Source: Bacilli bacterium
Lineage (GTDB): Bacteria > Bacillota_I > Bacilli_A > RF39 > UBA660
Assembly: GCA_017548925.1 (NCBI GenBank)
Contig: JAFYYX010000001.1
Location: 486,852 to 550,851, forward strand
Reading direction: 5' to 3'
DNA length: 64,000 bases
Both the position numbers and the translations under genes were made by a program. Every line of letters begins with the position of its first letter. The stretch's first letter is position 1. Below the pieces are notes generated by a model, which worked only from the letters and a program-made list of their open reading frames with translations, was not told where the DNA came from and ran no database searches. This document shows, in pieces, positions 1-64,000 of this stretch.

Positions 1-1
1 A

Positions 2-43
2 CTAGCTGAACTTAGTAAGCTACTTGAAGAAGGGAAGGAGTGA
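2..43 (+). CDS. YceD/DUF177 family protein, C-terminal end only
   Basis: This is the tail of a gene cut by the window edge. The frame reads LAELSKLLEEGKE and stops at TGA. DUF177 (YceD) proteins typically end in a leucine-rich DPRL..L..LL motif and lie directly upstream of rpmF in many Firmicutes, which fits the position 6 bases before the L32 start. Only 13 residues are visible, so the call rests mainly on context. Confidence 0.5.
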   Translation, partial: LAELSKLLEEGKE

Positions 44-49
44 GACAAG

Positions 50-241
50 ATGGCAGTACCTTTTAGAAGAACTAGTAAAACTAAAAAAAGAATGAGAAGA
101 ACTCATTTAAAGAAAGAAGTAGGAGCTTTAACAACTTGTCCTAAATGTGGAGCTACAATTAGACCTCACAGAGCATGTCCTAAATGTGGATACTACAAAA
201 ATGTTGAAGTAGTTAAAGTTAACAAAGAAGAAGAAAAATAA
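50..241 (+). CDS. rpmF: 50S ribosomal protein L32
   Basis: A 63-residue basic protein of the large ribosomal subunit. The N-terminus MAVPFRRTSKTKKRMRR is diagnostic for L32. Two CxxC pairs (CPKCG near residue 30 and again near residue 43) form the zinc ribbon, so this is the zinc-binding form. A Shine-Dalgarno AAGGAG lies inside the end of the preceding yceD-like gene, which suggests co-transcription. A strong terminator follows. Identification is secure. Confidence 0.97.
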   Translation: MAVPFRRTSKTKKRMRRTHLKKEVGALTTCPKCGATIRPHRACPKCGYYKNVEVVKVNKEEEK

Positions 242-263
242 TTCTTAAAAACTAATATAAATT

Positions 264-299
264 AAGAAACTTTACATATGGTGTAAAGTTTCTTTTTTT
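264..299 (+). terminator. Rho-independent terminator after rpmF
   Basis: A 13-bp perfect stem (AAGAAACTTTACA with TGTAAAGTTTCTT) is followed by a T run. It separates rpmF from the division cluster. Confidence 0.9.
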
Positions 300-323
300 G
301 TGTAAAAAATTTAACAAAAACTA

Positions 324-352
324 TAGACAACCAGGCATATTTTTAGTAATAT
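324..352 (+). promoter_or_regulatory. SigA-type promoter of the mraZ cluster
   Basis: TAGACA (324-329) and TAATAT (347-352) are separated by exactly 17 bp. The start site would fall near 359, at the beginning of the MraZ repeat block. Confidence 0.6.
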
Positions 353-387
353 AGTGGTAGACAGTGGCAGATAGTGGAAGAAAGTGG
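353..387 (+). promoter_or_regulatory. MraZ-box operator: four AGTGG repeats at 10-bp period
   Basis: AGTGG occurs at 353, 363, 373 and 383, one helical turn apart. This matches the known MraZ operator type, tandem GTGG-containing repeats upstream of mraZ in Mycoplasma and other bacteria. The repeats start at the -10 element, cover the predicted transcription start, and the last one runs into the G-rich ribosome binding site of mraZ. Binding would block transcription and possibly translation, consistent with autoregulation by MraZ. Confidence 0.8.
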
Positions 388-397
388 GGGATTTCTT

Positions 398-832
398 ATG
401 TTCATGGGCGAGTTTCATCACAACATTGATGACAAAGGAAGACTTGTTATTCCCAACAAGTTTAGACTTGAACTAGGAGAACGTTTCATTATTACACGTG
501 GTCTTGAAAAGTGTTTATACGCTTACTCAATGACTGAATGGAATAATATCGTTGCCAAGTTAAAACAATTACCGTTTACGAAGAAAGACGCACGTACTTT
601 CATCAGATCTTTCTTTTCTGGAGCTGCTGAGTGTGAATTTGATCGACAAGGTCGTATCAATATTACCTCCCCATTGGTTAGTTACGCCGATTTAACGAAG
701 GAATGCGTTGTAATCGGCGCTAACGACCGACTTGAAATATGGGGTAAAGCAAATTGGGACAATTTCTTTGAAGAAAATAGTGAGAAATTAGAAGATATTG
801 CGGAAAATTTATTTAACGAGTTGGATATCTAA
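398..832 (+). CDS. mraZ: Transcriptional regulator MraZ
   Basis: A DNA-binding AbrB-fold protein with two MraZ/SpoVT-like halves that controls the division and cell wall cluster. The start [19 protein letters not shown] is the classical MraZ N-terminus; the second copy of the motif is [12 protein letters not shown]. An upstream in-frame ATG at 374 was rejected because it lies inside the operator repeats, whereas the ATG at 398 follows a G-rich ribosome binding site at 384-390. The stop overlaps the rsmH start (TAATG), so the two are translationally coupled. The length of 144 residues is normal for the family. Confidence 0.95.
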
Positions 833-1743
833 TGCATTACAGTGTTATGTTATCTGAAGCTATTAAAGGTTTAAACATAAAAGACGATGGGAAATATGTT
901 GATTGTACTTTAGGTTATGCCGGACATAGTAGTGAAATTCTAAAGCGTTTGAAAAGGGGTTTTCTATTCGCCTTTGATCAGGATATGGAAGCAATAAAGT
1001 ATTCTGAGAAAAAATTAAGTGAAATATCTTTAAATTTTAAAATTATTCATTCCAATTTCGAAAATATGAAAGAAAAACTAAATGAGGAAGGTATAGATAA
1101 AGTCGATGGTATTTTATTCGACTTGGGTTTATCTTCACCTCAAATAGATGATGCATCTAGAGGTTTTTCATTCATGAACGAAGCAAGACTTGATATGCGT
1201 ATGGATAAAGAAGCTAAAAAAGACGCATATATGGTCGTGAATAACTATTCTAAAGAGCAGCTTACTGAAATTTTCTTTAAGTATGGTGAAGAAAAGTTAA
1301 GTAGTGTTATTGCTAAGAAAATAGTTGATTCAAGACCTATTAATACAACGACAGAATTAGTAGAAGTCATTAAATCAGCTGTTGGGGCAAATTACTTCTT
1401 TAAATCTCATCCAGAAAGAGAAATATTTCAAGCAATAAGAATTGAAGTAAATGATGAACTTAAAGTTCTAGAAAAAGTGTTACCTGATGCAATAGAAATG
1501 CTAAATAAAGGTGGAAGAATATCAGTTATTACTTTTCATTCTTTAGAAGACAGAATAGTAAAACAAATATTTAAAAAATATAGTGAAATTGATCCAATAT
1601 TTAAAGGAATGCCAGATATTCCTGATGAGTATAAACCCAAAATTAAATTAGTAAATAAAAAACCAATTCTTCCAAGTGAGGAAGAACTTAAAAATAATTC
1701 GCGTAGTAAGAGTGCAAAACTAAGAATAATAGAAAGGATATAA
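832..1743 (+). CDS. rsmH: 16S rRNA (cytosine1402-N4)-methyltransferase RsmH
   Basis: RsmH (MraW) methylates N4 of C1402 in the 16S rRNA decoding centre using SAM. The SAM-binding segment DCTLGYAGHS is at residues 24-33, the acidic FDQD strand follows, and the family signature DLGLSSPQ begins at residue 97 and continues into RGFSF. The 303 residues cover the full family length. It overlaps mraZ by one base and is followed three bases later by ftsL, as in other Bacilli. Confidence 0.96.
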   Translation: MHYSVMLSEAIKGLNIKDDGKYVDCTLGYAGHSSEILKRLKRGFLFAFDQDMEAIKYSEKKLSEISLNFKIIHSNFENMKEKLNEEGIDKVDGILFDLGLSSPQIDDASRGFSFMNEARLDMRMDKEAKKDAYMVVNNYSKEQLTEIFFKYGEEKLSSVIAKKIVDSRPINTTTELVEVIKSAVGANYFFKSHPEREIFQAIRIEVNDELKVLEKVLPDAIEMLNKGGRISVITFHSLEDRIVKQIFKKYSEIDPIFKGMPDIPDEYKPKIKLVNKKPILPSEEELKNNSRSKSAKLRIIERI

Positions 1744-1746
1744 TCT

Positions 1747-2043
1747 ATGAAAAAAGTAGCAAAAAGAAGAGTTAAATTCTTAAAAGGTGAAAAATTTATG
1801 TATGGTGTTCTTGCAGTTATGATTTTAGCTATTCCTATTGCTAAAGTATGTACTCAAGCTATACTTTCTGAAAGTAATATTAAAGTTGAAAGAATGAGAA
1901 AAGATATTAATAAACAACAAAGATATAATGAAAGTTTGAGTATGAAAATAAGTGAACTAGCTTCACTTGAAAATATCGAATCTATTGCAAATGAACTTGG
2001 ATTATCATATAATAATGATAATATTAAAACACTATCAGAATAA
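1747..2043 (+). CDS. ftsL: Cell division protein FtsL-like
   Basis: A 98-residue bitopic membrane protein: a basic cytoplasmic N-terminus, one membrane segment near residues 19-40, then an extracellular helical coiled-coil region of about 45 residues. FtsL sequence is poorly conserved, but size, topology and position between rsmH and a division PBP are characteristic. It would form the FtsL-DivIC-type division complex and act with the following PBP. Identification is by architecture and synteny. Confidence 0.85.
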   Translation: MKKVAKRRVKFLKGEKFMYGVLAVMILAIPIAKVCTQAILSESNIKVERMRKDINKQQRYNESLSMKISELASLENIESIANELGLSYNNDNIKTLSE

Positions 2044-2054
2044 GGTGATTACAA

Positions 2055-4160
2055 ATGAAACAAAGGAGAATATCGTTAAGAAGACCTAGTATCATTAACG
2101 TTATTATCCTTTTTTTATTGTGTGGAATTATTTTAAAAGTACTTTATATAGGATTAAGTAAAAAAGTTGATGGTATTGATATAAAGAAATTTGCAGATAA
2201 TAGAAATACTCAAGAAGATGTTTTATATGCTAAAAGAGGTACTATTTATGATAATAATGGTGAGGTTTTAGCTCAAACAGTTAATTCATATACCTTAATT
2301 GCTTATTTATCTGAAAAAAGAAGTGAAAATGAAAAAACTCCTCAACATGTTGTTGATAAGGAGTATACTGCGCAAGTTCTATCTGAACATTTAAATGCAG
2401 ATAAAGAATCTATTTTAAAACAGTTAAACAAAGATAAATATCAAGTTGAGTTTGGATCTGCTGGTAGGAATCTATCAGAACTTAAAAAAACGGAAATTGA
2501 GAACTTAGAACTTCCTGGAATAGATTTTATCGTATCAACTAAAAGATACTATAAAATGGGTGCTTTTGCATCATATATTATTGGTTATGCCAAAACTGAT
2601 GAAAAAGGCAATACCAAAGGTGAAATGGGTATTGAAGAATCATATAATAATAAACTTGAAGGAACTAATGGTAAAAAGATTTATCAAAAAGACTTATATG
2701 GTTATCAAATACCAAATACACCTTCAATTACTGAAGAACCAGTTGATGGATATAATGTGTATTTAACTATTGATAATAATATTCAAATAATTATTGAAAA
2801 AGCTGTAAAGAATCTAGCTACTTCAAGACAAATTGATTGGATGACTTTTTCAGTAATTGATGCAAATACTGGTGCAATTGTTGCATCAGCATCAAGTCCA
2901 TCGTTTAACCCAAATGAACTTGATACCATAAAATCATACTTAAATCCACTTGTTGCATATCAGTATGAGCCTGGTTCAACAATGAAAACTTTTTCATTTC
3001 TAGCAGCCTTAGAAGAAGGTATATATGATGGATCTAAGAAGTTTGAATCTGGTAAAATTGAAGTTGCAGATGCAACCATCAGAGACTTTAATAATAAAGG
3101 TTGGGGAACAATTGATTATGATACTGGTTTTGCTTATTCATCAAATGTTGCAGCAACCAACTTAGGTTTAGCGCTTGGTGTTAGTAAACTTAAAACGTTT
3201 TATCAAAAGGCTGGATTTGGTCAAAAAACTGGTATAGAACTTCCTGGTGAACAAGCAGGTAAATTAAACTTTACCTATAAATCAGAACTTGCTAATGCAT
3301 CATTTGGTCAAGGTATTACAACAACACCTATACAAACGCTTCAAGCTATGACAATTCTAACTAATAACGGAACTATGATTAAACCATATTTAATTGACCA
3401 TATAACTGATAATGATGGCAATGTTGTTTATAAAGGTAAAAGAACTGTTGTAAGAGATGTTGCATCAAGTAAAAATGTAAAATACATGAATAAACTACTT
3501 CATAATGTAGTTTATGAAGGTTTATCTAATTACTGGCAACCTAATAATGTATCTTTAATAGGTAAAACAGGTACTGCTCAAATAGCATCACCTAAGGGTG
3601 GCTACTTAACAGGTGAATATGATTATATTAAATCGTTTGCTGGTATCTTCCCTGAAGAAGAACCTAAATATATTCTTTATGTATCAGTAAAACAAATGGT
3701 AGGTACAACTAAAGATTTAGCAAATACTGTTACAACAGCAGTTGAAGAAATTGCAAATTATGCTAATATTAATTATAAGAAAGATAAAGAAACTATTGAA
3801 TCTAAAATCATCACTTTAAAAAATTATATTAGTAAAAGTGTTGATGAAACTAAAACGAATCTTGAAAATCAAGGTTTAAAAGTTATAGTTATTGGTTCAG
3901 GAGATATAGTTATAAATCAAAACCCACTTAAAGGTATGAAAGTAATTAAGGGTCAAAATATCTTTCTTTTAACAAACAAGGGGCCATATATAATGCCAAA
4001 TACTTATAACTGGTCTAGTTCAGATATTATAGCTTTCTGTAAATTAATTAAACTTGATTATGAAACAGAAGGTTATGGTAAAGTTAAAACAACAAGTATT
4101 AATACAGGTGATGAAATTAAACCTGATAGTAAATTAATAATTAATTTAAGTAAAGATTAA
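2055..4160 (+). CDS. Division-type class B penicillin-binding protein with PASTA region (PBP2B/SpoVD type)
   Basis: A septal peptidoglycan transpeptidase. A membrane anchor spans residues 14-34, followed by the PBP dimer domain (RGTIYDNNG near residue 61) and the transpeptidase domain: active serine S308 in STMK, the SSN motif at 362-364 and KTG starting at K504. From about residue 580 the C-terminus has PASTA-like segments, as in PBP2B and SpoVD of Bacillus. In B. subtilis this place holds pbpB then spoVD; only one such gene is present here. The start ATG follows AAGGTGATTACAA. Confidence 0.93.
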   Translation: MKQRRISLRRPSIINVIILFLLCGIILKVLYIGLSKKVDGIDIKKFADNRNTQEDVLYAKRGTIYDNNGEVLAQTVNSYTLIAYLSEKRSENEKTPQHVVDKEYTAQVLSEHLNADKESILKQLNKDKYQVEFGSAGRNLSELKKTEIENLELPGIDFIVSTKRYYKMGAFASYIIGYAKTDEKGNTKGEMGIEESYNNKLEGTNGKKIYQKDLYGYQIPNTPSITEEPVDGYNVYLTIDNNIQIIIEKAVKNLATSRQIDWMTFSVIDANTGAIVASASSPSFNPNELDTIKSYLNPLVAYQYEPGSTMKTFSFLAALEEGIYDGSKKFESGKIEVADATIRDFNNKGWGTIDYDTGFAYSSNVAATNLGLALGVSKLKTFYQKAGFGQKTGIELPGEQAGKLNFTYKSELANASFGQGITTTPIQTLQAMTILTNNGTMIKPYLIDHITDNDGNVVYKGKRTVVRDVASSKNVKYMNKLLHNVVYEGLSNYWQPNNVSLIGKTGTAQIASPKGGYLTGEYDYIKSFAGIFPEEEPKYILYVSVKQMVGTTKDLANTVTTAVEEIANYANINYKKDKETIESKIITLKNYISKSVDETKTNLENQGLKVIVIGSGDIVINQNPLKGMKVIKGQNIFLLTNKGPYIMPNTYNWSSSDIIAFCKLIKLDYETEGYGKVKTTSINTGDEIKPDSKLIINLSKD

Positions 4161-4179
4161 AAAGGATGGTGTATTAATT

Positions 4180-4911
4180 ATGTTTATTGGAGAAGAACCT
4201 ATTCATATTAAAACAGATAAGAAAGAAGATATCGCTGAGCTTGTTATAATGCCTGGTGATCCTTTAAGAGCTAAATATATTGCTGAAAACTTTTTGGAAA
4301 ATGCAAGACTTGTAACCAGCGTTAGAAATATGTTTGGTTTTACAGGAACTTATAAAGGCGTAAAAGTAACTGTAATGGGATCAGGTATGGGAATGCCTTC
4401 AATGGGTATTTATTCATTTGAATTATTTCACTTTTATAATGTAAAAAGAATAATTAGAATAGGTACATGTGGTGTTGTATCACCAGATGTAAAAATAGGT
4501 GAGTTAATTCTAGCAGATAAAGCTTATAGTGAATCAACTTATGCATATGCTTTTAATGAATATACTAAAAATATTGTTGAAGGTAGTGAAAGATTAAATA
4601 AAATCATTAAAGAAACATCTAGAGAACTTAATTTTAAACTTCATATTGGTACTATAATGACTACTGATGTATTTGGCCCATATGTTGATATTGATAAGAT
4701 TCTTGATAGAGTACCAAGTAATATTAATTTACTTGCTGAAGAAATGGAAGGTTTTGGACTACTGCATACAGCTAACTATTTTAGTAGAGAAGCAGCCGTT
4801 ATTGCAACAGCAGTTGATTCAAAATTTTCTAACGAAGTAATGAGTATTGAAGATCGTGAAAGATCACTAGATAATATGATTAACTTAGCTTTAAATAGCA
4901 TTATAAAATAA
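4180..4911 (+). CDS. deoD: Purine-nucleoside phosphorylase, DeoD type
   Basis: This hexameric enzyme of the PNP/UDP family cleaves purine (deoxy)nucleosides with phosphate to base and (deoxy)ribose-1-phosphate in purine salvage. Family marks are the phosphate loop MPGDPLRAKYIAENFLE at the N-terminus, GSGMGMPSMGIYS, RIGTCG and the substrate-site EEMEGFGLLHTA near the C-terminus. Its 243 residues are normal. It sits 19 bases after the PBP gene, probably in the same transcript, and ends in a terminator; the pairing with cell wall genes has no obvious functional meaning. Confidence 0.95.
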   Translation: MFIGEEPIHIKTDKKEDIAELVIMPGDPLRAKYIAENFLENARLVTSVRNMFGFTGTYKGVKVTVMGSGMGMPSMGIYSFELFHFYNVKRIIRIGTCGVVSPDVKIGELILADKAYSESTYAYAFNEYTKNIVEGSERLNKIIKETSRELNFKLHIGTIMTTDVFGPYVDIDKILDRVPSNINLLAEEMEGFGLLHTANYFSREAAVIATAVDSKFSNEVMSIEDRERSLDNMINLALNSIIK

Positions 4912-4937
4912 TAGATTAAAAAATCTATTATTTTTTA
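4910..4937 (+). terminator. Terminator after deoD
   Basis: The stem AATAGATT/AATCTATT with an AAAA loop is followed by ATTTTTT. It includes the deoD stop codon. Confidence 0.8.
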
Positions 4938-4944
4938 GTTTTTA

Positions 4945-4953
4945 TGATATAAT
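4945..4953 (+). promoter_or_regulatory. Extended -10 promoter of the methyltransferase gene
   Basis: TGATATAAT (TGnTATAAT) lies just after the deoD terminator. The start site near 4960 rules out the upstream GTG at 4956 as a translation start. Confidence 0.55.
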
Positions 4954-4988
4954 AAGTGCCATCTTTTAAAAAAGAGGGTTATACTAAT

Positions 4989-5870
4989 ATGAATACATTA
5001 GAAAAATTAAGTAATGAAAATAAGGTAAATTATCAAAGATATTTAAAAAGAATGACTGAAAGTTTAAAGTTTTCTACAAAAGGTTTAATACCTAGTTTGG
5101 TTAAAGATGCTAATAATATTTTAGATGTAGGTTGCGGTAGTGGTGTATTATTATCTGCAATCGAAAAAGTAAATCCTAAAGCTAGATTAACAGGGATTGA
5201 TTTAAATAAAGATGCAATAGAATATCTTAAACAGAATTCAAATTGGAACGTATATCATATGAATTTCTTTGATGTAAATGAAGTATTTGATACAGTTATT
5301 TTTTCATCAATATTACATGAAGTTTCATCATATTGTGATGATAATAATAAAAAATTTACATATATACCTATTTTAGAAGCGTTTGAAAAAACAAGAAATA
5401 TATTGGTTAGTAATGGAGTAGTTGTTTTAAGAGACGGTTTAGAGTGTGATAACTTAAAAAAGGATAATAAAGTAAGAATATCTTTTACTAAACCAGAAGA
5501 TGAATACTGGTTACATAAATTTAAAGAAGATTTTAGAGGATTTGATAAATCAGATATAAATACTACAGTTGAAAAAGTAGGAGATAATAACTGCATTGTA
5601 TCAGAAGGTTTCTTAAAAGAGTTTTTATGTACTTATACATGGGGAGCATCTAGTTTCCCAAGAGAAGTGCAAGAAAAATTTGGTATTTTAACTCATGATG
5701 AATGGATTAGATTATTAGATGAAACAGGATTTGAAATAGAAAGAATTATTGAGTCTGAAGAAGAATATGAAAAATACTTATCTCCAAAGGTTAGTCTTAC
5801 ATATTTAAATGGAGATAAATATAATTATCCAAATATGAGTATTTTAATTAGAGCTAGAAAGAAAAATTAA
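4989..5870 (+). CDS. Class I SAM-dependent methyltransferase, unknown substrate
   Basis: A Rossmann-type methyltransferase: motif I DVGCGSG begins at residue 46, followed by a long acidic loop TGIDLNKDAIE. The C-terminal half has no feature that names the substrate. The ATG at 4989 was chosen over an in-frame GTG at 4956 because AAAGAGGG sits 11 bases upstream of it and the promoter -10 lies at 4948-4953. The gene is monocistronic and convergent with the mutase gene, sharing a terminator. It is a cytosolic protein of 293 residues; substrate not assignable. Confidence 0.8.
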   Translation: MNTLEKLSNENKVNYQRYLKRMTESLKFSTKGLIPSLVKDANNILDVGCGSGVLLSAIEKVNPKARLTGIDLNKDAIEYLKQNSNWNVYHMNFFDVNEVFDTVIFSSILHEVSSYCDDNNKKFTYIPILEAFEKTRNILVSNGVVVLRDGLECDNLKKDNKVRISFTKPEDEYWLHKFKEDFRGFDKSDINTTVEKVGDNNCIVSEGFLKEFLCTYTWGASSFPREVQEKFGILTHDEWIRLLDETGFEIERIIESEEEYEKYLSPKVSLTYLNGDKYNYPNMSILIRARKKN

Positions 5871-5900
5871 AAAAGAAGATTTATAAATCTTCTTTTTTTT
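5871..5900. terminator. Bidirectional terminator between convergent genes
   Basis: An A-rich/T-rich palindrome (AAAAGAAGATTTA with TAAATCTTCTTTT) is flanked by A and T runs on both sides and serves both the methyltransferase (+) and the mutase (-). Confidence 0.8.
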
Positions 5901-7263
5901 ATTCATTTTTTGCAAATATGTTTATTAAATTTTCAATATTTTTTCTTAGCTTTTCGACATCTTGTTTAGTTTCTGCTTCACACCTAACTGTTAAATTAGG
6001 TCCTGTATTACTTGCTCTAACTAAAGCCCAACCATTCGTAAATAAAATTTTAACACCATCTATTTCATTAGTAGCAAAACCGCTTTTATGAGCATATTCT
6101 TTAATTCTTTCAACTACTTTAAATTTAACATTATCTGGAACACTAAATCTAATTTCTGGTGTATTAAAATATGGTTTTATAGTCTTTTTCATTTTAGATA
6201 CAACTTTTGATTTATCTTTACTAAGTATTTCAATCATTCTAAGTGCTGCATATATACCAGAACCTATACAAGCATCTCTATCTCTAAAGAATAAATGCCC
6301 TGAATATTCGCCACCAAATGCTAAATTTTCTTCTTTAGTTTTGGCTTCAGTGTAACTTGCTCCAGTTCTATATGGTAGTGGAGTAGCACCTAATTTTTTT
6401 ATTTCATATTCTAAAGCGCTAGAACATTTAACATCATATAAAAATGTATTACTAAATGTTTTACCAACTAATTCTCTAATAATAAATATCATAAATTCTT
6501 CAGTTGCTACGATTTCACCTTTATCATCAACCATACCAACTCTATCTCCATCACCATCAAAAGCAAATCCACAATCAGCTTTATTCTTTTTAACAGCAGC
6601 TATTAATTGTTTCATATTTTCAGGTACAGATGGATCTGGGTGATGGTTTGGGAAGTTTCCATCACTTACTTCATTAATATATATTGGATTAATATTAAGT
6701 GCAGAAAATATTTTATTTGCAATAACGGAAGTAGTACCATTACCAAGATCTAAAACCACTTTTGGTTTATTATTTCCAAGATGAATATTATCTACCATAT
6801 ATTTTATATATTTATCTTCAATGCTATCGTGAAATAGTGTTCCTTGACCAGTTAAAAATTTATTTTGTACAAAATAATCTTTAAAATCTTCTATCATTTT
6901 TCCTCTAGCATTTGCTATATAATCCAGTGAGAATTTAAATCCATTATCATCTTTAGGATTATGAGATGCTGTTACCATAACTCCAAATAAATGTTCTATA
7001 TATCTAGCATAATAATGCATTGGAGTAGTTATAAGTCCATAGTCATGTACATTAATACCAGTTGATAAAATTCCTTTTATAAGTTCATTTGTTAAACTTT
7101 CAGATGACTTTCTATTATCTCTTGAAACAACACATTCTGTTTGATTAAATTTTTCTTTAATATATGATCCATAGGCTTGCCCCATTTTATATGCAAATTC
7201 TTCATTGATATCATCAGGATATACACCTCTTATATCATAAGCTCTAAATACGTTTAAATTCAT
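5899..7263 (-). CDS. Phosphomannomutase/phosphoglucomutase
   Basis: An alpha-D-phosphohexomutase that interconverts hexose 1- and 6-phosphates for sugar nucleotide and envelope synthesis. The catalytic phosphoserine S100 lies in TASHNP, the metal loop is DGDGDR, and the sugar-binding loop is GGEYSGH. The C-terminal phosphate-binding domain is complete; total length is 454 residues. ATG at 7263 was chosen because the alternative GTG nine bases upstream is part of the Shine-Dalgarno AAAGGTG. Sequence alone does not separate mannose from glucose preference. Confidence 0.93.
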   Translation of the reverse strand: MNLNVFRAYDIRGVYPDDINEEFAYKMGQAYGSYIKEKFNQTECVVSRDNRKSSESLTNELIKGILSTGINVHDYGLITTPMHYYARYIEHLFGVMVTASHNPKDDNGFKFSLDYIANARGKMIEDFKDYFVQNKFLTGQGTLFHDSIEDKYIKYMVDNIHLGNNKPKVVLDLGNGTTSVIANKIFSALNINPIYINEVSDGNFPNHHPDPSVPENMKQLIAAVKKNKADCGFAFDGDGDRVGMVDDKGEIVATEEFMIFIIRELVGKTFSNTFLYDVKCSSALEYEIKKLGATPLPYRTGASYTEAKTKEENLAFGGEYSGHLFFRDRDACIGSGIYAALRMIEILSKDKSKVVSKMKKTIKPYFNTPEIRFSVPDNVKFKVVERIKEYAHKSGFATNEIDGVKILFTNGWALVRASNTGPNLTVRCEAETKQDVEKLRKNIENLINIFAKNE

Positions 7264-7364
7264 TTGTATCACACCTTTATTATTAATATTATATTAACAT
7301 ATAATATATTGTTATGTTTAGTAATATAAAAATAAATTTACATTTTATAGACTAATGTAATATA

Positions 7365-7393
7365 TTGATTTTTGACGTAAATTATGCTATATT
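7365..7393 (+). promoter_or_regulatory. Promoter of the ileS T-box leader
   Basis: TTGATT (7365-7370), 17-bp spacer, TATATT (7388-7393) with an upstream TG (extended -10). An inverted repeat TTACATT-N9-AATGTAA (7338-7360) lies just upstream of it. Confidence 0.65.
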
Positions 7394-7399
7394 ATTCTT

Positions 7400-7640
7400 C
7401 GAAAAAGCGAAGATCAAGAAGAGTAAATTATTAAAGTATCTTTTAGAGAGTTAAACATTTAGGTGAAAGTTTAATAAGAAAAATATAATTGAAAATCACT
7501 TGGGAGCTGAGTTAGTGAAAAAATTAGTAGTTAACTCCGGATATAAACTCATTAATATTCGTTAGAATGTAATTAAGTATAATTAAGGATGGTACCGCAG
7601 AATTATCATGCTCCTTAGCATGATAATACTGTGGTTTTTT
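7400..7640 (+). promoter_or_regulatory. T-box riboswitch (isoleucine) controlling ileS
   Basis: A canonical transcriptional T-box. The leader holds AGAGAG, GGTGAAAG, and a specifier loop reading GAAA-ATC-AC followed by TTGGGAG; the ATC at 7495-7497 is an Ile codon. The T-box core AAGGATGGTACCGCAG is at 7585-7600, with T as the variable base that pairs with the A discriminator expected for tRNA-Ile. A terminator with a long stem and T run occupies 7595-7640. Uncharged tRNA-Ile would stabilise the antiterminator and switch on ileS. The 393-base gap before ileS is explained by this element and its promoter. Confidence 0.95.
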
Positions 7641-7665
7641 TAAAGCAAGAAAGGAAATGATTTAT

Positions 7666-10600
7666 ATGTTTAAAGAACTAGATAAAAGAGAAGTTAATCT
7701 TGTTGAACAATCTATTTTAGAAGAATGGAAAAAACAAGATATTTTAAACAAGACTATTGAAAATAGAACTGGTAAAGAAAACTGGGTTTTTTATGATGGA
7801 CCAGCAACAGCAAATGGTATGCCAGGACTTCACCATATGGTAGCTAAGTTCTTAAAGGACTCTTTTTGTAAATATCAAACAATGAAAGGTAAAAGAGTTT
7901 TAAGAAAAGTTGGCTGGGATACTCATGGTCTTCCAGTTGAAGTTAATGTTGAAAAGAAACTTGGTTTTACTGGTAAAGCTGATATTGAAAAATATGGTAT
8001 TGAAGCATTTAATAAGTTATGTAAAGAAACAGTTTGGGAAAACGAAACTGCATTTAGAAAATTAACTGATGAAATGGGTCAATTTATAGATCTTGATAAT
8101 AGATATATAACTTATGATAATGACTACATTGAAACAGAGTGGTGGATTCTAAAAAAATTCTTTGATGAAGGACTATTTTATGAAGGTGTAAAAATAATGC
8201 CATGGTGCCCAAGATGTGGTACAGGACTTGCATCTCATGAAGTTGCTCAAGGATATAAAGAAGTAACTGCTAATACAGTAGTTGTTCCTTTTAAAGCTAA
8301 AGATGAAGATGCATACTTCTTAGTTTGGACAACAACACCATGGACATTAATATCAAATGTAGCTCTTTGTGTTAACCCTAAAGAAGAATATGTAAAAGTA
8401 GAATCTAAAGGTTATAAATTTATTTTAGCTAAAGCACTTGTTAATAGTGTAATTGGTGATGAATATGAAGTATTAGAAACATATAAAGGTAAAGATTTAG
8501 AATATAAAGAATATGAACAATTAATTCCTAGTTTAGAAGTTCCTGGTAAAGCATTCTTTGTTACATGTGATGATTATGTAACTATGTCAGATGGTACAGG
8601 AATAGTACATATTGCACCTGCATTTGGTGAAGATGATGCTAAAGTAGGTAAAAACTATAAACTTCCATATGTAAATCCAGTAGGTGAAGATGCAGTTTAT
8701 ACTGAAGGTTTATGGAAAGGTATGAACATCTTTGAAGCTGATTTAGAAGTTGTTAAATACCTAGCTGAAAATGATAAATTATTTAAAAAACAAAAAATGG
8801 TACATGAATATCCACATTGCTGGAGATGTGATAGCCCACTTGTTTATTACTCAAGACCATCATATTATTTAGAAGTTACTAAACTTCAAGATAAAATTAT
8901 TGAAGAAAACAAAAAAATCAATTGGTATCCATCATTTGTTGGAGAAAAAAGATTTGGTAACTGGCTAGAAAACATGAACGACTGGGCAATATCTAGAAAT
9001 AGATATTGGGGAACACCACTTCCTTTATGGAAATGTGATTGTGGTTATACAGAGATGATTGGATCAAGAGAAGAACTAGCTGAAAAAGCTATTGAAAAAG
9101 TAGATCCTAAAACTATAGATCTACATAAACCATATGTTGATGATATTCATATTAAATGTCCAAAATGTGGTAAAGAAATGTCTCGTACTCCAGAAGTAAT
9201 CGATTGCTGGTTTGATTCAGGATCTATGCCATTTGCACAATATCATTATCCATTTGAAAATAAAGAATTATGGGAAGAACAATTTCCAGCAGATTTTATT
9301 GCTGAAGGAATAGACCAAACTCGTGGTTGGTTCTATGCACTACTTGTTATAAGTACATTTGTAACAGGAAAAAGTCCTTATAAAAATGTATTAGTTAATG
9401 AACTTTTACTTGATAAAAATGGTCAAAAGATGCATAAATCAAAAGGTAACGCTGTTGAACCATTTACTATTATGCATAAATATGGAGCAGATACAGTAAG
9501 ATGGTACTTACCATATGTATCTCCAACATGGACTCCGATAAAGTTTGATGAAGAAGGATTAAAAGAAGTACATTCTAAATTCTTTAATCCACTTAAAAAT
9601 ACTTATTCATTCTTCCAGATGTATGCAAATACTGATGGAATTAATATAGATGAATGTAGTGTAGATGTTAAGAATAGAGAAGAAATTGATAAATGGTTAC
9701 TTTCTAAATACAATAAATTAGTTAAGGTAGTAACTGATGGCTTTGATAAATTTGATTTAAATATCGTTGTAAAAGAAATAACTAACTTTGTTTCTGAAGA
9801 TTTATCAAATTGGTACATAAGAAGAAATAGAGATAGATTCTGGTCCTCTAGTTTAGATAATTCTAAGAAAAGTGTATATATAACTACTTATGAAGTATTA
9901 ACAGGTTTATGTAAGTTATGTGCACCAGTAATACCATTTACAACTGAAGAAATCTATAAAGATTTAACAGGTGAAGAATCAGTACATTTAGCTGATTATC
10001 CAGTATCAGATGAATCACTAATAGATGAAAAACTAGAAGAAAAAATGGATCTAGTTAGAAACTTAATTTCATTAGGTAGAAATGTACGTGAAGAAAATAA
10101 AGTTAAAGTACGTCAACCAATTAGTGAAGTTGTACTAGATGGTAAAAACAAAGAAATCTTAAAAGATTTAGTAGATTTAATTAAAGAAGAATTAAATGTT
10201 AAAGAAGTAGTCTTTGAAGATGATTTATCTAAATATATGAACTACTTTGTTAAACCAAACTTTAAAGAAGTTGGTAAAGTTTTTGGCCCTAACATTAAAG
10301 AGTTCGCATCTAAACTAGAAAATTTATCTACTGAAGATATCTTAAAACTTGAAAATGGTGAAAGTATAGCTATGGAAATAGCTGGAACATCATATGATGT
10401 AACAAAAGATATGGTGGATATAAGAATATCTTCAAAAGAAGGATTTAATGTTGGTTCTGAAAATAACAACTTTGTTATTTTAAATACAACATTAACTGAA
10501 GACTTAATCCTAGAAGGACTTGCTAGAGAATGTGTATCTAAAGTTCAACAATTAAGAAAAAATAATAATTTCAATATCGTTGATAGAATAAAACTATATT

Positions 10601-10758
10601 ATTCTGGTGACCTAGATTTCGACCAGTGCATTAGTAAATTTGAATCTTACATTAAAGATGAAACATTATCAGTAGAAATTATAAAAGATGAAAATTTAGA
10701 TGAAACATTTGATCTAAATGGTCATAGTGTTAAATTGAAGGTAGAAAAGGTAGGTTAA
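7666..10758 (+). CDS. ileS: Isoleucyl-tRNA synthetase, type 2 (eukaryote-like)
   Basis: This class Ia synthetase charges tRNA-Ile and edits valine. The HIGH-equivalent is GLHHMV (H56-H57) and the KMSKS-equivalent is KMHKS (588-592), both divergent. The block GWDTHGLPVEVNVEKKLG and the zinc-type CPRCG segment fit the type 2 IleRS branch rather than the B. subtilis type 1 enzyme; several type 2 enzymes are known to be poorly inhibited by mupirocin. ATG 7666 was preferred over 7657 because AAAGGAA ends right before 7657. Length is 1030 residues. It is under T-box control and followed after two bases by the NfeD gene. Confidence 0.95.
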   Translation: MFKELDKREVNLVEQSILEEWKKQDILNKTIENRTGKENWVFYDGPATANGMPGLHHMVAKFLKDSFCKYQTMKGKRVLRKVGWDTHGLPVEVNVEKKLGFTGKADIEKYGIEAFNKLCKETVWENETAFRKLTDEMGQFIDLDNRYITYDNDYIETEWWILKKFFDEGLFYEGVKIMPWCPRCGTGLASHEVAQGYKEVTANTVVVPFKAKDEDAYFLVWTTTPWTLISNVALCVNPKEEYVKVESKGYKFILAKALVNSVIGDEYEVLETYKGKDLEYKEYEQLIPSLEVPGKAFFVTCDDYVTMSDGTGIVHIAPAFGEDDAKVGKNYKLPYVNPVGEDAVYTEGLWKGMNIFEADLEVVKYLAENDKLFKKQKMVHEYPHCWRCDSPLVYYSRPSYYLEVTKLQDKIIEENKKINWYPSFVGEKRFGNWLENMNDWAISRNRYWGTPLPLWKCDCGYTEMIGSREELAEKAIEKVDPKTIDLHKPYVDDIHIKCPKCGKEMSRTPEVIDCWFDSGSMPFAQYHYPFENKELWEEQFPADFIAEGIDQTRGWFYALLVISTFVTGKSPYKNVLVNELLLDKNGQKMHKSKGNAVEPFTIMHKYGADTVRWYLPYVSPTWTPIKFDEEGLKEVHSKFFNPLKNTYSFFQMYANTDGINIDECSVDVKNREEIDKWLLSKYNKLVKVVTDGFDKFDLNIVVKEITNFVSEDLSNWYIRRNRDRFWSSSLDNSKKSVYITTYEVLTGLCKLCAPVIPFTTEEIYKDLTGEESVHLADYPVSDESLIDEKLEEKMDLVRNLISLGRNVREENKVKVRQPISEVVLDGKNKEILKDLVDLIKEELNVKEVVFEDDLSKYMNYFVKPNFKEVGKVFGPNIKEFASKLENLSTEDILKLENGESIAMEIAGTSYDVTKDMVDIRISSKEGFNVGSENNNFVILNTTLTEDLILEGLARECVSKVQQLRKNNNFNIVDRIKLYYSGDLDFDQCISKFESYIKDETLSVEIIKDENLDETFDLNGHSVKLKVEKVG

Positions 10759-10760
10759 AA

Positions 10761-11186
10761 ATGGAAGCTTGGATTTATTGGCTTATAATAATTTTAATAC
10801 TTTCATTTGTTGAAATTATTACAATTAATCTAGTTACAATATGGTTTGTTGTAAGTGCAGGTCTTGCACTTCTAACAAGCTTATTTGTAGATAGCTTTTA
10901 CATTCAATTTCTAGTATTTGGTATTGCTGGACTTGTAATTATGGTTTTCACAAGACCAATACTAAAAAAATTACTTGTAAAAGATAAAGAAAAAACAAAT
11001 CTTGACCGCGTTGTTGGAATGCATGGTATATGCACTGAAGAAATATCAAATAAAAATGACGTTGGTGAAGTAAAAGTTGATGGAAAAAAATGGAGTGCTA
11101 TTTCTTCTACTAAAATCAAAAAAGGTGAAGAAATCACAGTTATTTCCATTAATGGCGTAAAGCTAAAAGTTAAGAAGGGAGAGTAG
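10761..11186 (+). CDS. NfeD-like membrane protein
   Basis: A 141-residue protein with two or three closely spaced membrane helices in residues 1-70, then a small soluble beta-rich OB-fold domain (residues 80-141, with VVGMHGICTEEI and a GEEITVISINGVKLKV ending). This is the short NfeD family, nearly always encoded beside an SPFH/stomatin gene, as here (five bases upstream of it). The pair is thought to act in membrane microdomain organisation or membrane protein quality control. Its Shine-Dalgarno AGGTAGG is inside the end of ileS, so it is likely read through from ileS. Confidence 0.85.
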   Translation: MEAWIYWLIIILILSFVEIITINLVTIWFVVSAGLALLTSLFVDSFYIQFLVFGIAGLVIMVFTRPILKKLLVKDKEKTNLDRVVGMHGICTEEISNKNDVGEVKVDGKKWSAISSTKIKKGEEITVISINGVKLKVKKGE

Positions 11187-11191
11187 ATTTT

Positions 11192-12082
11192 ATGCCAGTA
11201 GTAATTACATTATTAGTTATTGCTCTAATAATTATTGTTCCAAACATAAAAATTGTTCCTCAAGCAAAAGCATACGTTATAGAAAGACTTGGTTCATATC
11301 ATGAAACATGGAATAATGGTCTTCATGTAAAAATGCCTTTTATTGATAGAATTTCAAATAAGGTAACATTAAAAGAAATGGTTAAGGACTTTGCTCCACA
11401 ACCAGTTATCACAAAAGATAACGTTACAATGCAAATTGATACAGTAGTTTACTTTCAAATTACTGATCCAAAGCTTTATACTTATGGAGTTGAATATCCA
11501 ATTAGTGCAATTGAAAATTTAACAGCAACTACACTAAGAAATATCATTGGTGACCTAGAACTTGACCAAACACTTACATCAAGAGATACAATTAATACTC
11601 AAATGAGATCTATTCTAGATGAAGCAACTGATCCATGGGGAATTAAAGTAAATAGAGTAGAAGTTAAAAATATTATTCCACCAAGAGATATTCAAGAAGC
11701 AATGGAAAAACAAATGCGTGCTGAACGTGAAAGAAGAGAAAAAATCCTTCAAGCTGAAGGTGAAAAGAAATCTTCAATTCTTATTGCTGAAGGTGAAAAA
11801 GAATCTGCTATCTTAAGAGCTGAAGCTCAAAAAGAATCTCAAATTAAGATTGCTGAAGGTGAAGCAGAAGCTTTACTAAAAATTAAAGAAGCAGAAGCTC
11901 AAGGTATCAAACTTTTAAAAGATGCTAAAGCTGATCAAGCAGTTCTTGCTCTAAAAAGCTATGATACTATGGCTAAAATGGCTGATGGACAAGCAACTAA
12001 ACTTATTATTCCATCAGACCTTAAAGGTATAGCTACACTAGGTACTACTTTATCTGAAGTACTAGAAAAAAAGGAAAAATAA
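11192..12082 (+). CDS. SPFH/band 7 (stomatin-like) protein
   Basis: An N-terminal membrane segment (residues 1-20) is followed by the SPFH domain (VPQAKAYVIERLG, DNVTMQIDTVVYFQITDP, ATTLRNIIGDLELD) and a C-terminal coiled coil with repeated Ala-Glu-Gly-Glu-Lys units near residues 180-235. This is the QmcA/slipin branch and forms membrane-associated oligomers. It partners with the NfeD protein encoded just upstream and ends the ileS-nfeD-SPFH transcript at a terminator. Length of 296 residues is typical. Confidence 0.92.
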   Translation: MPVVITLLVIALIIIVPNIKIVPQAKAYVIERLGSYHETWNNGLHVKMPFIDRISNKVTLKEMVKDFAPQPVITKDNVTMQIDTVVYFQITDPKLYTYGVEYPISAIENLTATTLRNIIGDLELDQTLTSRDTINTQMRSILDEATDPWGIKVNRVEVKNIIPPRDIQEAMEKQMRAERERREKILQAEGEKKSSILIAEGEKESAILRAEAQKESQIKIAEGEAEALLKIKEAEAQGIKLLKDAKADQAVLALKSYDTMAKMADGQATKLIIPSDLKGIATLGTTLSEVLEKKEK

Positions 12083-12086
12083 TTAT

Positions 12087-12119
12087 AAAGGTTTTGACGA
12101 AAAAGTCAAAGCCTTTTTT
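12087..12119 (+). terminator. Terminator after the SPFH gene
   Basis: A 12-bp stem AAAGGTTTTGAC/GTCAAAGCCTTT with one G-U pair is followed by a T run. Confidence 0.85.
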
Positions 12120-12131
12120 CATTTTTTATTA

Positions 12132-12160
12132 TTGCTTTACATATAATTTTATGATACTAT
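12132..12160 (+). promoter_or_regulatory. Promoter of the gene at 12199
   Basis: TTGCTT (12132-12137), 17-bp spacer, TACTAT (12155-12160) preceded by TGa. Confidence 0.45.
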
Positions 12161-12198
12161 TTTTATATACATAGAATAATATAAGGTGGTGTTGATAA

Positions 12199-12981
12199 AT
12201 GAAAGAATTAATAGAAAATTTAGCTAACAACAATTATGTTATTATTGGTCTTTCAGTATTACTTTTAATATTAGTTATTATATTTTTAGTTTTATTATTT
12301 GCTAAAAATAAAAATAAAAAACCTGTAGAACCTAAAGCAATTGATGAAGAAAATATTGCTGGAACTACAAATGAAAATAATCTTGATTTTGATCACAGTG
12401 AATATGTAAAAGAAACAACAGCAGAATTTGAACTTACACCAATAACTGATGTTCAACCTACACCAGATGGATTTGTTCCAAATGTTAGTGCTGAAGAATC
12501 ACCTGCAATTGATGTAAAAACAAAAACTGTTGATGAAGTTCCACTTGCTAACTTTAGTTTTGATGAATTATCAAAATCTATTTCTCAAGAAATAGAAAAT
12601 CTTAAAAAAGAAGAAGAAAATAATGCAAGTATATCATCAACTGATGATAGTGCTGATACATTTAAACAAATAGATGATATTAAACCTGTAGAAGTTACTA
12701 AGGTAGATAATATTAATGCAGCAGTTAATACTGATGCAGGAGTTACTAATCCAACGCTAGCGCCTGAAGTAGCAAGTTTTAATGAATTTATTATTGAAGC
12801 ACCTGTTGCTGAAGCAACACCAAATCCAGCACCTGCACCAAGTTTTGAACCTGTTCAAAGTGCAGCCTCTGCTTCATCTCCAGCACAACAGACTAATCCA
12901 CAACCTGTAATAAGTGATGTTCAAACCCCACTATTTGCAAGTTTTAATCAGGAAACATACGATATAAATAAGAAAGATTAG
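12199..12981 (+). CDS. Membrane-anchored protein with long disordered tail, unknown
   Basis: I do not recognise a family. A single membrane helix (about residues 15-36) and a short lysine stop-transfer stretch are followed by about 215 residues rich in Glu, Asp, Pro, Ala, Thr and Asn, including proline-alanine runs near residues 205-235. No cysteine or catalytic motif is apparent. The basic stretch after the helix suggests N-out/C-in topology with a cytoplasmic disordered tail. It has its own promoter and terminator and lies upstream of parE. ATG 12199 follows AAGGTGG at a good distance. Confidence 0.75.
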   Translation: MKELIENLANNNYVIIGLSVLLLILVIIFLVLLFAKNKNKKPVEPKAIDEENIAGTTNENNLDFDHSEYVKETTAEFELTPITDVQPTPDGFVPNVSAEESPAIDVKTKTVDEVPLANFSFDELSKSISQEIENLKKEEENNASISSTDDSADTFKQIDDIKPVEVTKVDNINAAVNTDAGVTNPTLAPEVASFNEFIIEAPVAEATPNPAPAPSFEPVQSAASASSPAQQTNPQPVISDVQTPLFASFNQETYDINKKD

Positions 12982-13012
12982 TGTCAAGTCAACTTGCACT
13001 AATCTTTTTTTT
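12973..13012 (+). terminator. Terminator overlapping the stop of the 12199 gene
   Basis: A stem of 11+4 bp (AAAGATTAGTG, bulged T, CAAG; loop TCAA) is followed by eight T. The stop codon lies inside the stem. Confidence 0.85.
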
Positions 13013-13014
13013 AA

Positions 13015-13023
13015 TGTTATAAT
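13015..13023 (+). promoter_or_regulatory. Extended -10 promoter of parE-parC
   Basis: TGTTATAAT (TGnTATAAT) lies 18 bases before the parE start codon, which follows AAAAGGTGA. Confidence 0.55.
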
Positions 13024-13041
13024 TTAAAAGGTGAATAGATA

Positions 13042-14955
13042 ATGGCAAAGACAGATAAATATGATGAGTCATCTATTAAAATATTAGAGGGTTTAGAAGC
13101 TGTTAGAAAAAGACCTGGTATGTATATCGGATCTACAGATAAAAGAGGTCTACATCATCTAGTATGGGAAATTGTCGATAACTCTATTGATGAAGTAATT
13201 AATGGATACGGAAATATCGTTAAAATATTAATGCGTAAGGATGGATCAATCACTGTTGCCGATAATGGACGTGGTGTTCCAACAGGAAAACATGAATCTG
13301 GTAAATCAACTCCTGAAGTTATTTATACAGTACTTCATGCTGGTGGTAAGTTTGAAGAAGGAAACTATAAAGTTTCTGGAGGACTTCATGGTGTTGGTGG
13401 ATCTGTTGTTAATGCACTATCTAAAAAAATGGATGTTACAATTTACCGTGATGGTAAGATAGCTAACATTCGCTTTTGTGATGGTGGAAAAGTAGAGTCA
13501 CCTCTTAAATATATAGGTGAAACTAAAAAAACTGGTACAGTAGTAACATTTTTACCAGATTATGAAATATTTAAAAATTGTGATTTTTCATTTACTACTA
13601 TTTGTGAAAGAATGCAAGAAAGTGCATTCCTTCTATCTGGTTTAGTTGTTGAAGTTGCCGATGAAAAAACAGGAAGAGAAGCTAAATTCCATTATGAAAA
13701 TGGATTAATTAATTTTGTTGAATATATAAACGAAAATAAAACTGCACTTCATAAAGTAATTAACTTTAATGGTCAAAAAGAAGGAATAGAAGTAGAAATT
13801 GCTATGCAATATACTGATTCTTATTCTGAAAATATTTTATCATTCGTTAATAACGTTAAAACTGTTGATGGCGGTTCTCATGAAGTAGGTTTTAAAACTG
13901 GTATTACGAAAGCTTTTAATGACTATGCTAAAGAAAAGAACTTACTTAAAGTTAAAGACGGTACATTTGATGGATCAGACGTAAGAGAAGGGTTAGCTGC
14001 AGTAATTAACTTAAGAATACCTGAAAAATTATTACAATTTGAAGGCCAAACTAAAGGTAAACTTGGAACACCTGAAGCAAGAAGTATTACTGAATCTATT
14101 ACATATGAACATTTAAAATTCTTCTTAGAAGAAAATAAAGAAATAGCTTTAACTATTATTGAAAAAGCTAGTAAAAGTAAACTTGCTAGAGAAGCAGCTA
14201 GAAAAGCAAGAGAAGCTGCAAGAGCTGGTAAAGGAAAAGATAAAAAAGAAAAAGTCTTATCTGGTAAACTTGCTAAAGCAACAGGCAAAGATTCTAAAAT
14301 AAATGAATTATTCCTAGTAGAAGGTGATTCTGCCGGTGGTTCTGCTAAAACTGGTAGAAATAGAGAAACACAAGCAATACTACCTTTAAGAGGTAAAGTT
14401 TTAAACTGTGAAAAAGCATCTTCAAATGATATTAATGCAAATGAAGAATTAAATACACTAACTTATGCAATTGGTGCTGGTATTGGATCTGATTTTGATC
14501 CAAAAGATAGTAATTATGGAAAAGTAATAATTATGACCGATGCCGATGACGATGGTGCTCATATTCAAATATTACTACTTACATTCTTCTATAGATTTAT
14601 GAGACCTTTAATCGAAGAAGGAATGCTTTATATAGCAAATCCCCCTTTATATGCACTAGACTTTGGTAAAAATAAAGAATATGTTGCAACTGATGAAGAA
14701 TTAGAAGAAAAGAAGAAAACTACTAAAGGTAGTTATAAAGTGCAAAGATTCAAAGGTCTAGGTGAAATGGATGCTGATGAACTATATGAAACAACTATGA
14801 ACCCAGAAACTAGAAGTTTAATTAAAGTATCCATAACTGATGCTGCTCTTGCTGAAAAAAGAGTATCTGTTCTAATGGGTGATAAAGTAGAACCAAGAAA
14901 AGAATGGATTGAAGAGAATGTAGATTTCTCTTTAGAAGATAGTTTTAGGAGGTAG
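13042..14955 (+). CDS. parE: DNA topoisomerase IV subunit B
   Basis: The ATPase subunit of the type II topoisomerase that decatenates replicated chromosomes. The GHKL ATPase domain opens with EGLEAVRKRPGMYIGST and EIVDNSIDE; the transducer follows, and the TOPRIM domain carries EGDSAGGSAK near residue 428 and the metal motif DADDDGAH. AK-TGRNRETQAILPLRGK and the downstream parC favour ParE over GyrB; a second gyrase pair would be expected elsewhere in the genome. Length is 637 residues and parC follows after six bases. Confidence 0.93.
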   Translation: MAKTDKYDESSIKILEGLEAVRKRPGMYIGSTDKRGLHHLVWEIVDNSIDEVINGYGNIVKILMRKDGSITVADNGRGVPTGKHESGKSTPEVIYTVLHAGGKFEEGNYKVSGGLHGVGGSVVNALSKKMDVTIYRDGKIANIRFCDGGKVESPLKYIGETKKTGTVVTFLPDYEIFKNCDFSFTTICERMQESAFLLSGLVVEVADEKTGREAKFHYENGLINFVEYINENKTALHKVINFNGQKEGIEVEIAMQYTDSYSENILSFVNNVKTVDGGSHEVGFKTGITKAFNDYAKEKNLLKVKDGTFDGSDVREGLAAVINLRIPEKLLQFEGQTKGKLGTPEARSITESITYEHLKFFLEENKEIALTIIEKASKSKLAREAARKAREAARAGKGKDKKEKVLSGKLAKATGKDSKINELFLVEGDSAGGSAKTGRNRETQAILPLRGKVLNCEKASSNDINANEELNTLTYAIGAGIGSDFDPKDSNYGKVIIMTDADDDGAHIQILLLTFFYRFMRPLIEEGMLYIANPPLYALDFGKNKEYVATDEELEEKKKTTKGSYKVQRFKGLGEMDADELYETTMNPETRSLIKVSITDAALAEKRVSVLMGDKVEPRKEWIEENVDFSLEDSFRR

Positions 14956-14961
14956 TTATAT

Positions 14962-17523
14962 ATGGCAAAACAAATAGAAGCAAAAAATATAATTGAAAAA
15001 ATATATGATTACACTCTTGAAGATATAATGGGTGATAGATTTGGTAGATATTCTAAATCTATTATTCAAGACCGTGCTCTTCCTGATGTAAGAGATGGAC
15101 TTAAACCTGTTCAAAGACGTATTTTATATACAATGTGGGAAGATAAAAATACTTTTGATAAACCATACAGAAAATGTGCTAAAGCTGTTGGTGATGTTAT
15201 GGGTAAATATCACCCACATGGAGATTCATCAATTTATGGTGCCATGATAAACATGTCTCAAAAATGGAAAATGAGAGAAATGTTTATTGATATACATGGT
15301 AATAATGGATCAATAGATGGTGATGGACCTGCCGCATATCGTTACACTGAAACAAGATTAACTAAACTTGCTGGTGTAATGCTTAAGTATATAGAGCGTG
15401 ATTCTGTTGAAATGGCACTTAACTATTCAGATGATTATTTAGAACCAACTGTCTTACCAGCTAACTTCCCAAACCTACTAGTAAATGGTTCTCAAGGTAT
15501 ATCTGCAGGTTATGCAACAAATATACCTCCACATAATTTAACTGAAGTTATTGATGCTACAATTCATAGAATTGATAATCCTAATTGTAGACTTGATACA
15601 ATTTTAGGTATAGTTAAAGGACCAGACTTTCCAACTGGTGGTGTCTTAGAAGGTAAAGAAGGTTTAAGACAAGCTTATGAAACTGGTAAAGGTAAAGTTG
15701 TTTTAAAAGCTAAAACTGAAATTGTTAACGATAAAAAAGGTCAAAGAATTATTATTCATGAAATACCTTATGATGTTTTAAAAGAACCTCTAAGAAAGAA
15801 AATAGAGGATATTAAGATAGATAAAAAAGTAGAAGGTATTGTTGATGTTAAAGATGAGTCTGATAAAGAAAATATGGCCAGACTTGTCATTGAACTTAAA
15901 AAAGATGCTAATGCTGAATTAATACTTAACTATCTACTTAAAAATACAGAACTACAAATAAACTATAACTTTAATATGGTAGCTATATGTGATAGACGCC
16001 CTAAACAACTTGGTTTAATGGAAATACTAGATGCATTTATAGCCCATCAAAAAGAAGTTATTTTAAGAAGAACTAGCTATGATCTTAAAAAAGCTGAAGA
16101 AAGACTACATATAGTAGAAGGCTTCTTAAAAGCTGTAGATATTCTAGATGAAGTAATTAAAGTAATTAGAGCATCTAAAAATAGAGCAGACTGTATTGAA
16201 AACTTAGTAAAAGAATTTAAATTTACAGAAGCTCAAGCAACAGCAATTGTTGATATGCGTCTATATAAATTATCTAATACAGATGTAAATCTACTTTTAG
16301 AAGAACAAGCTAACTTACAAAAGATGATTGAGTTCTTAAATAGTATTTTAAATAATGAATCTATCTTAAAAACTCAAATGAAGAAAGAACTTCAAGAAAT
16401 CAAAAAAGAATATGGTAATGAACGTAGAACTGAAATTAGAGATGAAATATCTGATATCAAGATTGATATGAAGGATATGATACCTAAAGAAAATACTATT
16501 GTAGTAGTTACTAAAGAAGGTTATGTAAAACGTGTTTCTCCTAAATCATATACTGATGAAGAGGAAACAACTATGAAGCCAGGAGACTATGTAATTGGTT
16601 TATATGATACTACTACATTAAATAATATTATGTTATTTACTGATTTAGGTAGATACTGCTTTATTCCAGTACACTTAATACCAGAAGGTAAGTGGAAAGA
16701 ACTTGGTAAACATATTAATAATATTTGTATGTTATCACCTGATGAAAAGATTATCTCATCTGTTATCTATGATAGTGATGATAGTATTTTAGTACTTGCT
16801 ACTAAACAAGGTATGGTTAAAAAAGTACTATATAAAGACTTTATAGTATCAAGATACTCTAAACCTCTTACAGCTATGAAACTTAAAGATGATAAAGATG
16901 AATTAGTATCTGTATTTAAGTGTAGTGATAAATCTAATGTTATCATGACAACTAAAAATGGTTACTATGTTAAATACAATTTAAGTGAAGTACCTGTTAT
17001 TGGTCCTAAAGGATCTGGTGTTAAAGGTATTAACTTAAAAGAAGATGAACTTGTATCTTTATCAGTTATTAAAGATACAGATGAATATATCAATATTGTA
17101 ACTAATAATAAAACTGCAAAAAGAGTTAAATTAACTGATTTACCGATGATGTCTAGAGCTAAAAAAGGTTCATTAATAATGAAGAAAGTTAAAACTCAAA
17201 ACTACTTCATTATTGATGCCTTCACATCTGAATCTAGAGATGATATATGTTTAAAATCAGATAGTGAAATAAGAGAAATTAAAAATAGTGATATTCCTAT
17301 TATGGATACACTATCAACTGGTTCATCTATTTCTAAATATATGGTTGAAAAAGTATTTGTTAAAGCTAACATAATTAAACAAAAAGATGTAGCAGTATCA
17401 GATACATCTAATGACAGCACTGAAGAAGATGATGTAATAATATCTGATGAGCCTATAATGACTGAAGAAACGACTGTAAAAGAATTTACTTTAGATGACT
17501 TCATAGATGATTTTAAAATCTAG
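14962..17523 (+). CDS. parC: DNA topoisomerase IV subunit A
   Basis: The DNA cleavage subunit partnering ParE. The quinolone-determining region reads HPHGDSSIY with serine retained; the catalytic tyrosine is Y128 in AAYRYTE. A coiled-coil arm (about residues 350-480) and a C-terminal beta-pinwheel of about 320 residues follow, ending in a very acidic tail of about 45 residues. The 853-residue length is somewhat long for ParC because of this tail. Shine-Dalgarno AGGAGG overlaps the parE end, and a terminator follows. Confidence 0.94.
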   Translation: MAKQIEAKNIIEKIYDYTLEDIMGDRFGRYSKSIIQDRALPDVRDGLKPVQRRILYTMWEDKNTFDKPYRKCAKAVGDVMGKYHPHGDSSIYGAMINMSQKWKMREMFIDIHGNNGSIDGDGPAAYRYTETRLTKLAGVMLKYIERDSVEMALNYSDDYLEPTVLPANFPNLLVNGSQGISAGYATNIPPHNLTEVIDATIHRIDNPNCRLDTILGIVKGPDFPTGGVLEGKEGLRQAYETGKGKVVLKAKTEIVNDKKGQRIIIHEIPYDVLKEPLRKKIEDIKIDKKVEGIVDVKDESDKENMARLVIELKKDANAELILNYLLKNTELQINYNFNMVAICDRRPKQLGLMEILDAFIAHQKEVILRRTSYDLKKAEERLHIVEGFLKAVDILDEVIKVIRASKNRADCIENLVKEFKFTEAQATAIVDMRLYKLSNTDVNLLLEEQANLQKMIEFLNSILNNESILKTQMKKELQEIKKEYGNERRTEIRDEISDIKIDMKDMIPKENTIVVVTKEGYVKRVSPKSYTDEEETTMKPGDYVIGLYDTTTLNNIMLFTDLGRYCFIPVHLIPEGKWKELGKHINNICMLSPDEKIISSVIYDSDDSILVLATKQGMVKKVLYKDFIVSRYSKPLTAMKLKDDKDELVSVFKCSDKSNVIMTTKNGYYVKYNLSEVPVIGPKGSGVKGINLKEDELVSLSVIKDTDEYINIVTNNKTAKRVKLTDLPMMSRAKKGSLIMKKVKTQNYFIIDAFTSESRDDICLKSDSEIREIKNSDIPIMDTLSTGSSISKYMVEKVFVKANIIKQKDVAVSDTSNDSTEEDDVIISDEPIMTEETTVKEFTLDDFIDDFKI

Positions 17524-17530
17524 TTATTAT

Positions 17531-17570
17531 AAATCACCTTAATTAATATATTTTATTAAGGTGATTTTTT
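17531..17570 (+). terminator. Terminator hairpin whose 3' arm carries the next gene's Shine-Dalgarno
   Basis: AAATCACCTTAAT pairs with ATTAAGGTGATTT and is followed by a T run that ends in the ATG of the next gene at 17572. The only Shine-Dalgarno for that gene, AAGGTGA (17558-17564), is part of the 3' arm of the stem. The hairpin can therefore act as terminator for parC and also hide the ribosome binding site in any read-through RNA. Confidence 0.75.
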
Positions 17571-17571
17571 T

Positions 17572-17919
17572 ATGGATAAAAAAGAAAGTTTTAAAAACTT
17601 TATTAAAAATAATCCTAAACTTATTAATTACATTAAAGATAATGAAGGTAGTATGCAAAAACTATATGAAGTATATGATGTATATGGTGAAGATGAAAAA
17701 GTATGGAAAGAGTATTTAGAGGATAGATCAAGTATTAATTTGAATAATATATCAAATATTGTAAAAAATATAGATATGAACTCAATTAAAGGTCATATAA
17801 ATACAGCTCAAAAAGCTTTAAGTTTAGTTCAAGAATTAACAGGAAAAGTAAATGAAGGTGCTAAAATAATTAAAAAACCCCTAGCACCTAAACCACTAGA
17901 TAAATTTTTTGAGGATTAA
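17572..17919 (+). CDS. ylbD: YlbD-like protein (putative spore coat family)
   Basis: A 115-residue soluble helical protein. The N-terminus (residues 4-45: FKNFIKNNPKLI, then LYEVYDVYGEDEKVWKEY) resembles the YlbD coat family of Bacillus, which opens with a similar F..F...HPKL motif and a GEDD.WEKY segment. The gene after it resembles YlbE, and ylbD-ylbE are neighbours in B. subtilis, which supports both calls. B. subtilis YlbD is associated with the spore coat; function here is inferred. Its Shine-Dalgarno is buried in a hairpin. Confidence 0.55.
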   Translation: MDKKESFKNFIKNNPKLINYIKDNEGSMQKLYEVYDVYGEDEKVWKEYLEDRSSINLNNISNIVKNIDMNSIKGHINTAQKALSLVQELTGKVNEGAKIIKKPLAPKPLDKFFED

Positions 17920-17924
17920 GAGTT

Positions 17925-18146
17925 ATGGATCCATTAATAATTAAAAAATTAATAGATAGTCCAGAATATTATAACTATTTAAAAGAAAATAGTGAGTGGG
18001 TTAAAGTACTTAAAAAATATCCAGAAAAATATAATGATTTTGTAAAATATGTAAAGAAAAAATATCACTTAAGAGCCCAAGACAAGGTAAATAATACACT
18101 AAGTAATATGCAAGTGTTAAGTGATGTGTTAAGTAGTATCAAATAA
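17925..18146 (+). CDS. ylbE: YlbE-like protein
   Basis: A 73-residue protein five bases downstream of the YlbD-like gene. The pattern YYNYLKENSEWVKVLKKYPE followed by a helical C-terminus with YHLRAQDKVNNTLSNMQ is like the YlbE family (Y.REQP.WYR.L.R.P..., then KV..F...VQM). Function unknown in all species. The call depends partly on the adjacency to the ylbD-like gene. No terminator is evident before the pilin gene. Confidence 0.55.
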   Translation: MDPLIIKKLIDSPEYYNYLKENSEWVKVLKKYPEKYNDFVKYVKKKYHLRAQDKVNNTLSNMQVLSDVLSSIK

Positions 18147-18219
18147 TGTATTTTTATGTTGCATTTACTTTTTTCCTAAATTATAATTAAGTTATAAAAT
18201 AGAAAGAGGGAAAATTTAA

Positions 18220-18744
18220 ATGAAAAACAAAAAAGGTTTTACATTAGTAGAACTATTAGCAGTTATCGTAATCTTAGCAGTAATTATCTTAATCGCAGTT
18301 AACGCTGTACTTCCACAAATGAGAAAGGCAAGAAGAAATAGTTTCATTGATGAAGCAATTAACTTTGCTAAAGCAGCTGAAACAGCTTATGTTTCTGATT
18401 CACTAAAAGGTGAAGGTAGAACATGTTACAATATTAATGACTTAAAAGGTAAATATGTTTCTAAAAATGATACAAAATATGCAGGATGGGTTGTTTTAAC
18501 TATTAGTGGTGACAACATTTCTAAAACTGTTACAATAACTGATGGAGCTAACTTCATAATCAAAGCTGCAGATCCAACTGATATTGACCCAGATGATGAT
18601 GTAACTGATTATTCTTCTGCTGAATGGACAAAAGTAACTGATGGTGTAGAAAATAGTACTGAATATCCTGGTATGCCATCTGGATGTGAAGCTCAAACTA
18701 CTAATAACTCTAACTCTGGTTCTGGCGAACAAAATAATGGCTAA
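18220..18744 (+). CDS. Type IV pilin-like protein (prepilin), copy 1
   Basis: A class III prepilin signal, MKNKKG before FTLVELLAVIVILAVIILIA, predicts cleavage after the Gly and N-methylation of Phe, with the conserved Glu at position 5 of the mature protein. The body has two cysteines (C69 and C156), matching C75 and C158 of the next gene, which could form a pilin-type disulfide loop. The C-terminus is a low-complexity Asn/Ser/Gly tail. 174 residues. No comG-like assembly genes lie nearby. ATG follows AGAAAGAGGGAAAA. Confidence 0.85.
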   Translation: MKNKKGFTLVELLAVIVILAVIILIAVNAVLPQMRKARRNSFIDEAINFAKAAETAYVSDSLKGEGRTCYNINDLKGKYVSKNDTKYAGWVVLTISGDNISKTVTITDGANFIIKAADPTDIDPDDDVTDYSSAEWTKVTDGVENSTEYPGMPSGCEAQTTNNSNSGSGEQNNG

Positions 18745-18784
18745 TAAATAAAACGATAATTATAAATTTTTAAATAAAACTGCT

Positions 18785-18812
18785 AAACGCATACCGAAAG
18801 GTATGTGTTTTT
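18785..18812 (+). terminator. Terminator after pilin copy 1
   Basis: An 11-bp stem (AAACGCATACC/GGTATGTGTTT, one G-U pair) with a GAAA tetraloop and a T tail. It lies across the apparent upstream start (18803) of the second pilin frame, which excludes that start. Confidence 0.85.
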
Positions 18813-18904
18813 CATGTAAAGTAAAATTATATAAAATAAATATTATTGATATTTTAACAATTATATATTATGATATAAGTAATAATAGAAAGAGGGAAAA
18901 ACAA

Positions 18905-19405
18905 ATGGGAAATAAAAAAGGTTTTACATTAGTTGAACTACTTGCTGTAATCGTTATACTTGCTGTAATTATTTTAATTGCAATTAACGCTGTTTTACCA
19001 CAAATGGAAAGAGCTAGAAAGAATGCATTCGCTGATGAAGTTATGAACTATGCAAAAGCTGCAGAAACTAAGTATGTAACTGATGCACAAGAAGATGACA
19101 CTACAGGAGATATCAGTGCTGGTATTTGTTATAACTTATCTGAATTACATGGAGAATATGTATCTAAAAATGATGATAAATATACTGGTATTGTAATCAT
19201 TGTTAAACGTGGTGATTCAAATCTTTACGATAAATATGCATTTATAAAATCTTCTAAATATCATTTTAATACTCCAATGGAAACAACTAATAACAAAACT
19301 GAACCAACTAAACCAGTTCAAAAGTTAACTCAAAAAGATATTTCTGATGGTGGAAATAATTTAACTTATGCTAACTGTGAAGCTTGGAATCATAGAAACG
19401 ACTAA
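18905..19405 (+). CDS. Type IV pilin-like protein (prepilin), copy 2
   Basis: A paralogue of the preceding gene: MGNKKG before FTLVELLAVIVILAVIILIA, then a nearly identical stretch up to about residue 45, and a shared CYNxxxLxGxYVSKNDxKYxG block (C75). A second cysteine C158 lies eight residues from the end. The middle and C-terminal parts differ strongly from copy 1. ATG 18905 was chosen because it follows the same AGAAAGAGGGAAAA ribosome binding site as copy 1; 166 residues. Likely a minor pilin or pseudopilin exported by a type IV pilus or Com system. Confidence 0.85.
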   Translation: MGNKKGFTLVELLAVIVILAVIILIAINAVLPQMERARKNAFADEVMNYAKAAETKYVTDAQEDDTTGDISAGICYNLSELHGEYVSKNDDKYTGIVIIVKRGDSNLYDKYAFIKSSKYHFNTPMETTNNKTEPTKPVQKLTQKDISDGGNNLTYANCEAWNHRND

Positions 19406-19416
19406 TAATGGATTAT

Positions 19417-19450
19417 AAAAAGTTCAATTATAAAAATTGAACTTTTTTTG
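19417..19450 (+). terminator. Terminator after pilin copy 2
   Basis: AAAAAGTTCAATT pairs with AATTGAACTTTTT, followed by more T. The nfo promoter TGCTATAAT follows immediately (19451-19459). Confidence 0.85.
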
Positions 19451-19477
19451 TGCTATAATTATTTATAGGTGATAAAA

Positions 19478-20365
19478 ATGATTATAGGATCTCATGTATC
19501 CTTTGGGGAAGAACAATTATATGGTTCTTTAAAAGAGGCTATAAGTTATAATGCAAATGCACTTATGTTTTATACTGGTGCTCCTCAAAATACTATTAGA
19601 AAACCAATAGATGATAATTTACTTGATAAAGCAAAAAATATAGCAAAAGAAAATAATATTGATTTTAACAATATTGTATGTCATGCACCATATATTATTA
19701 ACCTTGCTAATAAAACAGCTGATAAATGGGATTTTTCTGTAAACTTTTTAATAAATGAACTTAAAAGATGTGAAAAATTAGGAGTAAATAAAATAGTTGT
19801 TCATCCAGGATCTAGTGTAGGTATATCAAAAGAGGAAGGTTTAGATAATATATCTGATGCTTTAAATATTATTTTAAGTCATAATATAAATGTTAATATT
19901 CTTTTAGAAACTATGGCTGGAAAAGGTAATGAATGTGGAAGAACAATCGATGAGATTGCTTATATTATAAATAAATGTAATAATCATCAAAACTTAAAAG
20001 TATGTGTTGATACATGCCATATTAACGATGCAGGTTATAATGTATCAGACTTTGATAAATACCTAGATGAATTTAATCAAAAAATAGGTATTGATAAAAT
20101 ATATTGCGTTCATTTAAATGACAGTAAAAATGAACTAGGATCACATAAAGATAGACATGAAAATATTGGCTTTGGAACTATAGGTTTTGATGCTTTATAT
20201 AAAGTGGCAACTAACAAAAGATTAGAAAATATTCCAAAAATATTAGAAACACCTTATTTAACTATTACTGATAAAATTAAAAAACCTCCTTACAAAGAGG
20301 AGATTAAAATGCTTAAAGAAGGAAATTTTGATCAAGATATATTTAAAAAAAATTATGATATTTAG
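19478..20365 (+). CDS. nfo: Endonuclease IV (AP endonuclease)
   Basis: A zinc-dependent TIM-barrel AP endonuclease of base excision repair. Signatures are IIGSHVSF at the start, the metal ligand segment VDTCHINDAGY, and HLNDSKNELGSHKDRHENIG. The N-terminus was set at ATG 19478, since the in-frame GTG at 19469 belongs to the Shine-Dalgarno AGGTGA. 295 residues, full length. Its 3' end overlaps the convergent gene at 20343 by 23 bases. An extended -10 TGCTATAAT lies upstream. Confidence 0.95.
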   Translation: MIIGSHVSFGEEQLYGSLKEAISYNANALMFYTGAPQNTIRKPIDDNLLDKAKNIAKENNIDFNNIVCHAPYIINLANKTADKWDFSVNFLINELKRCEKLGVNKIVVHPGSSVGISKEEGLDNISDALNIILSHNINVNILLETMAGKGNECGRTIDEIAYIINKCNNHQNLKVCVDTCHINDAGYNVSDFDKYLDEFNQKIGIDKIYCVHLNDSKNELGSHKDRHENIGFGTIGFDALYKVATNKRLENIPKILETPYLTITDKIKKPPYKEEIKMLKEGNFDQDIFKKNYDI

Positions 20366-20603
20366 AATAATATTCTATATATAACATTTTGATTTTATTA
20401 AAGTTTTCTTCACTATATTTATTTTTATAACGATCTAAATTAAGATTATTGGGATTAGATAGAATCTGATTCCAATTTTTTTTGATAAATTCATATGTAA
20501 ATTCTAATTCATCACTACTTAAACTAATTTTCTTTTTAATAGCAAAGTTATTTATATCTTCGATAGTCATATTACTTATATATCTAGATAATAAATTAAA
20601 CAT
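20343..20603 (-). CDS. Small conserved-type protein, possibly DUF2624/YqfT-like
   Basis: An 86-residue soluble helical protein with no membrane segment. In B. subtilis the gene next to nfo (yqfS) is yqfT (DUF2624), and the segment MTIEDINNFAIKKKISLSSDE resembles the family's N-terminal LT.E.L..YAKKYNI.LS pattern. The rest is not recognised, so the family call is tentative. It is divergent from the PBP gene and converges on nfo with a 23-base overlap. ATG follows AGGTGAAGAAAAG. Confidence 0.55.
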   Translation of the reverse strand: MFNLLSRYISNMTIEDINNFAIKKKISLSSDELEFTYEFIKKNWNQILSNPNNLNLDRYKNKYSEENFNKIKMLYIEYYSKYHNFF

Positions 20604-20606
20604 CTT

Positions 20607-20668
20607 TTCTTCACCTATAATATAGTATGATTTTTATAAGATTTTGAATACTAATTATAGGTGAAGAA
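20607..20668. repeat. 15-bp perfect inverted repeat in a divergent promoter region
   Basis: TTCTTCACCTATAAT (20607-20621) and ATTATAGGTGAAGAA (20654-20668) are exact inverse copies 32 bases apart. Each arm contains the Shine-Dalgarno (AGGTGA) of the gene it faces and a TATAAT-like element. The symmetry may be an operator or simply two copies of a common start region. Confidence 0.8.
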
Positions 20669-20670
20669 TT

Positions 20671-22569
20671 ATAAAAAAATATATTATAACTATTATATTT
20701 CTAGTAGTGTTATTAAGAATCTTTTATTTAAATTTTTACAAAAAAAATTACTATATTAATTTACTTAATAAACAAACAAAAATATATACATATGGCTTAT
20801 CAGCACCAAGGGGTAAAATACTAGATATAAATGGTAATGTATTAGTTGATAATAGTAAAAAAAGAGTTATTGTCTATGAAAAAAACAGAAATATTTCTAA
20901 AGAAAAAGAATTTATAATTGCTAAAGTATTATCTAAGTATATTAAAAATAATGTTAGTGTTTCTTCATATGAAAAAATTAATTATATTTATAACAAAGAA
21001 GATAATATTAAAACATTTTTAAGTGAAGATGATTATGATAAATATATAAAAAGTATATATTCATATAGTGATGTAAAGAAAATTGCTGATAAATATATTT
21101 TGGATAATTTAATTAATAATTTAAATGAAGATGAATATAAAATAGTAAAAATATATAATTTGATGAATAAAGATTATAGTTATGATAAAAAAATAATTTT
21201 TGATGATATATCTGAAAAAGAATATTTTGAAATAATTAATCAAAATATTCCAGGAATATCTGGTGAATATATTTATGAAAGAATATATCCATATGGTAAT
21301 TTAATAAGAAGTATTTTAGGTTCAACAGGGAAAATATCAAAAGAAAATAAAAAAGAATACTTAAATAAAGGTTATAGTTTATCAGATACAGTTGGTATTA
21401 GTTATTTAGAAAAAGAATATGAGAATATTCTTAAAGGTAAAAAGGCATTATATAAAGTAAATAAAGATGGAAGTTTAAAACTTATAAAAAAAGAGAAGCA
21501 AGGAGAAGATATAAAACTTAATATTGATATAAATTTAGAACAAAAATTATCAGATATATTAAAAAAACATATAAGTAATACAAAAGGTAAAACTAATGCA
21601 GAATACTATAAAGGAAGTTATGTAATGGTTGGAAAACCAACAGGTGAAATAGTAGCAGCACTTGGTTATAGATTAGATGAAAAGAGTAATTTTGATGAAG
21701 TAACATCAGATATTATAAATTCATCATTTACTCTTGGTTCAGTTGTGAAAGCTGCATCAAATACGGTTGCTTATCATGAAAATGTTATTATTCCAGGCAA
21801 GAAAATCAACGATTCATGTGTAAAACTATATTTAAATGCTAAAAAGTGTTCATATAAACCGCTTGGACTTGTAGATGATATATCTTCTCTTGAAAAGTCA
21901 TCTAATTACTATCAGTTTATAAATGCACTAAAAATAATGGGTTACGATAGTTATAAATATAATATGAAAGTAACGACTGATAAAAAATCATTTGATAAAT
22001 ATAGAAATATATTTAAAAGTTATGGATTAGGTGATAAAACTTATATTGATTTACCAAATGAATCACTAGGAATAAAGGGTAGTATTATTGCTCCAGATTT
22101 ACTACTTAATTTATCAATAGGTCAGTATGATTCATACACCCCAGCTCAGTTTTTATCATATATTAATACACTTGCAAATAATAAAATAAGAAATAATTTA
22201 TCATTAAGTAATAAAAAGACTAATATGATAAGTGAAGTAAAGATAACTGATGAAAACTATGAAAGAATATTAAAAGGATTAAATAATGTTGTTACAAAAG
22301 GAACTGCAAAAGGATATATTTACAAAAATGATGGAGCAGGAAAAACAGGAACCAGTGAAACTCTTGTTGATACAAATAATGATAATATTTATGAAACCAA
22401 AACTATATCAACATCATTTATGGGTTTTATGCCATATAATAATCCTAAGTATACTTTTATTATAATAAGTCCTAATATTTCATCAAATAAAGAAAAAAGT
22501 AGTTATTATGTACCAATAAACCGTTATATAATTCATGATTTAACCAAGATTTTGTTTGAAAATATGTAA
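20671..22569 (+). CDS. Class B penicillin-binding protein (transpeptidase), probable AUA start
   Basis: A membrane-anchored D,D-transpeptidase of the FtsI/SpoVD/PbpA group without PASTA domains. Motifs: active-site SVVK (serine codon at 21739), SSNY as the SxN motif, and KTGTSET. The first canonical start is GTG at 20707, but it has no Shine-Dalgarno and cuts the membrane helix. The frame opens at 20665 directly after AGGTGAAGAA; starting at ATA 20671 gives KKYIITIIFLVVLLRIFYL, a complete basic-plus-hydrophobic anchor, with 6-base spacing. In this spore-former it could be a sporulation PBP, but that is not shown. Confidence 0.88.
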   Translation: MKKYIITIIFLVVLLRIFYLNFYKKNYYINLLNKQTKIYTYGLSAPRGKILDINGNVLVDNSKKRVIVYEKNRNISKEKEFIIAKVLSKYIKNNVSVSSYEKINYIYNKEDNIKTFLSEDDYDKYIKSIYSYSDVKKIADKYILDNLINNLNEDEYKIVKIYNLMNKDYSYDKKIIFDDISEKEYFEIINQNIPGISGEYIYERIYPYGNLIRSILGSTGKISKENKKEYLNKGYSLSDTVGISYLEKEYENILKGKKALYKVNKDGSLKLIKKEKQGEDIKLNIDINLEQKLSDILKKHISNTKGKTNAEYYKGSYVMVGKPTGEIVAALGYRLDEKSNFDEVTSDIINSSFTLGSVVKAASNTVAYHENVIIPGKKINDSCVKLYLNAKKCSYKPLGLVDDISSLEKSSNYYQFINALKIMGYDSYKYNMKVTTDKKSFDKYRNIFKSYGLGDKTYIDLPNESLGIKGSIIAPDLLLNLSIGQYDSYTPAQFLSYINTLANNKIRNNLSLSNKKTNMISEVKITDENYERILKGLNNVVTKGTAKGYIYKNDGAGKTGTSETLVDTNNDNIYETKTISTSFMGFMPYNNPKYTFIIISPNISSNKEKSSYYVPINRYIIHDLTKILFENM

Positions 22570-22574
22570 TTCTT

Positions 22575-22583
22575 TGGTATAAT
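22575..22583 (+). promoter_or_regulatory. Extended -10 promoter of rpmG-efp
   Basis: TGGTATAAT lies just after the PBP stop codon and 34 bases before the rpmG start. Confidence 0.55.
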
Positions 22584-22616
22584 ACATGTGGACCTTAAAA
22601 AAAGGAGGTATTTATT

Positions 22617-22781
22617 ATGGCTAAAAATGAAAATCGTGTTTACGTTACTATGAAATGTACAGAATGCGGAAATCAATTACGTCCTACAGTAAAAAATAAA
22701 AAGAACACTACTGAAAGATTAGAAATCAAAAAGTATTGTCCTAAATGTCGTAAGACTGTAACTGTTAAAGAAGCTAAATAA
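22617..22781 (+). CDS. rpmG: 50S ribosomal protein L33
   Basis: A 54-residue ribosomal protein. The start MAKNENRVYVTMKCTECGN is typical of L33, and all four zinc cysteines (C14, C17, C41, C44) are present, so this is the zinc-binding form. The end, CRKTVTVKEAK, is also typical. A consensus Shine-Dalgarno AAAGGAGG precedes it and efp follows after 21 bases. Confidence 0.95.
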   Translation: MAKNENRVYVTMKCTECGNQLRPTVKNKKNTTERLEIKKYCPKCRKTVTVKEAK

Positions 22782-22802
22782 TTATAGTAAGGAGAGGTAA
22801 AT

Positions 22803-23363
22803 ATGAATATTAATATAAATGATATTAAAAATGGTATGACAATTATCATGGATGGAAATCTATCTCAAATTATAGAATTCCAACATGTTAAGCCTGGTAA
22901 AGGACCTGCTTTTGTACGTATCAAACTTAAAAACTTAAGAACTGGTGCTATAGTTGAAGATACATATAACACTAACCTTAAAGTTGAAAAAGCTCACATT
23001 GATAAAATGCCAATGCAATATTTATACCAAGATGGTAATAAATATGTATTTATGAATTCTCAAACATATGATCAAATTGAAATACCTGAAGAAAAACTTG
23101 AAGATGAAAAGAAATTCTTAAAAGAAGGTATGGAAATTACTATTGATTTTTATGAAGGAGAAATTATTGGTATAACACTTCCTGAAAAGATTGAATTTGA
23201 AGTTATTGAAACAGAACCTGCTGTTAAAGGTAACACAACAAATAATGCCATGAAAGATGCAACAATTGAAACAGGATTTACTGTAAAAGTTCCTTTATTT
23301 ATTAATCAAGGAGAAAAAATTATCATCTCAACTAAAGATGGTAAATACTCATCTAGAGCTTAA
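22803..23363 (+). CDS. efp: Elongation factor P
   Basis: EF-P relieves ribosome stalling at polyproline stretches. Domain I has the tip loop VKPGKGPAFVR, with lysine at the position that is modified in many bacteria; domains II and III are complete, ending with GKYSSRA. 186 residues. It follows rpmG in one transcript and ends in a terminator. The neighbouring genes show no EF-P-modifying enzyme. Confidence 0.97.
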   Translation: MNININDIKNGMTIIMDGNLSQIIEFQHVKPGKGPAFVRIKLKNLRTGAIVEDTYNTNLKVEKAHIDKMPMQYLYQDGNKYVFMNSQTYDQIEIPEEKLEDEKKFLKEGMEITIDFYEGEIIGITLPEKIEFEVIETEPAVKGNTTNNAMKDATIETGFTVKVPLFINQGEKIIISTKDGKYSSRA

Positions 23364-23392
23364 AATAATTGATATACATCAATTATTTTTTT
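23363..23392 (+). terminator. Terminator after efp
   Basis: AAATAATTGAT and ATCAATTATTT with an ATAC loop, then a T run. Confidence 0.85.
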
Positions 23393-23393
23393 A

Positions 23394-23422
23394 TTGTAAT
23401 AAAAACCTATATGTGTTATAAA
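23394..23422 (+). promoter_or_regulatory. Promoter of the candidate antitoxin RNA
   Basis: TTGTAA (23394-23399), 17-bp spacer, TATAAA (23417-23422) with TGn upstream. It points toward the candidate small RNA that ends at 23526. Confidence 0.5.
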
Positions 23423-23451
23423 ATACATATAAGGACACACACAGGTTTTAA
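23401..23451 (-). terminator. Minus-strand terminator of the candidate toxin mRNA
   Basis: On the minus strand AAAACCTGTGTGTG pairs with CACATATAGGTTTT over 14 bp including two G-U pairs, followed by TTTTTATT. On the plus strand the two wobble positions become A-C mismatches, so the element is built for minus-strand RNA. Confidence 0.6.
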
Positions 23452-23526
23452 CTTAAACTTGATGTTTCCCTTATTGTTTAGTGAGCATCTAGTATTACTT
23501 CAAAGTAATGCTAGATGTTTTTTGTT
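23429..23526 (+). ncRNA. Candidate antisense RNA (type I antitoxin)
   Basis: An RNA of about 97 bases is predicted from the promoter at 23394-23422 to a terminator hairpin at 23485-23526 (CATCTAGTATTACTT with AAGTAATGCTAGATG, one T-G wobble, then TTTTTT). On the opposite strand the wobble would be an A-C mismatch, so the hairpin belongs to plus-strand RNA. It is complementary to the 3' untranslated region of the minus-strand small peptide gene, ending at its stop codon, the same layout as SR4/bsrG or RatA/txpA in B. subtilis. No protein is expected from it. Confidence 0.5.
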
Positions 23527-23650
23527 AGAGTGTTATGATACAAATCGTGATGATTAACAAAATGATGATAATAAAAAGTGATTTCTCATGCTTTGTCATC
23601 AACATCAACCCCTTTCATTAAATTGTTAGTTTAACAAAAAGGGAAACATC
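23461..23650. repeat. 12-bp perfect (about 18-bp imperfect) inverted repeat around the toxin gene
   Basis: GATGTTTCCCTT (23461-23472) and AAGGGAAACATC (23639-23650) are exact inverse copies; with one mismatch the pairing extends through TTGTT/AACAA. In a minus-strand transcript the two arms lie in the 5' and 3' untranslated regions, so they could fold the mRNA end to end. A miniature transposon reading is less likely because no target duplication is visible. Confidence 0.7.
23525..23599 (-). CDS. Small hydrophobic peptide, candidate type I toxin
   Basis: A 24-residue open frame: a polar start MTKHEKS and then an unbroken hydrophobic stretch LFIIIILLIITICIITL, enough to span a membrane. The Shine-Dalgarno AAAGGGG (23615-23609) is 9 bases upstream; an alternative ATG at 23605 would add two residues. 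Size and composition match membrane-acting type I toxins such as Ibs, ShoB or Fst-class peptides, without clear sequence homology that I can state. A minus-strand TATAAT at 23683-23678 may be its -10. A converging RNA on the other strand covers its 3' untranslated region. Confidence 0.5.
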   Translation of the reverse strand: MTKHEKSLFIIIILLIITICIITL

Positions 23651-23761
23651 GAGCATTCCTGTATATGTCAAAATAGTATTATACATACTATTTTTTTCTT
23701 TGCTTAGATAATCGACAAACCTTGTCAAAACTAGATAAAATTAGACATTTTGTACTTTAAA

Positions 23762-23783
23762 ATCATATATTATATGATATAAT
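23762..23783 (+). promoter_or_regulatory. Promoter with 17-bp palindrome upstream of the 23810 gene
   Basis: The extended -10 TGATATAAT (23775-23783) overlaps a perfect palindrome ATCATATA-T-TATATGAT (23762-23778). The palindrome fills the spacer region and could be an operator. Confidence 0.5.
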
Positions 23784-23809
23784 TATGTTTATAGAATGGA
23801 GTGGGAAGT

Positions 23810-25261
23810 ATGGCAAAGAAAGTTTTAGAAGAAATGCCAAAAGAAGATACTACTAAAGAAGCTGAAAAAGCTTTAGAAGCAGTTGAAAAAGAAGAAAAAG
23901 AAGCAAAAGTATGCAAAAAATGTAATGCTAAGAAAATTATTATTCCAATTGTTATTGTATTAGTTGCTGCAATCGTTGGATTTGGATGTTTCCTTGGTTA
24001 CAGAATGATTTTTGGAGATGATCCAGTTAAAATAACATCAAAAGCTATTAGAGGCTTAAAAGACAAATTTGAAGATGTTAAAAAAGATTCAGATGGAATG
24101 GATAAAATCCTAGAAGGAAATGATCCATATGAAATTAATACAAAAGTTACAGTTTCTTTACCTGAAGGAATGGGTAAATATAACTTAAATGCATTAATTC
24201 AAGCTGATGGAGAAAATGAAAAAGCAAAAATTGATGTAGATGCTAAACAAAATGGTAAAAGCATTCTTGCATTAAATGCATTATTAAATGATAACAAATT
24301 ATATTTTAAACTTGCTGATACAATGAGTAATTATTATTACTTTGATATTGCTGGTTTAGTAAAAGAATTTACTGATGGAGTTCAAACAGGTCAATCAAAT
24401 ATTGATCCAGAAACTCTTCAATTAATTTCAAAATATGATTTTACAAAATTAATTGATTATGTTGCTGATTCAATTGATTCAGTATTTACAAAAGATGATT
24501 TTGAAAAAGAAAAATCAACAATTACAATTAAAGATAAAGAAGTTAAGGCAACTAAATATACTGCTAAATTAACTCAAGAAAAAGCTATTAAAGTTGCTAA
24601 AGCATTTGCTAAAAAAGCAAAAAATGATAAAGATTTAATTAAAATTATCGCTAGTGTAACTGGTGAAAAAGAAGCAACTATTACAAAATATTTCGATGAA
24701 TTAATCGATACTGAACCTGAAAATTTAACTAAAGATTATATTTTATACTCTGTATATGTATCATCACTTGGTAAGACTTTAGGTTATGGTTTTGAAATGG
24801 ATGGACTTGGATATGTTACTATTGGTCAAAAAGGTGATGTAACAACTATCTATGTTAAAGCTGGTGAATACTTCGGAAGTATTGATATTGATGAAAAGAG
24901 CGATGATCATGTAGTTATTTCTGGAAATGTAATGGGAATGGTTACTGCTGAAATCGATATTAAAACTGATTTAGACACTATTAAAAAGAATAAAGAATAT
25001 AAAGAAACACTTGATATTAAAGTAAGTGTTAGTGCTCTTGGTCAAAGTTTAAAAGCTTCTTTAAATGCAACTACTACTGTTAAGAAAATTAGTAAAGTTG
25101 ATGTATCTGATGTTAAAAATGCAATTAATTTAGAAAAAATGACTTATGCTCAACAAGCTCAATTTGAAAAAGAATTAGAAAAATCTTCTTTATATAAATT
25201 ACTTGAAGGTTTATTTGCATCTAAACAAGTAACTAACTATCAAACTGTACATACTTATTAA
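23810..25261 (+). CDS. Bitopic membrane protein with large extracellular domain, unknown
   Basis: I do not recognise the family. Residues 1-40 are charged, with a coiled-coil-like Glu/Lys run and a CKKCNAKK (CxxC) motif just before the single membrane helix (about residues 45-68). The remaining 410 residues should be outside the cell and look beta-rich and repetitive, with alternating lysine and acidic segments, as in lipid-binding or LolA-like scaffolds, but without a recognisable catalytic motif. ATG 23810 was chosen over GTG 23801 because GGAG ends at 23801, 8 bases upstream of the ATG. It is monocistronic with its own terminator. Confidence 0.8.
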   Translation: MAKKVLEEMPKEDTTKEAEKALEAVEKEEKEAKVCKKCNAKKIIIPIVIVLVAAIVGFGCFLGYRMIFGDDPVKITSKAIRGLKDKFEDVKKDSDGMDKILEGNDPYEINTKVTVSLPEGMGKYNLNALIQADGENEKAKIDVDAKQNGKSILALNALLNDNKLYFKLADTMSNYYYFDIAGLVKEFTDGVQTGQSNIDPETLQLISKYDFTKLIDYVADSIDSVFTKDDFEKEKSTITIKDKEVKATKYTAKLTQEKAIKVAKAFAKKAKNDKDLIKIIASVTGEKEATITKYFDELIDTEPENLTKDYILYSVYVSSLGKTLGYGFEMDGLGYVTIGQKGDVTTIYVKAGEYFGSIDIDEKSDDHVVISGNVMGMVTAEIDIKTDLDTIKKNKEYKETLDIKVSVSALGQSLKASLNATTTVKKISKVDVSDVKNAINLEKMTYAQQAQFEKELEKSSLYKLLEGLFASKQVTNYQTVHTY

Positions 25262-25268
25262 AATAAAT

Positions 25269-25300
25269 AAAAACTATAGATAAAAATCTATAGTTTTTTT
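25269..25300 (+). terminator. Terminator after the 23810 gene
   Basis: AAAAACTATAGAT/ATCTATAGTTTTT with an AAAA loop and T tail. Confidence 0.9.
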
Positions 25301-25315
25301 ATTGCACAAAAAAAG

Positions 25316-25392
25316 TGGTGTCCCCGGAGTGATTCGAACACTCGACCGTACGCTTAGAAGGCGTATGCTCTATCCAGCTGAGCTACGGAGAC
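25316..25392 (-). tRNA. tRNA-Arg (anticodon TCT)
   Basis: On the minus strand the acceptor GTCTCCG pairs with CGGGGAC (one T-G pair), followed by discriminator A and an encoded CCA. The D arm contains GCTCAGCTGGATAGAGC, the anticodon loop is CTTCTAA with anticodon TCT (reads AGA/AGG), and the T arm has GTTCGAATC. 77 bases. AGA is the dominant Arg codon in this window, so this is the main Arg tRNA species. Confidence 0.95.
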
Positions 25393-25431
25393 ATCAACTA
25401 GTAGTAATTATATAACAAATATATACTAATT

Positions 25432-26370
25432 TCAAGAATTTTTAAGAGCATACGCTAATATTTGTTTATTATTTACATCGATAGATATTTTATCAATATC
25501 ATAGTTATCTTTAATAGAAAGTGCAAGTCCATATATAACTTCTTCACTAATATTATCAAGTCCATTTAATATTAAACTATTAAATTCCATATTAAATTCA
25601 TTTTCAAGAATTTGATAGTTTTGCAAAATTGTTCCAGCTGAGATATAAGTTGATAAGTTCTTATCAATATTATCTTTAGCTTCAAGTTCTTTAATAATAA
25701 TTTCTATTTTTTCACCTTTATTATCTGTTGTTAGTGTAACTGGAATATAATATTTATTATTATTTATTTCATTAATAAAATATGTCGTAACATCTTGAGT
25801 ATTTTTAAATGAATTTGCTTTAATTTTTCTATTAATACCAATACTTCTACTTAAAATGTTAGGTATATTTTTTCCTGAAATAGGTAGTTTATTTAAATTA
25901 TTACCATTTATTAGTATCTTAACATTTTTAATTCCATCTATTTCTGTTAGTGTATAAACAAGTGATTCAATCATTTTTTCTTCTTCTAAATTTTTAATAT
26001 TTAAAAAGTTTTCATTAAAATCAATAGTTATTGTATCTTCTTCAATTGACACTTTATTAATAACTGTACCAGGTGGAATATATGTAGTAAAACCACTTGG
26101 TAAATATTTATTTTTGTTTGTTCCATTTATTAAAGCGTTAATAAGTTCAATAGCCTTTGCTTCTTTTTCTGTTGCATCAATATTTATGGTTGTTCTAGCA
26201 ACATAATTATTTTTATCTATTAAATATATTGCACTTGTCATGGCTTTTTTATATATTGTTTTACTTGGTATTTTAACTTCATCTTTAGGAAATAAATATA
26301 TTGAAATAATTGTAATAAGAAGGGCAAAAGATGCAACCAATATTCTTCTAAAAGCACCATTTTTTATCAT
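25432..26370 (-). CDS. gerM: Spore germination/sporulation protein GerM
   Basis: A membrane-anchored protein (helix at residues 9-27) with two tandem GerMN domains, about residues 40-165 and 185-305. The first shows AIELINALINGTNKNKYLPSGFTTYIPPGTVI and TIDFNENF, typical of the family. GerM of B. subtilis also has two such domains and acts at the mother-cell/forespore interface with the SpoIIIAH-SpoIIQ complex, consistent with spoIIIAH being encoded 330 bases upstream here. ATG follows TAGGTGAAAAT. 312 residues. Confidence 0.85.
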   Translation of the reverse strand: MIKNGAFRRILVASFALLITIISIYLFPKDEVKIPSKTIYKKAMTSAIYLIDKNNYVARTTINIDATEKEAKAIELINALINGTNKNKYLPSGFTTYIPPGTVINKVSIEEDTITIDFNENFLNIKNLEEEKMIESLVYTLTEIDGIKNVKILINGNNLNKLPISGKNIPNILSRSIGINRKIKANSFKNTQDVTTYFINEINNNKYYIPVTLTTDNKGEKIEIIIKELEAKDNIDKNLSTYISAGTILQNYQILENEFNMEFNSLILNGLDNISEEVIYGLALSIKDNYDIDKISIDVNNKQILAYALKNS

Positions 26371-26402
26371 ATTTTCACCTATAAAATTATATTTAATAAA
26401 TT

Positions 26403-26431
26403 AAAAAATATAACTTATTAGTTATATTTTT
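26403..26431 (-). terminator. Terminator at the end of gerE
   Basis: The stem AAATATAACT/AGTTATATTT is flanked by A and T runs and overlaps the gerE stop on the minus strand. Confidence 0.65.
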
Positions 26432-26628
26432 ATTTCACCAATTTTTATAAGTTCAACTAAAGCTTGACTTCTACCTTTAGAACCTAATTTTTGAATTGTA
26501 TTTGAAATATGATTTCTAACCGTTTTCTCGCTAATATTAAGTTTATTAGCTATTTCTTTAGTATCTTGGTTTTTTACAAGGAGTTCAAATATTTCTTGTT
26601 CTCGTTTTGTTAAAATACCATTTCTCAT
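26422..26628 (-). CDS. gerE: Late mother-cell transcription regulator GerE
   Basis: A 68-residue protein that is little more than a LuxR-type helix-turn-helix: LTKREQEIFELLVKNQDTKE, then ISEKTVRNHISNTIQKLGSKGRSQALVELIKIGE. B. subtilis GerE (74 residues) has the same architecture and near-identical KTVRNHISN and KGRSQA segments. GerE is the last regulator in the mother-cell cascade, activating coat genes with sigma-K. A sigma-K-type promoter lies upstream, as expected. Confidence 0.92.
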   Translation of the reverse strand: MRNGILTKREQEIFELLVKNQDTKEIANKLNISEKTVRNHISNTIQKLGSKGRSQALVELIKIGEIKI

Positions 26629-26667
26629 AACTTTTTTATCCTTTCATTTTATATATCCACTTACTTT

Positions 26668-26696
26668 TATATTATGAAAGAATAAAATACTTTGTG
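26668..26696 (-). promoter_or_regulatory. Sigma-K-type promoter of gerE
   Basis: Read on the minus strand: CACA (26696-26693), 16-bp spacer, CATAATATA (26676-26668). This fits the B. subtilis sigma-K consensus mACm, 16-17 bp, CATAnnnTA. The predicted start is near 26661, 33 bases before the gerE ATG. Confidence 0.65.
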
Positions 26697-26699
26697 TAG

Positions 26700-27191
26700 T
26701 TATTTATTAGAAAATTTAACTGTTACATAAACATTTTCTTTAAATTTTTCTTGAATTGTTTTAATGATTTTATTAGCAATTTCACTATTATGTTCACTAC
26801 TTGAAATAACAACGCTTATCTGGTTATCAGTTATTTTAACAAAATTATCATATTTATATTCTTTTTTAATTATTTCAGTTAACTTGTTTTCTTTAGCTTT
26901 TCTATTTGATATACCTTCAAGTTCATCATAAGCATTATTCTTTTCTTCAAGTGTTGCTTCACTATCTAAAAGAATGCTTTGTAGTTCATCAATTCTACTT
27001 ACAGTTGCTTCATCATCAGTTACTTTTAAAACACTTATATTGTTATCATCCGTTTTGCTTGATATAACTGATTCACTATTTTTTATTTTTCCAACAGATA
27101 ATGTTGTTTGATCAGATGAAAAATAGTAGATACCTAAAATAATAATTAATGAAAAAAGTGTAACAAACCATAAGCTTTGTTTATTTATCAT
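26700..27191 (-). CDS. spoIIIAH: Stage III sporulation protein AH
   Basis: A mother-cell membrane protein whose extracellular YscJ/FliF-like ring domain binds SpoIIQ to form the feeding-tube channel. The N-terminus MINKQSLWFVTLFSLIIILGIYYFSS is the family anchor; the ring domain follows from about residue 70 (RIDELQSILLDSEATLEEKNNAYDELEGIS, then EHNSEIANKIIKTIQEK). ATG 27191 was preferred over 27209 because AAGGAGG lies between the two. The gene is alone here, not at the end of a spoIIIAA-AH operon. A minus-strand CATAAATT (27241-27234) resembles a sigma-E -10. Confidence 0.9.
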   Translation of the reverse strand: MINKQSLWFVTLFSLIIILGIYYFSSDQTTLSVGKIKNSESVISSKTDDNNISVLKVTDDEATVSRIDELQSILLDSEATLEEKNNAYDELEGISNRKAKENKLTEIIKKEYKYDNFVKITDNQISVVISSSEHNSEIANKIIKTIQEKFKENVYVTVKFSNK

Positions 27192-27324
27192 AAAATCCTC
27201 CTTTTTCATGATAAATTATATTTTTTTATTAAAAATTTATGATTTTTTAAAAAAATTTTCTAAAAAAAAAGGAAATTGAATATTTTTCGGAAAAGTATAT
27301 TAGTGAAGGGAGATAAAAATTACA

Positions 27325-29364
27325 TTGAAAAAAAATCTTATAATTAAACAGCATGATATAACGGATTGTGGTCCAGCTTGTTTATTATCTGTAATTATTT
27401 ATTATGGGGGTTATGTTCCACTTAGCATGATTAGAGAAAACTCTTTTACAGATAAAACTGGTACAAGTGCATATAACCTCATTAAATGTGCAGAAAAATA
27501 TGGACTTACTGGATCAGGAATGAAAGTTAGTAATATAAAAAATATATCAGATGATAAACTTCCATGTATTGCTCATGCAAGAACGAAAAATGGTTTAAAT
27601 CATTTTGTAACTATTTATGAAATAAACAAAGAATATATTCTTATTATGGATCCAGGAGTAGGAAAGGTGAAAATGTTAATAGAAGAATTTAATGAAATAT
27701 TTAGTAATATTGTAATCCTTCTTCATCCCTATAAGAAAGTAGAAAAATTAAATAAACCCAAATCAATTATTAACCTTATTAAAGAGATAATACTAAATAA
27801 TAAATTAAATATACTTTTACTTTTTATTATTAGTTTATTAACAATGTTTTCATCGATATTCTTAAGTTATTTTATTAAAATAGGAAATTTAATCATAAAT
27901 AAAGGCTTAAATATTTCTTATTTGTATTTTTTATTTTTATTATTTCTTGTTATATATATTTTTAAGAATTTATTTGATTATATTAAAAATATGATAATTA
28001 TTAAATTTAATAAAAAAATAAGCTTAAAATTATTTAGTGATTTTTCAATGAAAATTTTTAATCTTCCTTTAAATTTTATTAGATCAAGAACAAGTGGTGA
28101 AATAGTAAGTAGATATAACGAATTATCTGAGGTAAATAGTTTATTACCAACTATTATATTATCCATGTTTCTAGATCTAATAACATCATTTATTACCATA
28201 TTATTTTTATTAAATATTTCTTATAAACTTACATTAATGGTTTTAGTTTTGATGATTGTTTATTTCATTATTAGTTATACTTTTAAAAATCCGACACTGT
28301 ATAAAATTAATAAAAACTTAGATGAAAATGCAAATTTAAATTCATCTGTCATTGAATCTATTAACAATCTAAGAAGCATTAAAAACTTACATAATGAAAG
28401 TAATATGAGAAAAAAATTAGATCAAATATTAAAAAAAACTCTATGTGATAACTATAGTTTAGATAGTTTTTATAATAAAATTACATTTATTAAAAATCTT
28501 TACTACGATTTAGTAATTTTCTTTATATCATCTTACGGATTATACTTGCTATATTTAAACAAAATAGGTATCACGGATTTATTTACTTTTTTAATTATAG
28601 TTAATTATTTTAGTGAACCTATTAAAGATTTAGTTGATATGGTTACTAAATTTTGTTTTATAAAAACATCTATTAATAAAATAAATGAGTTTAATATTAT
28701 TACAAGTAATGATAATGGCAATCTTACTTTTAAAGAAGGGGATATTATAGTTAATAATTTAAGTTATGCCTATAATGGTATAAATTTTGTTATTAATAAT
28801 TATTCATGCCAAATAAAAAAAAAGAGTAAGGTTCTACTTAAAGGAAATTCAGGATCAGGGAAAAGTACTTTATGCCAAATACTATCAAAACAATTACTTA
28901 ATTATGAAGGCAATGTTTTTATTGCTGGCAATGAAGTAAAAAATATAAATAATGATTCTTTTAAAAACAATGTAACATATATTGGTCAGAAGGACACATT
29001 AATAGTTGATACGATTGAAAACAATATAAAATATGAAAGGAATGTAGATAAAAAAGAGTTTAAAACTATTTGTAGATTATGTGAGATCGATGAAATAATA
29101 AATAAAAAATTCAATCGTTTTAATAATTTAGTTAGTGAATCTTCAGACAATATTTCAGGGGGAGAAAAACAAAGAATTACATTAGCTAGAGGATTAATTA
29201 ATTCAGGAAATATCTTGATTTTAGATGAACCTTTAAGTGAAGTAAACTGCGATATGGAAGAAAGAATATTAAAAAGAATAATATGTTATTTTAAAGATAA
29301 AACTATCATATATGTATCACATAAAAGTTATAAAAATATATTTGATCAAATAGTAAGAATATAG
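27325..29364 (+). CDS. Peptidase-C39-containing ABC transporter (bacteriocin processing and export)
   Basis: A PCAT-type exporter that cuts double-glycine leaders and exports the peptide. Residues 1-125 form the C39 protease, with Q9, catalytic C15 in DCGPACL, H93 in NHFVTI and D109 in DPGVGK, so it should be active. Membrane helices occupy about 150-430; the nucleotide-binding domain has GNSGSGKST, the signature SGGEKQ, Walker B ILILDEP and a switch VSH. Two double-glycine peptide genes follow after 47 bases. The start is TTG 27325, 12 bases from GGGAG, or possibly ATT 27319 at 6 bases. No HlyD-type accessory gene is present. Confidence 0.95.
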   Translation: MKKNLIIKQHDITDCGPACLLSVIIYYGGYVPLSMIRENSFTDKTGTSAYNLIKCAEKYGLTGSGMKVSNIKNISDDKLPCIAHARTKNGLNHFVTIYEINKEYILIMDPGVGKVKMLIEEFNEIFSNIVILLHPYKKVEKLNKPKSIINLIKEIILNNKLNILLLFIISLLTMFSSIFLSYFIKIGNLIINKGLNISYLYFLFLLFLVIYIFKNLFDYIKNMIIIKFNKKISLKLFSDFSMKIFNLPLNFIRSRTSGEIVSRYNELSEVNSLLPTIILSMFLDLITSFITILFLLNISYKLTLMVLVLMIVYFIISYTFKNPTLYKINKNLDENANLNSSVIESINNLRSIKNLHNESNMRKKLDQILKKTLCDNYSLDSFYNKITFIKNLYYDLVIFFISSYGLYLLYLNKIGITDLFTFLIIVNYFSEPIKDLVDMVTKFCFIKTSINKINEFNIITSNDNGNLTFKEGDIIVNNLSYAYNGINFVINNYSCQIKKKSKVLLKGNSGSGKSTLCQILSKQLLNYEGNVFIAGNEVKNINNDSFKNNVTYIGQKDTLIVDTIENNIKYERNVDKKEFKTICRLCEIDEIINKKFNRFNNLVSESSDNISGGEKQRITLARGLINSGNILILDEPLSEVNCDMEERILKRIICYFKDKTIIYVSHKSYKNIFDQIVRI

Positions 29365-29411
29365 GTAATAAAATAATTTAATATTTTTAAAAAAAGAAAG
29401 GAGTTAAAAAT

Positions 29412-29558
29412 TTGGAAATATTAAAAACATGTGAACTTAAAGAAGTGAAAGGAGGAGCACTTGGATCAAAACTAATAATGGCGTTAGTATCAGGAGGAGC
29501 CTTTCTTATTGGTTTAATTGATGGTTATTTACGTCCATTAAAGTGCAGAAATAGATGA
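29412..29558 (+). CDS. Double-glycine leader peptide 1 (class II bacteriocin-like precursor)
   Basis: A 48-residue precursor starting with TTG, 8 bases after AAAGGAG. Leader MEILKTCELKEVKGG fits the C39 consensus exactly: GG at -2/-1, Val at -4, Leu at -7, Glu at -8, Leu at -12. The predicted mature 33-residue peptide begins ALGSKL, has a hydrophobic core with a GxxxG motif (G19-G23), a basic C-terminus and one cysteine (C30). It overlaps the next gene by ATGA. It lies directly behind the C39 transporter gene. Function as a bacteriocin or signal is inferred from leader and context. Confidence 0.82.
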   Translation: MEILKTCELKEVKGGALGSKLIMALVSGGAFLIGLIDGYLRPLKCRNR

Positions 29559-29710
29559 GTGATAACGAATTAAAAACTATCTATGGAGGAGCGTTTAATT
29601 TTACAGTTACTTTTTTTAATGCAATATCAAGATATATTATGACTGTTAAAGGTTTAGGTGAAACAATAGGTAGTTCTATTAGAAGAATTTTTAAAAAAAG
29701 TATATGTTAA
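29555..29710 (+). CDS. Double-glycine leader peptide 2 (partner peptide)
   Basis: A 51-residue precursor whose ATG overlaps the stop of peptide 1 and which has no own Shine-Dalgarno, so it is likely translationally coupled. Leader MSDNELKTIYGG again has GG at -2/-1, Ile at -4, Leu at -7, Glu at -8. The predicted mature 39-residue peptide begins AFNFTVTFF, contains GxxxG (G23-G27), is strongly basic near the end (RRIFKK) and ends in cysteine (C39). Paired peptides with GxxxG motifs are the hallmark of two-peptide class IIb bacteriocins. A terminator follows six bases after the stop; no immunity gene is seen. Confidence 0.82.
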   Translation: MSDNELKTIYGGAFNFTVTFFNAISRYIMTVKGLGETIGSSIRRIFKKSIC

Positions 29711-29716
29711 TTTTTT

Positions 29717-29752
29717 AGAACTAATAAAAACAATTTTTATTAGTTCTTTTTT
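29717..29752 (+). terminator. Terminator of the bacteriocin-like operon
   Basis: A 14-bp perfect stem AGAACTAATAAAAA/TTTTTATTAGTTCT with a CAA loop and T tail. Confidence 0.92.
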
Positions 29753-29784
29753 CATTTTTTCCTTAATATATCGAAAAAAATTGC

Positions 29785-29813
29785 TTGTATATTTATGTTT
29801 CTAATGTTATAAT
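29785..29813 (+). promoter_or_regulatory. Promoter of rpsU
   Basis: TTGTAT, 17-bp spacer, extended -10 TGTTATAAT. Confidence 0.65.
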
Positions 29814-29845
29814 ACCTAGTAGTTGAAGCGAAGGGAGGGAAATTG

Positions 29846-30040
29846 ATGACAAAAGTCGTAGTTCAAAATGGAAACATTGACGGTGCTTTAAAGAAATTTA
29901 AAGCTAAAGTTGCAAGAAGCGGTGTCCCTTCAGAATTAAAAAAGAGAAAACATTATGAAAAACCAGGGGTTAAAAGAAGAGAAGCTAAAAAAGAAATGAT
30001 TAGAAATTCTCGTAAAGCTAATAGATCTAGAGGTTTTTAA
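29846..30040 (+). CDS. rpsU: 30S ribosomal protein S21
   Basis: A 64-residue basic protein of the small subunit. MTKVVVQNGNIDGALKKFK is the standard bS21 N-terminus, with RSGVPSELKKRKHYEKPGVKRREAKKE following. ATG 29846 was chosen over the adjacent TTG 29843; GGGAGGG lies six bases upstream. rpsU heads the segment that in B. subtilis continues to yqeY and yqfA-D. Confidence 0.95.
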   Translation: MTKVVVQNGNIDGALKKFKAKVARSGVPSELKKRKHYEKPGVKRREAKKEMIRNSRKANRSRGF

Positions 30041-30041
30041 T

Positions 30042-30064
30042 AAAGCACATTAGTGCTTTTTTTT
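30042..30064 (+). terminator. Terminator after rpsU
   Basis: AAAGCAC/GTGCTTT with an ATTA loop and T run. A CATATATT (30068-30075), matching the sigma-E -10 consensus, follows and may drive yqfC. Confidence 0.8.
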
Positions 30065-30092
30065 ATGCATATATTTTTATATAGGAGAAAAT

Positions 30093-30335
30093 ATGAAAGT
30101 ATATGATAGATTAAAGTCTTGTTTTATAAATAAAGATTACTGTATTTCTTTAAGTAATAATTATATTTATATAATAAATTATAAAGAAATATTAGAAATT
30201 GATGATAAAAAAATAATAGTTAGTTTTGATAATTTTTCAATTGTTATAACCGGTTATAATTTTAAGATTAAAAGAAAACTTAATATAGAAATAGAAATAA
30301 GTGGACAATTCTCAAAAGTGGAGATTATAAAATGA
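30093..30335 (+). CDS. yqfC: Sporulation protein YqfC (YabP/YqfC family)
   Basis: An 80-residue beta-rich protein of the YabP/YqfC family: an N-terminal helix, then the family pattern of short strands (YIINYKEILEIDDKKIIVSFDNFSIVITGYNFKI) ending in a GQFSKVEII motif. In B. subtilis yqfC-yqfD form a sigma-E operon. The stop overlaps the yqfD ATG (ATGA), so the two are coupled. The exact role in sporulation is unknown. Confidence 0.85.
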   Translation: MKVYDRLKSCFINKDYCISLSNNYIYIINYKEILEIDDKKIIVSFDNFSIVITGYNFKIKRKLNIEIEISGQFSKVEIIK

Positions 30336-31450
30336 AATATATTGTTCAGTTAAAGTGTGATTTAAAAAATTATACCTACTTAATTAAAAAAATACTTCAA
30401 AATAATATAAGTGTTATTGATTCAAAAGTTAAAAATAATGAATACTTTTTCAACATATATGAAGACGAATATGAAAGATTATTACAATTAGATTATAAAA
30501 AAGTAATCATTTTTGTTAATTATAAGGGGTTATATAATATATATAATTTCATTACCGCAAATATCTTGTATGTAGTTATTACATTAACCATAATCTTTAT
30601 TTTATTTTTATCCAATATTTTTATATTTAAAGTAAACATACATACTAATGATATTAATTTAGAAAAAAAGATTATGTACTATTTAATGGATAACAATATA
30701 AGTGATTTTTCAGTTAAAAAAAGCTTTTCAAAACTAAAAAATATTAAGAAAAAACTTTTAAATAAATATCAAAATGAAATAGAGTGGCTTGAAATTAAAA
30801 GTGATGGATATATATATAATGTTTACTTAATAAAAAGAACAAACGAAAAACCAAAAAAGAAAAATGGTTTATGCAATTATATTGCTAAAAAGTCTGGAAC
30901 AATAACAAAAATATTTGCATCGAAAGGTGAACTATTAGTTCAAGAAAATAATTATGTTAATGCAGGTGACGTACTAATAAGTGGCAAGATTATTTATAAT
31001 GATGAAGTAAAAAATGAAGTGTGTGCAAAAGGTAAAATATATGGTGAAGTATGGTATGAAGTTGATCTCAGTTATCCTTTAATAAAATCAAATTATGTTA
31101 TAAATAATAAAAAACAATATAATATATCTATTAACTTTTTTAATAAAAAATATAAATTATTTAAAAATAAGTATAAAGAAGAGAAAAGCGTTAAAAAAAT
31201 AGGTAACAATAAATTTGGAATAAATGTTATAAATTCATATAAAACTAGAAGAAAAATAAACAAAATTTCTGAAAAAGAAGCAATAGTAAAAGCTATTAAA
31301 AAAGCAAAGAAAAGTATAATGTTAAAAACGAGAAATAAATCAAATATATTATCGCAAAATATTTTGAAGAAATATGTAAAAAATGATACAATATACATGA
31401 AGGTTTTAATAACCTCTGAAGAAGAATTAGGTGTTGTTGAAAGCTACTAG
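30332..31450 (+). CDS. yqfD: Sporulation protein YqfD
   Basis: A 372-residue protein of the YqfD family. An N-terminal POTRA-like region is followed by one membrane helix (about residues 80-105, ILYVVITLTIIFILFLSNIFIF) and a lysine-rich extracytoplasmic part. The segment GTITKIFASKGELLVQENNYVNAGDVLISG is the family's barrel-sandwich-like signature. It overlaps yqfC by four bases. In B. subtilis phoH and yqfF follow; here a VanZ gene follows instead. Sporulation role inferred from the family. Confidence 0.9.
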   Translation: MKYIVQLKCDLKNYTYLIKKILQNNISVIDSKVKNNEYFFNIYEDEYERLLQLDYKKVIIFVNYKGLYNIYNFITANILYVVITLTIIFILFLSNIFIFKVNIHTNDINLEKKIMYYLMDNNISDFSVKKSFSKLKNIKKKLLNKYQNEIEWLEIKSDGYIYNVYLIKRTNEKPKKKNGLCNYIAKKSGTITKIFASKGELLVQENNYVNAGDVLISGKIIYNDEVKNEVCAKGKIYGEVWYEVDLSYPLIKSNYVINNKKQYNISINFFNKKYKLFKNKYKEEKSVKKIGNNKFGINVINSYKTRRKINKISEKEAIVKAIKKAKKSIMLKTRNKSNILSQNILKKYVKNDTIYMKVLITSEEELGVVESY

Positions 31451-31467
31451 TAAAGGTGGTAATTAAT

Positions 31468-40067: not shown

Positions 40068-41831
40068 ATGGGCAAAATTAAAGTAATGAGCGAAAATTTA
40101 GCTAATAAGATAGCAGCAGGTGAAGTAATTGAAAAGTGTGCCTCTATCGTTAAAGAATTAGTTGAAAACTCAATTGATGCTGAATCTACTAAAATTGTTG
40201 TTGATTTAAAAGATGGTGGAATTAAAGGTGTAAAAGTATCTGATAACGGTAAAGGTATGGATAAAGATGATGCTAAACTTGCATTTTCAAGACATGCAAC
40301 CAGTAAACTTTATCGTGATGATGATTTATTCTTTATAAATACTTTAGGTTTTAGAGGTGAAGCACTTCCATCTATTGCTAGTGTATCAGAAGTAACACTT
40401 CGAACTACATTTAATGATGAAGGATACATGATTCATATAAAGGGTGGAGAATTACTTGAAGAAGGAAGCTGTGAAGCAACTCCTGGAACAAGTATTAATG
40501 TTGAAAATATTTTTTATAATACTCCAGCTAGATTAAAATATTTAAAAAGTGAAACTACTGAACTATCAAATTGTACAAATTATATTGAAAGACTCGCTTT
40601 ATCAATGCCAAGTATATCTTTTGAGCTTTATAATAATGATAAAAATATTATTAGAACAAGTGGTAGTGGAAACTTAGCTAAAGTTATTCATGAATTATAT
40701 GGCTCAACTATTTCAACCAGATTAATCCCATTTAAAGTAACATCTGATGATTTTGATATTAATGGTTTTATTTGTAAGCCAGAAATATTAAAATCTTCTC
40801 GCAGTCACATGATTACATTTGTAAATAATAGATGTGTTAAAAATATTGATATAAATAGAGCTATTAATGATGGATATTATAATCATAAACCAGATAATAA
40901 ATATCCAGTAGTTTTCTTAAATATATTTACTGATCCAACACTTGTTGATGTAAATATTCATCCAACTAAACAAGATATTAAAATAAGTAAGTTATATGAA
41001 CTATGTGAACTACTTACAACTAATATTAAAAAAAGTTTGGAGGTAACTAATTTAGTTCCTGAAATTAATTTAGATGTTCATGAAGAAAATGAAGAACTTG
41101 TTGTTAATAGTGATTTTATTAATACAAGAAATTCATTTGATTTAGTTGATAGTAGTAATGAAGAGGAAAGTAGTGAACAAATTACTTTAGATTTTACTAA
41201 AGTTGAAGAGATAAATCCTCAAAAAGAAAAAAATGAAGAATTAAAAAAATTATATCTTGAACCAATAGGTTCTATTCATGGAACATTTATTGTTGCTCAA
41301 AATGATGAAGGTATGTACTTAATTGATCAACATGCTGCTCATGAAAGAGTAAACTATGAAATGGTTAAAAAAATGATAGAAGAAAAAGATATAAACCGTA
41401 TGTCTATGCTATTTCCAATACAAATTGAACTTTCTCCAAGCGAGTATATATCGCTTAAAGATAATATAGATATTATTACTGACTTAGGATTTATAGTTGA
41501 AGATTTTGGTATTAATACCATAATCTTTAAAGAAACACCAACATGGCTTTCTGAAGGTCATGAGGAAGAAGTAATAAGAAAGATTGTTGATTTAATAGTA
41601 GGAGAGAAAAAAATTGTTGATAGAGTAAAATTTAATGAAAGTTTAATTCAATCTATTGCTTGTAAAATGAGTATTAAAGGTAATACTCCAATGAGTATTG
41701 AAGCAATGAAATCACTACTTGATCAGTTATTTGAATGTGATAATCCATATAACTGTGCTCATGGTAGACCAACAATAATTAAATTCTCATCTTATGATCT
41801 AGATAAAATGTTTAAAAGAGCAATGACATAA
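40068..41831 (+). CDS. mutL: DNA mismatch repair protein MutL
   Basis: Mismatch repair ATPase and nicking endonuclease. GHKL motifs: ELVENSIDAEST, DNGKGM and GFRGEALPSI; an acidic linker (about residues 330-400); C-terminal endonuclease motif DQHAAHERVNYE, so strand nicking should be intact, as in MutH-less bacteria. 587 residues from ATG 40068 behind AGGTGG. mutS is not next to it; miaA, a frequent mutL neighbour, lies beyond the inverted ABC gene. Confidence 0.95.
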   Translation: MGKIKVMSENLANKIAAGEVIEKCASIVKELVENSIDAESTKIVVDLKDGGIKGVKVSDNGKGMDKDDAKLAFSRHATSKLYRDDDLFFINTLGFRGEALPSIASVSEVTLRTTFNDEGYMIHIKGGELLEEGSCEATPGTSINVENIFYNTPARLKYLKSETTELSNCTNYIERLALSMPSISFELYNNDKNIIRTSGSGNLAKVIHELYGSTISTRLIPFKVTSDDFDINGFICKPEILKSSRSHMITFVNNRCVKNIDINRAINDGYYNHKPDNKYPVVFLNIFTDPTLVDVNIHPTKQDIKISKLYELCELLTTNIKKSLEVTNLVPEINLDVHEENEELVVNSDFINTRNSFDLVDSSNEEESSEQITLDFTKVEEINPQKEKNEELKKLYLEPIGSIHGTFIVAQNDEGMYLIDQHAAHERVNYEMVKKMIEEKDINRMSMLFPIQIELSPSEYISLKDNIDIITDLGFIVEDFGINTIIFKETPTWLSEGHEEEVIRKIVDLIVGEKKIVDRVKFNESLIQSIACKMSIKGNTPMSIEAMKSLLDQLFECDNPYNCAHGRPTIIKFSSYDLDKMFKRAMT

Positions 41832-41858
41832 AAAAACAACCATTACTGGTTGTTTTTT
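41831..41858. terminator. Bidirectional terminator between mutL and the ABC exporter gene
   Basis: AAAAAACAACCA/TGGTTGTTTTTT with a TTAC loop and A/T runs on both sides. Confidence 0.88.
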
Positions 41859-43579
41859 AATTCTAGTTCATATAATTCTTTGTATGACTTAGATTTCTTA
41901 AGAAGTTCTTTATGAGTTCCAGATGCTTTAATAACGCCATCTTCCATAAAGTAAATGTTATCACTATTAATAACTGTTGAAAATCTATGTGCAATAATAA
42001 GTATTGTGTATTTATTTTTCATGTTATCGATAGCTTTTTGAATTTCATCTTGAGTTTCATTATCTAGAGCACTAGTTGCCTCATCAAATAAAATGATTTC
42101 AGTTTTTTGTATTAAAGCTCTAGCAATTGCAAGTCTTTGCCTTTGACCACCAGATAGGGTAATACCACCTTCACCAACAACTGTCTCGTATTGTTCTGGA
42201 AGACTCATAATAAATTCATGTAAATTAGCAAGTTTACAAGCTTCAATCATATCTTCTTTGGTAGCTTTAGGAGCAACAATTCTTAGATTATCATAAATAC
42301 TTAAATTAAAGATATATGGGTTTTGATTAATGATTGTCATGTTACCTCTAATTGATTGTTCTGTAAGTTCATTTATATTAGTGCCATCAATTAAAATCTC
42401 ACCATCATTAATATCATATAATTTTGCAAGTAGGTTAAAGATAGTTGTTTTACCAGAACCAGATTTACCTACAAAGGCAACAGTAGAGTTAGCTTTAACT
42501 TTAAATGATAAATCCTTTAATACTGGTATATTATCCTTATAACTAAATTTAACATTTTTAAATTCAAAATCTCCATGAGCTTTTTTAATAACTTTATTAC
42601 CGAATGATTCTCTTTCATATTTATCACCATCTATAATATCAAGTACTCTAGTAGATGATACTTCAAAATCTTTTAAGAACTCTTGTAAAGATGAATAAGC
42701 ATTAAATATGTTATAAACTCTATCTTTATATAGTTCGATAGTAATAAATGCAGTAACTGTTACAAGATCATTTTTAAGTAAATAAATGCCAAGGAATATT
42801 AAAAGAAGATTAATTATATCGTGAACACTACCAGAAACAAAGTCATATTTTCTTAAAACTTTTCTACCATTATAGGTAATTTTGTTTTTACTAATTATTC
42901 TTGAATCAGCTTCGTCTAAAAATGATTGGTTTGCATTAAGAACCTTTATATCTCTAATGCCTCTAATCATTTCACAAATAAAACTTGTGCTATGTTCATT
43001 TGCTTTTCTTATTTTCTTATCAAATTCAAACCATTTTCTAATGCGTACACGTTTAATACAGAAAATAATTAAAGAACCAAGTAGTAGGTAAGAAAATAAA
43101 ATTTTGTTTAAGAAGAATATGGTTATAACGATACCTATATTTGAAATAATATCACTTAAATGTTCAACTATAACTGGAATTCCATCAGATATTTTTGAAC
43201 AATCATTATTAACTCTTTCTATGATAACACCACTTGGTAAAGTATCTAAGTTTTTATTTTTAATATTGAGTAGGGCACCTAAAGATTTAAGTTGTAATGT
43301 TCTAAGAGATTCTCTAAAAAATAGTCCAATTGAAAGTGATGAAACTAGTCTTACTAGATTTCTCATTATTTCAAAACAAAATATAATAAGTGCTGCTCTA
43401 ATTAAGTCATTGTATAAAGAATTGTTTACAAATACGATCTGCTTAGCTGTATAAAGAGGTACAATTACACTTATTAGTGTAACAATAGGTATACAAATGA
43501 TATAAAATAGCATGTACTTTCTATATCCTTTTGTATAGCTATAGATTTTTTTTAGATTTTTAATTATTATATAAACCAC
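41843..43579 (-). CDS. ABC exporter, fused membrane and ATPase domains
   Basis: A 578-residue half-transporter of the MsbA/LmrA type: six helices in residues 15-310, then an ATPase with Walker A GKSGSGKTT, signature LSGGQRQR, Walker B ILFDEATSALD and H-loop AHR. It would act as a dimer; the substrate is unknown. The first canonical codon is GTG 43579, but it overlaps the Shine-Dalgarno AAAGGGAG; the first codon at proper spacing (8 bases) is ATA 43570. It separates mutL from miaA and points the opposite way, with its own promoter (TTGCAT-N17-TATATT, 43652-43624). Confidence 0.93.
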   Translation of the reverse strand: MVYIIIKNLKKIYSYTKGYRKYMLFYIICIPIVTLISVIVPLYTAKQIVFVNNSLYNDLIRAALIIFCFEIMRNLVRLVSSLSIGLFFRESLRTLQLKSLGALLNIKNKNLDTLPSGVIIERVNNDCSKISDGIPVIVEHLSDIISNIGIVITIFFLNKILFSYLLLGSLIIFCIKRVRIRKWFEFDKKIRKANEHSTSFICEMIRGIRDIKVLNANQSFLDEADSRIISKNKITYNGRKVLRKYDFVSGSVHDIINLLLIFLGIYLLKNDLVTVTAFITIELYKDRVYNIFNAYSSLQEFLKDFEVSSTRVLDIIDGDKYERESFGNKVIKKAHGDFEFKNVKFSYKDNIPVLKDLSFKVKANSTVAFVGKSGSGKTTIFNLLAKLYDINDGEILIDGTNINELTEQSIRGNMTIINQNPYIFNLSIYDNLRIVAPKATKEDMIEACKLANLHEFIMSLPEQYETVVGEGGITLSGGQRQRLAIARALIQKTEIILFDEATSALDNETQDEIQKAIDNMKNKYTILIIAHRFSTVINSDNIYFMEDGVIKASGTHKELLKKSKSYKELYELELKNNQ

Positions 43580-43613
43580 TCCCTTTTAAAATATTCTAAG
43601 TAAAAATCTTTTT

Positions 43614-43652
43614 TTGCATTATAAATATATATAATATTTGTATATAATGCAA
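43614..43652. repeat. 10-bp perfect inverted repeat in the ABC/miaA divergent region
   Basis: TTGCATTATA (43614-43623) and TATAATGCAA (43643-43652) are exact inverse copies with 19 bases between. On the minus strand the repeat carries the -35 and flanks the -10 of the ABC gene, so it may be an operator. Confidence 0.6.
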
Positions 43653-43655
43653 GTC

Positions 43656-43736
43656 TTGAATTTACAAAATTTCTATGTTATAATTAAGACGTAAATTAAG
43701 AAAAGATGACTAGAAACAAAATCTAGTCTTTTTTTA
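43656..43736 (+). promoter_or_regulatory. miaA promoter followed by a promoter-proximal terminator
   Basis: TTGAAT (43656-43661), 17-bp spacer and extended -10 TGTTATAAT (TATAAT 43679-43684) form a near-consensus promoter. The start near 43691 is followed within about 45 bases by a terminator, GACTAGA/TCTAGTC plus seven T, ending at 43736, before the miaA Shine-Dalgarno. The layout suggests attenuation of miaA, with an antitermination partner not evident in so short a leader. Confidence 0.65.
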
Positions 43737-43752
43737 TAGGAAGTGTTAAATC

Positions 43753-44616
43753 ATGATAATTGTTGTATGTGGGCCTACTGGAGTGGGTAAAACAAAACTT
43801 AGTGTTGAACTAGCAAAAAAATATAATGGAATAATTATTAATTCTGATGCCATGCAAGTATATAAAAAAATGGATATAGCAACAGCTAAAATAAAAGAAG
43901 AAGAAAAAGAAGGTATCAAGCATTATTTATTTGATATCTGCAACTTAAAAGATAATTATTCAATATATGATTATCAAAAAGACGCAAGAAAAATAATTGA
44001 AGAAAATAAAGATAAAACTATTATTATGGTTGGTGGATCTGGATTATACCAAAAAGCAGCTTTATATGACTATAAACTCGATGAAGAAAACAAAGAAACT
44101 AATAATTATGATGATTTAACTAATGAAGAATTATATGAACTTGCTATGAAAAAAGATCCTGAATTAAAAGTTCATGTTAATAATCGAAAAAGATTAGTAA
44201 GATTATTAAATAAAGAAGATATCTCTCATGAAAAATCTAAGTTATTATATAAAGATGTAATATTTATTGGTTTAACAACAAATAGAGATAACTTATATAG
44301 AATTATTAATAATAGAGTAGATAAGATGGTAGATGAAGGATTACTTGAAGAAGCTAAATATTTCTATGATCAAAAGGTTAAATGTAAAGCTTTAGATACA
44401 GTAATAGGTTATAAAGAATTGTTTAAATATTTTGATAATGAAATATCACTTGATGAAGCTTTAGAATTAATAAAGAAAAATTCAAGAAGATATGCTAAAA
44501 GACAATACACTTGGTTTAACCATCAAGTTCCAACAATATGGGTTGAAACCAATTATGAAAACTTTAATGAAACTGTTGATAAAGTAATTGATATTATAAA
44601 TAAAAAGAACAACTAA
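43753..44616 (+). CDS. miaA: tRNA dimethylallyltransferase
   Basis: MiaA adds a dimethylallyl group to A37 of tRNAs reading UNN codons. The P-loop GPTGVGKTKLS, the general base region NSDAMQVYKKMDIATAK, and the C-terminal RRYAKRQYTWFNHQ are all present. 287 residues, slightly short but complete. The Shine-Dalgarno AGGAAG lies 7-12 bases upstream, after a terminator-like leader hairpin. Confidence 0.95.
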   Translation: MIIVVCGPTGVGKTKLSVELAKKYNGIIINSDAMQVYKKMDIATAKIKEEEKEGIKHYLFDICNLKDNYSIYDYQKDARKIIEENKDKTIIMVGGSGLYQKAALYDYKLDEENKETNNYDDLTNEELYELAMKKDPELKVHVNNRKRLVRLLNKEDISHEKSKLLYKDVIFIGLTTNRDNLYRIINNRVDKMVDEGLLEEAKYFYDQKVKCKALDTVIGYKELFKYFDNEISLDEALELIKKNSRRYAKRQYTWFNHQVPTIWVETNYENFNETVDKVIDIINKKNN

Positions 44617-44635
44617 ATTATTAGTTGTTCTTTTT
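44602..44635. terminator. Bidirectional terminator after miaA
   Basis: A 15-bp perfect stem AAAAAGAACAACTAA/TTAGTTGTTCTTTTT with an ATTA loop, shared with the convergent gene and containing the miaA stop. Confidence 0.88.
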
Positions 44636-45572
44636 AAAATTCTTGATAAACATATTTATCATAATTATGTTCTTTAACTTGAATACTACCGCTATCAGCT
44701 TCATTCATTTCGCTTGTTGTAACTAGAAAGTATTTATGATTTAAATAACTTTGCCCATCACCAACTGGATCATCCCAAGTTAAATCAAGATGTAGCCATG
44801 AGTCATTAATATAAACTGCATTCCATACATGACCATCTTCATTTGTATCTCCTGTAGGGTTATAAGCAATTTTATAATTATCAATTCCAAGCTTATTAAG
44901 TATTATTGCCATTAAATCAGAATATCCATTACATGTTGCTAGATGTTCTTTTAAAGTTCCATATGCACTAAAAGTAAATTTGTCTTTATTTTCCTTATAG
45001 TTAACATCGTATGTTGTGTTATTAATTATGTAGTCGTGTATTTTCTTAATATTTTCTTTTATGTCAACATCATTACTATAGTTATTTTCAATTATATTAT
45101 TAATTTCATTATTTATATAATTTATTTGATCCTTGGTATAAAGATAGTTAACTTTAACAATAATTTCTCCTTGAGTATCAACACTTGTTTTAATACTTTC
45201 AAAACTATTATATGGATGAACAAAATTATTTATATTAGAAAGAGTTACTGAATCTTCACTTAGTTTTGTTATATCATCAGTACAGCTTTCATATTCACTA
45301 GGACAGTAAAAAGTAAATGTTTCCCAGTGATTATTTATAATGCTGTAATAAATATTTAATATATCTTGCTTTGAAAGGGGAGTAAAATTCTTACTTCTTT
45401 GAACATATAAATAATCATTATTTTTCGTATATTCATTTCCAGATAAAATAATTAAATCTTGTTTATTGGTAAAAAAATTAGTTGCAAATGTAACGATAGA
45501 ATTATATCTAACAGCAACGTATACAATAAGTAGTAGACATATAATTGAAGATATATATTTTTTCATATACAT
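44634..45572 (-). CDS. Secreted or anchored transglutaminase-like protein
   Basis: An N-terminal signal/anchor (about residues 5-25, basic then hydrophobic) and a C-terminal transglutaminase-like cysteine domain: catalytic Cys in TCNGYSDLMAIILNKLG, His in DGHVWNAVYI, Asp in LDLTWDDP. The roughly 150 residues between are not recognised and contain a CPSEYESC cysteine pair. Members of this superfamily act as proteases or crosslinking enzymes on the cell surface; the substrate cannot be told. Start ATG 45572 or 45566, neither with a strong Shine-Dalgarno. Confidence 0.85.
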   Translation of the reverse strand: MYMKKYISSIICLLLIVYVAVRYNSIVTFATNFFTNKQDLIILSGNEYTKNNDYLYVQRSKNFTPLSKQDILNIYYSIINNHWETFTFYCPSEYESCTDDITKLSEDSVTLSNINNFVHPYNSFESIKTSVDTQGEIIVKVNYLYTKDQINYINNEINNIIENNYSNDVDIKENIKKIHDYIINNTTYDVNYKENKDKFTFSAYGTLKEHLATCNGYSDLMAIILNKLGIDNYKIAYNPTGDTNEDGHVWNAVYINDSWLHLDLTWDDPVGDGQSYLNHKYFLVTTSEMNEADSGSIQVKEHNYDKYVYQEF

Positions 45573-45603
45573 TCACACACTTTCTATTTGTAATTTTATC
45601 ATT

Positions 45604-45634
45604 AAAAAATGAAGTAAACAATTGTTTACTTCAT
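45604..45634 (-). terminator. Terminator of rpsT
   Basis: Perfect palindrome ATGAAGTAAACAATTGTTTACTTCAT with a T run on the minus strand. Confidence 0.85.
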
Positions 45635-45889
45635 ATTTTTTACTTTTTCATTTAATCTAGATTTTTCTCTAGCAGCAGTATTAGATTTAATAAAACCTTT
45701 ACTTACAGCTTTATCTATATTTTTTTGAACATTCTTTAAACATTCAGTTGCTGCTTTTTTATCTCCAGATGCAATAGCTTTATCACAATTTTTAATATTA
45801 TTTTTAACTGTAGCTTTTAATTCATGATTATTTTCAGTTTTCTTAGCTATAGTCTTTACAGCTTTTTTAGAACTCTTAATATTAGCCAT
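45626..45889 (-). CDS. rpsT: 30S ribosomal protein S20
   Basis: An 87-residue helical basic protein of the small subunit. MANIKSSKKAVKTIAKKTENNHELKAT is the standard bS20 start. The frame runs open upstream to 45949, but that part lies over the promoter; ATG 45889 has GGAAGGAG nine bases upstream. In B. subtilis rpsT is divergent from gpr-spoIIP; here spoIIP follows directly and gpr is absent at this place. Confidence 0.96.
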   Translation of the reverse strand: MANIKSSKKAVKTIAKKTENNHELKATVKNNIKNCDKAIASGDKKAATECLKNVQKNIDKAVSKGFIKSNTAAREKSRLNEKVKNMK

Positions 45890-45920
45890 AATTCGAACTC
45901 CTTCCTGTAATTCAGTAATA

Positions 45921-45949
45921 ATTCTACCAAATTTAGGTTTGATTTGCAA
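45921..45949 (-). promoter_or_regulatory. Promoter of rpsT
   Basis: On the minus strand TTGCAA (45949-45944), 17-bp spacer, extended -10 TGGTAGAAT (TAGAAT 45926-45921). Confidence 0.65.
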
Positions 45950-46033
45950 CTTAATTTAATAATTATTAATTAATTTCCTAATGCGACATAATTCTTATAC
46001 TTTGAATTGTATATTTAAATCAAGGTGATAAAT

Positions 46034-46903
46034 ATGAATAAAAGGTTTAAAAAGAAATTAAAACTAAGAAAAAACATATCATTTTTCATAAAACTATTTT
46101 TAATATTTCTATTAATACTATTTATGCAAAATAGTAAATATTTAAAACAAATAATTATATTAAAATCAAATAGTTATATTAAAAAAAATTATTTAAAAAA
46201 TACTAGTAGTGCATCACTTTCACTAAACTCTATAAATAATAAAAATGATGAAATATTCGTTTTAAAAGAAGAAAAAAATGCATCACCAATAATATATATA
46301 TATAACACTCATCAAACTGAAAAGTATTTAGTTAAAAATGAATCATATAAACCAACAGTAATGCATGCTTCAAAATACTTAAATGAAAGTTTTAATAAAA
46401 ATGATTTACCATCAATATTTGAAAATAGAAGTATAAATGAAGTTTTATCTCAAAATGGTTGGTCTTATGGATCATCTTATAAAGTATCAAGATATTATAT
46501 TGAAGATACCTATAAAAATAATAATACACTTAAATATTTTTTTGATATTCATAGAGATGCTGGTTCTTATGAATATACAACTTTTTGCAGTGAAAATAAA
46601 TGTTATGCGAAAACGTTATTTTTAATCGGTTTAGAAAACCCTAGTTATTTAGAAAATCAAAAATTTGCTGAAGAGTTAAATAAAAGAATGAACTTAAAAG
46701 TTAAAGGAATATCTAAAGGAATTCTTCAAAAACAAGGTAAAAAAGTTAATGGAGTATATAATCAAGATTTTTCACCAAGATCAATTCTAATTGAAGTAGG
46801 TGGTGAAAATAATTCAATGGAAGAAGTTTATAATACTTTAAATGTTTTATCTGAAGTATTAATAGATTATATAAAGGAGGAAATAAATAGTGGAATCAAG
46901 TAA
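46034..46903 (+). CDS. spoIIP: Stage II sporulation protein P (SpoIIP)
   Basis: A cell wall amidase/endopeptidase that with SpoIID and SpoIIM drives engulfment. A basic N-terminus and membrane anchor (about residues 12-35) are followed by the amidase domain: IYIYNTHQTEKY, FFDIHRDAG and a catalytic Glu in ILIEVGGENNS. 289 residues, shorter than the 401 of B. subtilis, mainly in the linker. ATG 46034 follows AAGGTGAT. It overlaps the yqxA-like gene by 14 bases. Confidence 0.92.
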   Translation: MNKRFKKKLKLRKNISFFIKLFLIFLLILFMQNSKYLKQIIILKSNSYIKKNYLKNTSSASLSLNSINNKNDEIFVLKEEKNASPIIYIYNTHQTEKYLVKNESYKPTVMHASKYLNESFNKNDLPSIFENRSINEVLSQNGWSYGSSYKVSRYYIEDTYKNNNTLKYFFDIHRDAGSYEYTTFCSENKCYAKTLFLIGLENPSYLENQKFAEELNKRMNLKVKGISKGILQKQGKKVNGVYNQDFSPRSILIEVGGENNSMEEVYNTLNVLSEVLIDYIKEEINSGIK

Positions 46904-47219
46904 AGAAAAAATGCATCCATTTTTTAAATTATTAATTATTTTATTTATTATATTTATAGCTTTTTATATAGCACTTGAAAGTGGATATTATCCATCTAAA
47001 ATAAGAAAAGATACCATTCTTACTAGTAAAGAATTAAATAAATTTGAAAAAGATGTAGAAAACGGAGTAGCTATTAAAGAAGATGGTTACATAAAAAAAG
47101 ATGAAGATTATTCGAATTTTGTTACAAAAGCAGGTAATGCATTAACATATTCTTTTGGTAAAGCTCTCGTATCTGGTTCTAAAGGATTAAAAGATATATT
47201 TAAATATTTATTTTGGTAA
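46890..47219 (+). CDS. yqxA: YqxA-like membrane protein
   Basis: A 109-residue protein with one N-terminal membrane helix (about residues 10-30) and a charged extracytoplasmic part. B. subtilis has yqxA (DUF3679) in exactly this place between spoIIP and lepA; sequence similarity itself is not obvious to me. Start GTG 46890, 9 bases after AAAGGAGG and inside the spoIIP end, so it is coupled to spoIIP. Function unknown, possibly sporulation related. Confidence 0.65.
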   Translation: MESSKEKMHPFFKLLIILFIIFIAFYIALESGYYPSKIRKDTILTSKELNKFEKDVENGVAIKEDGYIKKDEDYSNFVTKAGNALTYSFGKALVSGSKGLKDIFKYLFW

Positions 47220-47267
47220 ATCTTTAAAAAATTACTAATATAAGGTATAATGTTTTTGGTGTTAAAT

Positions 47268-49061
47268 ATGAAAAAAGATTTAATCAGAAATTTTTGTATT
47301 ATAGCCCATATTGATCATGGAAAATCAACATTAGCAGACAGAATTTTAGAAATAACTGGTGCTGTTAGTAAACATGATATGAAAGATCAACTCTTAGATA
47401 ATATGGATCTAGAAAGAGAAAGAGGAATTACAATTAAACTTAATGCCGTTTCTCTTAAATACAAATATAATAATGAACAATATTTACTTAATTTAATTGA
47501 TACTCCAGGTCATGTAGACTTTTCTTATGAAGTATCAAGATCACTTGCTGCTTGTGAAGGGGCTATTTTAGTCGTTGATGCAGCTCAAGGTATTGAAGCT
47601 CAAACTCTTGCTAATTTATATTTGGCCCTTAATAATGATTTAAAAATAATCCCTGTTATAAATAAAATTGATTTACCAAATGCAAATGTTCCAAAAGTAA
47701 AAGAGGAGTTAAAAAGAGTTCTTGGTTTTAAAGATGAAGAAATTCTTCTTTGTAGTGGTAAAACAGGTGAAGGTGTTAAAGAACTTCTTGATGCAGTCGT
47801 TGAAAGAATAGAACCACCAAAAGCTGATGATTCTAAAAAGACAAGAGCTTTAGTTTTTGATAGCTATTTTGATCCATATAGAGGAGTAATCCTTTTAGTT
47901 AAAGTTGTTGATGGCGTTATCAAAGTTAAAGATGATATTACTATGATGGCAAACAAAAGCAACTTTGAAATTATAGAGCTTGGTATTAGAACTCCAAATG
48001 AAGTAAAACAAGATGCTTTATATTCTGGAGAAGTAGGTTGGATATGTGCAAGTATTAAAGATATTTCAAAAGTTAATGTAGGTGATACAATTACCTTAAC
48101 TAACAATCAAGCATCTGAACCACTATCTGGTTATAAACCAATGAAACCAATGGTTTATTCAGGTTTATTTCCAATAGAACCAAATCTATTTGAAGATTTA
48201 AAAGAAGCTTTAAATAAACTTAAACTAAATGATGCAGCTTTAACATTTGAGCCAGAAACATCTGATGCTTTAGGATTTGGTTTTAGAACAGGATTCTTAG
48301 GCCTACTTCATATGGAAATAATTATGAGTAGAATTGAAAGAGAATTTGGTATAGGACTAATTGCAACAAGTCCATCAGTTATTTATAAAGTAACTAAAAC
48401 TGATGGTGAAGTATTAGAAATAGATTCTCCAAATAAAATGCCTGATAGAACTTATATTAAATCTATTGAAGAACCTTATATATATACAAATATAATTGTA
48501 CCATCAGAGTATATTGGTCCTATTATGGAGCTTTGTCAAAATAAAAGAGGAATTTATAAATCTTTAGAATATATTGACGAAGAAAGAGTTAACATTCACT
48601 ATGAAATCCCACTTTCGGAAATTGTATATGATTTTTTTGATAAATTGAAATCATCAACTAAAGGTTATGCATCTTTTGATTATGAAGTATGTGGCTATTT
48701 AGAATCTGATTTAGTTAAAATGGATATTTTACTTAATGGAGAAAAAGTTGATGCTTTAAGCATAATTGTTCATAAAGATTTTGCATATAATCGTGGTAAA
48801 ACCATTGTTGAAAAATTAAGAGAAATTATTCCAAGACAAATGTTTCAAGTTCCAATTCAAGCATCTATTGGAAGCAAGATAATTGCTCGTGAGAATATTT
48901 CCGCTATGAAGAAAAACGTTCTAGCTAAATGTTATGGTGGAGATGTATCAAGAAAAAGAAAACTTCTAGAAAAACAAAAAGAAGGTAAGAAGAGAATGAA
49001 AATGGTTGGTTCAGTTGAAGTACCACAAGAAGCATTCCTTGCTGTATTAAGTGGTGATTAA
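47268..49061 (+). CDS. lepA: Elongation factor 4 (LepA)
   Basis: A translational GTPase that back-translocates or rescues ribosomes and aids biogenesis. G1 AHIDHGKST, the switch [19 protein letters not shown]3 DTPGH and G4 NKIDLP; the family-specific C-terminal domain ends with [21 protein letters not shown]. 597 residues. ATG 47268 was chosen over 47250 because the latter lies inside the -10 element GGTATAAT (47246-47251). hemW follows after two bases. Confidence 0.97.
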
Positions 49062-49063
49062 TT

Positions 49064-50149
49064 ATGGCTAAATCTGTATATATACATATACCATTTTGTA
49101 AATCAATTTGTTCTTACTGTGATTTTTGTAAGATGTTTTATGTAAAAAAATGGGTTCCTAAATATCTTGATGCCCTTGAAAAAGAAATTAAAGAAAGATA
49201 TGAGGGAGAAGAAATTAAAACTCTTTATATTGGTGGTGGAACACCATCATCACTAAATATTAAAGAACTAGAAAAATTAAAAGATATAATTGATATATTT
49301 AATATTTCTAAAAACTGTGAAATTACTTTTGAAGCTAATGTTCAAGATTTAAATGATATTTATTTAACATATTTAAAAAATATTGGAGTTAATAGACTTA
49401 GTATTGGTATTGAATCATTTGATAATGATAAATTAAAATTAATGGGTAGAGAAGCATCATTTGATCAAGCAGATAAAATTATTAGAATAGCAAGAAGTAA
49501 AGGTTTTAATAATATAAATGTTGATTTTATGTACGCGCTACCAAATGAAACAATTGATAAAACTAAAGATGATATTAAAAAAATAATAAAACTAAAACCT
49601 GACCATATTAGTGCTTATAGTTTAATATTAGAACCTAATACTAAAATAAATATTCACTATAAAGAAACTGTTGATGATGATACAGAATATGATATGTATC
49701 AATTAATTAAAAAAACTTTAGAAAAATCAGGTTATGAACACTATGAAGTAAGTAATTATTCAAAACCAAATAAATATGCAAAACATAATTTAGTTTACTG
49801 GCTTAATGGAGAATATTATGGTTTTGGTTTAGGTGCTTGTGGTTACTTACATGAAGTAAGATACGAAAATACTAGAAGTTTAACTAAGTATTTAGATGGT
49901 AATTACACTAAAACTAAAGAACTTGTTTCTCTTGAAGATGAAAAGAAAAATAAATTAATGCTTGGTTTAAGATTACTTAAGGGAATTGATTTAAACGCTT
50001 GGTTTTTAAAATATAATGAAAACCTAGAAAATAATGAATCAATTAAAAAATTGGTTAAAGAAAAAATGCTTATTATTAAGGATAATTATTTATATATAAA
50101 TCCTAAAAAACTATATATCATGAATGAAATTCTTATTAGAATAATTTAA
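49064..50149 (+). CDS. hemW: Radical SAM protein HemW (heme chaperone family)
   Basis: A CPO-like radical SAM protein. The cluster motif CKSICSYCDFCK provides CxxxCxxC plus the extra Cys typical of HemW; YIGGGTPSSLNIKELEKL and the glycine-rich GFGLGACGYLHEVRYENT also fit. HemW lacks coproporphyrinogen oxidase activity and is thought to handle heme, despite old hemN names. 361 residues; lepA-hemW is the conserved order in Firmicutes. Confidence 0.93.
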   Translation: MAKSVYIHIPFCKSICSYCDFCKMFYVKKWVPKYLDALEKEIKERYEGEEIKTLYIGGGTPSSLNIKELEKLKDIIDIFNISKNCEITFEANVQDLNDIYLTYLKNIGVNRLSIGIESFDNDKLKLMGREASFDQADKIIRIARSKGFNNINVDFMYALPNETIDKTKDDIKKIIKLKPDHISAYSLILEPNTKINIHYKETVDDDTEYDMYQLIKKTLEKSGYEHYEVSNYSKPNKYAKHNLVYWLNGEYYGFGLGACGYLHEVRYENTRSLTKYLDGNYTKTKELVSLEDEKKNKLMLGLRLLKGIDLNAWFLKYNENLENNESIKKLVKEKMLIIKDNYLYINPKKLYIMNEILIRII

Positions 50150-50155
50150 AAGATT

Positions 50156-50180
50156 AAAGAACAATTAAATTGTTCTTTTT
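50156..50180 (+). terminator. Terminator after hemW
   Basis: AAAGAACAA/TTGTTCTTT with a short loop and T tail. Confidence 0.75.
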
Positions 50181-50249
50181 CTTTTTAATTTAATTGATAT
50201 TATTTTAGATATTATGATATAATGCTATTGATAATAGGAGTGGTTGCTC

Positions 50250-52424
50250 GTGGGACATAGTAATGATGAAAAAATTGAATCTTTAGAAGATACAATTATT
50301 TTTCAAGTTGAAGAAGATTCAAGTACAAAAGAACAAAATGTTATACGTGAAAAAAACGAGGTTGTAGATTTTACTCATCCTGTTGAAGTTTTATCTGACG
50401 TAGAAAAAGATAGTTCCAAAAAAGAAAAAAAATCTGCAAAAATTAAAAAAGATAAAAAGAAAAAGGGATTTCATCCATTTTCAAAAATTAAATCTTGGTG
50501 GACTAATTTATCAAAACAAAAGAAATTAATTATCATTCTTTTATTTGTATTAGTTATTCTTTTAGCTGTTGTTGGTATTATTTTCTTTAATAAAAAAGAT
50601 AATAAAAAACCAGCTAAGAAAGCACCTGATGTTATCGTTGAAAATGATTTTTATCGTTATGAAAACGGAACTCTTGTTTTTATGGATTCTGATAATAACG
50701 AAATTGGTAAGTATAAATGTAAGAATCAAGATCAAAAGAAATGTTATGTTGCATTTCAAAGTAATGAGGATGATTTTACAGGAGATATTTATTTAAATGA
50801 ATCTGGTAATAAACTTGATAGAAGAGCTAAAATTGTTAACAACAATTATGTTTTTATCGTTGATAATAAAAAAGGCTTAGATGATGATATGGTTTTATAT
50901 AGCATAAAAAATAAAACTAATCATGACGAATATAAACTTGTTAAAGAATCATCAATAAATAAAAACTTTGTTGTTTTAAAAGATTTAGATAATAAATATG
51001 GTGTAATTGACTTATCAGGTGATGAACCTAAAGTTTTAATTAATTTTGTATATGACTATGTTGGTATGATTAATAGTGACATGGCTAATAAATATGTTGT
51101 TCTTCTAAAAAATGGCAAGTACTATATTTCAGATTTTACTGAAAAACTACTTAGTGGTGGTTTAAATCAAAAAATAGTTGAATATAATGATCAGTACATT
51201 GTTACTAAAGATGGAGAAAACAAATATAAAATCTATGATTATGATGATAATGAACTTCAAAGTCAAAGTTATTTATTTATAAAACTTAATAATGAATATT
51301 ATGCTGCTGTTTTAGATAATGGTGTTTATGTTTATGATAAAGTAGGAACTAAATATAATGAAGTGCCTATTGCATTAACATCAAATACATTTAATAGAAC
51401 ATATACTTTTGATGCAAATAATCAGTTAATATCTAATGATATAGCTTTTGAAATCTCAACTAATGATGATTATATTACTATAACAAGAGGAAAAGCTATT
51501 GATTCACTTTCTATAAAAGAAGCAAACGCTAATAAAGATCATGCATATTTAAATTATTATAATGGTATTTTATATTTTTATTCTAACCCTGAAAAAACTG
51601 CTTTAATAGGTAAATATACATGTAAAAATAGAAATAACCCAGGCTCATTTGATTTATGTGATATAGCAACTTCTGTATCAATGTCTAATAATGATATGAC
51701 TAGTGGTGTTGCATCTGGTAAAATTGCTATTTTAAATAATAGATATGTCTTTATAAAAGATTCACTTTCAACTGGTAATATTTATTTATATGACTTAGTT
51801 GCTAATAAAAAATTAGGCCCATACAATGATGTTGAAGCATATGATTTAACAAGTGATAAAGAATCAGTTAAAAGTATTAATGGTGCTTATGTAATTGCTA
51901 AAAATAAAAATAATCAATATGGCTTACTTAGAATCAATAATCAAAGTGTTGATGTCGTACTTAGTTTTGAATATGCATCAATTGAAAAGGAAGGCGAATA
52001 CTTCCTAGTTAAAAAAGAAAATGGATCATATTCACTATATAATCAATCAGGTAATGCTTTAACTAAAGATTTTGGTATAAAAATTGTTTCTTATAATGAA
52101 AACTATTGTTTAGGAAAATCAGTTTCTGGTTATTCGCTATTTAACTATAATGGTGAAAAAGTAGATACAAATATGTATGCATATATATATCTAGCAAGTA
52201 ATTATTATGTTGGAATTATTGATAATAACTTAGGTATATATAAATACAATAATCCTTCTGTTAATGTACTTCAAAGCCCTGTAAAAATTAAAAATGCTGA
52301 TTCATGGAAAGATGCTAATTACTTTAAAGTATCAGCATCACAGTTAGGTTACATAATTAATATTACAGATGGAGAAAATAATAAAGAATATACATTTGAT
52401 GAAAATGGATTATTAAAAGAATAG
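50250..52424 (+). CDS. Membrane-anchored surface protein with WG-repeat-like segments
   Basis: I do not recognise a named family. A charged cytoplasmic N-terminus (about 85 residues, very Lys-rich), one membrane helix (about 90-112), and an extracellular part of about 600 residues. This contains at least two copies of a unit with the WG-like pattern NKYGVIDL...VLINFVYDYVG and NQYGLLRI...VVLSFEYASI, plus the recurring GKYKC/GKYTC cysteine motif. GTG 50250 follows ATAGGAG by 9 bases. The next gene encodes a related shorter protein, suggesting a duplicated surface or adhesin-like system. Confidence 0.75.
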   Translation: MGHSNDEKIESLEDTIIFQVEEDSSTKEQNVIREKNEVVDFTHPVEVLSDVEKDSSKKEKKSAKIKKDKKKKGFHPFSKIKSWWTNLSKQKKLIIILLFVLVILLAVVGIIFFNKKDNKKPAKKAPDVIVENDFYRYENGTLVFMDSDNNEIGKYKCKNQDQKKCYVAFQSNEDDFTGDIYLNESGNKLDRRAKIVNNNYVFIVDNKKGLDDDMVLYSIKNKTNHDEYKLVKESSINKNFVVLKDLDNKYGVIDLSGDEPKVLINFVYDYVGMINSDMANKYVVLLKNGKYYISDFTEKLLSGGLNQKIVEYNDQYIVTKDGENKYKIYDYDDNELQSQSYLFIKLNNEYYAAVLDNGVYVYDKVGTKYNEVPIALTSNTFNRTYTFDANNQLISNDIAFEISTNDDYITITRGKAIDSLSIKEANANKDHAYLNYYNGILYFYSNPEKTALIGKYTCKNRNNPGSFDLCDIATSVSMSNNDMTSGVASGKIAILNNRYVFIKDSLSTGNIYLYDLVANKKLGPYNDVEAYDLTSDKESVKSINGAYVIAKNKNNQYGLLRINNQSVDVVLSFEYASIEKEGEYFLVKKENGSYSLYNQSGNALTKDFGIKIVSYNENYCLGKSVSGYSLFNYNGEKVDTNMYAYIYLASNYYVGIIDNNLGIYKYNNPSVNVLQSPVKIKNADSWKDANYFKVSASQLGYIINITDGENNKEYTFDENGLLKE

Positions 52425-52437
52425 GAGGGAGCTTTAA

Positions 52438-53316
52438 ATGAGCAATAAAGTTTATTTAAATGGAATTATTGTTGTAGCTGTTATATTTATTGGTCTTGCT
52501 ATATTTGGAACTACTAACCATTTTGCTGGATACTATAATCCAAATAAAAAAAGTACTGATAATAACAATAATAACGATCCTAAACCAAATCCTAATCCTA
52601 ATCCAGACCCAGATCCAAAACCAACAGATAAAGAAATTCAAGGTTATAAGTGTACAACAAATGATTGTTACATATTAAGTGGAACATCAACAATTAATGA
52701 TAAATATTTATTTATAGTTGATGGAACAGATAATGTTGTATTATTTGATATAACTGAAAAGAAAGTAAAAGAAACATATAAAAATATTGTTGTTGGAAGT
52801 AATAATAATTTCGTTGCAAAAAATAAAGAAGATAAATACTCAATTATTAAAGTAAATGATGATGTAAAAGAATTAGTACCATTTGAATATACATTAATTG
52901 AGTATGTTAAAACAAAAGATAATTATATTTTAACTAAACAAAATTCATCTTTTGTAACAGATAATAATGTTGTAACAATAACTCTTACATATAATGCACA
53001 AATTGTTGATTATAATGATTCATATATTATAACAAGGACAGCAAATGGAGAATATCATATCTTTAACTTCAACAATAATACTGAACTAACAGAGTATGTA
53101 AGTGGTAAACGTATTTTTATAGAACTTGTTAAAAACTTTGTTGGTGTTGTAACTGAAGATCATGTCTATAGATTATTTGATTTTAAAAATGGCAATAAAT
53201 TAGTTGCTGAATATCGTTTAAATACTTCATCAACTAAATTCCATGCCGTTGTAAATAGTTCATATCAACTTGAAATCTATGAAGATGATGAACTAGTAAA
53301 AACTATTGATTTATAG
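52438..53316 (+). CDS. Surface protein related to the preceding gene, with Asn/Asp-Pro linker
   Basis: A membrane anchor or signal at residues 5-24, a poly-Asn stretch, then a proline linker of NP and DP repeats (about residues 42-63), followed by a domain with the same pattern as the upstream protein: YKCTTNDCYI cysteine pair, DKYSIIKV...ELVPFEYTLIEYV. 292 residues. It lies 13 bases after the upstream gene behind AGGAGGGAGC, so the two form an operon. The promoter of the following T-box begins inside its last codons. Confidence 0.75.
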   Translation: MSNKVYLNGIIVVAVIFIGLAIFGTTNHFAGYYNPNKKSTDNNNNNDPKPNPNPNPDPDPKPTDKEIQGYKCTTNDCYILSGTSTINDKYLFIVDGTDNVVLFDITEKKVKETYKNIVVGSNNNFVAKNKEDKYSIIKVNDDVKELVPFEYTLIEYVKTKDNYILTKQNSSFVTDNNVVTITLTYNAQIVDYNDSYIITRTANGEYHIFNFNNNTELTEYVSGKRIFIELVKNFVGVVTEDHVYRLFDFKNGNKLVAEYRLNTSSTKFHAVVNSSYQLEIYEDDELVKTIDL

Positions 53317-53334
53317 AAACTAATTTATTATAAT
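53306..53334 (+). promoter_or_regulatory. Promoter of the valine T-box leader
   Basis: TTGATT (53306-53311), 17-bp spacer, TATAAT (53329-53334). The -35 lies inside the last codons of the upstream gene. Confidence 0.7.
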
Positions 53335-53340
53335 ATCAAG

Positions 53341-53574
53341 TGAAAAACGAAGAACAAGAGGAGTATAATTAATTACTTTTAAAAAGAGAGTTAGTATTTG
53401 GTGAAAGCTAATAAAGTATTAATTAGAAGGTAGCTTGGGAGTTATATATTTGAAATAATAGTAAAATATATTGTTTGGTCGCATTAAGACTATTAAGGTA
53501 ATATATATTAAGTATGTTACAAATTAAGGTGGTACCACGAAAGATTCGTCCTTATAGGATGAGTCTTTTTTATT
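53341..53574 (+). promoter_or_regulatory. T-box riboswitch (valine) controlling dut-valS
   Basis: A full canonical T-box: AGAGAG (53385-53390), GGTGAAAG (53400-53407), specifier layout GAAG-GTA-GC-TTGGGAG with GTA (Val) at 53430-53432, T-box core AAGGTGGTACCACGA (53526-53540) with T as variable base for the A discriminator, and a 12-bp perfect terminator stem at 53541-53567 with T run. The first gene downstream is dut, not valS; valS follows 17 bases after dut. Confidence 0.95.
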
Positions 53575-53594
53575 TTTTATAAGAGGTGAATATT

Positions 53595-54035
53595 ATGGAA
53601 ATTAATATTAAAAAGTTAAATGAAAACGCTATAATTCCAACAAGGGGAACTGAAGATTCTGCTGGTTATGATTTATACGCATGTTTAGAAGAAGAAAATA
53701 TTTCTATTAATCCTGGAGAATCAGTCATGATTAAATTTGGAATTTCTGTTGAAATACCAAAAGGATACTTTGGAGCTATTTTTGCAAGAAGTGGCATGGC
53801 TGCTAAAAGAAATTTAAGACCAGCAAACTGCACAGCGGTAATTGATAGTGATTATAGGGGAGAATTAATGCTTCCTTTATATAATGATTCTAAAGTAGTT
53901 CAAGTTATTGAAAATAAGGATCGAGTGGCACAAATGGTTATAATGCCTTATTTAAATGTTACTTTTAATGAGGTTGATAAATTAAGTGAGACTGATCGTG
54001 ATCAAGGTGGATTTGGTTCAACTGGAACTAAATAA
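53595..54035 (+). CDS. dut: dUTP diphosphatase (trimeric dUTPase)
   Basis: Converts dUTP to dUMP and keeps uracil out of DNA. All five motifs of trimeric dUTPases are present: DSAGYDLYA, ARSGMAAK, IDSDYRGEL, RVAQMVI and DRDQGGFGSTG. 146 residues. ATG 53595 was chosen because the GTG at 53586 is part of AAGAGGTGAA. Being the first gene after a valine T-box, it should respond to tRNA-Val charging together with valS, which is unexpected for this enzyme. Confidence 0.95.
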   Translation: MEINIKKLNENAIIPTRGTEDSAGYDLYACLEEENISINPGESVMIKFGISVEIPKGYFGAIFARSGMAAKRNLRPANCTAVIDSDYRGELMLPLYNDSKVVQVIENKDRVAQMVIMPYLNVTFNEVDKLSETDRDQGGFGSTGTK

Positions 54036-54052
54036 AAGAAGAGGGAATAATT

Positions 54053-56470
54053 ATGTTAGATAAAAAATATGATTTTAAAGAAAAAGAACAAAAATGGATG
54101 GATTATTGGAAAGAAAATAATGTATATGAATTTAAACCAGATCAAAGAGAGGTATATTCAATAGATACACCTCCACCAACAGTTAATGGTAAAATTCATA
54201 TTGGTCATATCTTTTCATATTCTCAAGCTGAAATGATGGCAAGATATAAAAGATTAAAAGGATTTAATGTATTTTATCCATTTGGTTTTGATGATAATGG
54301 TCTTCCATCAGAAAGATTAGTAGAAAAAGAGCAAGGTAAAAAAGCTGCTGAAATAGGAAGAGAAGAATTCTCTAAACTTTGTTATGAAACTACTGATAAA
54401 TATGAAAGTGATTTTCAAGATTTATTTAGTAAAATGGGCGTTAGTACTGACTGGAAAATGTACTATAAAACTGTAAGCCCATCAACAATTAAAATTAGTC
54501 AATTATCATTTTTAGATTTAATTGAAAAAGGACATTGTTATCATAAAGAATCACCAGCTCTTTGGTGTAATGAATGTTTAACATCAATTGCTCAAGCAGA
54601 GCTTGAAACTAAAACAATTAAAACAATGTTTAATTATTTAAACTATGAAACAACTGATGGTGAAACATTTACAATTGCAACAACAAGACCAGAACTTATA
54701 CCAGCAATTGTTTGTGTATTTGTTAATCCAGAAGATGAAAAGCATAAACATTTAATTGGAAAAACAGCACACATTCCAGTAATTGATATTGAAGTACCAA
54801 TTTTAGCAGATGAAAAAGTAGCCATTGATAAAGGTACTGGCGTTGTTATGTGCTGTACATTTGGTGATCAAACTGATATTGAGTGGTGGAAAAAATATAA
54901 TTTACCACTTAAATATATTTTTACTGATGATGGTAGAATTGTTGATTCAGTTAAAAATTATGGTGGTTTAAAAATTAAAGAAGCTAGAGCTAAAATTATA
55001 GAAGACTTTAAAGAAGCTGGATATTTAGTTAAACAAGAAGAACTTGAACATGAAGTACAAACACATGAAAGATGTGGAAAAGAAGTAGAATACTCAGTAA
55101 TGAAACAATGGTTCATTGATATTATGAATCATAAAGAAGACTTTATTAAAATAGGTAATGAAATTAAATGGTATCCAGATCATATGCACGCAAGATATGA
55201 TGAATGGGTAAATAATGTAGCTTGGGATTGGTGTATTTCAAGACAAAGATATTTTGGTGTACCATTTCCTGTTTGGTATTGTAAAGACTGTGGAGAACCT
55301 ATTTTTGCAAGAAAAGAAGATTTACCAGTAAATCCACTTTCTGATAAGGCACCAGCTGATAAATGTCCAAAATGCGGATGTAATGAATTTGTTCCAGAAA
55401 CAGATGTAATGGATACATGGGCAACTTCTTCAGTAACACCTCTTATTAATATGAGATATGGTGAAGAAAACAATTATGAAGACTTTTTAAAACCTATGAG
55501 TCTTAGAACAAATGCATCAGAAATTATAAGAACATGGGATTTCTATACTATCGTTAAAAGTTTCTATCACTTTGGAACAAGACCTTGGGATAATGTAATG
55601 ATTTCAGGATTTGTTATGGCTGATAAAGGAGAAAAAATTAGTAAATCTAAAGGTAATAGTAAAGTTGAACCAATGGATTTAATTAATAATTATTCTGCTG
55701 ATGTTATTAGATACTGGGCTGGTTCAGGTAGACTTGGAACAGATATTATCTTTAGTGAAGAAACACTTCAAAGAGGTAGAAAATTAATTAATAAAATTTG
55801 GAATGTGTCTAAATTTATTGAGATGCATTTAGCTGATTTTAAAGATAAAGAATTTACAGATTTCGAATATATTGATAAATGGATTATAGGTAAATTTGAA
55901 GAAATGGAAAAAGGATATATTAAATATCTTGATAACTATGAAATGGGACTTGCACTAAATCACTTAGAAAAATTCTTCTGGAATTTCTGTGATAACTATA
56001 TTGAAATAGTTAAACACAGATTATATAGACCTGAAGAATTCGGCGATACTCCAAGATACTCAGGACAAAAAACTGTTTATATGCTTTTATATAAACTTTT
56101 ACAAGACTTTAGTATTTTCTTCCCATTTATTACGGAAGAAATATATCAAGAATTATATAAGGATGAAAAATCAATTCATTTAACAAGAATAAAAGAACTT
56201 GAATATAATTTTGATAAAGAAGCTAAAATAGGTGATGAAATAGTTGATATTATAAGTCAAGCAAGAGGAGAAAAGTCTAATAATAACTTATCTTTAAAAA
56301 CACCTATTAAGAATTTAGAATTAAGTTTAAATAGTGAACTTAAAGAAGCTATTAATAAATCTATTAAGGATTTTAAAGCAACATTATTTATTGAAAATTT
56401 AAAAATAAGTGATGTTGAAAAAGATTATTCAATCGATAAGATTGAACTTAATTTAGAAGAGCAAGAATAA
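54053..56470 (+). CDS. valS: Valyl-tRNA synthetase, short archaeal/rickettsial-like form
   Basis: A class Ia synthetase. HIGH is present as KIHIGHIFSYSQ and KMSKS as KISKSKGN. The block PFGFDDNGLPSERLVEKEQG, where typical bacterial ValRS has a GTDHAGIATQ-type sequence, is characteristic of the archaeal-like branch also seen in Rickettsia. CKDCG and CPKCG give a zinc site. At 805 residues it lacks the long C-terminal coiled-coil tRNA-binding arm of B. subtilis ValRS. Controlled through dut by the valine T-box. Confidence 0.95.
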   Translation: MLDKKYDFKEKEQKWMDYWKENNVYEFKPDQREVYSIDTPPPTVNGKIHIGHIFSYSQAEMMARYKRLKGFNVFYPFGFDDNGLPSERLVEKEQGKKAAEIGREEFSKLCYETTDKYESDFQDLFSKMGVSTDWKMYYKTVSPSTIKISQLSFLDLIEKGHCYHKESPALWCNECLTSIAQAELETKTIKTMFNYLNYETTDGETFTIATTRPELIPAIVCVFVNPEDEKHKHLIGKTAHIPVIDIEVPILADEKVAIDKGTGVVMCCTFGDQTDIEWWKKYNLPLKYIFTDDGRIVDSVKNYGGLKIKEARAKIIEDFKEAGYLVKQEELEHEVQTHERCGKEVEYSVMKQWFIDIMNHKEDFIKIGNEIKWYPDHMHARYDEWVNNVAWDWCISRQRYFGVPFPVWYCKDCGEPIFARKEDLPVNPLSDKAPADKCPKCGCNEFVPETDVMDTWATSSVTPLINMRYGEENNYEDFLKPMSLRTNASEIIRTWDFYTIVKSFYHFGTRPWDNVMISGFVMADKGEKISKSKGNSKVEPMDLINNYSADVIRYWAGSGRLGTDIIFSEETLQRGRKLINKIWNVSKFIEMHLADFKDKEFTDFEYIDKWIIGKFEEMEKGYIKYLDNYEMGLALNHLEKFFWNFCDNYIEIVKHRLYRPEEFGDTPRYSGQKTVYMLLYKLLQDFSIFFPFITEEIYQELYKDEKSIHLTRIKELEYNFDKEAKIGDEIVDIISQARGEKSNNNLSLKTPIKNLELSLNSELKEAINKSIKDFKATLFIENLKISDVEKDYSIDKIELNLEEQE

Positions 56471-56482
56471 TTGCTCTTTTTT
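56457..56482 (+). terminator. Terminator after valS
   Basis: AAGAGCAA/TTGCTCTT plus T run, overlapping the valS stop. Confidence 0.85.
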
Positions 56483-56542
56483 ATTGCACTATCATAAAAT
56501 TTATTATAAAATGGTAATACTGTTTTGGAGATGAGCATAATA

Positions 56543-57109
56543 ATGAAACTTGTAAATACAACTTTATATCATTTTAGAGATGGAAGAAGAAAAAATAACA
56601 ATTGGGTAGTTGGAAATAAATTTAGTGTTGATGAAGATTATCGCAATTATATATGTAGTGGTATAGAGCCAATTGATACTAATACACCTTTAATAAATAA
56701 GAAAATAGAATACTATTCAATGGCTAATGATATTAATTTTGCGTTTACTAAAGCAGAAAAAATGTTAGAGTTACGTAGATCTGAAAAATATCCTGAACTA
56801 ATAAGTAGATTTAATTGTATGTATTTTTGTGATATAGAATCGCTTGAATATTGGAGCCACAAATTACCTGATCATTATGAGTTATATGAAGTTATATTAA
56901 ACGGAGAAGCATTTAAATCATCTACTTTACTATTTCCTTTTGCAAGCAATAATTGTACATATGAAGATTTCTTAAAGTTATGTGATGATTACTGGAATCC
57001 AAATATGACAGAAGAACTAAATAGTTATAATGAATATTTATTTCAAGGTAGTGTATTTGTTAGTGAAAAACTTGATGCTAATAAAGTAAGAAGTAGGAAT
57101 AATAACTAA
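56543..57109 (+). CDS. Uncharacterised protein, possibly DUF2441-like
   Basis: A soluble protein of 188 residues. The order of elements, an N-terminal LYHFRDG strand, a FCDIESLEYWSHKLP segment, YELYEVILNGEAF, and a late DDYWNP, resembles DUF2441-type proteins, whose fold has been compared with ADP-ribosyltransferase-like folds. I cannot confirm this and assign no function. ATG 56543 was chosen by position behind GGAGATGAG; ATG 56531 is too close to the site. It is monocistronic between valS and hrcA. Confidence 0.65.
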   Translation: MKLVNTTLYHFRDGRRKNNNWVVGNKFSVDEDYRNYICSGIEPIDTNTPLINKKIEYYSMANDINFAFTKAEKMLELRRSEKYPELISRFNCMYFCDIESLEYWSHKLPDHYELYEVILNGEAFKSSTLLFPFASNNCTYEDFLKLCDDYWNPNMTEELNSYNEYLFQGSVFVSEKLDANKVRSRNNN

Positions 57110-57132
57110 AAAACTAAATAAAATAGTATTAT

Positions 57133-57166
57133 AAAATAAGCTTATAAAGAAAGCTTATTTTAATTT
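57133..57166 (+). terminator. Terminator-like hairpin before hrcA
   Basis: AAAATAAGCTT/AAGCTTATTTT with an interrupted T tail. Confidence 0.65.
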
Positions 57167-57175
57167 GTAAATAAA

Positions 57176-57203
57176 TTAGCACTCACATATTGACAAGTGC
57201 TAA
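57176..57203 (+). promoter_or_regulatory. CIRCE element 1 (HrcA operator)
   Basis: TTAGCACTC and AAGTGCTAA, close to the CIRCE consensus (TTAGCACTC-N9-GAGTGCTAA), but with 10 rather than 9 bases between the nine-base arms and one arm mismatch. It contains the -35 TTGACA. Confidence 0.85.
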
Positions 57204-57217
57204 AATTGTGATAAAAT
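57190..57217 (+). promoter_or_regulatory. Promoter of the hrcA cluster
   Basis: TTGACA (57190-57195), 16-bp spacer, TAAAAT (57212-57217) with TGa upstream. The -35 is inside CIRCE 1 and the start site is next to CIRCE 2. Confidence 0.7.
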
Positions 57218-57221
57218 GATA

Positions 57222-57248
57222 TTAGCACTTGAAAAGTTGCAGTGCTAA
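57222..57248 (+). promoter_or_regulatory. CIRCE element 2 (HrcA operator)
   Basis: TTAGCACTT-N9-CAGTGCTAA with canonical 27-bp geometry and one mismatch between arms. It lies between the -10 and the hrcA Shine-Dalgarno. Confidence 0.88.
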
Positions 57249-57260
57249 AATGAGGTGATG

Positions 57261-58286
57261 ATGTTGGAAGAACGTCAAAACAAACTACTAAGAGAAATTG
57301 TTGAATCTTATATTAAAACAGCAAGACCTGTTGGTAGTAAAGCGCTATGTGAAAAACTTAATTGTTCATCTGCAACTATACGTAATGAGATGGCTATTCT
57401 TGAAGGTTTAGGTTATATTGAAAAGAATCATATATCATCTGGTCGTGTACCAAGTGAAAAAGGTTATAAATATTATGTAGATAATCTAATGAAACCAAAA
57501 GAATTATCAGGAGAAGATATTTTGAATTTACAAACTATCTTTTCTAATAAAGATTTACAGCTATCTGATGCAATTAATAAATGTATGGATATGATTAGTG
57601 ATTTAACTAATTATACAAGTATAGTTCTTGGTAAAAGTTCCAAAGAAAATTTACTACAACAAGTATCAATTATTCCACTTGGTAATAATAAAGTTGTTGC
57701 TCTTGTATGTACTGATAAAGGAATTGTTGAAAGTAAACAATTTAGTGTTGATGTAACAATTGATATTGCAGAAGTTGTTAAAACTAGTGAAATAATTAAT
57801 AAAATGTTATTTGGAACTCCAATTGATGAAGTAAATGAAAGATTAGAGTTTGAAATAAAACCAATTATTTCAAAACAGATAGATCAATACGAAAAAGTAT
57901 ATGGCATCTTCTATGATGCATTTAATGATTTTATTAAAAATTCATCAAATGTTCACATATCTGGTAAATCAAAGATATTTAATCAACCTGAATATCAAGA
58001 TGCTAAAAATATTAAGAAATTAGTTAATAAATTTGATGATGAATCATTAATTAAAAAAATTGATGAATCATCAGATTCAAATGATATAAAGATATATATT
58101 GGTGATGAAAATGAATTTGATGATGACGTAACTATTATTAAATCAAAATATCATGTAAAAGGTGAAGAAGGAACAATTGCTATCGTTGGGCCAAAAAGAA
58201 TGGAATATGATAGAGTTGTTGGGCTTCTTGATTACATCAATAAATATATAGAGGACTTAGAAAGTGGTGATTCAGAAAGTGAATAA
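57261..58286 (+). CDS. hrcA: Heat-inducible transcription repressor HrcA
   Basis: The repressor that binds CIRCE and needs GroEL for activity. The N-terminal winged helix shows ERQNKLLREIVESYIKTARPVGSKAL and CSSATIRNEMAILEGLGYIEKNH; a GAF-like domain and dimerisation segment follow. 341 residues. Three start codons are stacked (GTG, ATG, ATG); ATG 57261 gives the usual ML.ERQ start and proper spacing from AGGTGA. Two CIRCE elements upstream show autoregulation. Confidence 0.96.
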   Translation: MLEERQNKLLREIVESYIKTARPVGSKALCEKLNCSSATIRNEMAILEGLGYIEKNHISSGRVPSEKGYKYYVDNLMKPKELSGEDILNLQTIFSNKDLQLSDAINKCMDMISDLTNYTSIVLGKSSKENLLQQVSIIPLGNNKVVALVCTDKGIVESKQFSVDVTIDIAEVVKTSEIINKMLFGTPIDEVNERLEFEIKPIISKQIDQYEKVYGIFYDAFNDFIKNSSNVHISGKSKIFNQPEYQDAKNIKKLVNKFDDESLIKKIDESSDSNDIKIYIGDENEFDDDVTIIKSKYHVKGEEGTIAIVGPKRMEYDRVVGLLDYINKYIEDLESGDSESE

Positions 58287-58809
58287 TGAAGAAGTAAAAG
58301 TAGAAGATACTGCTAAAGAAGTTAAAGAAAAGCATAAAAAGAAAGATAAACATGCTGAAGAAATAGAACTTCTAAAAAATCAAAATACACTACTAAATGA
58401 GAAGTTACTTCGAATAACTGCTGATTATCAAAATATGAAAAGAAGAGCTGAAGAAGAGTTATCTAAAGCTTATAAATATGATGGTGAAGAAGTTATTAAA
58501 GAACTACTTAACATAGTAGATAATTTTGAAAGAGCAATTAAATTAGATGATACTAATTTAACTGATGAACTATCTAAGTTCTTAGAAGGATTTAAAATGA
58601 TTTATACAAATTTAGTGAACATTTTAAATAGTAAAAATGTTCATGAAATTATTTGTTTAAATGAAGATTTTGATCCAAATAAAGAAAATGCAGTATTAAC
58701 TGAGAAAGTAGAAGGTGTTGAACCAGGAAAAGTAGTTGAAGTACTACAAAAAGGTTACATCTATAATGATAAAGTTATAAGACCTGCCATGGTCAAAGTA
58801 AGTGAATAA
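58279..58809 (+). CDS. grpE: Nucleotide exchange factor GrpE
   Basis: Releases ADP from DnaK. A charged N-terminus and long coiled coil (about residues 20-75, LLNEKLLRITADYQNMKRRAEEE) are followed by the beta domain with EKVEGVEPGKVVEVLQKGYIYNDKVIRPAMVKV. GTG 58279 is preferred (6-7 bases after GGTGAT); in-frame GTGs at 58264 and 58267 are alternatives. It overlaps hrcA by 8 bases. Confidence 0.94.
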   Translation: MNNEEVKVEDTAKEVKEKHKKKDKHAEEIELLKNQNTLLNEKLLRITADYQNMKRRAEEELSKAYKYDGEEVIKELLNIVDNFERAIKLDDTNLTDELSKFLEGFKMIYTNLVNILNSKNVHEIICLNEDFDPNKENAVLTEKVEGVEPGKVVEVLQKGYIYNDKVIRPAMVKVSE

Positions 58810-58827
58810 AAGAAAGGATTTGATTAA

Positions 58828-60657
<1,830 letters not shown>

Positions 60658-60703
60658 TGATATAATAAATTATAGGTTCTAGAAAACTAGAACCTTAATT
60701 TTG
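60658..60703 (+). promoter_or_regulatory. Internal promoter and leader hairpin before pepF-dnaJ
   Basis: An extended -10 TGATATAAT (60658-60666) starts directly after the dnaK stop. A perfect hairpin AGGTTCTAG/CTAGAACCT with an AAAA loop (60674-60695) follows, with an imperfect T tail (TAATTTT). It may be a weak terminator for dnaK and a 5' hairpin for RNA started here, uncoupling pepF-dnaJ from CIRCE control. Confidence 0.55.
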
Positions 60704-60723
60704 ATTAGATAGGAACAAAACAT

Positions 60724-62526
60724 ATGAAAACAAGGAATGAAATTGAAGAAAAATATAAAATAGATACAACTTCACTTTTTAAAAGCGATAAAGAATTTGA
60801 AACTGAATTAAAAAGTGTATCAAAAATTATAAGTGAGATATCAAAATATAATAATAAATTACTAGAAAGTAATAATTTATTTGATGCTTTATCTCTTGAT
60901 GAAAAAATCTCTAGAAGATTATTACGATTATATACTTATGCTCACCTAAATAATGATTTTGATTTAGGAGTGAGTTTATACAATGAGTATTTAGGTAAAG
61001 TAATAAAGTTATTTCATGATTATAATTCTATGGCTTCATATATTGTTCCAGAATTACTTGAAAATGATTATAGTGTAGTTGAAAAGTTATATAAAAAATA
61101 TAGTGAACTCAAAAAATATGAAGTAACTCTAAAGAATATTTTTAGAACTAAAAATCATGTTCTATCTAAAAAAGAAGAATATATTATATCTAAACTTACT
61201 GCTCCATACGGTATTTTTGAGGACGCTTATACAAAATTGACTGATGTTGATTTAAAATTTGGTAAAATAACATATGATGGTAAAAAAGAAGAATTAAATG
61301 ATATTTTATATTATGCTTTAACAGAACATAAAAATAGAAATGTAAGAAAAAAAGCTTTTAAACAATTCTATGATGGATTTAAAAGCGTTGTTAATACAAA
61401 TGCTGAATTAATTAACGGAAATGTTAAAGCAAATAATTTAATTGCTGATGTACGAAAATATAATTCTGCACTAGAAAGATCACTTGATAGTAATGATATT
61501 AATCCTAAAGTTTATGATACTTTATTAGATTCTATTAATAAGAATATTAATACTATTCATAAACAGTGGGACGTACTTAAAAAAGTATTGAAATTAAAAG
61601 ACTTTCATTTATATGATAGCGGTGCTCCTATAGTAAAAGAATATGAAAAAAAATATTCTTATGATGAAGCTAAAGATTTAGTTATAAAATCTTTAAGTGT
61701 TATGGGAAACGAATACGTAAGCATTATTGAAAAAGCCTTTAATGAAAGATGGATAGACGTATATCCAAATAAAAATAAAAGAGGCGGAGCATACTGCACG
61801 CACTGCTATGAAACACATCCATATGTTGTTTCTAACTTTGATGGTAAGATTCATGATGTATCAACAATCACTCATGAATTAGGTCATGCTATGCAGTATT
61901 ATTATGCTGATAAAGAAAATACATTTAGTAATGCTGAGTATTCCATATTTGTTGCTGAAGTTGCATCACAAGTAAATGAAATACTACTTAATAAATATAT
62001 TATTGATACAACAAAAGATAAAAATGAGAAATTATCAATTTATGGTAATTTAATTAAACAATTTAAAGGTTCAGTTGTAAGACAAACAATGTTTGCTGAA
62101 TTCGAAAAAATAATTCATGAAGCTGAACAAAAAGGCGAAGTATTAAGCGTAGATTATTTAAATAAAACATATTATGAACTAAATAAAAAATATTATGGTG
62201 ACAAGGTCATTATTGATGATGAAATAAAATATGAATGGTCTAGAATACCTCATTTTTACTATAATTTCTATGTATATCAATATTCAACAGGATATATTGC
62301 AGCTTTAAAAATTGCCACAGATTTATATAATAAAAAAGCTGGGTCTTTAGAAAAATATATGGAATTTTTAAAACTAGGATGTACTGTTGATCCTGTGTCT
62401 TCTTTAAAAATAGCTGGTGTTGATTTAACTAAAGAATCTACATTTGATGAAGCATTTAAAGAATTTGATAGAGAACTAAATGAATTTATGTATTTAACAC
62501 AAAAAGGAGTGCTAGGTAATGAATAA
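60724..62526 (+). CDS. pepF: Oligoendopeptidase F family peptidase (M3)
   Basis: A zinc metallopeptidase of the M3B family that cuts oligopeptides in the cytosol. Catalytic HELGHAMQ (HExxH) with the downstream Glu in [11 protein letters not shown]; the helical prolyl-type scaffold covers the rest. 600 residues. It is inserted between dnaK and dnaJ, which are neighbours in most Firmicutes, and overlaps the dnaJ start by 8 bases, so translation is coupled. Confidence 0.95.
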
Positions 62527-63637
62527 AAAAGATTACTATGAAGTATTAGGCGTTAAAAAAGATGCATCTGATGAAGAAATTAAAAGAGCCTTTAGAAAAC
62601 TTGCTAAACAGTATCACCCAGATGTAAATAAAGAACCTGGTGCCGATGAAAAATTCAAAGAAATAGGCGAAGCATACGCAGTTTTATCTGATCCAAATAA
62701 ACGTAGCCAATATGATCAATTTGGTCATGCAGCCTTCCAAAACGGAGCAGGTGCACAAGGTGGAGCTGGTGGTTTTGGTGGTTTTGACTTTAATGATTTT
62801 GACTTTGGAGATATTTTTGGAGATTTATTTGGCGGTGGATTTGGTTTTGGAAGAGGAAAAAATAAAAATAGAGCATCTAAAGGACCAGATACATTAGTTA
62901 GAATAAATCTAGAATTTATGGAAGCAATTAAAGGTTGCAAAAAAAACATAAAAGTAGAACTTAATGACACTTGTTCTAAGTGCGGTGGCAAAGGCGGTTT
63001 TAAAGAACGCAAATGTCCAACATGTGGTGGCCGTGGAAGAGTTGTTGTACAGCAAAACTCATTGTTTGGTGTTTTCCAAACTGAAACTACATGCCGTGAT
63101 TGTGGTGGCGTTGGTACAACTTATGAAGAAAAATGTTCATACTGCGGTGGTAAAGGTGTAATTAAGGAAGCTAAAGAAATTGAAATAGATGTTCCAGCTG
63201 GAGTTGATACTGGAAATAAATTAAGAATTTCTGGTAAAGGTGAAGCTGGAAGAAATGGTGGGCCAAATGGAGACATTTATATTGAATTTAAAGTTAAAGA
63301 TCATCCTTTATTTGAAAGAGAAGAAGATGATATTTATCTAGAAGTACCACTTACAATTACTGAGGCTATTTTAGGTTGTAAAAAGGAAATTCCAACCCTT
63401 GATAATAATGTTATTTTAGATATTAAACCTGGAACTCAAAATTTAACAAAACTTAAATTAAGAGGTAAAGGTGTAAAATCTGTAAACAGTCGTTTTACTG
63501 GTGATATGTATGCTGTAATTAATGTTATTATTCCAAGCAAATTATCACTAAAACAAAAAAAATTAATAAAAGATTTATCAGAAACTGAACTTGATAATGA
63601 AAGTGAAATTAAGAAATTTAAAAAATATTTAGATTAA
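62519..63637 (+). CDS. dnaJ: Chaperone protein DnaJ
   Basis: Type I J-protein co-chaperone of DnaK. J domain with HPD (QYHPDVNK), G/F-rich linker with GGFGGFDF repeats (about residues 75-120), four CxxCxGxG-type zinc repeats beginning CSKCGGKGG and ending CSYCGGKG, and the C-terminal substrate domains. 372 residues. Its start lies in the end of pepF. Confidence 0.97.
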
Positions 63638-63652
63638 TCTAAATATTTTTTT
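63621..63652 (+). terminator. Terminator after dnaJ
   Basis: AAAAATATTTAGA/TCTAAATATTTTT with a TTAA loop, followed by further T; it covers the dnaJ stop. Confidence 0.85.
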
Positions 63653-63661
63653 ATTTGAAAA

Positions 63662-63691
63662 TTGACGATAAGCCTTATTTAATGGTATACT
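63662..63691 (+). promoter_or_regulatory. Promoter of the last gene
   Basis: TTGACG (63662-63667), 18-bp spacer, TATACT (63686-63691) with TGg upstream. Confidence 0.6.
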
Positions 63692-63717
63692 TAAAAAGTA
63701 GAAAAGAGTTGATAATT

Positions 63718-64000
63718 GTGAAGAAAAAATATCTAATTATTATCGTTATTATCGCTCTTTTAATAGCTTTTTTAACCATCTTTATAATAAATAAAAAGAA
63801 AGATAAAAATCTAGGAAATTCTAAGATTGTTGTAATGGATGATTTATCTATTAATTTTTTAAACGGTGATGAAATATATACATCTTCTAGCAAAGACAAA
63901 GAGTATATTTTTTCTATAACAAATAATTCAACTGTTGAAAAATATTATGTAATTAAAATAAACGATTTTAAAGCAAATGCAAGCGTTAAATATAAACTTT
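63718..64000 (+). CDS. Membrane-anchored extracellular protein, N-terminal part only
   Basis: An open frame from GTG 63718 to the window edge (94 codons). A short basic start KKKYL, one hydrophobic segment of about 20 residues, a Lys-rich stretch, then a beta-type extracellular beginning with no cysteine. There is no lipobox. The Shine-Dalgarno is weak, but the promoter is good. Function cannot be told from this fragment. Confidence 0.7.
   Translation, partial: MKKKYLIIIVIIALLIAFLTIFIINKKKDKNLGNSKIVVMDDLSINFLNGDEIYTSSSKDKEYIFSITNNSTVEKYYVIKINDFKANASVKYKL

Follow-up and report, generated by a model that had tools for sequence, protein, structure and literature searches.

A near-universal pair of double-glycine peptides carrying GxxxG motifs, encoded behind a C39 exporter in a family of reduced-genome Bacilli

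Here we describe a compact cassette from a bacterium of the RF39 order, in which a C39 peptidase-containing ABC exporter (PCAT) is followed by two overlapping genes for small cationic peptides, P1 and P2, each with a double-glycine leader and a GxxxG motif. A pair of this class IIb-like build is kept like a core gene by about 93% of the sampled genomes of a reduced-genome gut lineage. Judged from these genomes, the pair is not the private bacteriocin of one strain, since it is near-universal in the family and apparently inherited vertically; it is part of a family cassette of three to five genes. Export of both peptides by the linked PCAT is well supported by motif and homology evidence, and we lean, with modest confidence, toward a class IIb-like action of the exported peptides.

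The window, by which we mean the whole stretch of 64,000 nucleotides analysed, lies in a genome of 1.07 Mb in 3 contigs, and the features of the cassette are collected in Table 1. The operon has a three-gene form, consisting of exporter, P1 and P2, without the MFP-like gene and without the p3 gene carried by some relatives. The exporter stop codon (29364) is separated from ORF1 by 47 bases, and an intrinsic terminator follows directly 3' of P2, so that the three genes look like one unit ending before rpsU. A scan for sigma-70 promoters gave fewer matches than were obtained in shuffles and is uninformative, because the DNA is AT-rich. Sporulation genes are found on either side of the cassette, namely a gerM-like gene, a gene with a GerE-type HTH and spoIIIAH at 25432-27209 on the minus strand, and yqfC and yqfD at 30093-31450 on the plus strand; the upstream set is not constant in relatives, which have rsmD, an MBOAT gene or others there instead. 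Elsewhere in the window, two T-box leaders at 7401-7618 and 53341-53556 (plus strand) score above the Rfam gathering score.

Table 1. Coordinates of the cassette and its downstream neighbour, as positions in the window
Feature	Position	Strand	Description
C39 peptidase-containing ABC exporter (PCAT)	27325..29364	+	679 aa, TTG start; Pfam Peptidase_C39 PF03412 (1.6e-32), PF00664, PF00005
Ribosome-binding site of P1	29397..29403	+	AAAGGAG, from sequence
P1 precursor (ORF1)	29412..29558	+	48 aa, TTG start; homologues in 178/193 family genomes
P1 leader	29412..29456	+	ends in ELKEVKGG; GG kept in 77/79 loci
P1 predicted mature peptide	29457..29555	+	33 aa; GxxxG within a hydrophobic helix, which is followed by the tail DGYLRPLKC
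P2 precursor (ORF2)	29555..29710	+	51 aa, ATG start; homologues in 179/193 genomes
P2 leader	29555..29590	+	ends in ELKTIYGG; reaches TIGR01847 cut-off
P2 predicted mature peptide	29591..29707	+	39 aa; amphipathic cationic helix, GxxxG..IRR, terminal Cys
Intrinsic terminator, operon end	29717..29747	+	14-bp stem, U run; -12 kcal/mol, z -5.0
rpsU (ribosomal protein S21), outside the cassette	29843..30040	+	PF01165, 3.9e-19

The first-pass annotation, made from the letters of this DNA, had proposed two coupled frames of 48 and 51 codons, a TTG start behind AAAGGAG, an ATGA overlap, and leaders fitting the C39 recognition pattern at -1, -2, -4, -7 and -8. All of these were recovered on re-reading the sequence, with the overlap at 29555-29558, as were predicted mature parts of 33 and 39 residues with exactly one GxxxG each (G34-G38 in P1, G35-G39 in P2) and net charges of +4 and +5. 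It had mentioned neither the terminator nor a cysteine that is conserved near the C-terminus of both mature peptides. Mature P1 contains a hydrophobic helix-forming segment, and the AlphaFold2 model of P2 is a helix from residue 4 to 46 (pLDDT 73.8) with a significant amphipathic moment, which shuffles reached in 0.005 of cases at best. Among the small ORFs of the window, the strict C39 leader pattern matches exactly ORF1 and ORF2; first-order Markov windows contained on average 0.075 such matches, and an adjacent pair arose in 0 of 40. The leader pair behind the exporter is thus not a chance product. The notion that these are chance open frames behind a transporter has a negligible claim to belief, being refuted by the Markov windows, by conservation of the frames throughout the family and by the purifying selection seen in their pN/pS values.

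Every expected exporter motif is intact, including DCG (Cys15), HF (His93), MDP (Asp109), Walker A, SGGE and LDEP, which bears out the earlier claim of an intact Cys-His-Asp C39 domain in the gene upstream. The protein combines an N-terminal C39 domain bearing Cys-His-Asp with an ABC membrane domain and an NBD, the architecture that defines the PCAT family. Its closest solved structure is PCAT1 of Clostridium thermocellum (PDB 4ry2; 7.6e-82 over residues 2-667), followed by ComA. PCAT1 has the same domain order, but the substrates differ: the P1 profile (28 relatives) and the P2 profile (27 relatives) match the PCAT1 substrate CtA weakly and in the leader part only, and against the PDB they returned nothing beyond leader similarity or chance.

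To place the cassette in its family, we sampled 193 genomes from 148 genera. Profile searches found P1 and P2 each in 137 of the 148 genera, and by this distribution ORF1 and ORF2 are real genes. An order-wide draw yielded the same family only, with P2 in 270 of 288 genomes, and elsewhere in the class there were only weak matches, mostly limited to the initial, leader-like portion of the profile. Four genomes of another family of the class (G039, G051, G445 and G515) gave weak P2-profile matches, at positions 1-30, in frames of 139 aa, which are possibly double-glycine-leader proteins of another reduced-genome family. Among named relatives, the cassette occurs in MAGs of uncultured Bacilli, Tenericutes and Mollicutes, including Candidatus Faecisoma merdavium, and many of these come from animal guts.

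Ten of the 14 genomes lacking the peptides have no C39 domain at all, and another (G093) has a weak C39-like match in an unrelated frame of 1073 aa. In the remaining three the orthologous exporter is cut short, in two clearly at a contig end, so that the missing peptides are probably assembly gaps. Most losses of the peptides therefore take the C39 exporter as well. A genome of the same genus (G004; locus L004, 1271-3626) shows the cassette decaying as a unit: a break inside the C39 domain interrupts the exporter frame, and P1, having lost its DGxxRPLKC tail, continues in frame into P2. Distances between exporters correlate with those between peptides (Mantel r 0.60 and 0.66) and with those between rpsU proteins (0.47), consistent with largely vertical descent. 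No P2 match was obtained in phage and plasmid collections, and a mobile origin of the pair was rejected on this ground. Taken over the sampled genomes, the cassette appears largely to be a vertically inherited part of the near-core genome of the family and not a mobile bacteriocin locus.

Alignments revealed where conservation resides. In the P1 alignment (A1) the GG, P42 and C45 are invariant and G34 and G38 nearly so; in that of P2 the GG, G39 and C51 are invariant and G35 and R44 nearly so. Of 79 loci, 77 have GxxxG in P1 and 77 have it in P2, and all 79 have a cysteine within 6 residues of the C-terminus in both peptides. A P1 motif based on a conserved subset had been used to find these loci, which biases the P1 counts but not those for P2; the unbiased figures for P1 are alignment A1 and the 193-genome count. 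Over 12 independent locus pairs, pN/pS was 0.145 for mature P1 and 0.205 for mature P2, as compared with 0.30 and 0.29 for their leaders and 0.26 for the exporter; p3, at 0.42, evolves faster. Pairs were picked first by P2 identity, and the estimate was repeated with pairs picked by exporter identity. The synonymous-biased substitution in relatives on which the first-pass annotation had staked its reading is thus present over both frames (0.145-0.30). Furthermore, the mature parts are more constrained than the leaders or the exporter, unlike the outcome of diversifying warfare.

How far the pair may be called a class IIb bacteriocin depends on which of its properties are compared. A GxxxG motif in each peptide is the hallmark of that class and has been linked to helix pairing (PMC8538875). 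With lactococcin G and plantaricins EF and JK the cassette shares adjacent genes for small cationic double-glycine peptides, one GxxxG motif in each, and a dedicated C39 exporter, as well as an accessory protein that is present in many relatives and not in the window. It differs from them in its near-universality and apparent vertical inheritance within one family, in the single conserved C-terminal cysteine of each peptide and in the DGxxRPLKC tail of P1. It also differs in that class IIb systems have LagC- or Abi-type immunity, with an adjacent gene for a membrane-associated protein, whereas about half of the relatives have the P2-like p3, and no recognised immunity gene was found beside the pair in the window, although an unlinked or unrelated one may exist. 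The proposal of a class IIb-like pair accordingly stands as regards coupling, GxxxG motifs, charge and C39 leaders, and fits poorly as regards near-universality, vertical inheritance and the lack of a recognisable immunity gene in this genus.

Model searches gave a similarly divided answer. The leader of window P2, the only part matched by any model, just reaches the TIGR01847 cut-off (15.8 vs 15.7 bits); P1 of the window falls below that of PF10439 (17.3 vs 27.1 bits), with no TIGR03949 match reported. Several P1 relatives exceed the cut-off of TIGR03949 (lactobin A/cerein 7B, class IIb), by up to 32.8 vs 21.5 bits, in matches that lie for the most part over the leader and hydrophobic segment. 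Because the window peptides lie under the curated cut-offs of PF10439 and of the bacteriocin subfamily models, we refer to the pair as class IIb-like and do not file it as a class IIb member. Our literature search returned no paper on bacteriocin peptides in RF39 or on this cassette. A commentary (PMC12648078) describes an atlas of class II bacteriocins from gut genomes, and this atlas possibly includes automatic predictions of these peptides.

The order exporter, (MFP-like), P1, P2, (p3) is uniform wherever the genes are present (80 named loci), and rpsU follows P2 within 2 kb in 41 of 79 loci. About half of the relatives carry an MFP-like protein and the leaderless p3. The MFP-like gene lies between exporter and P1 (L168:5470-5928 and 32 other loci) and encodes 126-158 aa, modelled as one N-terminal helix and a beta domain (pLDDT 88.7). 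It has no convincing match in Pfam, and Foldseek with the model gave none with E < 0.12. The model aligns best with the beta-barrels of the adaptors BesA, Spr0693, MacA and CusB, at Z 7.9-9.1, where values below 8 are within the chance range; as modelled, the protein resembles a minimal adaptor without the coiled coil. The p3 gene (L098:6296-6466 and 36 other loci, i.e. 37 of 79) overlaps or adjoins the end of P2, and its product has a hydrophobic stretch and a P2-like GxxxG...R end (alignment A3), which hhalign matches to the P2 C-terminus with E 3.3e-6 and a probability of 88%. The two accessory genes co-occur (27 loci with both, 34 with neither, 13 with one; Fisher 2e-8, a value that overstates independence because the loci are related). 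No p3 homologue was found in the window genome.

The conserved cysteines also raise the possibility that P1 and P2 are modified to give lanthipeptide-like or other RiPP products, with the cysteine as the modification site. Each mature peptide does have one such residue, and lanthipeptides too have double-glycine leaders. Nevertheless, no modification enzyme was seen in the operon or in the conserved neighbourhood, and lanthipeptide leader models gave marginal matches to single members only, which makes this reading improbable.

A link to spore formation is suggested by the position of the cassette between spoIIIAH/gerM and yqfC-yqfD in the window; a mix of sporulation genes has been described for the RF39 order (PMC10868615). 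Across the sample, presence of the pair is weakly associated with that of YqfD (Fisher p 0.007), an association that can arise from genome incompleteness alone. The pair occurs without YqfD in 22 genomes, including G063 (98% complete), G084 and G155, while 8 others have YqfD and no pair, although 3 of these look like assembly gaps, and the upstream neighbours in relatives vary as noted above. Sporulation as the main role was rejected on the strength of the 22 genomes, and a sporulation-linked function of any kind seems very unlikely.

A weightier alternative is that the peptides are exported in the same way and act upon the producing cell or its kin, in the envelope, as a density signal or in kin recognition. 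Class II bacteriocin genes are commonly described as strain-specific and often mobile, and against that background near-universality, vertical inheritance and the strongest constraint falling on the mature parts are unusual and, in our analysis, count against a bacteriocin. Near-universal retention, constraint on the mature parts and the absence of a recognisable immunity gene from the window fit a conserved function in the producer, and action on producer or kin would explain retention throughout the family without immunity. The peptide-exporter distance correlation and the lack of phage or plasmid matches point the same way. There is also precedent in HetC of Nostoc, a conserved PCAT needed for heterocyst differentiation and hence with a role other than killing (PMC10986499), although HetC is cyanobacterial and carries a cyclic-nucleotide-binding domain.

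Several features speak against this alternative. Double-glycine signal systems usually consist of one pheromone and a two-component receptor. ComA/ComC shares with the cassette a C39 exporter that handles double-glycine peptides, but here there are two coupled GxxxG peptides, with neither a histidine kinase nor a receptor gene seen adjacent to them. The GxxxG motifs, the amphipathic cationic build and the decoy-like p3 are better suited to membrane-active pairs, and loss from about 11 genomes, together with decay in G004, indicates that the cassette is dispensable. We regard a signalling or physiological role as possible but doubtful.

For the class IIb-like action that we favour, the following sequence of events can be proposed. 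The C39 domain would cleave each precursor behind its GG, and the exporter would release the hydrophobic P1 and the amphipathic, cationic P2; these are the safest of the steps, given the intact catalytic and ATPase motifs, the kinship with PCAT1 and ComA, the canonical leaders and the joint loss of peptides and exporter. Outside the cell, P1 and P2 may pair through GxxxG as membrane helices, a membrane-active complex being suggested by the hydrophobic helix of the one, the amphipathic helix of the other and the single GxxxG in each. The pair would then permeabilise the membrane or otherwise act on it, as class IIb two-peptide bacteriocins do, and could kill target cells; in that class, antimicrobial activity requires the two peptides at about 1:1. 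The single C-terminal cysteines of P1 and P2 may be joined by a disulfide that holds the two peptides together. Where present, in about half of related genomes, the MFP-like protein would assist export, and p3, as a leaderless membrane peptide sharing the GxxxG...R end of P2, could serve as an immunity decoy.

A further, more speculative idea, which we consider rather unlikely, is that the cassette encodes a near-core, family-defining pair of secreted helices, possibly disulfide-linked, that nearly all of these species use on the membranes of the producer or its kin, with p3 as a leaderless mimic of P2 that confers tolerance by occupying the site where the GxxxG of P1 finds its partner. The cassette offers defined genes, defined motifs (GxxxG, the terminal cysteine, the DGxxRP tail) and a natural contrast between loci with and without p3, and its function can be approached with synthetic peptides, so that a culture of the producer is not needed. 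If an ancient bacteriocin has become near-core in these very small genomes, this would bear on how abundant uncultured bacteria hold their niche; alternatively, the family may have retained a double-glycine peptide pair whose function is other than killing.
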